Below, one piece after another: positions 1 to 39,092 of a DNA stretch of 39,092 nucleotides. The notes beneath the pieces are model-generated. The model was not told the DNA's origin, ran no database searches, and was given only the letters and a program-made list of their open reading frames with translations. Made by a program: the position numbers and the translations under genes. The stretch spans positions 1 through 39,092 of the forward strand of contig JAFGKK010000053.1 of the NCBI GenBank assembly GCA_016928575.1. Reading direction: 5' to 3'. The DNA is from Anaerolineales bacterium. GTDB lineage: Bacteria; Chloroflexota; Anaerolineae; Anaerolineales; RBG-16-64-43. Each line of letters starts with the position of its first letter. Position 1 is the stretch's first letter.

Positions 1-89
1 CGGTGGCGCTCGAGAAGGGTTCGAAATTCGCGATCCGCGAGGGCGGCCTGACGGTAGGCGCCGGCGTGATCACCGAAATCATCGACTGA
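1..89 (+). CDS. tuf: Elongation factor Tu, C-terminal end (partial)
   Basis: Only the last 28 codons are present, in the frame that starts at base 3, ending at TGA 87-89. The encoded tail (...KFAIREGGLTVGAGVITEIID) matches the end of EF-Tu domain III, where FAIREGG and TVGAGV are near invariant. EF-Tu delivers aminoacyl-tRNA to the ribosome in the cytoplasm. The gene is truncated by the window edge, not by mutation. Its position directly before rpmG and tRNA-Trp is the common tuf-rpmG-secE-nusG order. Confidence 0.93.
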   Translation, partial: VALEKGSKFAIREGGLTVGAGVITEIID

Positions 90-131
90 AAGGAGCGGGG
101 CGGGGACCAACCCCACCCGTGTGCATAAGAA

Positions 132-299
132 ATGGCGAAATCGAAGGATGTCCGGCCGGTGATCACCCTGGCCTGCTCCGATTGCAAGGAGCGGAATTAC
201 ACGACCCAGAAGAACCGGCGCAACGACCAGGGGCGGCTAGAGCTGAAAAAGTTCTGCCCGCGCTGCCGCAAGCACACGCTGCACAAGGAATCGAAATAA
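132..299 (+). CDS. rpmG: 50S ribosomal protein L33
   Basis: A 55-residue basic protein starting MAKSKDVRP. It carries two CxxC pairs (CSDC near residue 15 and CPRC near residue 42), which identifies the zinc-binding form of L33, a component of the large ribosomal subunit near the E site. Length matches the family. It lies 42 bases after tuf and 64 bases before tRNA-Trp, the usual context. The start is the ATG at 132, because the next in-frame alternatives would remove conserved sequence. Confidence 0.95.
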
Positions 300-363
300 T
301 GCATTCGCGGGGGCGTGGAGTCGCTGCGCCCCCTACCTGGCGCGCATTGGCGCGCCGCAACAC

Positions 364-437
364 AGGCCAGTAGCTCAATTTGGCAGAGCACCGCTCTCCA
401 AAAGCGGGGGTTGTGGGTTCAATTCCTGCCTGGCCTG
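364..437 (+). tRNA. trnW: tRNA-Trp (anticodon CCA)
   Basis: A 74-nt cloverleaf can be folded by eye. The acceptor stem is AGGCCAG (364-370) with CTGGCCT (430-436) and discriminator G437. The anticodon stem CCGCT/AGCGG (391-395 / 403-407) encloses loop CTCCAAA with anticodon CCA at 398-400. The T loop is TTCAATT at 418-424. CCA is not encoded. A tRNA-Trp between rpmG and secE is a frequent bacterial arrangement. Confidence 0.96.
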
Positions 438-553
438 CCTGATTCGGAAGCGGACGGCCGTCCGCATCAACCGCCGCACGGGCGGGCTTCGCGCCCGCCC
501 GCGGGCCTTGGGTCGGCGGAGATCCATTCGTCCAAGAAACAAGCGAGGGTATC

Positions 554-760
554 GTGCCGAAACCATCCGCCAAACAACCGAACGTCATCGTCCGGCTGGT
601 CAACGAAACCGTGGGAGAATTGCGCAAGGTCTCCTGGCCGACCCGGGACGAAGCCCTGCGCCTGACTGCGATCGTGATGGTGGTGTTGATCGCCAGCAGC
701 CTGTTCCTCGGCTTGATTGACGCCATTCTCACCGAGGTATTCCGCCTGTTGCTGGCGTAG
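554..760 (+). CDS. secE: Preprotein translocase subunit SecE
   Basis: A 68-residue single-span membrane protein of the short SecE type. SecE clamps the two halves of SecY in the Sec translocon. The diagnostic cytosolic amphipathic helix ELRKVSWPTRDEA (about residues 22-34) is followed by one hydrophobic segment (about 37-62). The start is GTG at 554, preceded by a purine-rich GCGAGGG. The ATG codons further down would delete the conserved helix. nusG follows after 20 bases, the standard order. Confidence 0.95.
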   Translation: MPKPSAKQPNVIVRLVNETVGELRKVSWPTRDEALRLTAIVMVVLIASSLFLGLIDAILTEVFRLLLA

Positions 761-780
761 GAACGGGGAAGAAAGCCGTC

Positions 781-1485
781 ATGTGGGACGATCCGGAACG
801 CGAGCAAGAGGAACCCCGGCAGTCGGAAGAGGAGCGGATTCAAGAATCCGCCGACAGCCGGCCGGTTTCGGATTCCCCCGCACCGGCCGCCCCCCTCGTC
901 AACCCGCTGATGCCCCAGCCGGAGGAAGCGGCGCCGGCCCCCGAAACCGCCGAGCCCGGCGACGGGCGCGCTTGGTACGTGGTGCACTGCTACTCCGGCC
1001 AGGAAAACAAAGTGCGCCACAACCTGGAGCAGCGGATCGAGACGATGGGCATGAAGGACAAGATCTTCGACATCATCATCCCCACCGTCGAGGAGATCGA
1101 GGTAAAGGACGGCAAGCGCCGCACCGTGGAGAAGCGGGTCTACCCCGGCTACCTGATGGTGCAGATGGTCCTGACCGAGGAATCCTGGTTCGTGGTCCGC
1201 AACACGCCGGGGGTGACGGGCTTTGTAGGCATGGGCAACACCCCCACCGCGCTGCGTTCGGAAGAGGTGGCGCAGATCCTGAAGCGGATGGAAACCACGA
1301 CCCCGACCGTCCGGCCGACCTACAAGGCCGGGCAGAAGGTGCGGATCGTCGACGGACCCTTCAACGAGTTCGTCGGAACCGTGGACAGCATCGATATGGA
1401 CCGCGGCAAGGTCCGGGTGCTGGTTTCGTTTTTCGGCCGCGAAACGCCTGTGGAGTTGGATTTCCTGCAGGTGGAAAAAGCCTGA
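781..1485 (+). CDS. nusG: Transcription termination/antitermination protein NusG
   Basis: A 234-residue protein. Residues 1-62 form an acidic Pro/Glu-rich extension that typical NusG (about 175-185 residues) lacks. The NGN domain starts near residue 65 ([14 protein letters not shown]) and contains PGYLMVQM. The C-terminal KOW domain (about 182-234, [18 protein letters not shown]) ends [11 protein letters not shown]. NusG binds RNA polymerase and couples it to Rho or the ribosome. The ATG at 781 is preceded by a weak GGGAAG. An internal ATG at codon 44 could give a shorter form without most of the extension. It is probably co-transcribed with secE and rplK. Confidence 0.95.
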
Positions 1486-1505
1486 CGCGGCCCCAAAATT
1501 TTTTC

Positions 1506-1540
1506 GTGGGAGGGCCGTCCCAAAGGCCCGTTACTACCAC
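1506..1540 (+). promoter_or_regulatory. Candidate L1-binding autoregulatory site before rplK
   Basis: GTGGGAGGGCCG at 1506-1517 and GGCCCGTTACTACCAC at 1525-1540 fold into an inner GGGCC/GGCCC stem, an asymmetric internal loop, and an outer GTGG/CCAC stem. Both strands resemble the L1 site in 23S rRNA, which carries GUGGGAGG on one strand and UACCAC on the other. The structure ends next to the Shine-Dalgarno AAGGAG (1541-1546). That suits translational repression of rplK-rplA by free L1, which is known in other bacteria. The assignment here is by resemblance. Confidence 0.7.
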
Positions 1541-1552
1541 AAGGAGAATCCC

Positions 1553-1981
<429 letters not shown>

Positions 1982-2064
1982 ATAATTAATCCGCGCAGGC
2001 CGCGGAAGGTCGCGCAGAATTTTTTCCGTTGCGTGACCGCCGCGTGCTCCGTGGATCCAACTAC

Positions 2065-2206
2065 GTGGGAGGGCCGCCAAAAATCGGCCCGTCCGCCCCG
2101 CCTTCGCCATAGGGTCGCCCGGGAATTCCCTCCGCGGATGCACCGGGATCCGTTCTCCAGGAAGATGCCGACCGGGAGTGGAAGCGAATACGGGACTGGC
2201 ACCACA
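2065..2206 (+). promoter_or_regulatory. Second, split L1-site-like element before rplA
   Basis: GTGGGAGGGCCG recurs at 2065-2076, with CGGCCC at 2085-2090 closing a perfect 6-bp stem (GGGCCG/CGGCCC). The matching 3' half, ACCACAAGGAG, lies at 2201-2211 next to the rplA start codon. In the rplK copy these halves are about 8 bases apart. Here about 110 bases of unrelated sequence separate them. The region 1982-2064 also repeats the AATTTTTTC that precedes the first copy. This looks like a duplicated leader later enlarged by insertion. Whether it still binds L1 is unknown. Confidence 0.5.
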
Positions 2207-2216
2207 AGGAGAAAAA

Positions 2217-2933
2217 ATGTCTGATCATGGAAAGAAATACCTGGCCGCCGCCAAACAGGTGGATCCGGAAAAGCTTTACTCCCCGGCGGACGCAGTCAAG
2301 CTGGCCAAGGCCACTTCGATCACCAAATTCGACGCCACGGTCGAGGTGCACATGCGCCTGGGGGTGGACCCCAAGCAGGCCGATCAGCAGGTGCGCGACG
2401 TGGTCGTCCTGCCGCATGGGCTGGGCAAGAACATCCGCGTGCTGGTCTTCACCGCCGGCGAATCCGCGAATAGCGCCCGCGAGGCCGGCGCGGAGCACAT
2501 CGCCGACAGCGATGACATGGTGAAGAAAATCCAGGACGGCTGGGCGGATTTCGACGTGGCGATCGCCACGCCGGAGATGATGGCCAAGGTCGGCAAGCTC
2601 GGGCGCGTGCTCGGTCCGCGCGGGCTGATGCCCAATCCCAAGGCCGGCACCGTCGTCCCGCCGGAGGACATCGCCAAGGCGGTCAAGGAAGCCAAGGCCG
2701 GGCGGGTCGAGTTCCGGCTCGACAAAACCGCCAACCTGCATGTGAGCATCGGCAAGGCTTCATTTTCGGAAAAGGCGCTTTATGAAAATTTCGCCGCCCT
2801 CATGGAAGCCATCAAACGCGCCAAGCCGGCCGCGGTGAAGGGCATCTTCCTGCGCAAAATCGTCATGGCCACGACCATGGGCCCCGGCGTGCACGTCGAT
2901 CCAGCCGCGGCGCAGGCGATGGAAGTCGGGTAA
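2217..2933 (+). CDS. rplA: 50S ribosomal protein L1
   Basis: A 238-residue protein starting [16 protein letters not shown]. The ATG at 2217 sits 5 bases after AAGGAG (2206-2211). An upstream in-frame GTG at 2178 would add 13 residues that do not look like L1. Family landmarks are [22 protein letters not shown] near residues 38-57, [16 protein letters not shown] near 130-145, and the terminal [10 protein letters not shown]1 builds the L1 stalk at the E site and also acts as a translational repressor of its own operon. A 285-bp gap with a palindromic repeat and the L10 leader follows. Confidence 0.96.
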
Positions 2934-2940
2934 AAATCCT

Positions 2941-3050
2941 TCCTCACCCCCCACCCCTGCACCCTCGCCTCACTCCGCTCGAGGACAGGCTTCCCCCTCT
3001 CCTGACATTAGTCAGGAAGGGGGGAAGGGGACGGGGGATGGAGGTGAGGA
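2941..3050. repeat. Palindromic repeat, GGTGAGG-ended family, copy 1
   Basis: An imperfect inverted repeat beginning TCCTCACCCCCCACCCC and ending GGATGGAGGTGAGGA. The centre is CTCCTGAC-ATT-AGTCAGGA. The same ends, with variable interiors, recur at 3789-3875, about 14592-14704 and about 33774-33914. No coding potential is seen. It sits between rplA and the rplJ promoter. Confidence 0.75.
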
Positions 3051-3071
3051 AAGTGGCGCCGGGTTTGGTGT

Positions 3072-3077
3072 TATAAT
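3072..3077 (+). promoter_or_regulatory. Candidate -10 element for the rplJL transcript
   Basis: A consensus TATAAT at 3072-3077 lies about 20 bases before the L10 leader. This would start RNA near 3084 and include the whole leader. No good -35 is visible 17 bases upstream (GAAAGT at 3049-3054). It would allow rplJ-rplL to be expressed separately from rplK-rplA. Confidence 0.55.
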
Positions 3078-3091
3078 CCCGGCCGCTGAAA

Positions 3092-3160
3092 CAACGCTTC
3101 GCCGCAGACAGCAGGCGTCCCGAGCTTTGTCGAGGGAAGAAGCCCTGCCGAGGTGAAGAT
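3092..3160 (+). ncRNA. Ribosomal protein L10 leader
   Basis: The signature strands of the L10 leader are present: GCAGACAGCAGGCG (3103-3116) and, downstream, CCCTGCCGAGGTG (3143-3155). They pair through CAGCAGG/CCTGCCG and form the kink-turn-like site bound by the L10-(L12)n complex. In the known family this autoregulates rplJL by translation or transcription attenuation. It sits at the expected place directly before rplJ, and a terminator hairpin follows at 3200-3237. Confidence 0.85.
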
Positions 3161-3199
3161 TTCCACTCCACCCCCACCGTCGGCGGGGGTCCGAAAAGG

Positions 3200-3237
3200 A
3201 AGTCTTTGCTTCGTATGCGAAGCAAAGACTTTTTTTT
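3200..3237 (+). terminator. Attenuator-like terminator in the rplJ leader
   Basis: A perfect 13-bp stem, AGTCTTTGCTTCG (3201-3213) with CGAAGCAAAGACT (3218-3230), has a TATG loop and is followed directly by T7 (3231-3237). It lies between the L10 leader and the rplJ Shine-Dalgarno. Read-through is needed for rplJL expression. It is therefore most simply an attenuator controlled by the leader, as described for rplJL in Bacillus. The competing antiterminator was not resolved by eye. Confidence 0.8.
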
Positions 3238-3255
3238 GGAAAGGAGGTGACTCTC

Positions 3256-3783
3256 TTGGCGCTGACCAAAGAACAGAAGAAGGAACGGGTAGCCCAGACC
3301 GTCGAATTGCTGAAAAAAAGCCAGGGCGTGGTCCTGGCCGAATACGGCGGGTTGGCCGCCCCCGGCATGAACGCCCTGCGCAGCAAAACGCGCGACGCGC
3401 AGGGGGAAGTGCGCGTGGTGAAAAACACCCTGGCCGCGATCGCCATGCGCGAAGCGGGTTTGGCCCTGCCCGGCGGGAAAATCGACGGCAACACGCTGAT
3501 CGCCTTCGGCGTCGCCGACATCGTCGGGATTGCCAAAGCGGTCGTCGACGCCGCAAAGGAATCCGAGTTCGTGAAGGTCAAAGGCGGATACCTGGACGGC
3601 AAGGCGCTCTCGGCCGACGAGGTGAAAACCCTCGCCGCGCTGCCGCCGCTGCCGGTCATCCGCGCGCGGCTGGCGGGCGTGCTCAAAGCCCCGGCCGGCA
3701 AGATTGCGGGCGTGCTTTCCGCCCCGGCGCGCAACGTGGTGGGAGTGTGCAAGGCGTATTCGCAGAAACAGGCAACGGCCTGA
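3256..3783 (+). CDS. rplJ: 50S ribosomal protein L10
   Basis: A 175-residue protein starting (M)ALTKEQKKERVAQTVE. L10 anchors the L12 dimers to the ribosome. The TTG at 3256 is chosen because AAGGAGG (3241-3247) lies 8 bases upstream. The in-frame GTG at 3247 overlaps that site. The rRNA-binding N-terminal domain includes VVLAEYGGL and VRVVKNTLAAIA, and the Ala-rich C-terminal helix receives L12. rplL follows after a 111-bp gap that carries another palindromic repeat. Confidence 0.95.
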   Translation: MALTKEQKKERVAQTVELLKKSQGVVLAEYGGLAAPGMNALRSKTRDAQGEVRVVKNTLAAIAMREAGLALPGGKIDGNTLIAFGVADIVGIAKAVVDAAKESEFVKVKGGYLDGKALSADEVKTLAALPPLPVIRARLAGVLKAPAGKIAGVLSAPARNVVGVCKAYSQKQATA

Positions 3784-3788
3784 AAAAC

Positions 3789-3875
3789 TTCCCTCACCTT
3801 TCTTCCCCGCCCCTTGCTCCTCTCCTGACTTCGGTCAGGCGAGGGGAAAGAGGAACGGGGTAGGGGGGTGAGGAA
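3789..3875. repeat. Palindromic repeat, GGTGAGG-ended family, copy 2
   Basis: TTCCCTCACCTTTCTTCCCC... pairs with ...GGGGTAGGGGGGTGAGGAA around a CCTGACTTCGGTCAGG core (about 3823-3838). It lies within the rplJ-rplL spacer and ends a few bases before the rplL Shine-Dalgarno (AAAGGAG). The hairpin would therefore be transcribed between the two genes and could affect their different expression levels. Confidence 0.75.
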
Positions 3876-3894
3876 ATAAAGGAGATGTTTTGCA

Positions 3895-4272
3895 ATGGCT
3901 GACATCCAGAAACTCGTGGACGAGCTCTCGAAGCTCTCCGTTATCGAAGCGGCCGACCTGGCCAAAGCGCTCGAGGAAAAATGGGGCGTCACCGCCGCGG
4001 CTCCCGTCGCGGTGGCGATGGCGCCGGGCGCGGGCGGCGCCGCCGCGGCCGAAGAGGAAAAGACCGAGTTCGCCGTCATCCTCAAGGATGCCGGCGCGAA
4101 GAAGATCGACGTCATCCGCGTCGTCCGCCAGCTGACCAACCTGGGGCTCAAGGAAGCCAAGGAACTCACCGAGGCCGCCGGCTCCAAGGTCCTCGATGCG
4201 GTCACCAAAGACGTCGCCGCGGACGCCAAGGCCAAGCTCGAGGCCGCCGGTGCGAGCGTGGAAGTCAAGTAA
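3895..4272 (+). CDS. rplL: 50S ribosomal protein L7/L12
   Basis: A 125-residue acidic, Ala-rich protein. Residues 1-30 ([20 protein letters not shown]) are the dimerisation domain that binds L10. The Ala/Gly/Pro hinge spans about 35-52. The C-terminal domain carries [20 protein letters not shown] and [13 protein letters not shown], the factor-binding surface for EF-Tu and EF-G. The ATG at 3895 follows AAAGGAG. The last 40 bases of the gene recur at 10070-10110 and, more diverged, near 7472-7500. rpoB does not follow, unlike in many bacteria. Confidence 0.96.
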
Positions 4273-4293
4273 TCCCGCTTCAAGCATAATCAG

Positions 4294-4318
4294 AAACCCC
4301 CGCAAGGGGGTTTTTTTT
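4294..4318 (+). terminator. Intrinsic terminator of rplJL
   Basis: AAACCCCC (4294-4301) pairs with GGGGGTTT (4306-4313) around a short GCAA loop, followed by a run of T to 4318. It is 22 bases after the rplL stop codon. Confidence 0.85.
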
Positions 4319-4322
4319 CTAA

Positions 4323-4474
4323 CAGGGTGTTGAAAAAGCCCATAAAGGGTGTCATTGCGAGCGACCGCAGGGAGCGAAGCAATCCCCTTCGCTGGAAAAA
4401 GAGGGAGATTGCTTCGCCCGCCCCGGCGCGGGGCGGGGCTCGCAATGACATCGCTAAGCTTTTTCAACACCCTG
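4323..4474. mobile_element. MITE-like element with 17-bp perfect terminal inverted repeats
   Basis: CAGGGTGTTGAAAAAGC (4323-4339) is the exact reverse complement of GCTTTTTCAACACCCTG (4458-4474). Nested inside are GTCATTGCGAGC (4351-4362) with GCTCGCAATGAC (4438-4449), and GCGAAGCAATC (4374-4384) with GATTGCTTCGC (4408-4418). At 152 bp with no open frame it is non-autonomous. The inner GTCATTGCGAGC pair resembles a repeat seen in many unrelated genomes, so it may be a separate palindrome captured inside. A related, shorter pair occurs at 36719-36772. Confidence 0.7.
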
Positions 4475-4478
4475 CTAA

Positions 4479-4517
4479 TTGGAACCCTTAGGGTCCAGAG
4501 GACCCCAAGGGTTCCAA
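4479..4517. repeat. GGAACCCTTAGGGTCC palindrome, copy 1
   Basis: TTGGAACCCTTAGGGTCC (4479-4496) pairs with 4500-4517 around an AGA loop, with one mismatch. A second copy with a perfect 19-bp stem lies at 7553-7593. In both places it follows a copy of the rplL tail and terminator and precedes a WD40 lipoprotein gene, so it belongs to the duplicated segment. No T tract follows. Confidence 0.75.
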
Positions 4518-4994
4518 ACGCGAATTTCGGGAAAAAAATAATTTTTTCCTCAGGCCGGAATAAGCATGCATGGATTTCCCCCGTTCGCACACACCGCTCA
4601 CGGGGCAGGCGCCGAAAAGAAGGGATTGCACGGATATAGAATACAAATAGTGGTTTTGTTTAACTGCACAGGCAGCTTATTTCGACTGAATAATCTCAGC
4701 ATAACATCACCGGTGTTATTGGTTTTGTCCGTCACCCCGGCGTGGCTTCCCCGCGCCCGCCCTCGCGCCCGCCCTCGCGCCTGCTCTCGCGAAGCGAGGG
4801 AAGCGAGGGAAGCGAGGTTCGAAGCCGGGGCCCGGTATTTATTGAAGATTTACTGGATGCCGGCTAATTTCACCCCCGGCAAAGAACACGCCGAGGGCGG
4901 GCGCCGGCATGACGATCGCCAGCAGAGTAATAACAAATGATCAAGGATCGGGCGAAAAACCGTCCGGCGGGAAGAGGGGCCGATTTTAAAAAGC
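4518..4994. other. Non-coding remnant: duplicated leader plus inserted repeats
   Basis: No gene is recognised. Bases about 4566-4650 (GCTCACGGGGCAGGCGCCGA, AAGAAGGGAT, GGAT..GA.TACAAATA) match 7665-7730 upstream of the intact WD40 gene. Bases about 4733-4920 hold repeat DNA: GTCACCCCGGC...GCCGGGGCC, two GCGCCCGCCCTC units, three GAAGCGAGG units, and a GGATGCCGGC...GCCGGCATGACGA pair (about 4857-4912) of the family that forms the array at 30736. The insertion lies where the intact copy has its AT-rich promoter region. Confidence 0.6.
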
Positions 4995-5590
4995 AGGAAG
5001 ATACTCGCTCTGATTGTGACTGTCATCGCGCTTCTCGGATCGGCCTGCGGCGGGACCCCATCGCCGCAACCGATGCCGTCGTCCACGGAGAGGTGGGAGT
5101 GGCGCCGTCACCCGCGCGCACCCGCAAACCCACTCCGAAATCGACTTCTTCTCCGACCGGCGCGTTCACGCAGACGGAAACCCTCCCTCCGCAAAACACA
5201 CCGAACCCGTTCCCGCCGTTCACTCGTCCCATCACCGCCGAAAACATTTCCGGAATCGGCGGATGGGCGCGGATCGGAGCGGGTGATGTCCTCCAGATTT
5301 CCTATGCGGCAGAGAATTGGCGCGGCGTGGGTCTTTTTAATTCCGCGTCCGGAAAGATAATCCGGCTGCCAAACACGGATTTCTTTTTCCTCAGTTTGTC
5401 CTTTTCTCCGGCCGGTAAACCGATGGCTGCGGGATCCCGGTACGGCACCCTCGGCCTTTGGAACGCCGCCGACGGGACTCCGGTGTGAAGCATCGATGGG
5501 CATGCCGATGCTGGATGTGGTGTTTCTTTCTTGCCGGATGGAACCCTGCTGGGCCGGGGTTCGGAAGACGGCGGAATAAAAAACCTCCGG
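4995..5590 (+). pseudogene. Decayed WD40-repeat lipoprotein gene (5' part only)
   Basis: This is a degraded relative of the gene at 8010-10040. The lipoprotein signal is readable (ILALIVTVIALLGSAC), but the codon matching the TTG start is TTA. A frameshift near 5090-5105 moves the frame from the PQPMPSSTER segment to one resuming at TSSPTGAFTQTETLPPQ. A stretch of about eight residues is missing near 5300. A TGG-to-TGA change ends the frame at 5486-5488, after WNAADGTPV. Homology continues past the stop (SIDGH..., GSEDGGI) to about 5590, then ends. The other 12 or so blades are absent. It is almost certainly non-functional. Confidence 0.85.
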
Positions 5591-5696
5591 GACAGGAATG
5601 AGATTAATCGCGCGGTGGGGCGGACGGAAACGGTGACGGGGAGCCTTGCGGATCGGCGGGCCAACGGCGGCGGATCGGTCCGTTACCGCAAGAGGT

Positions 5697-5702
5697 TATA
5701 AT
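5697..5702 (+). promoter_or_regulatory. Candidate -10 element for the metallopeptidase lipoprotein
   Basis: TATAAT at 5697-5702, about 80 bases before the start codon at 5782. No convincing -35 is seen. An AGGAGG Shine-Dalgarno is present just before the ATG (5770-5775). Confidence 0.4.
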
Positions 5703-5781
5703 TCGGCTTTGGCCTGCGGCGGACCGGTGACGTCGCAAAGCCTCCTTGGATTAATTTTTCCCGCCGGGCAGGAGGAGACCC

Positions 5782-7209
5782 ATGGACCGTATTCATAGAG
5801 GAATAATGCTTCTTGGATTGTCGCTCGCTCTGGCGTCCTGCGCGGCGGCGGAATCCGCCCCGGACGTGTCCCTTCCGGCGGCGGAGATGCCGACCGCAGG
5901 TGCGAATCCGAAACCGTCGGCGACGGCCGCCTTCAGCCCCACGGCGACCCAGACCCCCACGCCGGAGCCCACGCAATTCAGTTTCCAGGAACAGCTGACG
6001 GGACATCCCTCCCAGCTGAGTCTTTGGATCGAGGAGCTCGATCCGCACAGTGGGAAGGTTGTCGTCAATGGGGCCGACATGAACAGCCCGACCGCGCCGT
6101 TCACGGTGGATTGGGGCGATGGGGAAACGGCCGACGCCTGGTTTCCCTGTCAACACACGTATGCGGACACCGGAAAAAACTACCTCGTCGCGGTGACGGC
6201 CCATTACTCCCAAACAGACACCGGTGCCGCCGAACTGCTGGTGCGATTTGCGCCCCCCGTCATCGAGCCCATCCCGCTGCCCGAAAATCTCCGCGTAACC
6301 ATACCCGTCCAAAAGCCGAAGTTGACCAGCCGACTGTACGCCGTGCCGGGCGGACTGACCACCTTCACTGATGAATTTTTCGCCGGTGGATTGACCCCCC
6401 GCGAGGCTGTTGAGTACGTGCTCTCCCTCGCGGCCTACCTCCAGTACGATTTCGCCAACGAAAACGTATACACCGGCGAGGACGGCTTCCCCCAGGTGTT
6501 GTTGATGGATCCCTCTGCCCAAGGAATGTATTCGCTGTGGTTCACCGACCCCGTCAGTCTCGCCTCGGGGGAATACGGTCTGAGCGGGACTCTGCAATAC
6601 AGCTCGTTCTTCCACGAAATGGGCCATAATTTCACGCTCAACAGCCCGGCGGCGTATTACACCGGCGGCAAGATCGACGGCAACGCGAACGCGATCTACT
6701 CCGAGACCCTGGCCAATATTTTCGCCCACGCCACGGCGTACGAGTTGCTGCGCAAGGCCGGGGAGTTCGGCCTGGACGACGGACTGGCGGCGGAAATCCG
6801 GCAGTCTGCGCTTTCGTCCATGGCGGTGACGCGAAGTGGCTACGAGGATTACCTGGCCGCCGGGAAATCGTTCCATTCGTGGAACGATCCGGCCACTGCC
6901 GACGATGAAACCTTCGGCACGTTCATGACGATCGCGTACAAATTCTGTGAACGGGCGGAGGCGGATGGGAGCGGATACCGCGAACCGGTGAAACGGATGA
7001 TGGTGTTGCTGCAGAAGTTCAACCCGGATTGGCACGCGCGGTATTCCGCAGGCGCCAATTCGCCCGCCGCCGAGGCTTTCCGGGCGACGTGGATGGTGGC
7101 CGCCCTTTCGTACGCCTTTTCCGCGGACCTGCGGGATGAGTTCCGGGCATTGCAGTTTCCGATCGACGATGCGGCATTTGAAGAACTGCTGAATGCGGCA
7201 TCCGGGTGA
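5782..7209 (+). CDS. Lipoprotein with PKD-like domain and HEMGH metallopeptidase motif
   Basis: A 475-residue protein. The signal peptide ends in lipobox LASC (Cys20), followed by a Pro/Thr-rich linker (about 40-66) that would lift the protein off the membrane. Residues about 86-156 look like a PKD-type beta domain (TVDWGDGETADAW, HTYADTGKNY). HEMGH at 278-282 is a zinc HExxH motif, and Glu308 in YSETLANIFAHA is a plausible third ligand, as in gluzincin-like peptidases. I do not recognise a named family; the substrate is unknown. The ATG follows AGGAGG. It sits between a decayed WD40 gene and a second copy of the rplL tail, possibly as cargo of that segment. Confidence 0.85.
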   Translation: MDRIHRGIMLLGLSLALASCAAAESAPDVSLPAAEMPTAGANPKPSATAAFSPTATQTPTPEPTQFSFQEQLTGHPSQLSLWIEELDPHSGKVVVNGADMNSPTAPFTVDWGDGETADAWFPCQHTYADTGKNYLVAVTAHYSQTDTGAAELLVRFAPPVIEPIPLPENLRVTIPVQKPKLTSRLYAVPGGLTTFTDEFFAGGLTPREAVEYVLSLAAYLQYDFANENVYTGEDGFPQVLLMDPSAQGMYSLWFTDPVSLASGEYGLSGTLQYSSFFHEMGHNFTLNSPAAYYTGGKIDGNANAIYSETLANIFAHATAYELLRKAGEFGLDDGLAAEIRQSALSSMAVTRSGYEDYLAAGKSFHSWNDPATADDETFGTFMTIAYKFCERAEADGSGYREPVKRMMVLLQKFNPDWHARYSAGANSPAAEAFRATWMVAALSYAFSADLRDEFRALQFPIDDAAFEELLNAASG

Positions 7210-7471
7210 CGCCGGCCGGGAAAGGGGACGGAATTATCCCGGAGAACCGCTCCCGCGCCGGCCCGTCGTTGGAGGTTGCGGCGGCCGTCGCCTCGCAAGC
7301 CGCCATCCGGCCGGTCCGACGGATGATCGAGAGCCTGCGCTCGTTCGGAGGCTTCCTCAGCAGGTGACATCTACGGATGTTTTCCGCCTGACCGGAAGCG
7401 GCGGACGGCCTGGCGGGTTTGGAGGATGCCGAGGTTGTTTCCCCGGAGGTCGGTGAGGATTGTCACGGTTA
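7210..7471. other. Non-coding stretch after the metallopeptidase gene
   Basis: GC-rich sequence without a credible gene. The short open frames here lack a Shine-Dalgarno and any recognisable protein sequence. It ends at the second copy of the rplL 3' tail. Confidence 0.5.
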
Positions 7472-7550
7472 CCCCCCGGCGCGAGTGCGGAAGTCAGGTA
7501 GTCCCGATTCCAGCAAAACCAGAAACCCCCTGCAAGGGGGTTTCTGGTTT
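7472..7550 (+). repeat. rplL 3'-end copy B with terminator hairpin
   Basis: CCCCCGGCGCGAGTGCGGAA..., stop TAG, GTCCCGATTC and a GCAAGGGGG hairpin align base for base with the end of rplL (4250-4315), with scattered substitutions. The hairpin CCAGAAACCCCC (7519-7530) / GGGGGTTTCTGG (7536-7547) is a perfect 12-bp stem. No upstream part of rplL is present. It marks the junction between the metallopeptidase module and the intact WD40 module. Confidence 0.8.
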
Positions 7551-7552
7551 GT

Positions 7553-7593
7553 AATGGAACCCTTAGGGTCCGGAGGACCCTAAGGGTTCCATT
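7553..7593. repeat. GGAACCCTTAGGGTCC palindrome, copy 2
   Basis: A perfect 19-bp inverted repeat, 7553-7571 with 7575-7593, with loop GGA. It is the counterpart of the palindrome at 4479-4517 and keeps the same order relative to the rplL tail, which supports a segmental duplication. Confidence 0.8.
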
Positions 7594-8009
7594 ATTAACG
7601 GCGGATTCCGTGGAAACAGTTTTTATTTAGACAGTCCGTAAAATTCGTACGCGGATCTCCCCGTTCATAAAAATCGCTCACGGGGCAGGCGCCGAGAAGA
7701 AGGGATACACGGATTTGGAGTACAAATAATTCATTATTTCGACTCTTTTCGGTGTATCATACTGCGTAATATAAATGAATTAATTACTACAGAGTCGTCC
7801 ATAAAAAAACCGTGTTTTCTTTTCAATAGCGCAAATACACCTATCCGGAAGAATCCCCATTACCTTGCCGCTCGCAAAGCAATCGCCATGATTCCATAGG
7901 TTATTCGGAGGGTCCCGCGGATCCGGATTTTATTTTTGGATAGCTGTAACTGAATATAATTAATAAACCAAGGATCGGGTGAAAAAACGCCCGGCGAGGA
8001 GGATGGTCT
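7594..8009. other. AT-rich leader of the WD40 lipoprotein gene
   Basis: No gene seen. Bases 7665-7730 match 4566-4650. The stretch 7730-7970 is notably AT-rich for this genome. It contains TATAAT at 7955-7960 as a possible -10 (no good -35), which would start RNA about 45 bases before the gene. AGGAGG at 7997-8002 is the Shine-Dalgarno. Confidence 0.45.
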
Positions 8010-10040
8010 TTGTTGAAGAGGAACAAGATAATTGCTCCGTTCGTCATTGGCATCGCGATTCTCGGTTCGGCCTGCAGCGGGAGTCGCTTGCCGCAACCTA
8101 TGCCGTCGTCCACGGAAAGGATGAAAGCGGCGCCGTCGGCCACGCACACCCACAAACCCACCCAGACATCGACTTCTTCTCCGACCAGCACGTTCACGCA
8201 GACGGAAACCCTCCCTCCGCAAAACACACCGGTGCCGTTCCCGTTGCTCACGCGTCCCATCACCGCCGAAAACATTTCCGGCATCGGCGAATGGGCGCGG
8301 GTCGGATCGGGCGTCGTCCTTCAGATTGCCTATTTATCGGATGGAAAAACCGTCGCGGCGGGGAATTGGCGCGGCGTGGACCTTTTTGATACCGCCTCCG
8401 GAAAGACTACCCACCTAATAAACCTGGATTCCTTTTTAATCAGCATGTCCTTTTCGCCGGACGGCAAGCTGGTGGCTACGGGATCCAGGTGCGGCGCCGT
8501 CGGCATTTGGAATGCCGCCGATGGCACTCCGGTGTGGAGCATCGATGGACATAACGATATTGTGATCGGTGTTGCCTTCTCGCCGGACGGCAAGCTGCTG
8601 GCCTCGGGTTCGGATGACAAGGCGATCAAGATCTGGGATGTGGCTGAAGGCGTTTTAATCCGAACTTTAGAAGGTCACGGTGCAGGGGTGAATAGCGTTT
8701 CCTTCTCGCCGGATGGGGGACTGTTGGCCTCTGGTTCGGATGACGGCGGAATCAGAATTTGGAGTGCCGCTGAAGGCACGCTACTCCGTACAATAGGGGG
8801 GCGTATCGGCATTGTAAGAAGCGTATCCTTCTCCCCGGATGGACGATGGTTGGCTTCGGGCTCGGGGGATGCCACGGTCAGGATCTGGAATTCCACGGAC
8901 GGCGCATTGCTGCGCACAATGCGGGATATTCCGGAAGGGGAAAGCGTCAAGTCATATGGGGTCAGCAGTGTATCCTTCTCCCCCGATGGAAAGTTGCTGG
9001 CCTCGGGCTCGTACGAAGACAACACGGCCAAGATCTGGGATGCCGAGGATGGCACGCTAGTTCGAACGCTAAGCGGGCACACCGATTGGGTGAAAGGGTT
9101 GTCGTTTTCGCCGGACGGGACGCAATTGGCTTCGGGATCGATAGGCGGCGAAATAAGGATGTGGAACGTCGACGACGGAAAATTAGCGAATATTTTTGGA
9201 GTGGAATTGGGTTGGGTGTCTGACGTTACTTTCTCACCGAACGGAAAACTGCTGGCTTCGGCATCAGGTTCCTTCAATGACGTGCAGATATGGAATGTCG
9301 CGAATGGAATGTTGATCCGGACGCTGCAGGGGCATACAGGCTATATATCGAAAATATCCTTCTCGCCGGATGGACGGTTGCTGGCATCGGTATCGCGTGG
9401 AGACAAGACGGTCAGGATCTGGAATGTTGCGGATGGCAAGGTGGAAAGAGTTACTGAGGATGAATCGGAGGGTGTTTCCTTCTCCCCGGATGGAAAGCTG
9501 CTGGCATCGGGATCGGGGAAAATCTGGAATGTCGCGGATGGGACGCTCGTTCGATCGCTGGACGGCAGAATGCCCGATCAACCAGCCTTCTCGCCCGACG
9601 GAAAGCAACTGGCTTTGCGGTCTTGGTGGGCTGGGACAGTAGAACTCTGGACCGTCTCCACTGGCACGCTGGTGCAGAGGCTGGGTGGACCATGTGGATA
9701 CTCATCTAATATGTCCTTCTCCCCGGATGGGGATTACATCGCCTTGAGCTGTCATAATGGATTGATCTACATCTGGAAGGTGGCTGACGGAAAGCTGTTG
9801 CGAACTCTGTGGCAGGCTGAGGATAATTATTGGAGCCTATCCTTCTCGCCGGATGGAAAACTGCTGGCTTCGGGGTCGCATGACGGCACCATCAAGTTCT
9901 GGAGTCTCCCGGATGGAAAGCTGATATCGACGCTAAAGGAGCATGCCTATTCGGTATTGGCTGTTTCTTTCTCGCCGGACGGAAAGTTGCTTGCTTCGGG
10001 ATCGAGGGACGGTACGATAAGTCTGTGGGGGATTCTGTAG
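8010..10040 (+). CDS. WD40-repeat lipoprotein (14 blades)
   Basis: A 676-residue surface lipoprotein. The signal sequence ends in LGSAC (lipobox), followed by a Ser/Thr/Pro linker to about residue 75 (PTQTSTSSPTSTF). The rest is WD40-type repeats, each with an FSPDG core and a closing IW. Thirteen FSP(D/N)G cores plus one divergent N-terminal blade (AYLSDGKTVAAG) give about 14 blades, enough for two seven-bladed propellers. WD40 propellers are binding scaffolds; no catalytic motif is seen. The start is TTG at 8010 or 8013, behind AGGAGG (7997-8002); an ATG at 8003 is out of frame. A broken relative lies at 4995-5590. Confidence 0.9.
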   Translation: MLKRNKIIAPFVIGIAILGSACSGSRLPQPMPSSTERMKAAPSATHTHKPTQTSTSSPTSTFTQTETLPPQNTPVPFPLLTRPITAENISGIGEWARVGSGVVLQIAYLSDGKTVAAGNWRGVDLFDTASGKTTHLINLDSFLISMSFSPDGKLVATGSRCGAVGIWNAADGTPVWSIDGHNDIVIGVAFSPDGKLLASGSDDKAIKIWDVAEGVLIRTLEGHGAGVNSVSFSPDGGLLASGSDDGGIRIWSAAEGTLLRTIGGRIGIVRSVSFSPDGRWLASGSGDATVRIWNSTDGALLRTMRDIPEGESVKSYGVSSVSFSPDGKLLASGSYEDNTAKIWDAEDGTLVRTLSGHTDWVKGLSFSPDGTQLASGSIGGEIRMWNVDDGKLANIFGVELGWVSDVTFSPNGKLLASASGSFNDVQIWNVANGMLIRTLQGHTGYISKISFSPDGRLLASVSRGDKTVRIWNVADGKVERVTEDESEGVSFSPDGKLLASGSGKIWNVADGTLVRSLDGRMPDQPAFSPDGKQLALRSWWAGTVELWTVSTGTLVQRLGGPCGYSSNMSFSPDGDYIALSCHNGLIYIWKVADGKLLRTLWQAEDNYWSLSFSPDGKLLASGSHDGTIKFWSLPDGKLISTLKEHAYSVLAVSFSPDGKLLASGSRDGTISLWGIL

Positions 10041-10069
10041 CCTGGCGGCTTTAGCTCCATTGCACATGT

Positions 10070-10157
10070 CCAAGCTCGAGGCCGCCGGGGCGAGCGTGGA
10101 AGTCAAGTAGCTCCACTCCCGCCTCTGATAAAAAAACCCGCAAGGGGTTTATTTTTA
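10070..10157 (+). repeat. rplL 3'-end copy C with terminator
   Basis: CCAAGCTCGAGGCCGCCGG... to AAGTCAAGTA (10070-10109) matches the last 40 bases of rplL (4232-4271) with a single mismatch. A CTCCACTCCCGC spacer follows, then AACCCGCAAGGGGTTTATTTTT, a terminator-like hairpin and T-rich tail. In context it serves as the 3' end of the WD40 gene, whose stop lies 30 bases upstream. Confidence 0.85.
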
Positions 10158-10176
10158 TCACTATAGGAGTTGTGCT

Positions 10177-10224
10177 TATAATGGATTCGCGCAGACCGAG
10201 GCGGTCTCCAAGACCGCCTTGGTC
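10177..10224 (+). promoter_or_regulatory. Candidate -10 and leader hairpin before the toroid-protein gene
   Basis: TATAAT at 10177-10182 is followed by a 14-bp hairpin, GACCGAGGCGGTCT (10194-10207) with AGACCGCCTTGGTC (10211-10224) and loop CCA, one wobble pair. The hairpin belongs to a dispersed family (27035-27065, 38829-38855). It would lie at the 5' end of the mRNA, just ahead of the Shine-Dalgarno. The -35 is weak. Confidence 0.5.
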
Positions 10225-10236
10225 TTTGAGGTGACC

Positions 10237-11214
10237 ATGTCTTCCTGGCGCAAACATCTCCCCCACAATCCCATTCCCATCCTGCTCGAATCCGGCTGCG
10301 AGCCGGTGGCGTATTTCGCGCACCGCGACCTGCTCGGCGAGGATCCCGGGCCGGTTGAGCAGCTGTGGGATTTGCGCGATGCGCAGAAAATCCTCCGCGG
10401 CCAGATGAAAAACGGCCGCTGGAAATATCCCGCCCCCGCCACGACCGCGCGCAGCAGGGAGGATTACGACCAGATCGAGACCTACCGCCAGGCGGGTTTC
10501 CTGGTGGAGAAGTTCGAATTCACACGCAAGCACCCGGCGCTCCGCAATGCGGCGGAGTTCCTCTTCTCCCGCCAGACGAAAGCCGGCGATTTCCGCGGGA
10601 TCTACGGCAATCAATACGCGCCGAATTATTCGGCCGGGATCATGGAACTGCTGATCAAGGCCGGATACGGACGCGATCCGCGTATCCGCCGCGGCTTGCG
10701 CTGGCTGCTTTCCGTGCGCCAGGCGGACGGCGGCTGGGCGATCCCCTTCCGCACGGCGACCAAGGCCAAGTTGGACGCCGCCTTCATGAATGCGAAGACG
10801 CTCGAGCCGGACCGCGCCAAGCCGTTTTCCCACTTGGCCACCGGGGTCGTCCTGCGGGCCTTCGCGGTTTCCGAAAAACACCGCGGCGACGCGGAGATCC
10901 TCTCGGCCGGAAAACTGCTGGCGTCGCGCTTATTCCAATCCGATACCTACGTGGACCGCCGGACGCCCGAATGTTGGACCGGATTCCGCTTTCCATTCTG
11001 GTTCACCGATCTGCTCACCGCGCTGGATACGCTTTCCCGGCTTGGTTTTCCGGCGGACGATCCGGACATCCGCAAAGGATTGGATTGGTTCGCCGAGCGT
11101 CAGCGGAAAGACGGGGGGTGGACACTCAAGCTGCTTTCCGGCGCGGATAAGAAACTGCCGTATTGGCTGGACCTGGCGGTGTGCCGGGTGTTCAAACGAT
11201 TCTTCGACCGTTGA
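10237..11214 (+). CDS. Prenyltransferase/squalene-cyclase-like alpha-toroid protein
   Basis: A 325-residue soluble protein. Two QW-like motifs are visible: RQADGGWAIPF (about residues 163-173) and QRKDGGWTLKL (about 290-300). Together with helical repeats (SAGIMELLIKAGYG, FWFTDLLTALDTLSRLG) they place it in the terpenoid-cyclase/prenyltransferase alpha-alpha toroid superfamily. It is about half the length of squalene-hopene cyclase and has no DxDD catalytic motif or signal peptide. Cyclase activity is therefore doubtful, and a binding or accessory role is as likely. The ATG at 10237 is preferred (GAGG at 10228-10231). An upstream TTG at 10219 lies inside the leader hairpin. Confidence 0.8.
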   Translation: MSSWRKHLPHNPIPILLESGCEPVAYFAHRDLLGEDPGPVEQLWDLRDAQKILRGQMKNGRWKYPAPATTARSREDYDQIETYRQAGFLVEKFEFTRKHPALRNAAEFLFSRQTKAGDFRGIYGNQYAPNYSAGIMELLIKAGYGRDPRIRRGLRWLLSVRQADGGWAIPFRTATKAKLDAAFMNAKTLEPDRAKPFSHLATGVVLRAFAVSEKHRGDAEILSAGKLLASRLFQSDTYVDRRTPECWTGFRFPFWFTDLLTALDTLSRLGFPADDPDIRKGLDWFAERQRKDGGWTLKLLSGADKKLPYWLDLAVCRVFKRFFDR

Positions 11215-11545
11215 CCAGCGACGATCGGCCATCGGAAAACTTGACGATGGACCAAAGTAGAACCTGACCATGGACCATAGCAGATCATTATCCCGCTTTC
11301 GCGGGATGATGAATACCCCGCGCCTGTCCTCGCGAAGCGGGGGGCTTGGCGCGCGGCAGTTTATTCGCGAGATATTCATTGCGTCCGGGATTTACAACGG
11401 AACCTTTTTATTGGAGAGTCTGGAAGGGGAGGTGGGATGGGATGGACTATCATCTGGAATAAACTGCGCCGCTATGGGGGCGGCGCAGTTGACAAAAGAA
11501 AAATCCCGTCAATCCTGAAAAATCCTGTTAATCCTGTCCAATGCT
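11215..11545. other. Intergenic stretch with short repeats between convergent genes
   Basis: No gene seen. It contains GGACCA/GGACCATAG near-repeats (11245-11280), a 10-bp hairpin ATTATCCCGC-TTTC-GCGGGATGAT (about 11287-11310), and CGTCAATCCTG / TCCTGTTAATCCTGTC motifs (11508-11540) of a kind common in repeat-rich genomes. The flanking genes converge, so hairpins here may act as terminators. Confidence 0.45.
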
Positions 11546-12883
11546 TTACTCCGGCTTCGCCGGAATCTTCAACACAAACCGCGCGCCGCCTTCCACCCGG
11601 TTCTCCGCGGTCAGCGTCCCGCCGTGCGCCTCGGCCAGCTTGCGCGCGATCGCCAGCCCCAGGCCGGATCCGCCTTCGTCCCGCGCCCGCCCGGAATCCA
11701 AACGGTAGAAGCGCTCGAAGACTCGCGCGAGGGCGTCGGGCGGGATCCCGGGGCCGGTGTCCTCCACGAATATACTGACCGCCGTGCCGTTGGTAACTCC
11801 GCCCAGGCGGATCGTTCCGCCGCCGGGCGTATGGCGCAGTGCGTTGTCGAGGAGGTTGCCGAGGATCTGCTCCAGCCGCTGCAGGTCGGCCGCGAGCGGC
11901 GGGAGCTCCTCCGCCGGCAGGATCTCGAGCTTCTGGGCGCGGGCTTCGGCCCGCGGGGTGAAGCGGGCGGCCACGCGCCGCATCAGCCGCGCGGGGTCGA
12001 CTTCGCTTTTTTCGAGCTCCAGCCGGCCGGCGTCGGCCAACTCGAGCGTCCGCAATTCCTCCACCAAGCGGTCCAGCAGTTCGGCACTTTCGCGGATCGG
12101 CGTCAGGTTCTCCGTCGTGAGCGGATACACTCCATCGGAGAGGGCGTCCAAGTTGGCGCGGATCACCGACAGCGGCGTGCGCAGTTCGTGGGCGATGTCG
12201 GCCGTCATTTCCTTGCGCAGGATCTCCTGCCGCTCGATTTCCGACATCATTCCCTGGAACGAGCGGGTCAGGTCGCCGACCTCGTCGCCGGAGGGCGCGG
12301 GCAGGCTCAGGCCGCGCTCCCCGCGCGCGAAGCGCCGGACGGCGGCGGTGAGCTGGCGCAAGGGCGAGGTCAGGCTCCGGCTGAGGACGAGCGCGATCGC
12401 CAGCCCGGCAATTCCGGCGGTGGCCGCCGTTCCCCACAGCACCCGGTTCACCGCCGAGAGCAGCGGTTCCTCCGGATTGCGCGCGGAGCCGCTCATCGAC
12501 ACCAGCTGTCCGAACATCCGCTCGCCCTGCCGGATCGGCACCGATACGGCTTCCGGCGGCATCTCAAACGGCTCCCCGGTCAGTTCCCCGGCGCTGTCGA
12601 CCGCCACCCTGCCGTCCAAATCGACCACCAGCCACCGCGCGTTGCGCATTTGTTGGATCGGGCCGGGTGCGCTAAGGACGATCTCGGCGCCGTTCCAGGA
12701 TTGGTTGGCGCTGAAGTAGGCGGCCAGCTCGCGGGCCAGCATGTGGTTGGGCAGCATCTCGTTTTGCAGGAGGGCGCCGCGCATCTCGCGCCCGGCCGTG
12801 CGGCCGGTGAAGAAGACCACCGCGGCCAGGGTCGAGAGCAGCAGCAGGGCGAAGGCCAGCAGGATTTTCGTCGCGAGGCGCAT
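11546..12883 (-). CDS. Two-component sensor histidine kinase (BaeS-like layout)
   Basis: A 445-residue membrane kinase. Transmembrane segments at about 7-26 and 150-168 flank an extracytoplasmic sensor region of about 120 residues, followed by a HAMP domain (about 170-220). The H box is [12 protein letters not shown] with His232 as phosphoacceptor. The ATPase domain has an N box ([13 protein letters not shown]), a G1 box (EDTGPGIP), an F box (FERFYRL) and a G2 box (GGSGLGLAI). All catalytic boxes are intact. The start lies 2 bases after the regulator's stop codon, so the two are co-translated. The signal is unknown; the two small envelope proteins upstream in the operon suggest an envelope stress role. 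Confidence 0.93.
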
Positions 12884-12885
12884 CG

Positions 12886-13569
12886 TCAGGCTTCGGCGAA
12901 TTTGTAGCCGATCCCGAACACGGTCAGGATCCGGACGGGATGCTTCGGGTCCGGTTCGATTTTTGCCCGCAGGTTCTTTATGTGGACGTCGATCGTGCGT
13001 TCATACCCCTCGTAAGCGGCGCCCTGGCCCGCTTCGAGCAGCTGCATGCGGGTGAACACCCTTCCCGGCCGGGCGGCCATCGCCGAGAGCAGGCTGAACT
13101 CGGTGGGGGTCAGTTCCAGCGCCCGATCCCCGCGCCGGACCGTGTGGCGGTTCCGATCGATTTCCAGATCGGCGATGCGGATCACTTCGGCTGAATCCGC
13201 CCCGCCCCGGGCGCGGCGCAAAATAGCCCGCACCCGCGCCACCACCTCGCGCGGCGAAAACGGCTTGGTGACGTAGTCGTCCGCGCCCAGCTCGAGCCCC
13301 ACCAGCCGGTCGGTTTCCTCCACCCGGGCGGTCAGCATCAGGATCGGCGTCTGCCCCTGGCGGCGAATTTCGCGGGCTACATCGAGCCCGTCCATCCCCG
13401 GCAGGTTCAGGTCCAGGATCACCAGATCCGGATTCTCGGCATGGAAGGCCTGCAATCCTTCATCGCCGCGATAGGCGGCGGAAACCTGGAACCCCGCTTT
13501 TTCCAGGTAGGAGCGGACCACGCGCACGAGCTGAGGTTCATCGTCCACAACTAGGATTTTGGCGCCCAT
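12886..13569 (-). CDS. OmpR/PhoB-family response regulator
   Basis: A 227-residue regulator. The receiver domain (1-120) has the acidic pair DD at 9-10, phosphoacceptor Asp53 in [13 protein letters not shown], Thr in LMLTAR, and Lys in VTKPFSP. The winged-helix DNA-binding domain includes [33 protein letters not shown] and [11 protein letters not shown]. The start is ATG at 13569 or an in-frame ATG three codons earlier (13578). TATAAT on the minus strand at 13577-13582 would place the RNA 5' end almost at ATG 13569. It partners the kinase encoded immediately downstream. Confidence 0.94.
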
Positions 13570-13576
13570 AGCTTCC

Positions 13577-13582
13577 ATTATA
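13577..13582 (-). promoter_or_regulatory. Candidate -10 giving a leaderless regulator mRNA
   Basis: TATAAT on the minus strand ends 7 bases before ATG 13569. RNA would then begin at or next to the start codon. There is no usable Shine-Dalgarno for either ATG. The -35 region (AAGAGG) is poor. Confidence 0.4.
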
Positions 13583-13670
13583 TGGGAAAGCGGGGATGGC
13601 CTCTTCCGGCCGCAACGGCGGATTCCCGGATCCGGAAGGATCCGGGAATCCGCCGCCGGTTGGCGAAGGC

Positions 13671-14036
13671 TTAGCGGCGCTTCTTGCCGCAGAACGGGCA
13701 TGCCACCCACCCCGGATCGAGGGGCTTGGCGCAGTATGCGCATGGCTCCACCGGCGCGGCCGGCGCGGCCGGCGCCGGAGAAGGCGCGGGCCGTTTGAGA
13801 AGGGCGTAGACCAGGGCCGCCAATCCGCCGATCCCCAACAGGGGGAAGGCCAGGCGGAACAGAGAGCCGGCTCCTCCAAGCAAACCGCCGCCGATCATCC
13901 CGCGGTGAATCATTCTGGATCCGATGAGGCGGGGCATCGCCGCCGCCGGAAAGCCGCCGAACAACGGCAGGGCGATGCAGAAGGCCAGCAGGAAGACCGC
14001 AAATCCGAAGAGAATCCACTTCCAGGTATTTTTCAT
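13671..14036 (-). CDS. Small membrane protein with C-terminal zinc ribbon
   Basis: A 121-residue protein. A hydrophobic segment near the N terminus (WILFGFAVFLLAFCIALPLF) and a second at about 66-85 (LAFPLLGIGGLAALVYAL) are followed by a Pro/Ala linker. The C terminus holds a CAYC...CPFC pair of the zinc-ribbon type. ATG 14036 is preferred because GGGAG lies about 7 bases upstream; ATG 14051 would add five residues. Family not recognised. It lies between the small secreted protein and the response regulator on the same strand, so it may be a target or an accessory sensor of that system. Confidence 0.75.
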   Translation of the reverse strand: MKNTWKWILFGFAVFLLAFCIALPLFGGFPAAAMPRLIGSRMIHRGMIGGGLLGGAGSLFRLAFPLLGIGGLAALVYALLKRPAPSPAPAAPAAPVEPCAYCAKPLDPGWVACPFCGKKRR

Positions 14037-14089
14037 TTTTTTCACTCCCATTCTTCACCGGCGGGGTTTCTCGACCGGCGACCTTTGCG

Positions 14090-14416
14090 TTAATCCGACG
14101 ATTCCTCGCAAACGCAGCCATCCGGACCGCGGCGGCCGATCCGATCCGATTCCGCCGGTTTGGTTCTTTGCGTTTTCTCCGCCGAATCCGGATCCGCGTT
14201 CCGATACCCCGGACCGCCGGGAAAACGCCCGCCTGATTGCGGTCCGCCGCCCCGCAATCGCCAGGGCATTTCCGGGGCCGGGGAGTCCGATCCGCAGACG
14301 GCTTGGAGGATGTCGCTTCGATACGTTTCCAAAAGCCGGCTTCCGCCGTAGGCCGCGCCGACGCCCAACGCCGCGGCAAGAACGGCCACGGCTGTTACGA
14401 TCAACACTTTGCGCAT
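14090..14416 (-). CDS. Small secreted or anchored hypothetical protein
   Basis: A 108-residue protein with a clear N-terminal hydrophobic segment (MRKVLIVTAVAVLAAALGVGAAYGG), then a hydrophilic Gly/Pro/Arg-rich tail ending GCVCEESSD. GGGAGGG precedes the ATG at 14416. No family is recognised. It appears to be the first gene of a run that continues through the zinc-ribbon protein, the response regulator and the kinase. A small exported protein beside a two-component system is often a regulon member. Confidence 0.65.
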   Translation of the reverse strand: MRKVLIVTAVAVLAAALGVGAAYGGSRLLETYRSDILQAVCGSDSPAPEMPWRLRGGGPQSGGRFPGGPGYRNADPDSAEKTQRTKPAESDRIGRRGPDGCVCEESSD

Positions 14417-14800
14417 GAAACCCTCCCCGAACGGGGGCCGGGCTTGACCCGCGTTCCTGATCGGAGCATAAGCCGGACGTGTGAAGATTTTATAAAGTTT
14501 GGATTGGAAAATTCCGCATGTTTCCGGAAGAAGAAAATTGGTGTTTCTACTCAGCCTCAGTAATATTGAAAAGAAACCCTGCTCTGTTCCATCCTCACCC
14601 CTATCCCCTGTCCCTCCCCCCGCACCGCTCGAAGACAGGCTTTCCCCCTCTCCCGACTTTTGTAAGGAGAGGGGGAAGGGGTTGTGTGGGTTGGGGGTGA
14701 GGAAAGGGCAGGGACGGGGTGCTGGGGAGATATAAAAAGGCTTTTAAAAACCGGAGTCCAAAATCGGATTATGCTGTTCCCGGGCAGGTCGATCCAGGAA
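14417..14800. repeat. Intergenic stretch with GGTGAGG-ended palindrome, copy 3
   Basis: No gene seen. About 14592-14704 is a palindrome starting ATCCTCACCCCTATCCCCTG and ending TTGGGGGTGAGGAAAGG, with CTTTCCCCCTCTCC / GGAGAGGGGGAAGG arms in the centre. It is preceded by ATTGAAAAGAAACCCTGCTC (14566-14585), which matches the left flank of copy 4 (33750-33769). The unit therefore extends about 25 bases beyond the palindrome. Confidence 0.7.
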
Positions 14801-15739
14801 TCAGAACCGGCTCCGTTGGTCGAACCTGTGCAAACCGGCCGCGCGCGCCGCGGCGAAGGCGCGGTCGTATTCCTCCGCAGTGATCGGCCGGTTGATCCGG
14901 TCGAACGATCCCCGGTGGACCTTTCCCGCGGGGCGGTATTGCGCCATGAGGTTGACGTAAGTATCGGGGGAGATTTCCTCTACCAGGAAGCGCATTACCT
15001 CCGGCGTGCTGGCGACGCCGTCCGGCATCACCAGATGGCGGACCAGCAGCCCGCGCACGGCCAACCCGTGCTCGTTCAACTGCAGATCCCCGACCTGGCG
15101 GTGCATCTCGCGAACGGCGGCGCGCGCGGCTGCGGGATAATCCTCCGCCTGCAAGTAGGTTTTCGCCAGCTGCGGATCCCAGATTTTAAAATCCGGCATG
15201 TAGATGTCGACGATCCCCGACAGCAGGCGCAGGCTGTGCGGTGAATCGTAGGCCGACGTGTTGTAGACGATCGGCAGACACAGGCCGCCCTCCGCGGCCT
15301 GCGCGAGCGCTTCCAATACCTGCGGGACGACGTGTTCGGGGGTGACCCAGTTGATGTTGTGGCAGCCGAGCGCCTGCAGTTCCAGCATCATCGCCGCGAT
15401 CCGCGCCGGGCCGCATTCCTCGCCCGCTCCGCCCTGGCTGATGTCGAAATTCTGGCAGAACACGCAATGCAGGTTGCATCCGGAAAAGAAGACGGTCCCG
15501 CTTCCCCGGCGGCCGCGCAGGCAATCCTCCTCCCCGAAGTGGGGGAAGAAGCTGCTCACCCGGGCCCGGCGGCCGGTGCGGCAAAATCCCTCCCCTCCGG
15601 CGGCGCGGTCCGCGCCGCATTCCCGCGGGCAGAAGCGGCAATCCGCCAGGCCGGCGGCGGCTTCCGCCGCCCGCCGCCGCAGTTCCCCCTCCGGCAGTTT
15701 CCGGTAGGCCGGCTCGAATTCCCGCGACGGATCAGGCAT
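14801..15739 (-). CDS. Radical SAM protein, PflA/PflX-like (COG1313 type)
   Basis: A 312-residue protein. The radical SAM cluster motif is Cys88-x3-Cys92-x2-Cys95 (SGCNLHCVFCQN), preceded by a Cys-rich N-terminal region (CRFCPREC, GFC, near 34-53) typical of PflA-like proteins of the COG1313 group. Radical SAM enzymes cleave S-adenosylmethionine with a 4Fe-4S cluster; the substrate of this group is not settled. ATG 15739 overlaps the end of the upstream Mut7-C gene by 8 bases, so the two are translationally coupled. Confidence 0.88.
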   Translation of the reverse strand: MPDPSREFEPAYRKLPEGELRRRAAEAAAGLADCRFCPRECGADRAAGGEGFCRTGRRARVSSFFPHFGEEDCLRGRRGSGTVFFSGCNLHCVFCQNFDISQGGAGEECGPARIAAMMLELQALGCHNINWVTPEHVVPQVLEALAQAAEGGLCLPIVYNTSAYDSPHSLRLLSGIVDIYMPDFKIWDPQLAKTYLQAEDYPAAARAAVREMHRQVGDLQLNEHGLAVRGLLVRHLVMPDGVASTPEVMRFLVEEISPDTYVNLMAQYRPAGKVHRGSFDRINRPITAEEYDRAFAAARAAGLHRFDQRSRF

Positions 15740-16481
15740 GCGGTTGCTCCAGGACCTCGCGCAGGATGGATTGCAGGCGGGCGTAGTGCGAACCCGGCCA
15801 GAAGATTCTTCCGCATCCGCCGCAGCGGTAGAACTCGTCAAACCGCTCGCGGATTCCGGGCGGCACCCCGTCCGCGACGGCCTGCTGTTCCGCCGGCGCG
15901 AGCAATCCGTTGCAGGCCAGGCAGCGGCGGAAGGGGGCGCAATTCCGCGCCAGGTCGAAGCGGTCCACGATTTCGCGCAGCTGCCGGCGGGGAGAGTCGG
16001 AGCGGACGCAATAGCCGCGGGTGACGATCGAGCGCTTGAGCAGGCCGCGGTCGCGGCTGAGCAGGATCCGCCCCTCGGCGGCCGAACGCTCGGCCAATTC
16101 GCCGTCGGCGAAATCGTTGCGGTAAAGCGTGTCGAACCCAAGCAGGCGCAGGTAGGCGGCCAGACGCCCGAGGTGCCCGTCGAGGATGAAGGCCGGTCGG
16201 CGCAGCGGTTCGGGGCGCAGGCGCAGGACGGGGCGGATGTCGAGCGATTCGAACACCGGGTAGACGCTGACCGAATCGCCGTCGTGCAGGGGATGCTGGA
16301 AATCCACCGAACGGCCGTTGACCAGGATCAGGTCGACCTCGGTGTGCGGCACCCCGAGCGATTCGATCGCGTCCTTCGCCCCCGCCCGTTCCTGGAAGGC
16401 ATGCGAGAAGGCTTTCCCGCGGCGGGCGGGGGGCAGAAAATCGTTCAACTCGGCGTAGAAGCGGAAGGTTGCACGGGACAT
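15732..16481 (-). CDS. Mut7-C RNase-domain protein with N-terminal ubiquitin-like fold
   Basis: A 249-residue protein. Residues about 4-80 resemble the ubiquitin/MoaD-like domain often fused to Mut7-C (EVDLILVNGRSVDFQHPL, DGDSVSVYPVFE). Residues about 97-249 match the Mut7-C domain: FILDGHLGRLAAYLRLLGFD, then GRILLSRDRGLLKR, and two Cys pairs (CLACNG and CGGCGRIFW) forming a zinc site. Mut7-C is a predicted PIN-related nuclease. The start is ATG 16481 (MSRATFRFYAELNDF); upstream in-frame ATGs add unconserved residues. It overlaps the downstream radical SAM gene. Confidence 0.88.
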   Translation of the reverse strand: MSRATFRFYAELNDFLPPARRGKAFSHAFQERAGAKDAIESLGVPHTEVDLILVNGRSVDFQHPLHDGDSVSVYPVFESLDIRPVLRLRPEPLRRPAFILDGHLGRLAAYLRLLGFDTLYRNDFADGELAERSAAEGRILLSRDRGLLKRSIVTRGYCVRSDSPRRQLREIVDRFDLARNCAPFRRCLACNGLLAPAEQQAVADGVPPGIRERFDEFYRCGGCGRIFWPGSHYARLQSILREVLEQPHA

Positions 16482-16578
16482 TTTTTTGATGACACCGAAG
16501 CGCTCCCGGCCGGGATCACGCCGGGACATCGCATCGACGCGAGGCCGAGGCGGGCGTCGAGCCCGCCGCCTGCGGCCC

Positions 16579-19233
16579 TTACCCGATCAGCCCCCGCCTC
16601 CGCCCCTCCGCCACCGCCTGCGTGCGGCTGTTCACGCCCAGCTTGCCGAAGATGTTTTGGGCGTGGCGCTTGACGGTCGCCAGGGCGATCACCAGCCGCT
16701 CGGCGATCTGCGCGTTGGAGAGGCCTTTGGCGATCAATAGGAGGATTTCGATCTCCCGGGGGCTCAGCGGCTCGGGCAGATCCTCGGCCGCGGGCTTGGC
16801 GATCGGCCGGGAAGCCAATCGGTTGCGGGCGGAAACCAGCCGGTCCACAAAGGGCGCTTCCGCACCGCGGACGGACGGCAGCAAGCCGAAGAGGCGCTCC
16901 TCTTCGTCGAGGAAAGCGCGGAGGTAATTTTCCGGCGCGGCGGCCTGCAGGGCCCGCTCGAGAAAACCGCGTGCGGCCGCCGGATCGCCGGTCCTCTCGG
17001 CCAGCAGCGCCGAAAGGATCCGGGCCGTGATCAGCGGACGGCGCATGCCGCCGGTTTCGAGGAAAGCGCGCAGTTTCTCCAGCCAGGCGACCGCCTCGGC
17101 ATGCGCGCCGCGGACGATCAGCCAGCGCGTGAATACTAGGTGGCTATCCAGCCGGATGTACTGCGGCTCCTCCGCGGTCGAACAGCCGGCCTCCTCCGCC
17201 CAGCGCGCGGCCTGATCCAGGCGGCCGAGCCGCAGGCGGATGCCGGCCTGCGCCGCGAGGATCGTCCCAACGTCCGTGAGGCCGGTTTGCCGCGCGAGCG
17301 CGGCCGCCCGGTCCAGCGCTTCCAGCGCCGAGTCCGCCTCCCCCCGCGCCAGGAGGATGGGCGCGCAGATCCCGCGGGCGAAAGAAACGAACGGTTCCTG
17401 GCGGTGGCGGATGCCGTACTCGAGGGCTTCCGCGTACAGCGCAGACGCCCGCTCGATGTCATCGGCTTCATAGTAAAGCATCGCCCGGCGGGCGAGCAGC
17501 ATGCAGCTGGTGGGGGATCCCGTCTCCCCGAAAGAAGCCCGTTGGCGGATCGTTTCTTCGCACACCGCCAGCGCCTCCCGCCGCCGGCCGGCGAGGTTGA
17601 GGTCGTAGACCAGCATCATGTCGACCAGGTCGGTGAACAGGTGCGAAAGCGAAGCCGGCAGAGCCTGGCGGGATTCCTGCAAGGTGCGGATCGCCTGCTC
17701 AACGCGGCCCATCCGCTCGTGCGGCTCCGCCAAGAGCCAATAGGCCATCGGCAGCCATTGATCCTCCCGGCCGCGAAGATCCTCGATCGCCCGGGTCGCC
17801 AGGCGGATGGTCTCCGGATAGTCCATCCGCGCCATCAGCGCGAGGAACGCCTGCAGGAGGAAGGCCTTCCCGCGCGTCGATTCGAATCCGGTCCGATCCG
17901 CAAGGATGCGGAGGGCGCGTCCGGCCAGCGCTTCCGCCCCGGAAAAATCCCCGCCCAGGGTGAGCGCCCAGCCCTTATACAGCGCGAGCTCGGGGTCCGC
18001 GTACAGCAAATCCTTGGGCAGGGAATCCAGCCACCCGATCAGGGTCTGCGCCCGTCCCTCGCGGATACCGTCCTCGGCGGCCAGCCGGATCAAGCGCGCG
18101 GCTTCCACGTAATCCCCCGAAAGCGCCCCCGCGGCCAGCGCGTGGCGCACGGCGAGGGACGGCATACGGTGCGATTCGAACCAGGCCGCCGCCCGCTCGT
18201 GCAGCCGGCCTTCCTCCTCGGGCGCCAGCCGGGCCTTGAGGAATTCCGCGAACAGGCGGTGGTAACGGTACCATTCGCGGCGCTCGTCGAGCGGGAAGAG
18301 GAAAATGTTGGAAGCCTCCAATTGCTCCAGCAGGGCCTGGCTGCCGGAGCCGTCGAGCACCGCGTCGCACAGCGGCGCGCTCAAGCGGTCGAGGATCGAC
18401 GTGCGGCGGAGGAAGGCGCGGATCTCCTCCGGCAAGCGCTCCAGCACTTCCACCACCAGGTAGTCCATCACGTAGCGGTGGTCGCCGGAGAAGGCGGCCA
18501 GGAATTTTTCCGGTTGAGCCCGCTCCTTCTGCAGGGCGAAGGCCGCCAGCTGCAACCCGGCCACCCAGCCCTCGGTGCGAGCCTCAAGCGTCTCCGCCGC
18601 CGCCGGCACCTTCAAGCCCGTCGTCCGGGCGAGGAATTCCTCCGTTTCCGTCAGCGTGAAGCGCAGGTCGGATTCGCGCAATTCGGTGATCCGGTCCCGG
18701 GCGCGGAGGCGCGCCAGCGGCAGGGGCGGATCCTCGCGCGTTCCCAAGGCCAGGTGGACGGAGGGAGGAAGGTGGTCGAGGAGGAATTCGACGACGGCAT
18801 GCGAAGCCGGAGCGGTCACCAGGTGGTAATCGTCGAGGATCAGCAGCAGCTTTTCGGAGGCGGCCAGGTCGTTCAACAGCGGGGCCAGAAGGGTCAGCGG
18901 CGAGGCTCCCTGCGGGGATTGCAGCAGCTGCAACGGGATGGGGCTGACGGCGGGAACCGACTTGCGGATCGATTCGACCAGATAGCGGAGGAACAGCACC
19001 GGGTCGTTTTCGGATTCCTCGAGGGTCAGCCAGGAAGCCGGCCTTTCGGCGCGGTGCGCCCATTCCGAAAGCAGGGTGGTTTTTCCGAACCCCGCCGGGG
19101 CGGAAACCAGCGTCACTTCGCGGCCGACGGCGAGCCCCGCCTCCAGCCGGCGGAGCAGTCGGGTACGCGAGACCAGGTTGGGGCGCAAAGCCGGGGCGAT
19201 GGTCTTGCTGTCGAGCAGGACATCGCGGTTCAA
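16579..19233 (-). CDS. MalT-like LuxR-family transcriptional regulator (LAL type)
   Basis: An 884-residue ATP-dependent regulator. The N-terminal AAA/STAND NTPase has a Walker A APAGFGKTT (45-53) and a Walker B LLLILDDYH (about 131-139). The centre is a long helical TPR-like region (ALYKGWALTLGGDFSGAEALAG and similar repeats). The C terminus is a LuxR helix-turn-helix (LSPREIEILLLIAKGLSNAQ ... VKRHAQNIFGKLGV). Such proteins act as signal-gated activators that oligomerise on ligand and ATP binding. The ligand cannot be told from sequence. A lipoprotein gene lies directly upstream on the same strand and could be a partner or target. Confidence 0.92.
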   Translation of the reverse strand: MNRDVLLDSKTIAPALRPNLVSRTRLLRRLEAGLAVGREVTLVSAPAGFGKTTLLSEWAHRAERPASWLTLEESENDPVLFLRYLVESIRKSVPAVSPIPLQLLQSPQGASPLTLLAPLLNDLAASEKLLLILDDYHLVTAPASHAVVEFLLDHLPPSVHLALGTREDPPLPLARLRARDRITELRESDLRFTLTETEEFLARTTGLKVPAAAETLEARTEGWVAGLQLAAFALQKERAQPEKFLAAFSGDHRYVMDYLVVEVLERLPEEIRAFLRRTSILDRLSAPLCDAVLDGSGSQALLEQLEASNIFLFPLDERREWYRYHRLFAEFLKARLAPEEEGRLHERAAAWFESHRMPSLAVRHALAAGALSGDYVEAARLIRLAAEDGIREGRAQTLIGWLDSLPKDLLYADPELALYKGWALTLGGDFSGAEALAGRALRILADRTGFESTRGKAFLLQAFLALMARMDYPETIRLATRAIEDLRGREDQWLPMAYWLLAEPHERMGRVEQAIRTLQESRQALPASLSHLFTDLVDMMLVYDLNLAGRRREALAVCEETIRQRASFGETGSPTSCMLLARRAMLYYEADDIERASALYAEALEYGIRHRQEPFVSFARGICAPILLARGEADSALEALDRAAALARQTGLTDVGTILAAQAGIRLRLGRLDQAARWAEEAGCSTAEEPQYIRLDSHLVFTRWLIVRGAHAEAVAWLEKLRAFLETGGMRRPLITARILSALLAERTGDPAAARGFLERALQAAAPENYLRAFLDEEERLFGLLPSVRGAEAPFVDRLVSARNRLASRPIAKPAAEDLPEPLSPREIEILLLIAKGLSNAQIAERLVIALATVKRHAQNIFGKLGVNSRTQAVAEGRRRGLIG

Positions 19234-19255
19234 CGGCGGTTTCCTTTCCTGCGCG

Positions 19256-20407
19256 TCACGCGCGGAATCCGTCCCAAACGGCCAGGGCGGGCTTCGGCGT
19301 TCCGTCCCGCTTCCGCAGTCCGACGATCGAAAAGAAGCGCAGGGTCTCCGCCTGCTCCCCCATCCCCGCGCCCTCGAAATATTTGCGGTACGAATCCATG
19401 TCCAGGTCGTCCAGGATCAGGTAGATCCAAAAGACCAAGCGCGCCCCGATCTGGTCGTGGATGGCGTTCAGGTACAGCACCTGGTCCTCGGGCGTTCCGC
19501 GGAAGGGGTCCATGTCGACGGATCCGAAACCGCCCTCGCCGACGGCGAGGGGTTTCTTTGTCCGGGCCAGCAGCGGAGCGTAGTAATCCTCCGGAATCTG
19601 GGCCGCGCTGTCGAAGGCCACAAACGGATAGGAGGAGATCACCCACAGGTCCAGGTCGGGTTCGAAGGCTTCAATCGTTTCCCAATCGATCTTTGCTTCG
19701 CCCTGATCGGCGAAGCGGTTCACGTTGTTGATGTCCTCCCATTGGAACGTGACGAACACCTGCGTCTCGGGTGATTCGGTTTTTACCTTGCGGTACGTCT
19801 CGCGGTACAGGCTGAGGAAATTTGGGAAATCCTCCGGAAACGCGTCGGCGTAGGAGTTTATTTCCGACGCCAAGCCGAGGTAGCGCGGACGGTAATCGCG
19901 CGCCAGGCGCAGGGCGAAATTCTGGTACGCCGCGCGGACGACCGGATGGCTGAAGTCGGCGCCGGCCAGGTCGGGCGGAAGCCCGAAGAACTGCCGGCGG
20001 TCCAGGCCGTTGAGCGGGTCGACGACGAAGACCGCCTCCAGGCCGTTCCGCCAGGCCAGGTCCACCTGCCCCCGGATCTCCTCGATCCGATCCGAATCCG
20101 CGTCTAGGCCGTCCCGGAAATCGTCCCAGGCCACGTTCTGCTGGATCAGGACGGCGTCGCCGTGCCGGGCGATGGAGCGGTAGATGCCCACCGCGCTGAA
20201 GATGTCGGCTTTCGCAGAAGTGGGGAAGAAGCCGTAGGCCGTGCGTCCGGAATCGAATACCGAGGGCGAAGGCGGAGCGGGAGGTTCGAGCATGGAGCAG
20301 GCCAGGGCGCCGAGGAGGAGCGCGCCTAAGGCCGGCGCCCATCCGCGGATCTTTTCTGTTTTATGTGCGGGGCAGGCCTGGGGGCTCGGCCTCCTTTGCG
20401 GTTCCAT
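19256..20407 (-). CDS. Lipoprotein with glycosyl-hydrolase-like barrel
   Basis: A 383-residue protein. A basic N terminus is followed by a hydrophobic stretch ending LLGALAC (lipobox, Cys37). The mature part reads as a TIM-barrel of the glycoside-hydrolase kind: YLGLASEINSYAD has the glutamate position expected for an acid/base residue, and KKPLAVGEGGFGSVD has a second glutamate near a late strand. I cannot name the GH family or substrate. ATG 20407 is chosen; a TTG at 20446 would add 13 residues. It begins just after the propeller gene's stop (20460) and probably shares its transcript. Confidence 0.75.
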   Translation of the reverse strand: MEPQRRPSPQACPAHKTEKIRGWAPALGALLLGALACSMLEPPAPPSPSVFDSGRTAYGFFPTSAKADIFSAVGIYRSIARHGDAVLIQQNVAWDDFRDGLDADSDRIEEIRGQVDLAWRNGLEAVFVVDPLNGLDRRQFFGLPPDLAGADFSHPVVRAAYQNFALRLARDYRPRYLGLASEINSYADAFPEDFPNFLSLYRETYRKVKTESPETQVFVTFQWEDINNVNRFADQGEAKIDWETIEAFEPDLDLWVISSYPFVAFDSAAQIPEDYYAPLLARTKKPLAVGEGGFGSVDMDPFRGTPEDQVLYLNAIHDQIGARLVFWIYLILDDLDMDSYRKYFEGAGMGEQAETLRFFSIVGLRKRDGTPKPALAVWDGFRA

Positions 20408-20459
20408 CGGCCTGGATGGGAGCGGGGGGATTTCGGCTGAGTCCAAGGACGATGGCCCC

Positions 20460-22136
20460 CTACAGCCAGACCGCCTGCGCGGGCCCCACGTTGCGCGACA
20501 GGATCCGGAGGTCGGAGCCGTCGGGGCGGACGATCATCAGCGTCCGGCTTTCTCCCGAAGCGGTATCCGCGATGACGGCGATCCATTGGTTGTCCGGCGA
20601 CCAGGAGACGAAGGCCGGCGCCTGTTCCAACGGGACGATCGGATTACGCAGGGCGCCCTCGCCCGAAATGGCCACCAAGTGCTTGGTGCGCGTATTGTAG
20701 AGCAGGAAGCCGTTGCCGTCGGGGAACCACCGCGCGCCGAATTCCGGGCTGTAGCCCTTGTCCGCCAGCGGAATGTAATATTTGCTCTCGTCCAGTCCGG
20801 CGATGATCAGGTACGTCTGATCGGCCGGCGCCTCGGGCGGCAGCGCGCTTTCGGCGGGCTTCTGGGGCAGCAGCCCGGCCAGGTACAGGCTGTCGGGCGA
20901 CCAATCGTAGTGGCCGTAATTGTTCGGATCGAAGGTGACCGAAACGGTGCGCGAATCGGAGGCGCGGAAGGCGTAGGGGTAAGCGTTTGAATCCAGAGGA
21001 TTGCCCATGTCGTAGGCGAAAACCCATTTGCCGTCGGGGGAGAAGGAAGGGGAAGCGGCCAGTTCCCAGGGCACGCCCAGGGCCTTCAGCTGTTTGGCGT
21101 ATCCGCTGCTCAGCGAGACGGCGTATAAAAATCCCCGGTTGTCAGACACCTGGGTTGCGCCCTGCGCATCCTTGGAGAAGGCGGAGGCGACGAAGGCGAT
21201 CGATTGGCCGTCGGGCGACCACGCCAGCGACCAGATCGCCCGTCCCGCCCCCGTGCCGACCGGAAGCTTGGTAATCGTCCTTTTCCATGAGCCGTCCACG
21301 TTGATCGTCCGGATCGTATTGCCGTCCGGCAGGCCGACAAACGCCACCTTGAGGCCGTCGGGCGATATCACCGGGTGAACGCAGTCCTCCGGGATCTGCG
21401 CGGTGAGCGCCTGCGGTTCCCCCCCGGAAACCGGAAGGCGCAAAACTTGGCAAGCGCCCGCCGCCAGGAACAACAACGCCGGCTCCTCCGGAGCCGGTTC
21501 TCCCGCGAACAGGGTCGGGGTCCGCGTTACGCTCGGGGTGAATGTCGACGAGGGTGTCGCCGACGGAGTTTGGGTCGGAGAAAGCGAAGGCGTAAACGAC
21601 AGCGAGGCGGTAAAGGCGGCCGTCGGGGTTGGCGCGGTGGGAGTCGGGGTGGGGGTGGAGGGCATCAGGAACGACAGCGAGAGATCGGTTAACCCGAGGT
21701 TCGGGAGGATTCCTCTCCAGCCCGGATAGAAGAGAATCCCGGCGATGATCAACAGAATGGTCGCGGCCAGCGCGCCGAGCAGGATCAGGCTCTTCCAGCG
21801 GCAACCGGACCGACGCAGGGGGCCGGTCCCCTTTTTCGGGCGGACATAGGTGGGCGGTTTACCGGGAGGGCGTTTGCCGGTCAGCGGCCCGGTCCGGAAT
21901 CCGGCCAGCCCCTTGCGGGCGTATTCGCTGGTCGGATTGTGGCGCAGGCATTCTTCCAGGATCTTGATCCGTTCCTGGTGGTCGGGTTCGGTTTGCACCA
22001 GCCACAGCCAGGCCATCTCCTGGGTCGGATCCTCGCTGGTGATTTTGTGCAGGAGAGCATGCGCGTCCGCCACCCTTCCGGATTGGGCGAGGGAGATGGC
22101 TTTTTGCAGTTGAGGGTGCTCCCGGTAATCGTCCAT
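20460..22136 (-). CDS. TPR-like, single-span membrane protein with TolB-like propeller
   Basis: A 558-residue protein. A cytoplasmic N-terminal region (about 1-110) has TPR-like helices (LQKAISLAQSGRVADAHALL, ILEECLRHNPTSEYARKGLAGF). One transmembrane helix (about 116-136) precedes a long Thr/Pro/Ser linker (STPTPTPTAPTPTAAF). The outer part is a beta-propeller with repeated SPDG cores (ISPDGLKVAFVG, WSPDGQSIAFVA, FSPDGKWVFAYD, WSPDNQWIAVIA) of the TolB/PD40 type. It probably links an internal TPR scaffold to an external binding propeller. The start is ATG 22136; an upstream in-frame ATG at 22220 would overlap a TATAAT on this strand (22165-22170). Confidence 0.85.
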   Translation of the reverse strand: MDDYREHPQLQKAISLAQSGRVADAHALLHKITSEDPTQEMAWLWLVQTEPDHQERIKILEECLRHNPTSEYARKGLAGFRTGPLTGKRPPGKPPTYVRPKKGTGPLRRSGCRWKSLILLGALAATILLIIAGILFYPGWRGILPNLGLTDLSLSFLMPSTPTPTPTAPTPTAAFTASLSFTPSLSPTQTPSATPSSTFTPSVTRTPTLFAGEPAPEEPALLFLAAGACQVLRLPVSGGEPQALTAQIPEDCVHPVISPDGLKVAFVGLPDGNTIRTINVDGSWKRTITKLPVGTGAGRAIWSLAWSPDGQSIAFVASAFSKDAQGATQVSDNRGFLYAVSLSSGYAKQLKALGVPWELAASPSFSPDGKWVFAYDMGNPLDSNAYPYAFRASDSRTVSVTFDPNNYGHYDWSPDSLYLAGLLPQKPAESALPPEAPADQTYLIIAGLDESKYYIPLADKGYSPEFGARWFPDGNGFLLYNTRTKHLVAISGEGALRNPIVPLEQAPAFVSWSPDNQWIAVIADTASGESRTLMIVRPDGSDLRILSRNVGPAQAVWL

Positions 22137-22366
22137 GATTCTCAGGCGGATCGTACCCGCCCTGATTATATCCCAAGGGTGGAAGGCGGATTCGGCCGCC
22201 CGCGGCCGGTCGAGCGCCAAATCGGGCTTCCGGTCCTTTGTTTGAATCCATCTCGCTTATGAGATGGGCCGGGAGAATTCCTCCTGACATTATCCCGCGC
22301 GGAGCGTAGGATGGGAACGGGAGGATGGGCTGAGGCGAAGGCTGAGGAGATGCTTTTTTTCTGATT
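22137..22366. other. Promoter region and palindromic repeats before the propeller gene
   Basis: Minus-strand TATAAT at 22165-22170 is a plausible -10 for the propeller gene. The rest (about 22255-22345) is an imperfect inverted repeat around GGGAGAATTCCTCC and GGAACGGGAGGATGGG. No gene is seen. Confidence 0.5.
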
Positions 22367-23227
22367 TCACGGCGCCGCCCATCCTTGTGAGGAATCCGTT
22401 TTTGGGTGACGCCTGGCAGCCTTTCGGTCGTCATCCCGGCGCGTTTCAAGCCGGGATCCGGTAGTTCCGGGACAGAGTGCCCGAGGAAAACGCCCGGGCA
22501 CGGCGGTTTGGAGTATGCCCGTCACCGGGGAAGTCATCCACCGGAGATCGCTTTCACGCCGGCGCGTATTCCGCTCCGGACCGTCCGGTCCTCCGCGGAT
22601 CAGCCGGATCCCAAACAGGACGAACCACAGCGGGTACACCGCGGCTCCCCCGGCCGAGGCGAACAGGTTCTGCGGCTCGAAACCCGTAGCCGAGGCGATC
22701 ACGGTCGCCCAGGCGCAGATCCCGGCCAGGACCCCGAACGCGGCGTGCCATGCGGGAAGCCGCCGTCCGAGCAGGGCCAGAAGGTTGACGAGGATCAGCC
22801 AAGTGCCGGGGCCGCCGAAGGAAAACCAACCGTCCGGATCGATCTGCGGAAGTCCGACGGCGAGGATTACTGCGCGGGTGGTTGCGTCGCCGGTTTGAAA
22901 GGCGGCCGAGAGGACGGGCGCGGCCCGGATGAGCGTGACCGCCCAGACGCCCTGCACCGTATAGCCGGCCAATCCGAGCAAGGTGGCGAACCGCGCCAAA
23001 TCCGGATGAACGCCCCTCACCATATCCTGCACCGCCGGAAGGATGTTGTTGGAAAGGACGGCGGTGACGGCAAACACGATCCACGGCAGGGAGGAGAGGA
23101 AAGCATTGTCGGCGAAGTTCCGGAAGAAGGAATACGCGTCGTCGCGTCCGGCTTCCGGCGAATTGAAGAAGTAGAGGATGATGACGACGTTGAGCAGGCC
23201 GATGGCGACGGCGGAGATGCCGCCCAA
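22367..23227 (-). CDS. Six-span membrane protein, N terminus interrupted by a stop codon
   Basis: The frame from a TTG at 23227 encodes 286 residues with about six hydrophobic spans (GISAVAIGLLNVVIILYFF, LPWIVFAVTAVLSNN, AVYPLWFVLFGIRLI and others). I do not recognise the family. A far better start is ATG 23266, preceded by AAGGAGC, but that reads MKTP then TAA at 23252-23254 before continuing in the same frame. Codon 5 therefore looks like a nonsense mutation. The last 60 or so residues are Arg-rich and run into a dispersed repeat (about 22425-22460), so the true C terminus was probably also displaced. Likely a recent pseudogene, or translated from the TTG. Confidence 0.6.
   Translation of the reverse strand: MGGISAVAIGLLNVVIILYFFNSPEAGRDDAYSFFRNFADNAFLSSLPWIVFAVTAVLSNNILPAVQDMVRGVHPDLARFATLLGLAGYTVQGVWAVTLIRAAPVLSAAFQTGDATTRAVILAVGLPQIDPDGWFSFGGPGTWLILVNLLALLGRRLPAWHAAFGVLAGICAWATVIASATGFEPQNLFASAGGAAVYPLWFVLFGIRLIRGGPDGPERNTRRRESDLRWMTSPVTGILQTAVPGRFPRALCPGTTGSRLETRRDDDRKAARRHPKTDSSQGWAAP
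22425..22465. repeat. Dispersed GGATCCCGGC...GCCGGGATGAC repeat
   Basis: GTCATCCCGGCGCGTTTCAAGCCGGGATCC is an inverted repeat close to the unit that forms the array at 30736-31330 (GGATGCCGGC...GCCGGCATGAC), in opposite orientation. It lies inside the 3' end of the membrane-protein frame. Confidence 0.6.
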
Positions 23228-23293
23228 CAGCGACCGGACGGCCGGTACTGCTTACGGGGTTTTCATGGCTGCTCCTTTTTCTTCTCGGCGGAG

Positions 23294-24475
23294 TTAAATC
23301 CGCTTCATGAAAACCGCGTCGACGATCGATTGCGGAAGGATCCCGAGGAGGTTCATCATTCCCGCCTGGGAATCGGCGAGGTATTTCCGCTTCGGTTTTT
23401 CGGCCTGCAGCGCGGCGTAGACGGTGCGGGCGACCCGTTCCGGCTCGGTCCGCCGGCGGTCGAACCGTTCGAACTGCTTTTGGAGTTTTTCCAGCGATTG
23501 AACGTACAAATCCGATTTTTCCCGCGGCCAAACCCGCAGGTCGCGTTCGAGCTCGGCCCGGGTGCGGGCCGGGGCCGCGGTGCGGATGCCGCCGCAGGCG
23601 ATGAGGATGTTGGCAATTCCCCAGGGCGAGAGTTCCAAGTGCAGGCTCTGGGCGATGCAGGTCATCGCGAATTCGCCGGCGTGGATGCTGGACACGTAGG
23701 GAACGGCGATCAGCCCGGGGGTGGCGATCCAGAGGATCCGTCCGCCGCGGGCGCGCCGCACCAGCGGCAGGAGGTGCTGCAGGAGGGCGACCGGTCCCAC
23801 CAACCGCGCCTCCAGTTCGGTCCGGAAGCGGGCGAGGTCCAACAGTTCCACCGGCGCGATGAATCCGCCGCCGGCGTTGTTGACAATCGCGTACAGCCTG
23901 TCGCGTCCTTTGCGCGCCAGGCTCTCCCGCACGGCGGCCGCGGCGGAGGCGATCTGATCCGGATCGCTCAGGTCGAGCGGGCAGAGGGGCTCCAGGCCCG
24001 CCAAGCGGAATGAGCGCAGGCGTTCGGCGTCGGTCTCCTTGCGGACCGCCGCCAACACGTGGAAACCGCGGGCGGCGAGATGGATCGCCGTCGCCAGGCC
24101 GATGCCCGAGGAACAGCCGGTGATCAGGACAGATTCGCCGGCGGGATGGGGATCGGAAGGGGTGGATGTGCTCTTCATAGTGGTTTCTCCGGATGCGTCC
24201 GGCCGGGCGGCGGCCCCCGCGCCGTGCGGTTCTGCACCCCCCGCCGGAAGGATGTCGACCGACCGCAGCGGAACGGCGAGATCCCGCAGGCGGTGAAGGA
24301 TTCCAAACAGGGCGGCTTGGTCGGGCAGCGGCCCGCGCAGAACCGTCGCCCCGTCCGACTCGTACCTTAGGGACATTCCGGGGAACCATTTGGCCGCCGG
24401 AGCGTAATCCAGCCAGGCGGCGATCCGGATTTCCGCCACGATCGTCGGCGGGGCGGGATCGGCGCGGTCAGTCAT
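23294..24475 (-). CDS. Fusion of a small N-terminal domain with a short-chain dehydrogenase-like domain
   Basis: One open frame of 393 residues. Residues 1-99 form a small domain (IRIAAWLDYAPAAKWFPGMS, VLRGPLPDQAALFGILHRLRDL) that resembles stand-alone bacterial hypothetical proteins. Residues 100-393 are an SDR fold with cofactor motif LITGCSSGIG and NNAGG. The catalytic SSx..YxxxK region reads LWIATPGLIAVPYVSS then IHAGEFA: Ser is Ala/Thr, Tyr is Ile, Lys is Glu. The protein should bind NAD(P) but not reduce by the usual mechanism. An internal ATG at 24178 has GGAG 8 bases upstream and could produce the 294-residue SDR part alone. The first ATG overlaps the plsC-like stop by 8 bases. Confidence 0.82.
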   Translation of the reverse strand: MTDRADPAPPTIVAEIRIAAWLDYAPAAKWFPGMSLRYESDGATVLRGPLPDQAALFGILHRLRDLAVPLRSVDILPAGGAEPHGAGAAARPDASGETTMKSTSTPSDPHPAGESVLITGCSSGIGLATAIHLAARGFHVLAAVRKETDAERLRSFRLAGLEPLCPLDLSDPDQIASAAAAVRESLARKGRDRLYAIVNNAGGGFIAPVELLDLARFRTELEARLVGPVALLQHLLPLVRRARGGRILWIATPGLIAVPYVSSIHAGEFAMTCIAQSLHLELSPWGIANILIACGGIRTAAPARTRAELERDLRVWPREKSDLYVQSLEKLQKQFERFDRRRTEPERVARTVYAALQAEKPKRKYLADSQAGMMNLLGILPQSIVDAVFMKRI

Positions 24476-25187
24476 AGATGAGGTCGCCCAGCACGGCCCG
24501 GATCCCGGCATTGGCCCGGAGCGGGCGGATCTCGGAGAAAATCCGCGCCCGGCTTTCCCGTTCCAGCCCGGCGATCGCGCACATGATCCGGTCGGCGGTC
24601 GATTCGACCAGCTCACGGTCCTCCACGCTTCCGCGGAAGCGGAGCGGCGCGCCGACGGTCAGGGCGTAGGGCCCGCGGAAATACCATGTTCCCACGGCTG
24701 GCTTGCCTTTGACATTGGATTCCAGCAGGCGGATCCGTTTGCGGTCCAGCGCCACGCCGATCGGCACCACCGGCGCGCCCGATTCGAGCGCCAGCCGCGC
24801 CGCGCCGGTGCGCGGCTTGTGCAGGCCGCCGTCGATCGGGCTGATGGCCCCTTCCGGATACAGCGCCACCGATTTGTTGTCGCGCAGGGTGCGCAAGGCC
24901 GCTCGGTAAGCCGCCCGGCCGTTCCCCGGCACCACCGGAATGTGCCCGGCCAGGCGCAGGTAGGATCCGAATACCGGCACCTGAAATAGGCGCTCCTCGA
25001 TCAGCAATCGGACCGGCTCGGGGGTGATTTCGAGGATCAGGAACGGATCGGTGGTGCTGGGATGGTTCGAGACGAGGATTTTCGGCCCGCCGGGCAGGGG
25101 CTGATGCCGGCGAATGTCGATGTCGAACATCAAGTTTTCATACAGGTCGACGGCCGGCAATCCCAACCGGAAGAATAAAGAATGCAT
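24468..25187 (-). CDS. 1-acyl-sn-glycerol-3-phosphate acyltransferase (PlsC family)
   Basis: A 239-residue acyltransferase. The catalytic NHx4D motif is NHPSTTD (Asn41-His42...Asp47), and the phosphate-binding motif is YPEGAIS. The family transfers acyl chains to lysophosphatidic acid at the inner membrane face. The length is normal. AAGGAG precedes ATG 25187. The next gene, the SDR fusion, begins within its last codons, so the pair is translationally coupled. That suggests a lipid-related role for the SDR-like protein. A divergent gene begins at 25419. Confidence 0.9.
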   Translation of the reverse strand: MHSLFFRLGLPAVDLYENLMFDIDIRRHQPLPGGPKILVSNHPSTTDPFLILEITPEPVRLLIEERLFQVPVFGSYLRLAGHIPVVPGNGRAAYRAALRTLRDNKSVALYPEGAISPIDGGLHKPRTGAARLALESGAPVVPIGVALDRKRIRLLESNVKGKPAVGTWYFRGPYALTVGAPLRFRGSVEDRELVESTADRIMCAIAGLERESRARIFSEIRPLRANAGIRAVLGDLIYD

Positions 25188-25418
25188 GGAGTCTCCTTTT
25201 CGACGATTGGAGTACTTCAGCGTTCATCCTCGCCCGGTTTTGGGTGCAGTGTCATGGTCCGGAAGGCGCATCCCGGGTATGTATTCGGGATTTGCGCGGA
25301 AAACAGGCGTTTTCAGGGGATCCACGGCATCCGAGGGCGTTCTCCCCCGCACCCGGGTGCTGGAACGGAACGGACGGTCTCTGCTATATTTGCGGAAAAT
25401 ATCCCTTGGGGAGGTGCA

Positions 25419-27008
25419 ATGGTCAAACGCAATTGGATCTGGTGGATCGCCCTGGCGGCAGCGTTTTCGTTCGATTTTCTTTTTTGGGGCCATCGCCCGG
25501 GGATCTCGTTTTTCCTGTTCATCGTCGTCTGCCTGGCGGCGGGGGCGGTTTCGGCGGCCGTTTCCGGAATCCGGCCGCACCTCCGCAGCCTGATCCTCGT
25601 TCCATGCATCCTGGCGGCGGCCGCGGTCACGTTCCTGCGCACCGAGCCGTTCACGGTCTTCTGCGGCGCCGCGGCGGCGCTCGGGTTGATGATGATCCTG
25701 GCCGAAACCTACCGCGGCGGGCGCTGGCCGTTTTACGGATGGATCGACCACATCGGCGCGGCGTTCCGGCTGGGCGCCTCCGCCGCCCTGCATCCCGCAC
25801 TCCTTCCGCCCGAGAAGCCAGCCGAAGGAGCCCTCCCGCGGCCGAACGCCTGGCGCCGCTGGATGCCTTCCGTCGCGCGCGGATTGGTCCTCGCGCTGCC
25901 GGTGGTGCTGGTGTTCGCCGCCCTGCTTTCGGCCGCCGATCCGGTGTTCGAGCGCGCGCTGAACTCCGTCTTCGATATCGACCGTCTGCCGGAATACCTG
26001 TTCCGGGCGACGTACGTTCTGATCGGCATGTACCTCCTGACGGGGATCATCCTGCACGCGGTCCTGTCCAGCCGCGAGGAGCGGCTTGCCGCCCCGGAAA
26101 ATCCGCACGTCCGGCCGTTCGTCGGGTTCATCGAGTCGGTCGTGGTGCTGCTCAGCGTCAGCCTGCTGTTTGCGGTGTTCGTTGCCATCCAGTTCCGCTA
26201 TTTCTTCGGCGGAGCGGAGAACATCACCGCCGAGGGATTCACCTATTCGGAATACGCGCGCCGCGGGTTCGGCGAATTGGTGGCGGTGGCGTTCTTCAGC
26301 CTGGTCCTGTTCCTCGGACTCGGTTCGCTCACCCGGCGCGAGAACGCGTTCCAGCGCAAGGCCTTTTCCGGGCTCGGATTGATCCTGGCGGCGCTGGTCG
26401 TGGTGATGCTGGTTTCCTCTTTCCGGCGGCTGCAGCTGTACGAGGAAGCCTACGGCTTCACCGCCCTACGGCTGTACACAAATGTGTTCATCCTGTGGCT
26501 GGGGATCCTCCTGGTGGCGGCGGCCGGTTTGGAATTGGCCGGGCGCACCCGCTGCTTCAGCGCCGCCGCGCTGGCGGCGGCCTTCGGCTTCACGCTCTCG
26601 CTCGCCGTCCTGAATGTGGACGCCGCGATCGTCCGCTGGAACGGCTTGCGCGCCGTCCGGTTCGAAGTAGAAGGGGCGAGCGCGCGGGCGGAGGAGCAGC
26701 TGGATACGGAGTACTTCGAAAGCCTTTCTGCGGACGCCGTGCCGGAGCTCCTGGCGCTGTACCGGACCAGCGCGGTGCCGGAAAAAGATCAGATCGGCGC
26801 GGGCCTTTCCTGCCGGCTGGCGGCAATGGAGGAGGAGTCCGCCGAGGATTGGCGGTCTTACCTGTGGCCGGTCGCGGAAGGCCTGCGGCTGCTGCGGGCC
26901 AGCGGGGTGGCCGAGGCCTATCCGACCCATACCGAACGGGGCGTTTGGTACGTGCAGGTCGGGGGGGAATCCCGGCGCTGTGCGGGTCAGGAGATGTGGA
27001 TGGATTGA
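25419..27008 (+). CDS. Multi-pass membrane protein, DUF4153/DUF4173 type
   Basis: A 529-residue protein with roughly ten or more hydrophobic helices up to about residue 400 and a soluble tail of about 110 residues. Diagnostic stretches are FTYSEYARRGFGELVAVAFF and SSFRRLQLYEEAYGFTALRL, which I associate with DUF4153/DUF4173 proteins of unknown function. ATG 25419 follows GGGGAGGTG, a strong Shine-Dalgarno. Earlier in-frame starts overlap the promoter. TATATT at 25385-25390 with TGGAAC 18 bases upstream is a possible promoter. It is divergent from plsC. Confidence 0.87.
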   Translation: MVKRNWIWWIALAAAFSFDFLFWGHRPGISFFLFIVVCLAAGAVSAAVSGIRPHLRSLILVPCILAAAAVTFLRTEPFTVFCGAAAALGLMMILAETYRGGRWPFYGWIDHIGAAFRLGASAALHPALLPPEKPAEGALPRPNAWRRWMPSVARGLVLALPVVLVFAALLSAADPVFERALNSVFDIDRLPEYLFRATYVLIGMYLLTGIILHAVLSSREERLAAPENPHVRPFVGFIESVVVLLSVSLLFAVFVAIQFRYFFGGAENITAEGFTYSEYARRGFGELVAVAFFSLVLFLGLGSLTRRENAFQRKAFSGLGLILAALVVVMLVSSFRRLQLYEEAYGFTALRLYTNVFILWLGILLVAAAGLELAGRTRCFSAAALAAAFGFTLSLAVLNVDAAIVRWNGLRAVRFEVEGASARAEEQLDTEYFESLSADAVPELLALYRTSAVPEKDQIGAGLSCRLAAMEEESAEDWRSYLWPVAEGLRLLRASGVAEAYPTHTERGVWYVQVGGESRRCAGQEMWMD

Positions 27009-27034
27009 GGAAAGACGGCCGAGACGGTTGATCG

Positions 27035-27065
27035 GACCGAGCCGGTCTCTCAGACAGGCTCGGTC
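27035..27065. terminator. Palindrome between convergent genes (CCGAGGCGGTC-like family)
   Basis: GACCGAGCCGGTCT (27035-27048) pairs with AGACAGGCTCGGTC (27052-27065) with one mismatch and a 3-nt loop, CTC. It lies between convergent genes (stops at 27008 and 27177), so it may act as a bidirectional terminator although there is no T tract. Its architecture matches the palindromes at 10194-10224 and 38829-38855. Confidence 0.5.
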
Positions 27066-27176
27066 TGATGGTCTTCGGTCAAGCGCCCGCCAAGGGCTTT
27101 CCCGCTCTTTCCCCCCGTCCGGCTCCGCAGGATGGGGGGATTTGGTTTGCGGAGGGAGCTGCGGGGATCGGGATCC

Positions 27177-28085
27177 TTACGCCATCACCGCCGCAATCGG
27201 CGCGGGGGCGGCGACCCGGACGTCGGGAATTCCTTGCGTCCGGGCTTGTTCCACCTCGCGCGCCCAGAGAAAGAGGCAGGTGTGGTAGGCGGTGGTGATG
27301 TAGGAGGAGAACACGATGACGGCGATGATGATCGCGAAGGCGACGAGGATTCCGGCGGCGGCGCCGATCAGGACGCCTTCGACCGCCCAGTTGGACAGCG
27401 CGCCGATCAGGACGATCAATCCCGCGCCGAGCGCCAGCGCCAGGATCACCAGCAGGAATCCGATCAATCCGACGACGGCGCCCACCCCGATCTCCGTCAC
27501 CGCCACGAGCAGGAGGTTGTCTTTGATGATCTGGGTCGCCCGCTTGACGCCCCGGCCGAGGTTCAAATCCTCGATGATCATCGCCGGCAGGATAAAGTAG
27601 GTGGCGACGGTCCAGATCCGGTTGAGCAGGGAGGCGAGTCCGGCGGCGAGGGCGCTGAGGAGGCTCCTCTGCTTCTGTTTGCGTTGGTTGGCCAGCGTTT
27701 CAAGAAGTTTAACCGCGGCGGACACCGCCGCCAGGGTCATGATGTCGAACAAATCGCGCCGCACCGTCGCCCAGGCCTGATCCATCCGGCCGTCCCCGTT
27801 GGTGAGGTAGTCGTACACCAAGCGGACGGTCATGCCGGAGAAAATGTAGGAGATGGTGAATTGGACGAAGAAGGTAAGGAAAGCCAACGCCGCCAGGAGG
27901 ATCCGGCCGAGGTCGGTGTCGCCGGCCAGAAAGGTGAGGACGAGGGCGGGGACGGCCAGGAGGACGGTGGCGAGGCCGCCGACGAGCAAGGCGTAGATTG
28001 AAGGTTTAAGCAGGTCGGGATCCTTGGCCGCCATGGCGGCCGACTGTTTTAGAAAGCCGAATCCTCTGCGCAGGGAATCCCACAT
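27177..28085 (-). CDS. DUF6159-like integral membrane protein
   Basis: A 302-residue protein with about six hydrophobic segments. The opening MWDSLRRGFGFLKQS and the internal FILPAMIIEDLNLGRGVKRA match a family I know as DUF6159, whose function is not established. A very good Shine-Dalgarno (AAGGAGG) precedes ATG 28085. It appears to be a single-gene unit on the minus strand. Confidence 0.85.
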   Translation of the reverse strand: MWDSLRRGFGFLKQSAAMAAKDPDLLKPSIYALLVGGLATVLLAVPALVLTFLAGDTDLGRILLAALAFLTFFVQFTISYIFSGMTVRLVYDYLTNGDGRMDQAWATVRRDLFDIMTLAAVSAAVKLLETLANQRKQKQRSLLSALAAGLASLLNRIWTVATYFILPAMIIEDLNLGRGVKRATQIIKDNLLLVAVTEIGVGAVVGLIGFLLVILALALGAGLIVLIGALSNWAVEGVLIGAAAGILVAFAIIIAVIVFSSYITTAYHTCLFLWAREVEQARTQGIPDVRVAAPAPIAAVMA

Positions 28086-28522
28086 GGGATATCCTCCTTA
28101 AGCGGGAACGCCGTGACGGAACGTTCGTTCGGCGAGGGTGCTGCTTATCGTATCATGAAAGCGGAACCCGCGTCCTGATCGCGCGGGCCTTCAGCGGCTT
28201 GCTCCGCCGGGTCCGCAAGCCAAAAGACCCCGGATGCCCGAGCAGACCGCTCGCGAGCGGGGGTGGCGGCCTGTCAGCTTGTCCCAAGCCGAAGGCGAGG
28301 GATCATCCCCGCCAGCCGCTCTTCGCCGCACCCGGGCCCGCCCCGGAGACAATCCGGATCGAAAACGCGGGCCGGATTGCACGCGAAGCGGGGCGGTCTT
28401 GCCGGGAAGCCAGGATCCGCCCCGCCCAGCGGGGCGTTCCAAGCGGCGCGCCGCGGACCTCCTGCAATATAATGAACGGGTCCCGGTTGGAATGCCTCCA
28501 TCCGAAAGGAAAGGAACTCGGA
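28086..28522. other. Divergent intergenic region
   Basis: No gene is supported. It holds a hairpin GGCTTG...CAAGCC (about 28197-28221) and a degenerate inverse copy of the CCTCGCCTTCGGCTCGGGAC repeat (about 28277-28300). TATAAT at 28468-28473 is a good -10 candidate for the glycosyltransferase-like gene, about 50 bases before its start. The divergent DUF6159 gene starts at 28085. Confidence 0.5.
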
Positions 28523-30562
28523 ATGGCCGACCTTTCAGAATTATCCTCCCCGAACGGCGGTCCCCCCGGCGGACGGACGGACACGAACCGCGGCCGCTGG
28601 ATCTTTTTGGCGGGGCTGTTGTGGCTGATGTTCCCGATCATGGTCTTCAACATCTTCCACAAGCCGTTACCCCCGGCGGCGTGGGAGCGCATCCGGGACG
28701 CGATCGTCGATCTGCTCGGCGCGGGTTGGATTCTGTGGATCGGCGTCGGAATCGGATGGCGGTTTTTCCGCAACGGACCGGCCTCCGTCCTGGAAAAATC
28801 CGCCCTGGCCGGCGCGCTCGGCTGCGGGGCTCTGGGGTTGCTCGGACTGGCCGCCGCCTGGGCGGGGATGATGACTGGAATCTCCGTAATCCTCGCCTGC
28901 GCCCTCCTGACGCCGGCGGTCTCCATTCCCCTGCTGAGGGAAATCGCCCCCCGTTTGCGGAAAATTCCCCGGCCGGCGCTCTCCGGAGGCGGCTTCTCGG
29001 CGGTTACGGCCGGATTCGCCGCCGTGTCCGCGCTCCTGGCGTTGGGGATTGCGCTGGCGCCGCCGACGGCCTGGGACGCGCTCGTCTACCACCTGCGCAT
29101 CCCGCAGCAGATTCTGGCCGCGCGTTCACTTTCCCTCCCGGGCGATTCCCTCTTCCTCGAAATCCCGCACCTGGCGGAAATGCTCTTCACCCTCGCGGCC
29201 GCGCTGACCGGAAGGATGGAAACGGCGGCGGTGCTGGGATGGGGAATCGGACTCTTGACCCTCCTCGGAATGACCGGCACCGCGCGCCGCTGGGGATTGC
29301 GGCATGCTCTGCTTCCCGCCGCGCTGCTGCTTTCGGGCGATACGCTGGCGAAATCGATGGGATGGGGCTACGTGGATTGGGCGACCGCCCTGTTCGGATT
29401 CGCCGCACTGTGCGCGCTTTCGCACAGGAACGACGGTGCGAAGATGCCTTTCCTGGCGGGCGTTTTTGGCGGACTGGCGCTCGGCGTGAAATACACCGCC
29501 GGGATCGTGCTTCCCGTGCTGTTCCTGGCCGTTCTTCCGCGCGCCGGATGGAGGAGGTTTTTCAAGGAGTCAGCGCTGATCCTGTGCGGCGCGCTGGCCG
29601 CGTTCTCGCCCTGGATCCTCAGGGGGTTGGCGTTCTATGGAAACCCGCTCCCGCCGTTTCTTGACGGAGGCCCGGAGGCGGCGCTGAAAACCGCCTTTTT
29701 CGCCGGCCGCCCGTTGGAAAACACCTGGCTCCTGGCCGCGGTCATGCCCCTGCTGCAATCGACGGTCGGGAGCTACGGGGTGACTCCATTCGGCGCGACG
29801 ATCGGTCCGCTGCTAATAGCGCTTCTGCCCGGGGCGCTCCGGCGGCGCGATGCGGAGCCCGCGGCGGGCGATTTTCTGCGCAGAGTGTTTTGGATCGCCG
29901 CGATCCTCTACTGGGCGGCCTGCGGTATCGGGGGGGCCTTCTCGCTTGCGCTGACCCAACCGCGGCTGTACCTGGCTTTGTTTCCGGCGGTCGGCCTTCT
30001 GGCGGCCTACGGGTTTGAGCGGTTGTGGGGCCTCCGCTGGAGGTTCATCCGGCTTGGCGCCGTCGCCGCCGCGATGGTCTGGCTGGTTGCGACGGTTCAG
30101 CTCCTCGGATTCGCCCAAAACTGGATCGCCGCGGGGATCCCCGAGTACCTCGTCGGCGCCCGGACCCGGCAGGAGTTCCTGGAGCGAAACCTGGGCTGGC
30201 ACGCGCGGGCGATGGAATACATCCTCCAGATGCCGGAAGGTTCGCGCGTGCTGATGCTGTGGGAGCCGCGCGGCCTCTATTGCGGGGAGAACTGCCGCGA
30301 GGATTCGACCATCGACCGCTGGTACCTGGCGATGCGGACCGCCGGGTCGGCGGACGCGGTGCTCGGTGAATGGCGCCGGGAGGGGTGGACCCACATCCTG
30401 GTTTTCCATTCCGGGGCAGAGTTCGAACGCGCCTCGCGGAGCGAGTACGCCGCCTCGGATTGGGCGGAGTTGGACGCATTGTTAGCGCGTCTGGCGGAGG
30501 TGGAACGCTTCGGCGAAGCGTACACGCTGTATGCGATTCCGACATCAACAAAGCCGGGATGA
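28523..30562 (+). CDS. GT-C fold glycosyltransferase-like membrane protein (GT39/ArnT-like)
   Basis: A 679-residue protein with about a dozen hydrophobic spans and a C-terminal soluble part of about 150 residues. PPTAWDALVYHLRIPQQIL, after the early transmembrane region, resembles the first outer loop of GT-C glycosyltransferases, where an Asp is catalytic. GLALGVKYTAGIVLPVLFL is also typical. Such enzymes move sugars from polyprenyl phosphates to acceptors on the outer face. ATG 28523 follows AAGGAAC. An upstream in-frame ATG at 28472 overlaps the TATAAT. Donor and acceptor are unknown. Confidence 0.82.
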   Translation: MADLSELSSPNGGPPGGRTDTNRGRWIFLAGLLWLMFPIMVFNIFHKPLPPAAWERIRDAIVDLLGAGWILWIGVGIGWRFFRNGPASVLEKSALAGALGCGALGLLGLAAAWAGMMTGISVILACALLTPAVSIPLLREIAPRLRKIPRPALSGGGFSAVTAGFAAVSALLALGIALAPPTAWDALVYHLRIPQQILAARSLSLPGDSLFLEIPHLAEMLFTLAAALTGRMETAAVLGWGIGLLTLLGMTGTARRWGLRHALLPAALLLSGDTLAKSMGWGYVDWATALFGFAALCALSHRNDGAKMPFLAGVFGGLALGVKYTAGIVLPVLFLAVLPRAGWRRFFKESALILCGALAAFSPWILRGLAFYGNPLPPFLDGGPEAALKTAFFAGRPLENTWLLAAVMPLLQSTVGSYGVTPFGATIGPLLIALLPGALRRRDAEPAAGDFLRRVFWIAAILYWAACGIGGAFSLALTQPRLYLALFPAVGLLAAYGFERLWGLRWRFIRLGAVAAAMVWLVATVQLLGFAQNWIAAGIPEYLVGARTRQEFLERNLGWHARAMEYILQMPEGSRVLMLWEPRGLYCGENCREDSTIDRWYLAMRTAGSADAVLGEWRREGWTHILVFHSGAEFERASRSEYAASDWAELDALLARLAEVERFGEAYTLYAIPTSTKPG

Positions 30563-30579
30563 CGAACAATCAAACCCCT

Positions 30580-30653
30580 GGATGCCGGCTGGAAACGCGC
30601 CGGCCTGATCCCTCGCCTTCGGCTCGGGACAGGCTCACTGGTCATCACCCCGA
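30580..30653. repeat. Left flanking copy of the array end-repeat
   Basis: GGATGCCGGCTGGAAACGCG leads into a 58-base segment (30596-30653) that recurs without mismatch at 31304-31361, the right edge of the tandem array. It contains CCTCGCCTTCGGCTCGGGAC and AGGCTCACTGGTCATCACCC. Confidence 0.85.
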
Positions 30654-30735
30654 AGTGATTTGTGCTCGTCACCCCCGAGCGGTTTTGTCGGGGGTCCAGG
30701 GTGCTTTCATTACGGTCATGGCGGATAGAGCCGTT
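30654..30735. repeat. CGTCACCCCCGAG...CGGGGGTCC hairpin repeat
   Basis: GTGCTCGTCACCCCCGAG... and ...TCGGGGGTCCAGG flank GCGGTTTTG. A near copy is at about 38941-38977 (CTCGTCACCCCCGAGTGGGT / ATCGGGGGTCCATG). It appears to be a further dispersed repeat, non-coding. Confidence 0.65.
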
Positions 30736-31330
30736 GGATGCCGGCTGGAAACGCGCCGGCCTGATGAGCATTCAAACCCGTGGATGCCGGCTAAGAACGC
30801 GTCGGCATGACGAAAACCCCGGCCTCTGGATGCCGGCCAAGACCGCGCCGGCATGACGAGCATTCAAACCCGTGGATGCCGGCCAAGAACGCGCCGGCAT
30901 GATGAGCATTCAAACCCCTGGATGCCGGCCAAGAACGTGCCGGCATGACGAGCATTCAAACCCCTGGATGCCGGCCAAGAACGTGCCGGCATGACGAGCA
31001 TTCAAACCCGTGGATGCCGGCCAAGAACGCGCCGGCATGATGAGCATTCAAACCCGTGGATGCCGGCTAAGAACGCGTCGGCATGACGAAAACCCCGGCC
31101 TCTGGATGCCGGCCAAGAACGCGCCGGCATGACGAGCATTCAAACCCCTGGATGCCGGCCAAGAACGCGCCGGCATGACGAGCATTCAAACCCCTGGATG
31201 CCGGCTAAGACCGCGCCGGCATGACGAGCATTCAAACCCCTGGATGCCGGCCAAGAACGCGCCGGCATGACGAGCATTCAAACCTCTGGATGCCGGCTAA
31301 GACCGCGCCGGCCTGATCCCTCGCCTTCGG
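30736..31330. repeat. 46-bp tandem repeat array, 13 units
   Basis: GGATGCCGGC begins a unit at 30736 and then every 46 bases through 31288, thirteen times without a phase break. Each unit holds an 8-bp hairpin (ATGCCGGC ... GCCGGCAT, loop about 9) plus a spacer GACGAGCATTCAAACCC. Variants recur: the GTCGGCATGACGAAAACC form appears in units 2 and 8, six units (276 bp) apart, as expected from block duplication. The spacers are nearly constant, so this is not CRISPR. It is bounded by a 58-bp direct repeat. Single relatives lie near 4857 and 22425. Confidence 0.9.
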
Positions 31331-31361
31331 CTCGGGACAGGCTCACTGGTCATCACCCCGA
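31304..31361. repeat. Right flanking copy of the array end-repeat
   Basis: Identical over 58 bases to 30596-30653. It overlaps the last tandem unit. The remaining 160 bases before the next gene (31362-31524) hold no recognised feature beyond a possible GGAGG at 31507-31511. Confidence 0.85.
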
Positions 31362-31524
31362 TCCGGTCCTCAGCCGCCCCCGTTTCTGCACGCTCTTTGA
31401 CAACCGCTTCCCGGTCATTTACAATACCGTCCGCCGTCGGTTTCGGCATTCTTCTTTTATATAGAAAATCATATCCCCCGCGGGAAGCGCCCCGCTCCCC
31501 GTCCCTGGAGGTCGACAAGAGCAC

Positions 31525-33603
31525 ATGAAGGAATACGCAACCGAAGCCATCCGCAATGTGGCGCTGATCGGGCACGGCAGCGCGGGTAAGACCACCTTGG
31601 TCGAGGCGTTCCTGCACTTCACCGGAGCGGCCACCCGGCTGGGGAAGATCGAAGACGGCACGACGGTTTCGGATTTCGACGAGGAGGAAATCCGCCGCAG
31701 AATTTCCCTCTCCACCTCGGCCATCCCCCTGGAGTTCCAGGATTGCAAAATCAACCTGCTTGACACCCCCGGATTCCCGGATTTCGTCGGCGAGGTGATT
31801 TCAGCCCTGCGGGTGGCGAGCGGGGCGATGGTGCTGATCGATTCGGTCGCCGGCGTGGAAGTGGGGACCGAGTTGACCTGGCAGTACTGCACGGAGTTTA
31901 AATTGCCGCGTTTCGTGGTGATCGCCAAAATGGACCGCGAGAACGCGAACTTCGAGCAGGCGTTGGCGAGCGCGAAGAGCCTCCCCGGCGCCAAGCTGAT
32001 TCCGGTCCAACTGCCGATCGGCCAGGGGCAGCATTTCCAAGGGGTGGTCGACCTGCTGGCGATGAAGGCGCGGATGGGCGCCGGCAAGGAAGCCGCCGAG
32101 ATCCCCGCCGAGTTGAAAGCGGCGGCCGAGGAAGCCCGCGTGGTCCTGATGGAAGCGGCGGCCGAGGGCGAGGACGAACTGCTCGAAAAATACCTGGGCG
32201 GCACGGAGTTGACCCAGGAGGAGATGATCCGCGGCCTGCGCCAGGCGGTCTGGAACTGCACCTGCATGCCGGTTTTCGCCTGCGCCGGATCGGCCGAGGT
32301 CGGCATCGAACCGCTGCTGTATTGCGCGACGAAACTCATCCCCTCGCCGGCCGAGACGCCCAAGACAGAAGCGGAGGGAAAGGACGGTAGGGAGGAGTTG
32401 GAGTGTTCCGACGCCGGCCCGCTGGCGGTCTACGTGTGGAAGACGACCGCCGATCCGTTTGTGGGCAAACAGACCTTCTTCCGCGTGTATTCGGGGACGA
32501 TGGTCTCCGATACGCGCGTGTGGAATTCGAAGAAATCGGTCGAGGAGCGGCTGGGGACGATCTCCCTCCCGCGCGGGAAGGAAACCCTTCCGGTGAAGCA
32601 CGTGCACGCCGGCGACATCGGAGTCGTCCCCAAGCTGTCCGTGACCACCACCGGCGACACGCTGTGCGACAAGGGGCATCCGCTGACCTTTTCCGTCCCG
32701 GCCTACCCGACCGCGCTGTATTCCGTGGCGGTGACTCCGAAGACCCAGGCCGACGCGGCCAAGATCACCCCCACGCTCACCCGCCTATGCGAGGAAGACA
32801 TGACCCTCACCTGGCACAACGAGGCCAGCACCCTGCAGACGATCCTCCAGGGCATGGGCGACCAGCACATCGATGTGGCGATCCGGCGGGCGGAGACCAA
32901 ATTCCAGGTGGGGCTGAACATCGAATTGCCGAAGGTCCCCTACCGTGAGACGATCACCAAGCAGAACAGCGCGATGTACCGCCACAAGAAGCAAACCGGC
33001 GGATCCGGCCAGTTCGGCGAGGTGCATTTGCGGGTCGAACCGCTGCCCGAGAACGATTTCGAATTCGAGAACGAGGTCTTCGGCGGCGCCATCTCCTCCT
33101 CCTACATGTCGGCGATCGAAAAGGGGATCCGCGCGGTGATGCAGCGCGGCGCGGTGGCCGGCTACCCGATGGAAAAGATCAAAGTGGCGGTGTTCGACGG
33201 CAAGGAGCACCCGGTGGATTCCAAACCGGTGGCGTTCGAGATCGCCGGCCGCGAGGCCTTCAAGCTGGCGGTGAACGGCGCCAGTCCGGTGCTGCTCGAG
33301 CCGATCATGAACATCAAGGTGACCGTCCCGGAAGCCAACATGGGCGACGTAATGGGCGACCTGAACACGCGCCGCGCGCGGGTCCAGGGCATCGATACCG
33401 AGGGCGGCAAGAGCATCGTCAACGCCACCATCCCGCTGGCCGAGATCCAGCGCTACACCACCGACCTGCGCTCGATCACCGGCGGACGCGGAATGTTCAG
33501 CATGACCTTCGACCACTACGAGGTGGTCCCGCGCAACGTGGCCGAGCCGATCATCGCCGCCCACCAGAAGGCGGTCAGCGGCAAGGCCGAATCCGAGGAA
33601 TGA
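31525..33603 (+). CDS. EF-G-2-type translation GTPase
   Basis: A 692-residue protein with the full EF-G domain order. G1 is GHGSAGKTTLVE (16-27) and G3 is DTPGFPDF (80-87), where the usual catalytic His of DTPGH is Phe84. G4 is AKMD (134-137) in place of NKMD. Domains II-V follow (YVWKTTADPFVGKQTFFRVY, GMGDQHIDVAIRR, GGSGQFGEV, YPMEKIKVAV, GDLNTRRARVQGI). These departures resemble the EF-G-2 paralogue group (for example in Thermus), whose role differs from the main EF-G. ATG 31525 has GGAGG 13 bases upstream, an unusually long spacing. A terminator follows at 33685. Confidence 0.9.
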   Translation: MKEYATEAIRNVALIGHGSAGKTTLVEAFLHFTGAATRLGKIEDGTTVSDFDEEEIRRRISLSTSAIPLEFQDCKINLLDTPGFPDFVGEVISALRVASGAMVLIDSVAGVEVGTELTWQYCTEFKLPRFVVIAKMDRENANFEQALASAKSLPGAKLIPVQLPIGQGQHFQGVVDLLAMKARMGAGKEAAEIPAELKAAAEEARVVLMEAAAEGEDELLEKYLGGTELTQEEMIRGLRQAVWNCTCMPVFACAGSAEVGIEPLLYCATKLIPSPAETPKTEAEGKDGREELECSDAGPLAVYVWKTTADPFVGKQTFFRVYSGTMVSDTRVWNSKKSVEERLGTISLPRGKETLPVKHVHAGDIGVVPKLSVTTTGDTLCDKGHPLTFSVPAYPTALYSVAVTPKTQADAAKITPTLTRLCEEDMTLTWHNEASTLQTILQGMGDQHIDVAIRRAETKFQVGLNIELPKVPYRETITKQNSAMYRHKKQTGGSGQFGEVHLRVEPLPENDFEFENEVFGGAISSSYMSAIEKGIRAVMQRGAVAGYPMEKIKVAVFDGKEHPVDSKPVAFEIAGREAFKLAVNGASPVLLEPIMNIKVTVPEANMGDVMGDLNTRRARVQGIDTEGGKSIVNATIPLAEIQRYTTDLRSITGGRGMFSMTFDHYEVVPRNVAEPIIAAHQKAVSGKAESEE

Positions 33604-33684
33604 GCGCCGAAGGAACTGCGGATTGCGGACCGAAGCGGCTCGCGTAACCAAACGGTGACCGCCGGAAATAAAAAAAGACACGCC

Positions 33685-33719
33685 CGGCGATGGACCCTCG
33701 GTTCCGTCGCCGTTTTTTT
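33685..33719 (+). terminator. Intrinsic terminator after the EF-G-2 gene
   Basis: CGGCGATGGA (33685-33694) pairs with TCCGTCGCCG (33703-33712) with one wobble pair, followed by T7 (33713-33719). It lies about 80 bases after the stop codon. Confidence 0.75.
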
Positions 33720-33747
33720 AAAAGAAAGTGTCTGCTCACCTTGTTTA

Positions 33748-33940
33748 CTATTGAAAAGAAATCCTGCACTTTTCCATCCCCACTCCTATTCCCTGGCACC
33801 TCCGGCCCGTACGCCGGAGCCGGGGCGGGCCGCCCCGAGCGCTTGTCCCAAGCGCCTGTCCCGAGCAAAGCGAGGGAACGCGAGGGGAGGGTGTGGAGGT
33901 TGGGGGTGAGGATGGGGCGGAGACGGGGAGCTGAGTTGTA
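33748..33940. repeat. GGTGAGG-ended palindrome, copy 4
   Basis: TATTGAAAAGAAATCCTGCA then TTTCCATCCCCACTCCTATT match copy 3's left flank and arm. The right end TTGGGGGTGAGGATGGGGC also matches. The interior differs: it holds CGCCGGAGCCGGGGC and GCGCTTGTCCCAAGCGCCTG arms. No gene is present between 33604 and 33978. Confidence 0.7.
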
Positions 33941-33978
33941 CCTGTGATTTTTAAGATAATTATTGCGTGCCAAGGATT

Positions 33979-35409
33979 TCAGAAGGAGCCGTAAATGAAC
34001 GGCAGGGGGGCGCCGGACGAAACGCCTTGCAGGATCCAAATCCCGGCTACGGCCACGGCGGCGGCGGCGAGCGCCGCCGGACGCAACGCGGCGGCCAGGC
34101 GCGGAAAGCGCTGCGACCATCTTCCGGCCGCATCCAGGGCGAGGAGGAGCAACAGGGCCGTGAACGCCGGAAGCAGAAAATGGACCGCCCAGTGAGGCTG
34201 TTGGAAGGAGATCATCCCGCTCAGATAGCGGACGCTCTCCGTCACCGATTCGGCGCGGAAGAGTATCCAGCCGATGCCGACCAAGTGAAACGTAACCAAG
34301 GCGGCCAAGATTTTCTCCCATCCTCGGCGCGGAACGAACCCCAGCAGCCGGTCGATGACGATCAGCAATCCATGCCACACCCCCCAAAGGATGAATGTCC
34401 ATGCCGCGCCGTGCCACAATCCGACCAGGGTCATAGTGATCAGCGTGGCCCCGGTTTGGATCATCCGCGGAAAACGGCGGCCGGTTGCGGCCATCCCATG
34501 GCGGCTGAGGGGAAAGAAGAGATACTCGCGGAACCATTGGGTGAGGGTGATGTGCCAACGGTTCCAGAAATCGGCGGGGGATACGGCGAAATAGGGGTTG
34601 CGAAAATTCTCCGGAAGGGAAATCCCCAAAAAACCGGCGAACCCGCGGGCGAGGTCCGTGTAGCCTGAAAAATCCGAGTAGATCTGCGCCGCATAAAGGT
34701 AAAACCCGCCGATAAAAAGAGGGGCGGGGAACCCGGCGGCCTCGGGCGATGCGGCGGCGCAGAAGGCGGTGTCTGCCAGCGCCGCGAGGCTGTCGGCGAT
34801 GACAACCTTTTTAAACAAACCCGTCAGAAGCAGCCGGAAGGCGGAGAGGAACGCGGAAGACGAAAGCGATCCCGGCGGATCGGCCATCTGCTTGAGGAAA
34901 TCGGCGGGCCGGACGAAGGGCCCCGCGATCAGCTTCGGAAAAAACGCCAGGTACAAACCGAAGTCGGCGGCATCCTTCGCCGGCGTCAGCTTGCGGCGGG
35001 AAATCTCGACGATGTAGGCGATCGCCTGGAAGGTGTAGAAGGAAATTCCGACGGGAAGAAAAATCCTAAGGGACGAGGGAGGCGGGATTCCCGCTGCGCG
35101 GAGGAGGCTTTCCAGGTTTTCCAGAAAGAATCCCGTGTATTTGAAATAGACCAAGGCGCCCAGGTTTATAAGAATGCTCAGCAGGACCAGGCGCCGGGGA
35201 TGGGGATGTTCGGGAAGGGCGCGCCCGATGAAAAAGGCTGCGGCGGAGATTCCCGCCAGCACCAGCGCGAATCGCACGTCGAAGGCGGCATACAGGGCGT
35301 AACTTGCCAGAAGCAGGAGGCTTTTCCGCCAGGCCGGACGGGGCAACAGCCAGTACAGCCCGCATATGCCGGCAAAGAGGAGGAGGAATTGCGGCGTGTG
35401 GAGCAGCAC
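33979..35409 (-). CDS. MBOAT-family O-acyltransferase (AlgI/DltB-like)
   Basis: A 476-residue multi-pass membrane protein. The opening (M)LLHTPQFLLLF and ending FIYGSF are typical of AlgI-like MBOAT proteins. The core has FLPVGISFYTFQAIAYIVE, FFPKLIAGPFVRPADF, SDFSGYTDLARG, DFWNRWHITLTQWFREYLFF and the catalytic-His segment LVGLWHGAAWTFILWGVWHG. The family moves acyl groups across the membrane to O-acylate surface polymers. Start GTG 35407-35409 overlaps the stop of the upstream gene (TAGTG), and GGAG lies 8 bases before it, so it is translationally coupled to the SGNH-like partner. Confidence 0.92.
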   Translation of the reverse strand: MLLHTPQFLLLFAGICGLYWLLPRPAWRKSLLLLASYALYAAFDVRFALVLAGISAAAFFIGRALPEHPHPRRLVLLSILINLGALVYFKYTGFFLENLESLLRAAGIPPPSSLRIFLPVGISFYTFQAIAYIVEISRRKLTPAKDAADFGLYLAFFPKLIAGPFVRPADFLKQMADPPGSLSSSAFLSAFRLLLTGLFKKVVIADSLAALADTAFCAAASPEAAGFPAPLFIGGFYLYAAQIYSDFSGYTDLARGFAGFLGISLPENFRNPYFAVSPADFWNRWHITLTQWFREYLFFPLSRHGMAATGRRFPRMIQTGATLITMTLVGLWHGAAWTFILWGVWHGLLIVIDRLLGFVPRRGWEKILAALVTFHLVGIGWILFRAESVTESVRYLSGMISFQQPHWAVHFLLPAFTALLLLLALDAAGRWSQRFPRLAAALRPAALAAAAVAVAGIWILQGVSSGAPLPFIYGSF

Positions 35410-36632
35410 TACCCGCACTCCGCGCCGGCCAGCGCTTCCCACACCGCCTGGGCCACGAGCGCATGTCCGGTTGCGTTCCAGTGGGAATCGTAGGCCATGA
35501 ACGGATCCTCTCCCCGCAGGACCGCCGCCACCATCAATCCGGTCGGATCCACAAAGACCAGGTTATGCTCGGCGGCGTAGGCAGCCAACGCATCCCGCGC
35601 GGCCAGCGCATTGGCGCGCATCCGCAGGATGTCGGGAATCCGGCCGGCATCGACCACCACTTCATGGTTTGCATCCAATCGCAGGGGAACCAGATCCCGC
35701 AGGGCGGGCGTCAGCTGGGAAGGGTCCAGAGCGAGGGGAAAATATATCTCGGGTTTCGTCGGTGCGTAAAGGATGGCCGTACACGAGGATCCCTCGGCCG
35801 CTTCCCGCGCCAAATCGCTCACGGCGGCCGTAAACTCCTTCCAACCGCGGCTGGCTTGCCATTCTTCCACGGTCAGGGTGAGGGCGTCCAGGTAATGCAC
35901 GCAGCATACCAGCGGATACGTCCGTCCGGGCAGGTCGACCTCCAGCGGATAGATGGGATCCGCGGTTAAAAACCGTTCGATCCCGAAGAACCGCCTGAGA
36001 TATTCCTGGGCGATCGGAATGGGCAGCAATTGGATCATCCAAGGATCGGAGGGCCGGAAGCGCATGGCGTCGAGCGGGGGTTCGACCTCCACAACCACCC
36101 ACTTCGGCCGGCGCGGCAGGCCGAAGCGGGTCAGGAAATCCCGTTTGACCTCCGGACTGCTGCCGGGCTGGGATAGGTTGACGACTCTCCAGCCGCTGAG
36201 ATCGGCAAATTGTTCCGGCCAGGGAGCCTGGCTTTGCGCGCCGAGCGAGAAGGAACGTCCGAGGACGACCAGGTCCGCTTCGGCCGGAAGTGGCGGCGTA
36301 TTCCGGAATCCGAACTCATCCGTCTCCAGGCGGATGTGCGCTTCCAAACGGTCTTCGCCGGGCGGGATGGGCCGAATCAGATCCGGCCGCCAGAAGATCT
36401 GGTCGGCGTCCGAGGTGTAGACGTCGTACTCAAACACCGAAAGCGGTGAGTCCACGGGGGCGGGGGCGCCCAATCCGCGCAATCCGGCCAGCAGGGGGGG
36501 ATTGAAGCGCAGGAGGATTTCCAGAAGGATCAGGCCGCCGGCGATGCCCAGGAGCAGACGGAGGAAGGAAGCGGCGGCCGCGGCGAGGAAATACGGGCAG
36601 GAGGGTCGGGAGCCCCCGCGGGGAAGATCCAT
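35409..36632 (-). CDS. SGNH/AlgX-like membrane-anchored protein, MBOAT partner
   Basis: A 407-residue protein. One hydrophobic anchor (about 16-42) is followed by an outer domain. The block I motif of SGNH esterases appears as LGRSFSLG (GDS with Asp replaced by Arg, Ser kept). The catalytic Asp-x-x-His is DSHWNATGHAL near the C terminus. MBOAT plus SGNH pairs acetylate exopolysaccharides or cell-wall polymers in known systems. ATG 36632 has no Shine-Dalgarno but has TACAAT at 36641-36646 on this strand, so its mRNA may be leaderless. It overlaps the MBOAT gene by one base. Confidence 0.87.
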   Translation of the reverse strand: MDLPRGGSRPSCPYFLAAAAASFLRLLLGIAGGLILLEILLRFNPPLLAGLRGLGAPAPVDSPLSVFEYDVYTSDADQIFWRPDLIRPIPPGEDRLEAHIRLETDEFGFRNTPPLPAEADLVVLGRSFSLGAQSQAPWPEQFADLSGWRVVNLSQPGSSPEVKRDFLTRFGLPRRPKWVVVEVEPPLDAMRFRPSDPWMIQLLPIPIAQEYLRRFFGIERFLTADPIYPLEVDLPGRTYPLVCCVHYLDALTLTVEEWQASRGWKEFTAAVSDLAREAAEGSSCTAILYAPTKPEIYFPLALDPSQLTPALRDLVPLRLDANHEVVVDAGRIPDILRMRANALAARDALAAYAAEHNLVFVDPTGLMVAAVLRGEDPFMAYDSHWNATGHALVAQAVWEALAGAECG

Positions 36633-36640
36633 ACCGCTGG

Positions 36641-36646
36641 ATTGTA
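36641..36646 (-). promoter_or_regulatory. Candidate -10 giving a leaderless SGNH-MBOAT mRNA
   Basis: TACAAT on the minus strand ends 8 bases before ATG 36632. That places the expected RNA start at about the first base of the gene. No -35 is evident. Confidence 0.4.
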
Positions 36647-36718
36647 CATGATATTCCCGGCCGGAAGGAGCCGTCGTCGCCGGCGGCCGATAAGCGTTCT
36701 CTTTTGCGGTTCGCGTTT

Positions 36719-36772
36719 AGCAGGGTGCTGAAAAAGGCCTTTGAAAGCCATAGCCTATTTTTAGCACCTCGT
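36719..36772. mobile_element. Short inverted-repeat element related to the 4323-4474 MITE
   Basis: AGCAGGGTGCTGAAAAAGGC at the left and GCCTATTTTTAGCACCTCG at the right are imperfect inverted repeats. The left end is near identical to the terminal repeat at 4323 (CAGGGTGTTGAAAAAG). At about 54 bp it is a reduced or solo-terminus form. Confidence 0.55.
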
Positions 36773-36804
36773 TATCGAGATCCTCCATAGAATCTCCAGC
36801 CTGA

Positions 36805-36833
36805 TTGTTTCCGCCGGGTTTTGGGCGTACGAT
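36805..36833 (+). promoter_or_regulatory. Candidate promoter of the SH3-type lipoprotein gene
   Basis: TTGTTT (36805-36810), 17-base spacer, TACGAT (36828-36833). RNA would begin near 36840, about 26 bases before the start codon, leaving room for the GGAGGAGGG Shine-Dalgarno at 36857-36865. Confidence 0.5.
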
Positions 36834-36865
36834 GTAATTATCCGTGCGTTTCGGATGGAGGAGGG

Positions 36866-37723
36866 ATGATGAACCGAATAACCGGCCGCTTTCTCCTGAC
36901 GGCGGCGTGCCTGGCCGCCGCCGGATGCAACCTGCAATTAACCCGGGCGACCTTGGGGGATTCGACGATCGAGGCGCTGGCCGCCACCGCGCTGAAGCAA
37001 TCCGAGGAGGCTCAGCCCGGCGGCACCATCCAGATGCCGACGCCGACCGCAAGCGCCACCCTGCCGCCGACCCCGACACTCACCCCGAGCATCACGCTCA
37101 CCCCCACGCTGGAGAAGGTGACGATCCAAGTGAGCCGCAACACCAACTGCCGCGAGGGGCCCGACAAGTTCTTCGACTTGGTGGGGGTGATGAAGGTGGG
37201 GGAGACGGCCGAGGCGGTCGGGCGCAATGCGCCGAAAACCTACTGGGTAATCAAACTGCCAGCGGACACGGCCAAAACCTGCTGGCTGTGGCACGAGTGG
37301 GCGACGGTGACGGGGAACGGGGACGCACTGCCGATCATCCAAAGCCCGCCGACGCCAACTTGGAGCCCGAAGCCGGATTTCACCTTCCAATATCTCGGAC
37401 TGACGGCTTGCCCGCCGCATTCCATCGTCCGGCTCCAGGTTACAAACACAGGAAATATTGCCTGGGAGTCGTGTATTGTAAAGGTGAAGGATACGGTTAT
37501 TCCGGACGAAACGTCCACCGGATTAAATAATTTTGTCGATTACAGCGGATGTTCGCCCCTCAATAGTGTCCCCTCCATCGGTCCGGGGGAAACCGGTTAT
37601 GCCGTAGGTGTCTTGCCCTCCACCTTCAGCGGACACAACGTTGAAGTGACGCTGCACCTCTATACTCAAGACAACCAGGCAGGCACGCATATGTCGGGGA
37701 ATTTTAATATGACCGCGCCGTAA
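36866..37723 (+). CDS. Lipoprotein with SH3-like domain
   Basis: A 285-residue protein. The signal peptide ends in LAAAGC (lipobox), followed by a Thr/Pro linker (about 68-95, PTPTASATLPPTPTLTPS). Residues about 98-165 resemble a bacterial SH3 domain (VSRNTNCREGP...LVGVMKVGETAEAVGR), a fold that binds cell-wall peptides. A second Thr/Pro spacer precedes a C-terminal beta-rich domain (SIVRLQVTNTGNIAWESC, SIGPGETGYAVG) with Cys residues. The start is ATG 36866, or the adjacent ATG 36869, after GGAGGAGGG. No partner gene is adjacent. Confidence 0.85.
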   Translation: MMNRITGRFLLTAACLAAAGCNLQLTRATLGDSTIEALAATALKQSEEAQPGGTIQMPTPTASATLPPTPTLTPSITLTPTLEKVTIQVSRNTNCREGPDKFFDLVGVMKVGETAEAVGRNAPKTYWVIKLPADTAKTCWLWHEWATVTGNGDALPIIQSPPTPTWSPKPDFTFQYLGLTACPPHSIVRLQVTNTGNIAWESCIVKVKDTVIPDETSTGLNNFVDYSGCSPLNSVPSIGPGETGYAVGVLPSTFSGHNVEVTLHLYTQDNQAGTHMSGNFNMTAP

Positions 37724-38032
37724 CCTTGATGCGCTGGTTCGGACATTCATGCGGGAGGGAAAGGATTTGCTGGCTTTAATCCATCCTCTCGCCAAAAAAT
37801 CGCAGAGATTTACCCTTTGCTGTCCCAATCCCCGCTTTCCTGCCGAAGAGGCGGAATAACGCAGCGCATCTGCGCCCCTCTCCCCCTTCCCCATAAGGCG
37901 CAGGGGGAGAGCGGATTAAGATAGGGTTTGGGAGGATAGCTGATCGGTTCCAAGAAATTATGTCGTGTTTTTCCGTTCCAGCCCTATTCCCGCAGACTTC
38001 CGGATATAATTGCCGATGACTGAGGAATAGCC
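37724..38032. other. Intergenic region with a large hairpin and a promoter
   Basis: No gene is seen. CTCTCCCCCT (37878-37887) pairs with AGGGGGAGAG (37912-37921), with a 24-nt loop, resembling the central arms of the GGTGAGG palindrome family. TATAAT at 38005-38010 is a good -10 for the deacetylase gene, with a weak -35. Confidence 0.5.
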
Positions 38033-38821
38033 TTGTTCGAGAATGATCCTGTCCTGACCGATTCTTCGATCCCCGAGCGCGCGCTGGGCAAAGTCGACAC
38101 GGAAAAAGAGCCGCCGGCGCCGAAATCCCTGCTGACGATCCACGCCCACCCGGACGACCAAGAGTTCACCGTCGCCGGGACTCTGGCCAAGTGGGCGCGG
38201 GCCGGATGCGAAATCACCGCCGTGTGCATCACCAGCGGAGATTCGGGCTGCAACGATCCGGACAAGGGGGAAGCCGACAAGCCGGCTCTGGCCAGGCTGC
38301 GCGAGGAGGAACAGCTCGCCGCGGGAAGGGAGATCGGCGTAAAGGAGACGGTTTTCCTGCGCTGCCCGGACGGCGAGCTGCAGCACACCCTGGCGTTGCG
38401 AAAGGACCTTGCCCGCCTGATCCGCAAGTACAAGCCCGAGGCGGTGATGTGCGGCGACCCGACCGCGCGCTTCTACGGCAACTCGTACATGAATCATCCG
38501 GACCACCGCGCCGCGGCCGACGCCGCCTGCGACGCGGTATTCCCCACCGCCGGCACCCGGCTGATCTTTCCGGAGCTGCTGGCGGAAGGGTACGAACCGC
38601 ACTCGGTCAAACGGCTGTATATGCACGGCTCGGAAAAACCGGACGTGTGGATCGACATCTCCGAAACGATCGAAATCAAGATCCGCGCGCTGCGCCGCCA
38701 CCGCAGCCAGGTGGGGGAGGGGAAAGACCTGGACAAGATGCTGCGCGAGTGGGCGGAAGAGGAGGGCAAGGCTCGCGGATTGAAATACGCCGAAGCCTTC
38801 CGGGTGATGGTGTTGGATTGA
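38033..38821 (+). CDS. PIG-L/LmbE-family deacetylase
   Basis: A 262-residue protein. The zinc-binding and catalytic motif is IHAHPDDQE (36-44), and the third ligand region is NHPDHRA (154-160). The family deacetylates GlcNAc-containing substrates (GlcNAc-PI, GlcNAc-inositol, bacillithiol or mycothiol precursors). The actual substrate is not evident. It starts at TTG 38033 behind GAGG (38022-38025). A tri-codon ATG at 38016 is out of frame and stops at once. A 12-bp palindrome follows the stop at 38829-38855. Confidence 0.9.
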   Translation: MFENDPVLTDSSIPERALGKVDTEKEPPAPKSLLTIHAHPDDQEFTVAGTLAKWARAGCEITAVCITSGDSGCNDPDKGEADKPALARLREEEQLAAGREIGVKETVFLRCPDGELQHTLALRKDLARLIRKYKPEAVMCGDPTARFYGNSYMNHPDHRAAADAACDAVFPTAGTRLIFPELLAEGYEPHSVKRLYMHGSEKPDVWIDISETIEIKIRALRRHRSQVGEGKDLDKMLREWAEEEGKARGLKYAEAFRVMVLD

Positions 38822-38828
38822 AAGCAGC

Positions 38829-38855
38829 CCGAGGCGGTCCCGAGGACCGCATCGG
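38829..38855. repeat. Short CCGAGGCGGTCC palindrome
   Basis: CCGAGGCGGTCC pairs with GGACCGCATCGG with one mismatch and a CGA loop. It is the third member of the family seen at 10194-10224 and 27035-27065. Here it lies just after a stop codon and may serve as a terminator. Confidence 0.65.
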
Positions 38856-38867
38856 TATGCGGATGGT

Positions 38868-39092
38868 TCGTCACCCCCAACGTTATATGTGATCGTCACA
38901 CCCGATTTAAAAAATGCTCGTCACCCCCCGATGTGATAAATGCTCGTCACCCCCGAGTGGGTTTATCGGGGGTCCATGAGGTACTGGAATGCACAGCTTC
39001 TGAAAGCCCGCCAAGTACACCCCGCTTCGCGGGGCCGGCCCGGGACAGGCTCACTGATCATCAACCCTTCGTTATTTGTGATCATCACCCCC
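38868..39092. repeat. CGTCACCCCC-rich repeat block at the window end
   Basis: Three or more TCGTCACCCCC(C/A) repeats occur at 38868-38955, then a CCCGAGTGGGTTTATCGGGGG hairpin copy matching 30664-30697. The stretch GGGACAGGCTCACTGATCAT (about 39044-39063) is related to the array end-repeat. No gene is seen; the block runs off the window. Confidence 0.65.

Follow-up and report, generated by a model that had tools for sequence, protein, structure and literature searches.

We show that an SDR encoded in a stretch of DNA from an Anaerolineales bacterium (39,092 nucleotides, hereafter the window) carries replacements at all four positions of the catalytic Asn-Ser-Tyr-Lys (NSYK) tetrad, that these replacements are conserved across two phyla in a monophyletic group under purifying selection, and that the predicted fold of the protein is intact. 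SDRs form one of the largest superfamilies of enzymes, and their default annotation is oxidoreductase. A clade that has kept the cofactor motifs and swapped the tetrad, with the swap fixed across phyla, thus provides a clean natural test of an SDR without Tyr and Lys, and a caution for automatic annotation. The explanation that best joins the observations, and to which we give an even chance, is that the tetrad was replaced as a set in a small conserved subfamily which retained the Rossmann cofactor motifs and would serve as a non-reducing partner. Judged by its sequences, the group is a distinct rare branch of the SDR family that is probably doing something besides ordinary reduction. What is new here is an SDR subfamily that has lost the catalytic tetrad through a conserved swap of four residues, which is unusual; triad-less SDRs as such are already known, and a non-exhaustive literature search brought up no description of such a clade among bacterial SDRs.

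The reading frame lies on the minus strand and comprises 393 codons, from an ATG at 24475 to a stop at 23294. Its SDR part (23294..24178, minus strand) encodes 294 amino acids plus the stop when counted from its own ATG, and this portion (P0005, the 294 C-terminal residues from ATG 24178) matches the Pfam family adh_short at 3.6e-24. The protein is an SDR of the classical, 17beta-HSD1-like type, and the motifs TGCSSGIG, NNAGG and IHAGEFA are found in it, in line with an earlier note on this DNA, which had described the Rossmann motif and NNAGG as kept. Among the eight members of the subfamily (the window protein and seven relatives from Anaerolineae and Clostridia), TGxxxGxG is present in seven, the eighth being frameshifted there, and NNAG in all. 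The other hallmarks of a classical SDR, namely the catalytic Ser, YxxxK and the tetrad Asn, are all absent from the window SDR. From the glycine motif, NNAG and R46 we infer that the protein binds NAD(P).

In classical SDRs, Tyr donates the proton and has its pKa lowered by Lys, which also binds the ribose of the nicotinamide; the substrate is polarised by Ser, and a water relay is anchored on Asn. In the window SDR, Asn is replaced by Arg125 (codon 23804..23806), Ser by Thr153 (followed by Pro154, codons 23717..23722), Tyr by Ile165 and Lys by Glu169, with Ile165-His166-Ala167-Gly168-Glu169 (codons 23672..23686, all on the minus strand) standing in place of YxxxK. These positions were confirmed by three sequence comparisons that agree with each other. 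IHAGEFA aligned by phmmer under YCASKFA of human 17beta-HSD1. In an alignment with 26 canonical SDRs, mostly from Chloroflexota, the R125 column holds the tetrad Asn in 25 of the 26, the T153 column Ser in all, the I165 column Tyr in 23 and Leu in 3, and the E169 column corresponds to the catalytic Lys. As an independent check, single-residue changes of the homologue P0003 were scored against Pfam adh_short, and the score of 73.5 bits rose to 81.6 with Ile to Tyr (+8.1), to 80.1 with Asp to Lys (+6.6) and to 78.8 with Arg to Asn (+5.3), which identifies the tested positions as the catalytic columns. The Ser column is less certain: a one-residue loop deletion brings the invariant Thr153 into it, and a gapless alignment brings in position 152, which varies (Ala, Val, Gln; Ala152 in the window). 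The reading of this position as Ala or Thr in the earlier note therefore covers both alignments, and a Ser to Thr change at 153 could be conservative. The exchanges of Tyr for Ile and Lys for Glu that it had reported fall on the canonical columns in the alignments and in the adh_short probes, and its statement that all catalytic residues are replaced can be extended to a fourth one, the tetrad Asn, which it had missed.

The first homologue search yielded a protein of the genus-mate G001 (the same locus as L028) with 69-73% identity, together with L029 (a Clostridiaceae MAG) and L030 (Sporobacter termitidis) with 46-49% identity. A profile search of 298 genomes of the class added four more members (L088-L091), so that the seven relatives are 46-73% identical to the window protein. 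No further true members were detected in about 1,000 genomes close to the Clostridia members or in 400 genomes of the phylum; thus the family is rare and patchy. The subfamily signature is R ... TP ... IHAx[DE]FA. Arg125, Thr153-Pro154 and Ile, His and Ala of the IHAGE segment are invariant in 8/8 members, position 169 is Asp or Glu in 8/8, and position 168 is Cys or Tyr in the relatives and Gly in the window protein only, so that the conservation of IHAGE, raised in the earlier note as a check, takes the form IHAx[DE] in every member. Since only 58 of the 236 full columns are invariant across the eight members and the tetrad replacements are among these, their invariance is not due to chance; W150 and C195 are among further clade-fixed residues that are rare or absent in canonical SDRs.

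The eight members form one clade outside the canonical SDRs (support 100/100) on a stem of 1.23 changes per column, or 1.18 in a four-member tree. The two Clostridia sequences stand apart from each other in the eight-member tree, with moderate support only, which hints at horizontal transfer of the family. Transposase-like ORFs lie directly upstream of the SDR homologue of G1699 (L094 1-2400), an arrangement that fits family mobility. The copies from viruses, phages and plasmids were just distant SDRs (23-34% identity), and a match in Chlorobiota (L033) was discarded as it covered 25 residues at a place with no SDR ORF. Three Chloroflexota SDRs (L038, L041, L039) have Tyr replaced by Leu (PLAATK, PLCASK) and keep Ser and Lys. 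They were considered as intermediates of the tetrad loss and rejected, because in the trees they share no branch with the clade and fall outside it; they thus look like a separate, independent loss of Tyr.

An ordinary active SDR that the earlier note had misaligned, with a normal triad elsewhere, has next to no probability. Such a reading could draw on Y161, four positions N-terminal to I165, where every member has either Tyr or Phe, but this position is Phe in Sporobacter, the adh_short probes confirm the columns, and the 110 residues that follow NNAG hold neither YxxxK nor YxxxxxxK in any of the eight members. The window protein is without a single Lys across this span, so that YxxxK cannot be restored by realignment. 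Homologues with a normal Ser-Tyr-Lys, or a triad recovered by realignment, had been named as what would refute the claim of a replaced active site; neither was found, and the true orthologues also are without the triad. It is also very improbable that the gene is an SDR copy in decay with a drifted active site, although two lesions would fit such a history: a TGA within the SDR of G001 where other members have Trp (L028 4853-4855; read as Trp solely for alignment and folding), and a frameshift in the SDR homologue of G1497 (L096 ~7063-7110, near the contig end). Both come from draft genomes and may be errors. Furthermore, dN/dS between the window SDR and that of G001 is 0.18 before the stop codon and 0.21 after it (N-terminal domain 0.25, PlsC 0.20), and constraint on both sides suggests that the stop arose recently or through misassembly. 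The same signature recurs in the eight members of two phyla, which are monophyletic. The conserved signature, the single clade and a dN/dS of about 0.2 together argue for a re-purposed active site, and decay is already largely refuted.

The AlphaFold2 model of the SDR, calculated from 30 aligned sequences, reached a pLDDT of 92.1 and a pTM of 0.90, whereas a model built on just 4 sequences was poor in the active-site region (pLDDT 41-50). In the model, helix 163-186 carries IHAGE and helix 115-141 carries R125; the structure prediction proposed in the earlier note thus gives an intact SDR fold with IHAGE within a helix. The best matches among solved structures were DHRS9 (Z 32.4) and 17beta-HSD1 (Z 30.7). 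With the NCBIfam models PRK06182, PRK05993 and KdsR-like, the SDR scores about 130 bits against cut-offs of about 300-390, below all of them. Kinship with the fungal DUF1776 family (PF08643) was suggested by a match of 2.9e-13 and by scores above the cut-off (25.3 bits for P0005, 50.3 for P0003, 34.3 for P0004) and was rejected: scores of up to 51 bits are reached by canonical SDRs from this branch too, which speaks against any special kinship, and residues at the tetrad positions hardly affect the DUF1776 score.

The frame upstream of the SDR encodes an N-terminal domain of about 70 residues (24215..24475 with part of the linker, minus strand) that has no Pfam, NCBIfam or PDB match. Many Anaerolineae carry it, for the most part in standalone short ORFs of about 90-120 residues. 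Its consensus is YEIRIxGHLDxxWxxWFxGL...GPVxDQAALHGLLxKVRDLGLPLxSV, it often occurs in several copies per genome (L070-L087), and in L070 and L076 its frame also continues into a membrane protein. The domain and the SDR occur together only in the genus of the window, and the domain was not found at the loci of the other six members. The in-frame fusion described in the earlier note is literally true, as no stop codon separates the two parts in the window or in G001, but a functional fusion is doubtful. A Shine-Dalgarno-like GGAG (24187..24190, minus strand) lies at -12 to -9 of the internal ATG at 24178, ahead of the Rossmann domain, so that an SDR made on its own is no less likely. G001 has GGAG and ATG at the same SDR start, and an SD-like sequence also precedes the starts in L029, L030 and L094. 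Moreover, the linker of about 20 residues is unconserved and differs in length between the window and G001, whereas the residues just after the SDR ATG are conserved. On these grounds, and given the standalone occurrence of the domain, we give even odds to the two parts being made as two proteins, or the SDR alone from ATG 24178, with no functional fusion. Against separate products stands the lack of a stop codon in either species despite linkers of unlike length: ribosomes coming from the N-terminal domain must read into the SDR, and some fusion product is made if this domain is translated.

A gene for a PlsC-type acyltransferase (24468..25187, minus strand) lies directly upstream, and the ATG of the N-terminal domain overlaps its stop codon (ATGACTGA), PlsC ending at 24468. 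The protein matches PF01553 at 5e-21 with both family motifs intact, HX4D as NHPSTTD and EGxxS as YPEGAIS. PlsC and the SDR are probably co-transcribed where the two adjoin. The layout is the same in G001, with PlsC directly upstream, and in another family of the class (L095) a PlsC of 46% identity ends 11 nt before the SDR ATG, with no N-terminal domain at this locus. That two distant lineages of Anaerolineae both have PlsC directly upstream of the SDR speaks for a functional link in them. At L093 and L094 (Anaerolineae) and at L029 and L030 (Clostridia), PlsC does not adjoin the SDR, so that a partner role is not general; the contig of L096 ends just upstream of the SDR. The coupling to PlsC that the earlier note had proposed therefore stands for the window genus and the distant family and fails for the Clostridia members and the two other Anaerolineae loci: the link is recurrent, not universal, and limited to lineages. 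In the window, the SDR is followed by a gene for a DUF4386-like membrane protein (22367-23227, minus strand). This gene has a good SD and an ATG near 23266, yet TAA follows in frame as the fifth codon (window 23150-23269); unless translation starts at TTG 23227, the gene is broken.

Without Tyr and Lys, the ketone/alcohol reaction of classical SDRs is not expected. Our first choice, from what the sequences suggest, is a non-reducing NAD(P)-binding partner, and altered chemistry is its main rival. The Asn-Ser-Tyr-Lys tetrad would have been swapped as a set for Arg-Thr-Ile-[Asp/Glu]. Arg125 and Glu/Asp169, with opposite charges at sites of the Asn-water-Lys relay, are probably salt-bridged and hold the shape of the pocket, a guess from their position, and Ile165 probably fills the space of Tyr. 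The SDR most likely binds NAD(P)(H), as its motifs suggest, and/or a lipid-like ligand, and probably acts as a regulatory or scaffold subunit; the possible sensor or scaffold of the earlier note belongs to this one of the two readings. In some Anaerolineae this partner role would serve the adjacent PlsC, whose own active-site motifs are intact, and such a tie would suggest that Anaerolineae control phospholipid acylation through a cofactor or a ligand. A protein that is still an enzyme, with hydride transfer without a Tyr acid or a non-redox reaction through Thr153, His166, Arg125 and Asp/Glu169, is in our estimate less probable than not, with a substantial chance all the same. The polar replacements are invariant and not merely lost, as strictly kept as a catalytic site, and this keeps altered chemistry a strong rival. 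Further clade-specific residues (e.g. W150, C195) and the NAD(P) motifs are kept as well, and related TetR genes, usual neighbours of small-molecule enzymes, adjoin the SDR at the two Clostridia loci (L029 and L030). However, His166 sits in the helix one place away from that of the Tyr, so that its side chain may miss the nicotinamide; nothing points to a particular substrate or reaction, and invariance alone fits a ligand-binding site too. More tentatively, and less likely than not in our view, Arg-Thr-(Ile-His)-Asp/Glu might make up a novel active site built on the scaffold of a classical SDR, in a protein that binds NAD(P) and serves a non-classical reaction or the redox- or lipid-ligand gating of PlsC; it would have arisen once and then passed between Clostridia and Anaerolineae.

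With the classical SDRs of the 17beta-HSD1 and DHRS9 type, the window SDR shares the fold (Z 31-32), TGxxxGIG, NNAG, the Arg after the second strand and the C-terminal region, at about 30% identity to 17beta-HSD1; it differs from them in having all four tetrad residues replaced. Halohydrin dehalogenases are SDR-derived and use Ser-Tyr-Arg (PMC4989007). The likeness lies in an SDR fold re-purposed after a change of the catalytic Lys, and otherwise the two are the reverse of each other: the dehalogenases kept Ser and Tyr and lost NAD(P) binding, whereas the window SDR has Thr-Ile-Glu and keeps the glycine motif. Biliverdin reductase B and the NmrA-type atypical SDRs lack the usual Tyr-Lys pair, and in biliverdin reductase B hydride is transferred without a Tyr acid. 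The window SDR resembles them as an NAD(P)-binding SDR fold without this pair, its binding being suggested by motifs, and, unlike them, is classical in all else. Biliverdin reductase B has been probed as an SDR-fold reductase at S111, H153 and T164 (PMC10461185).
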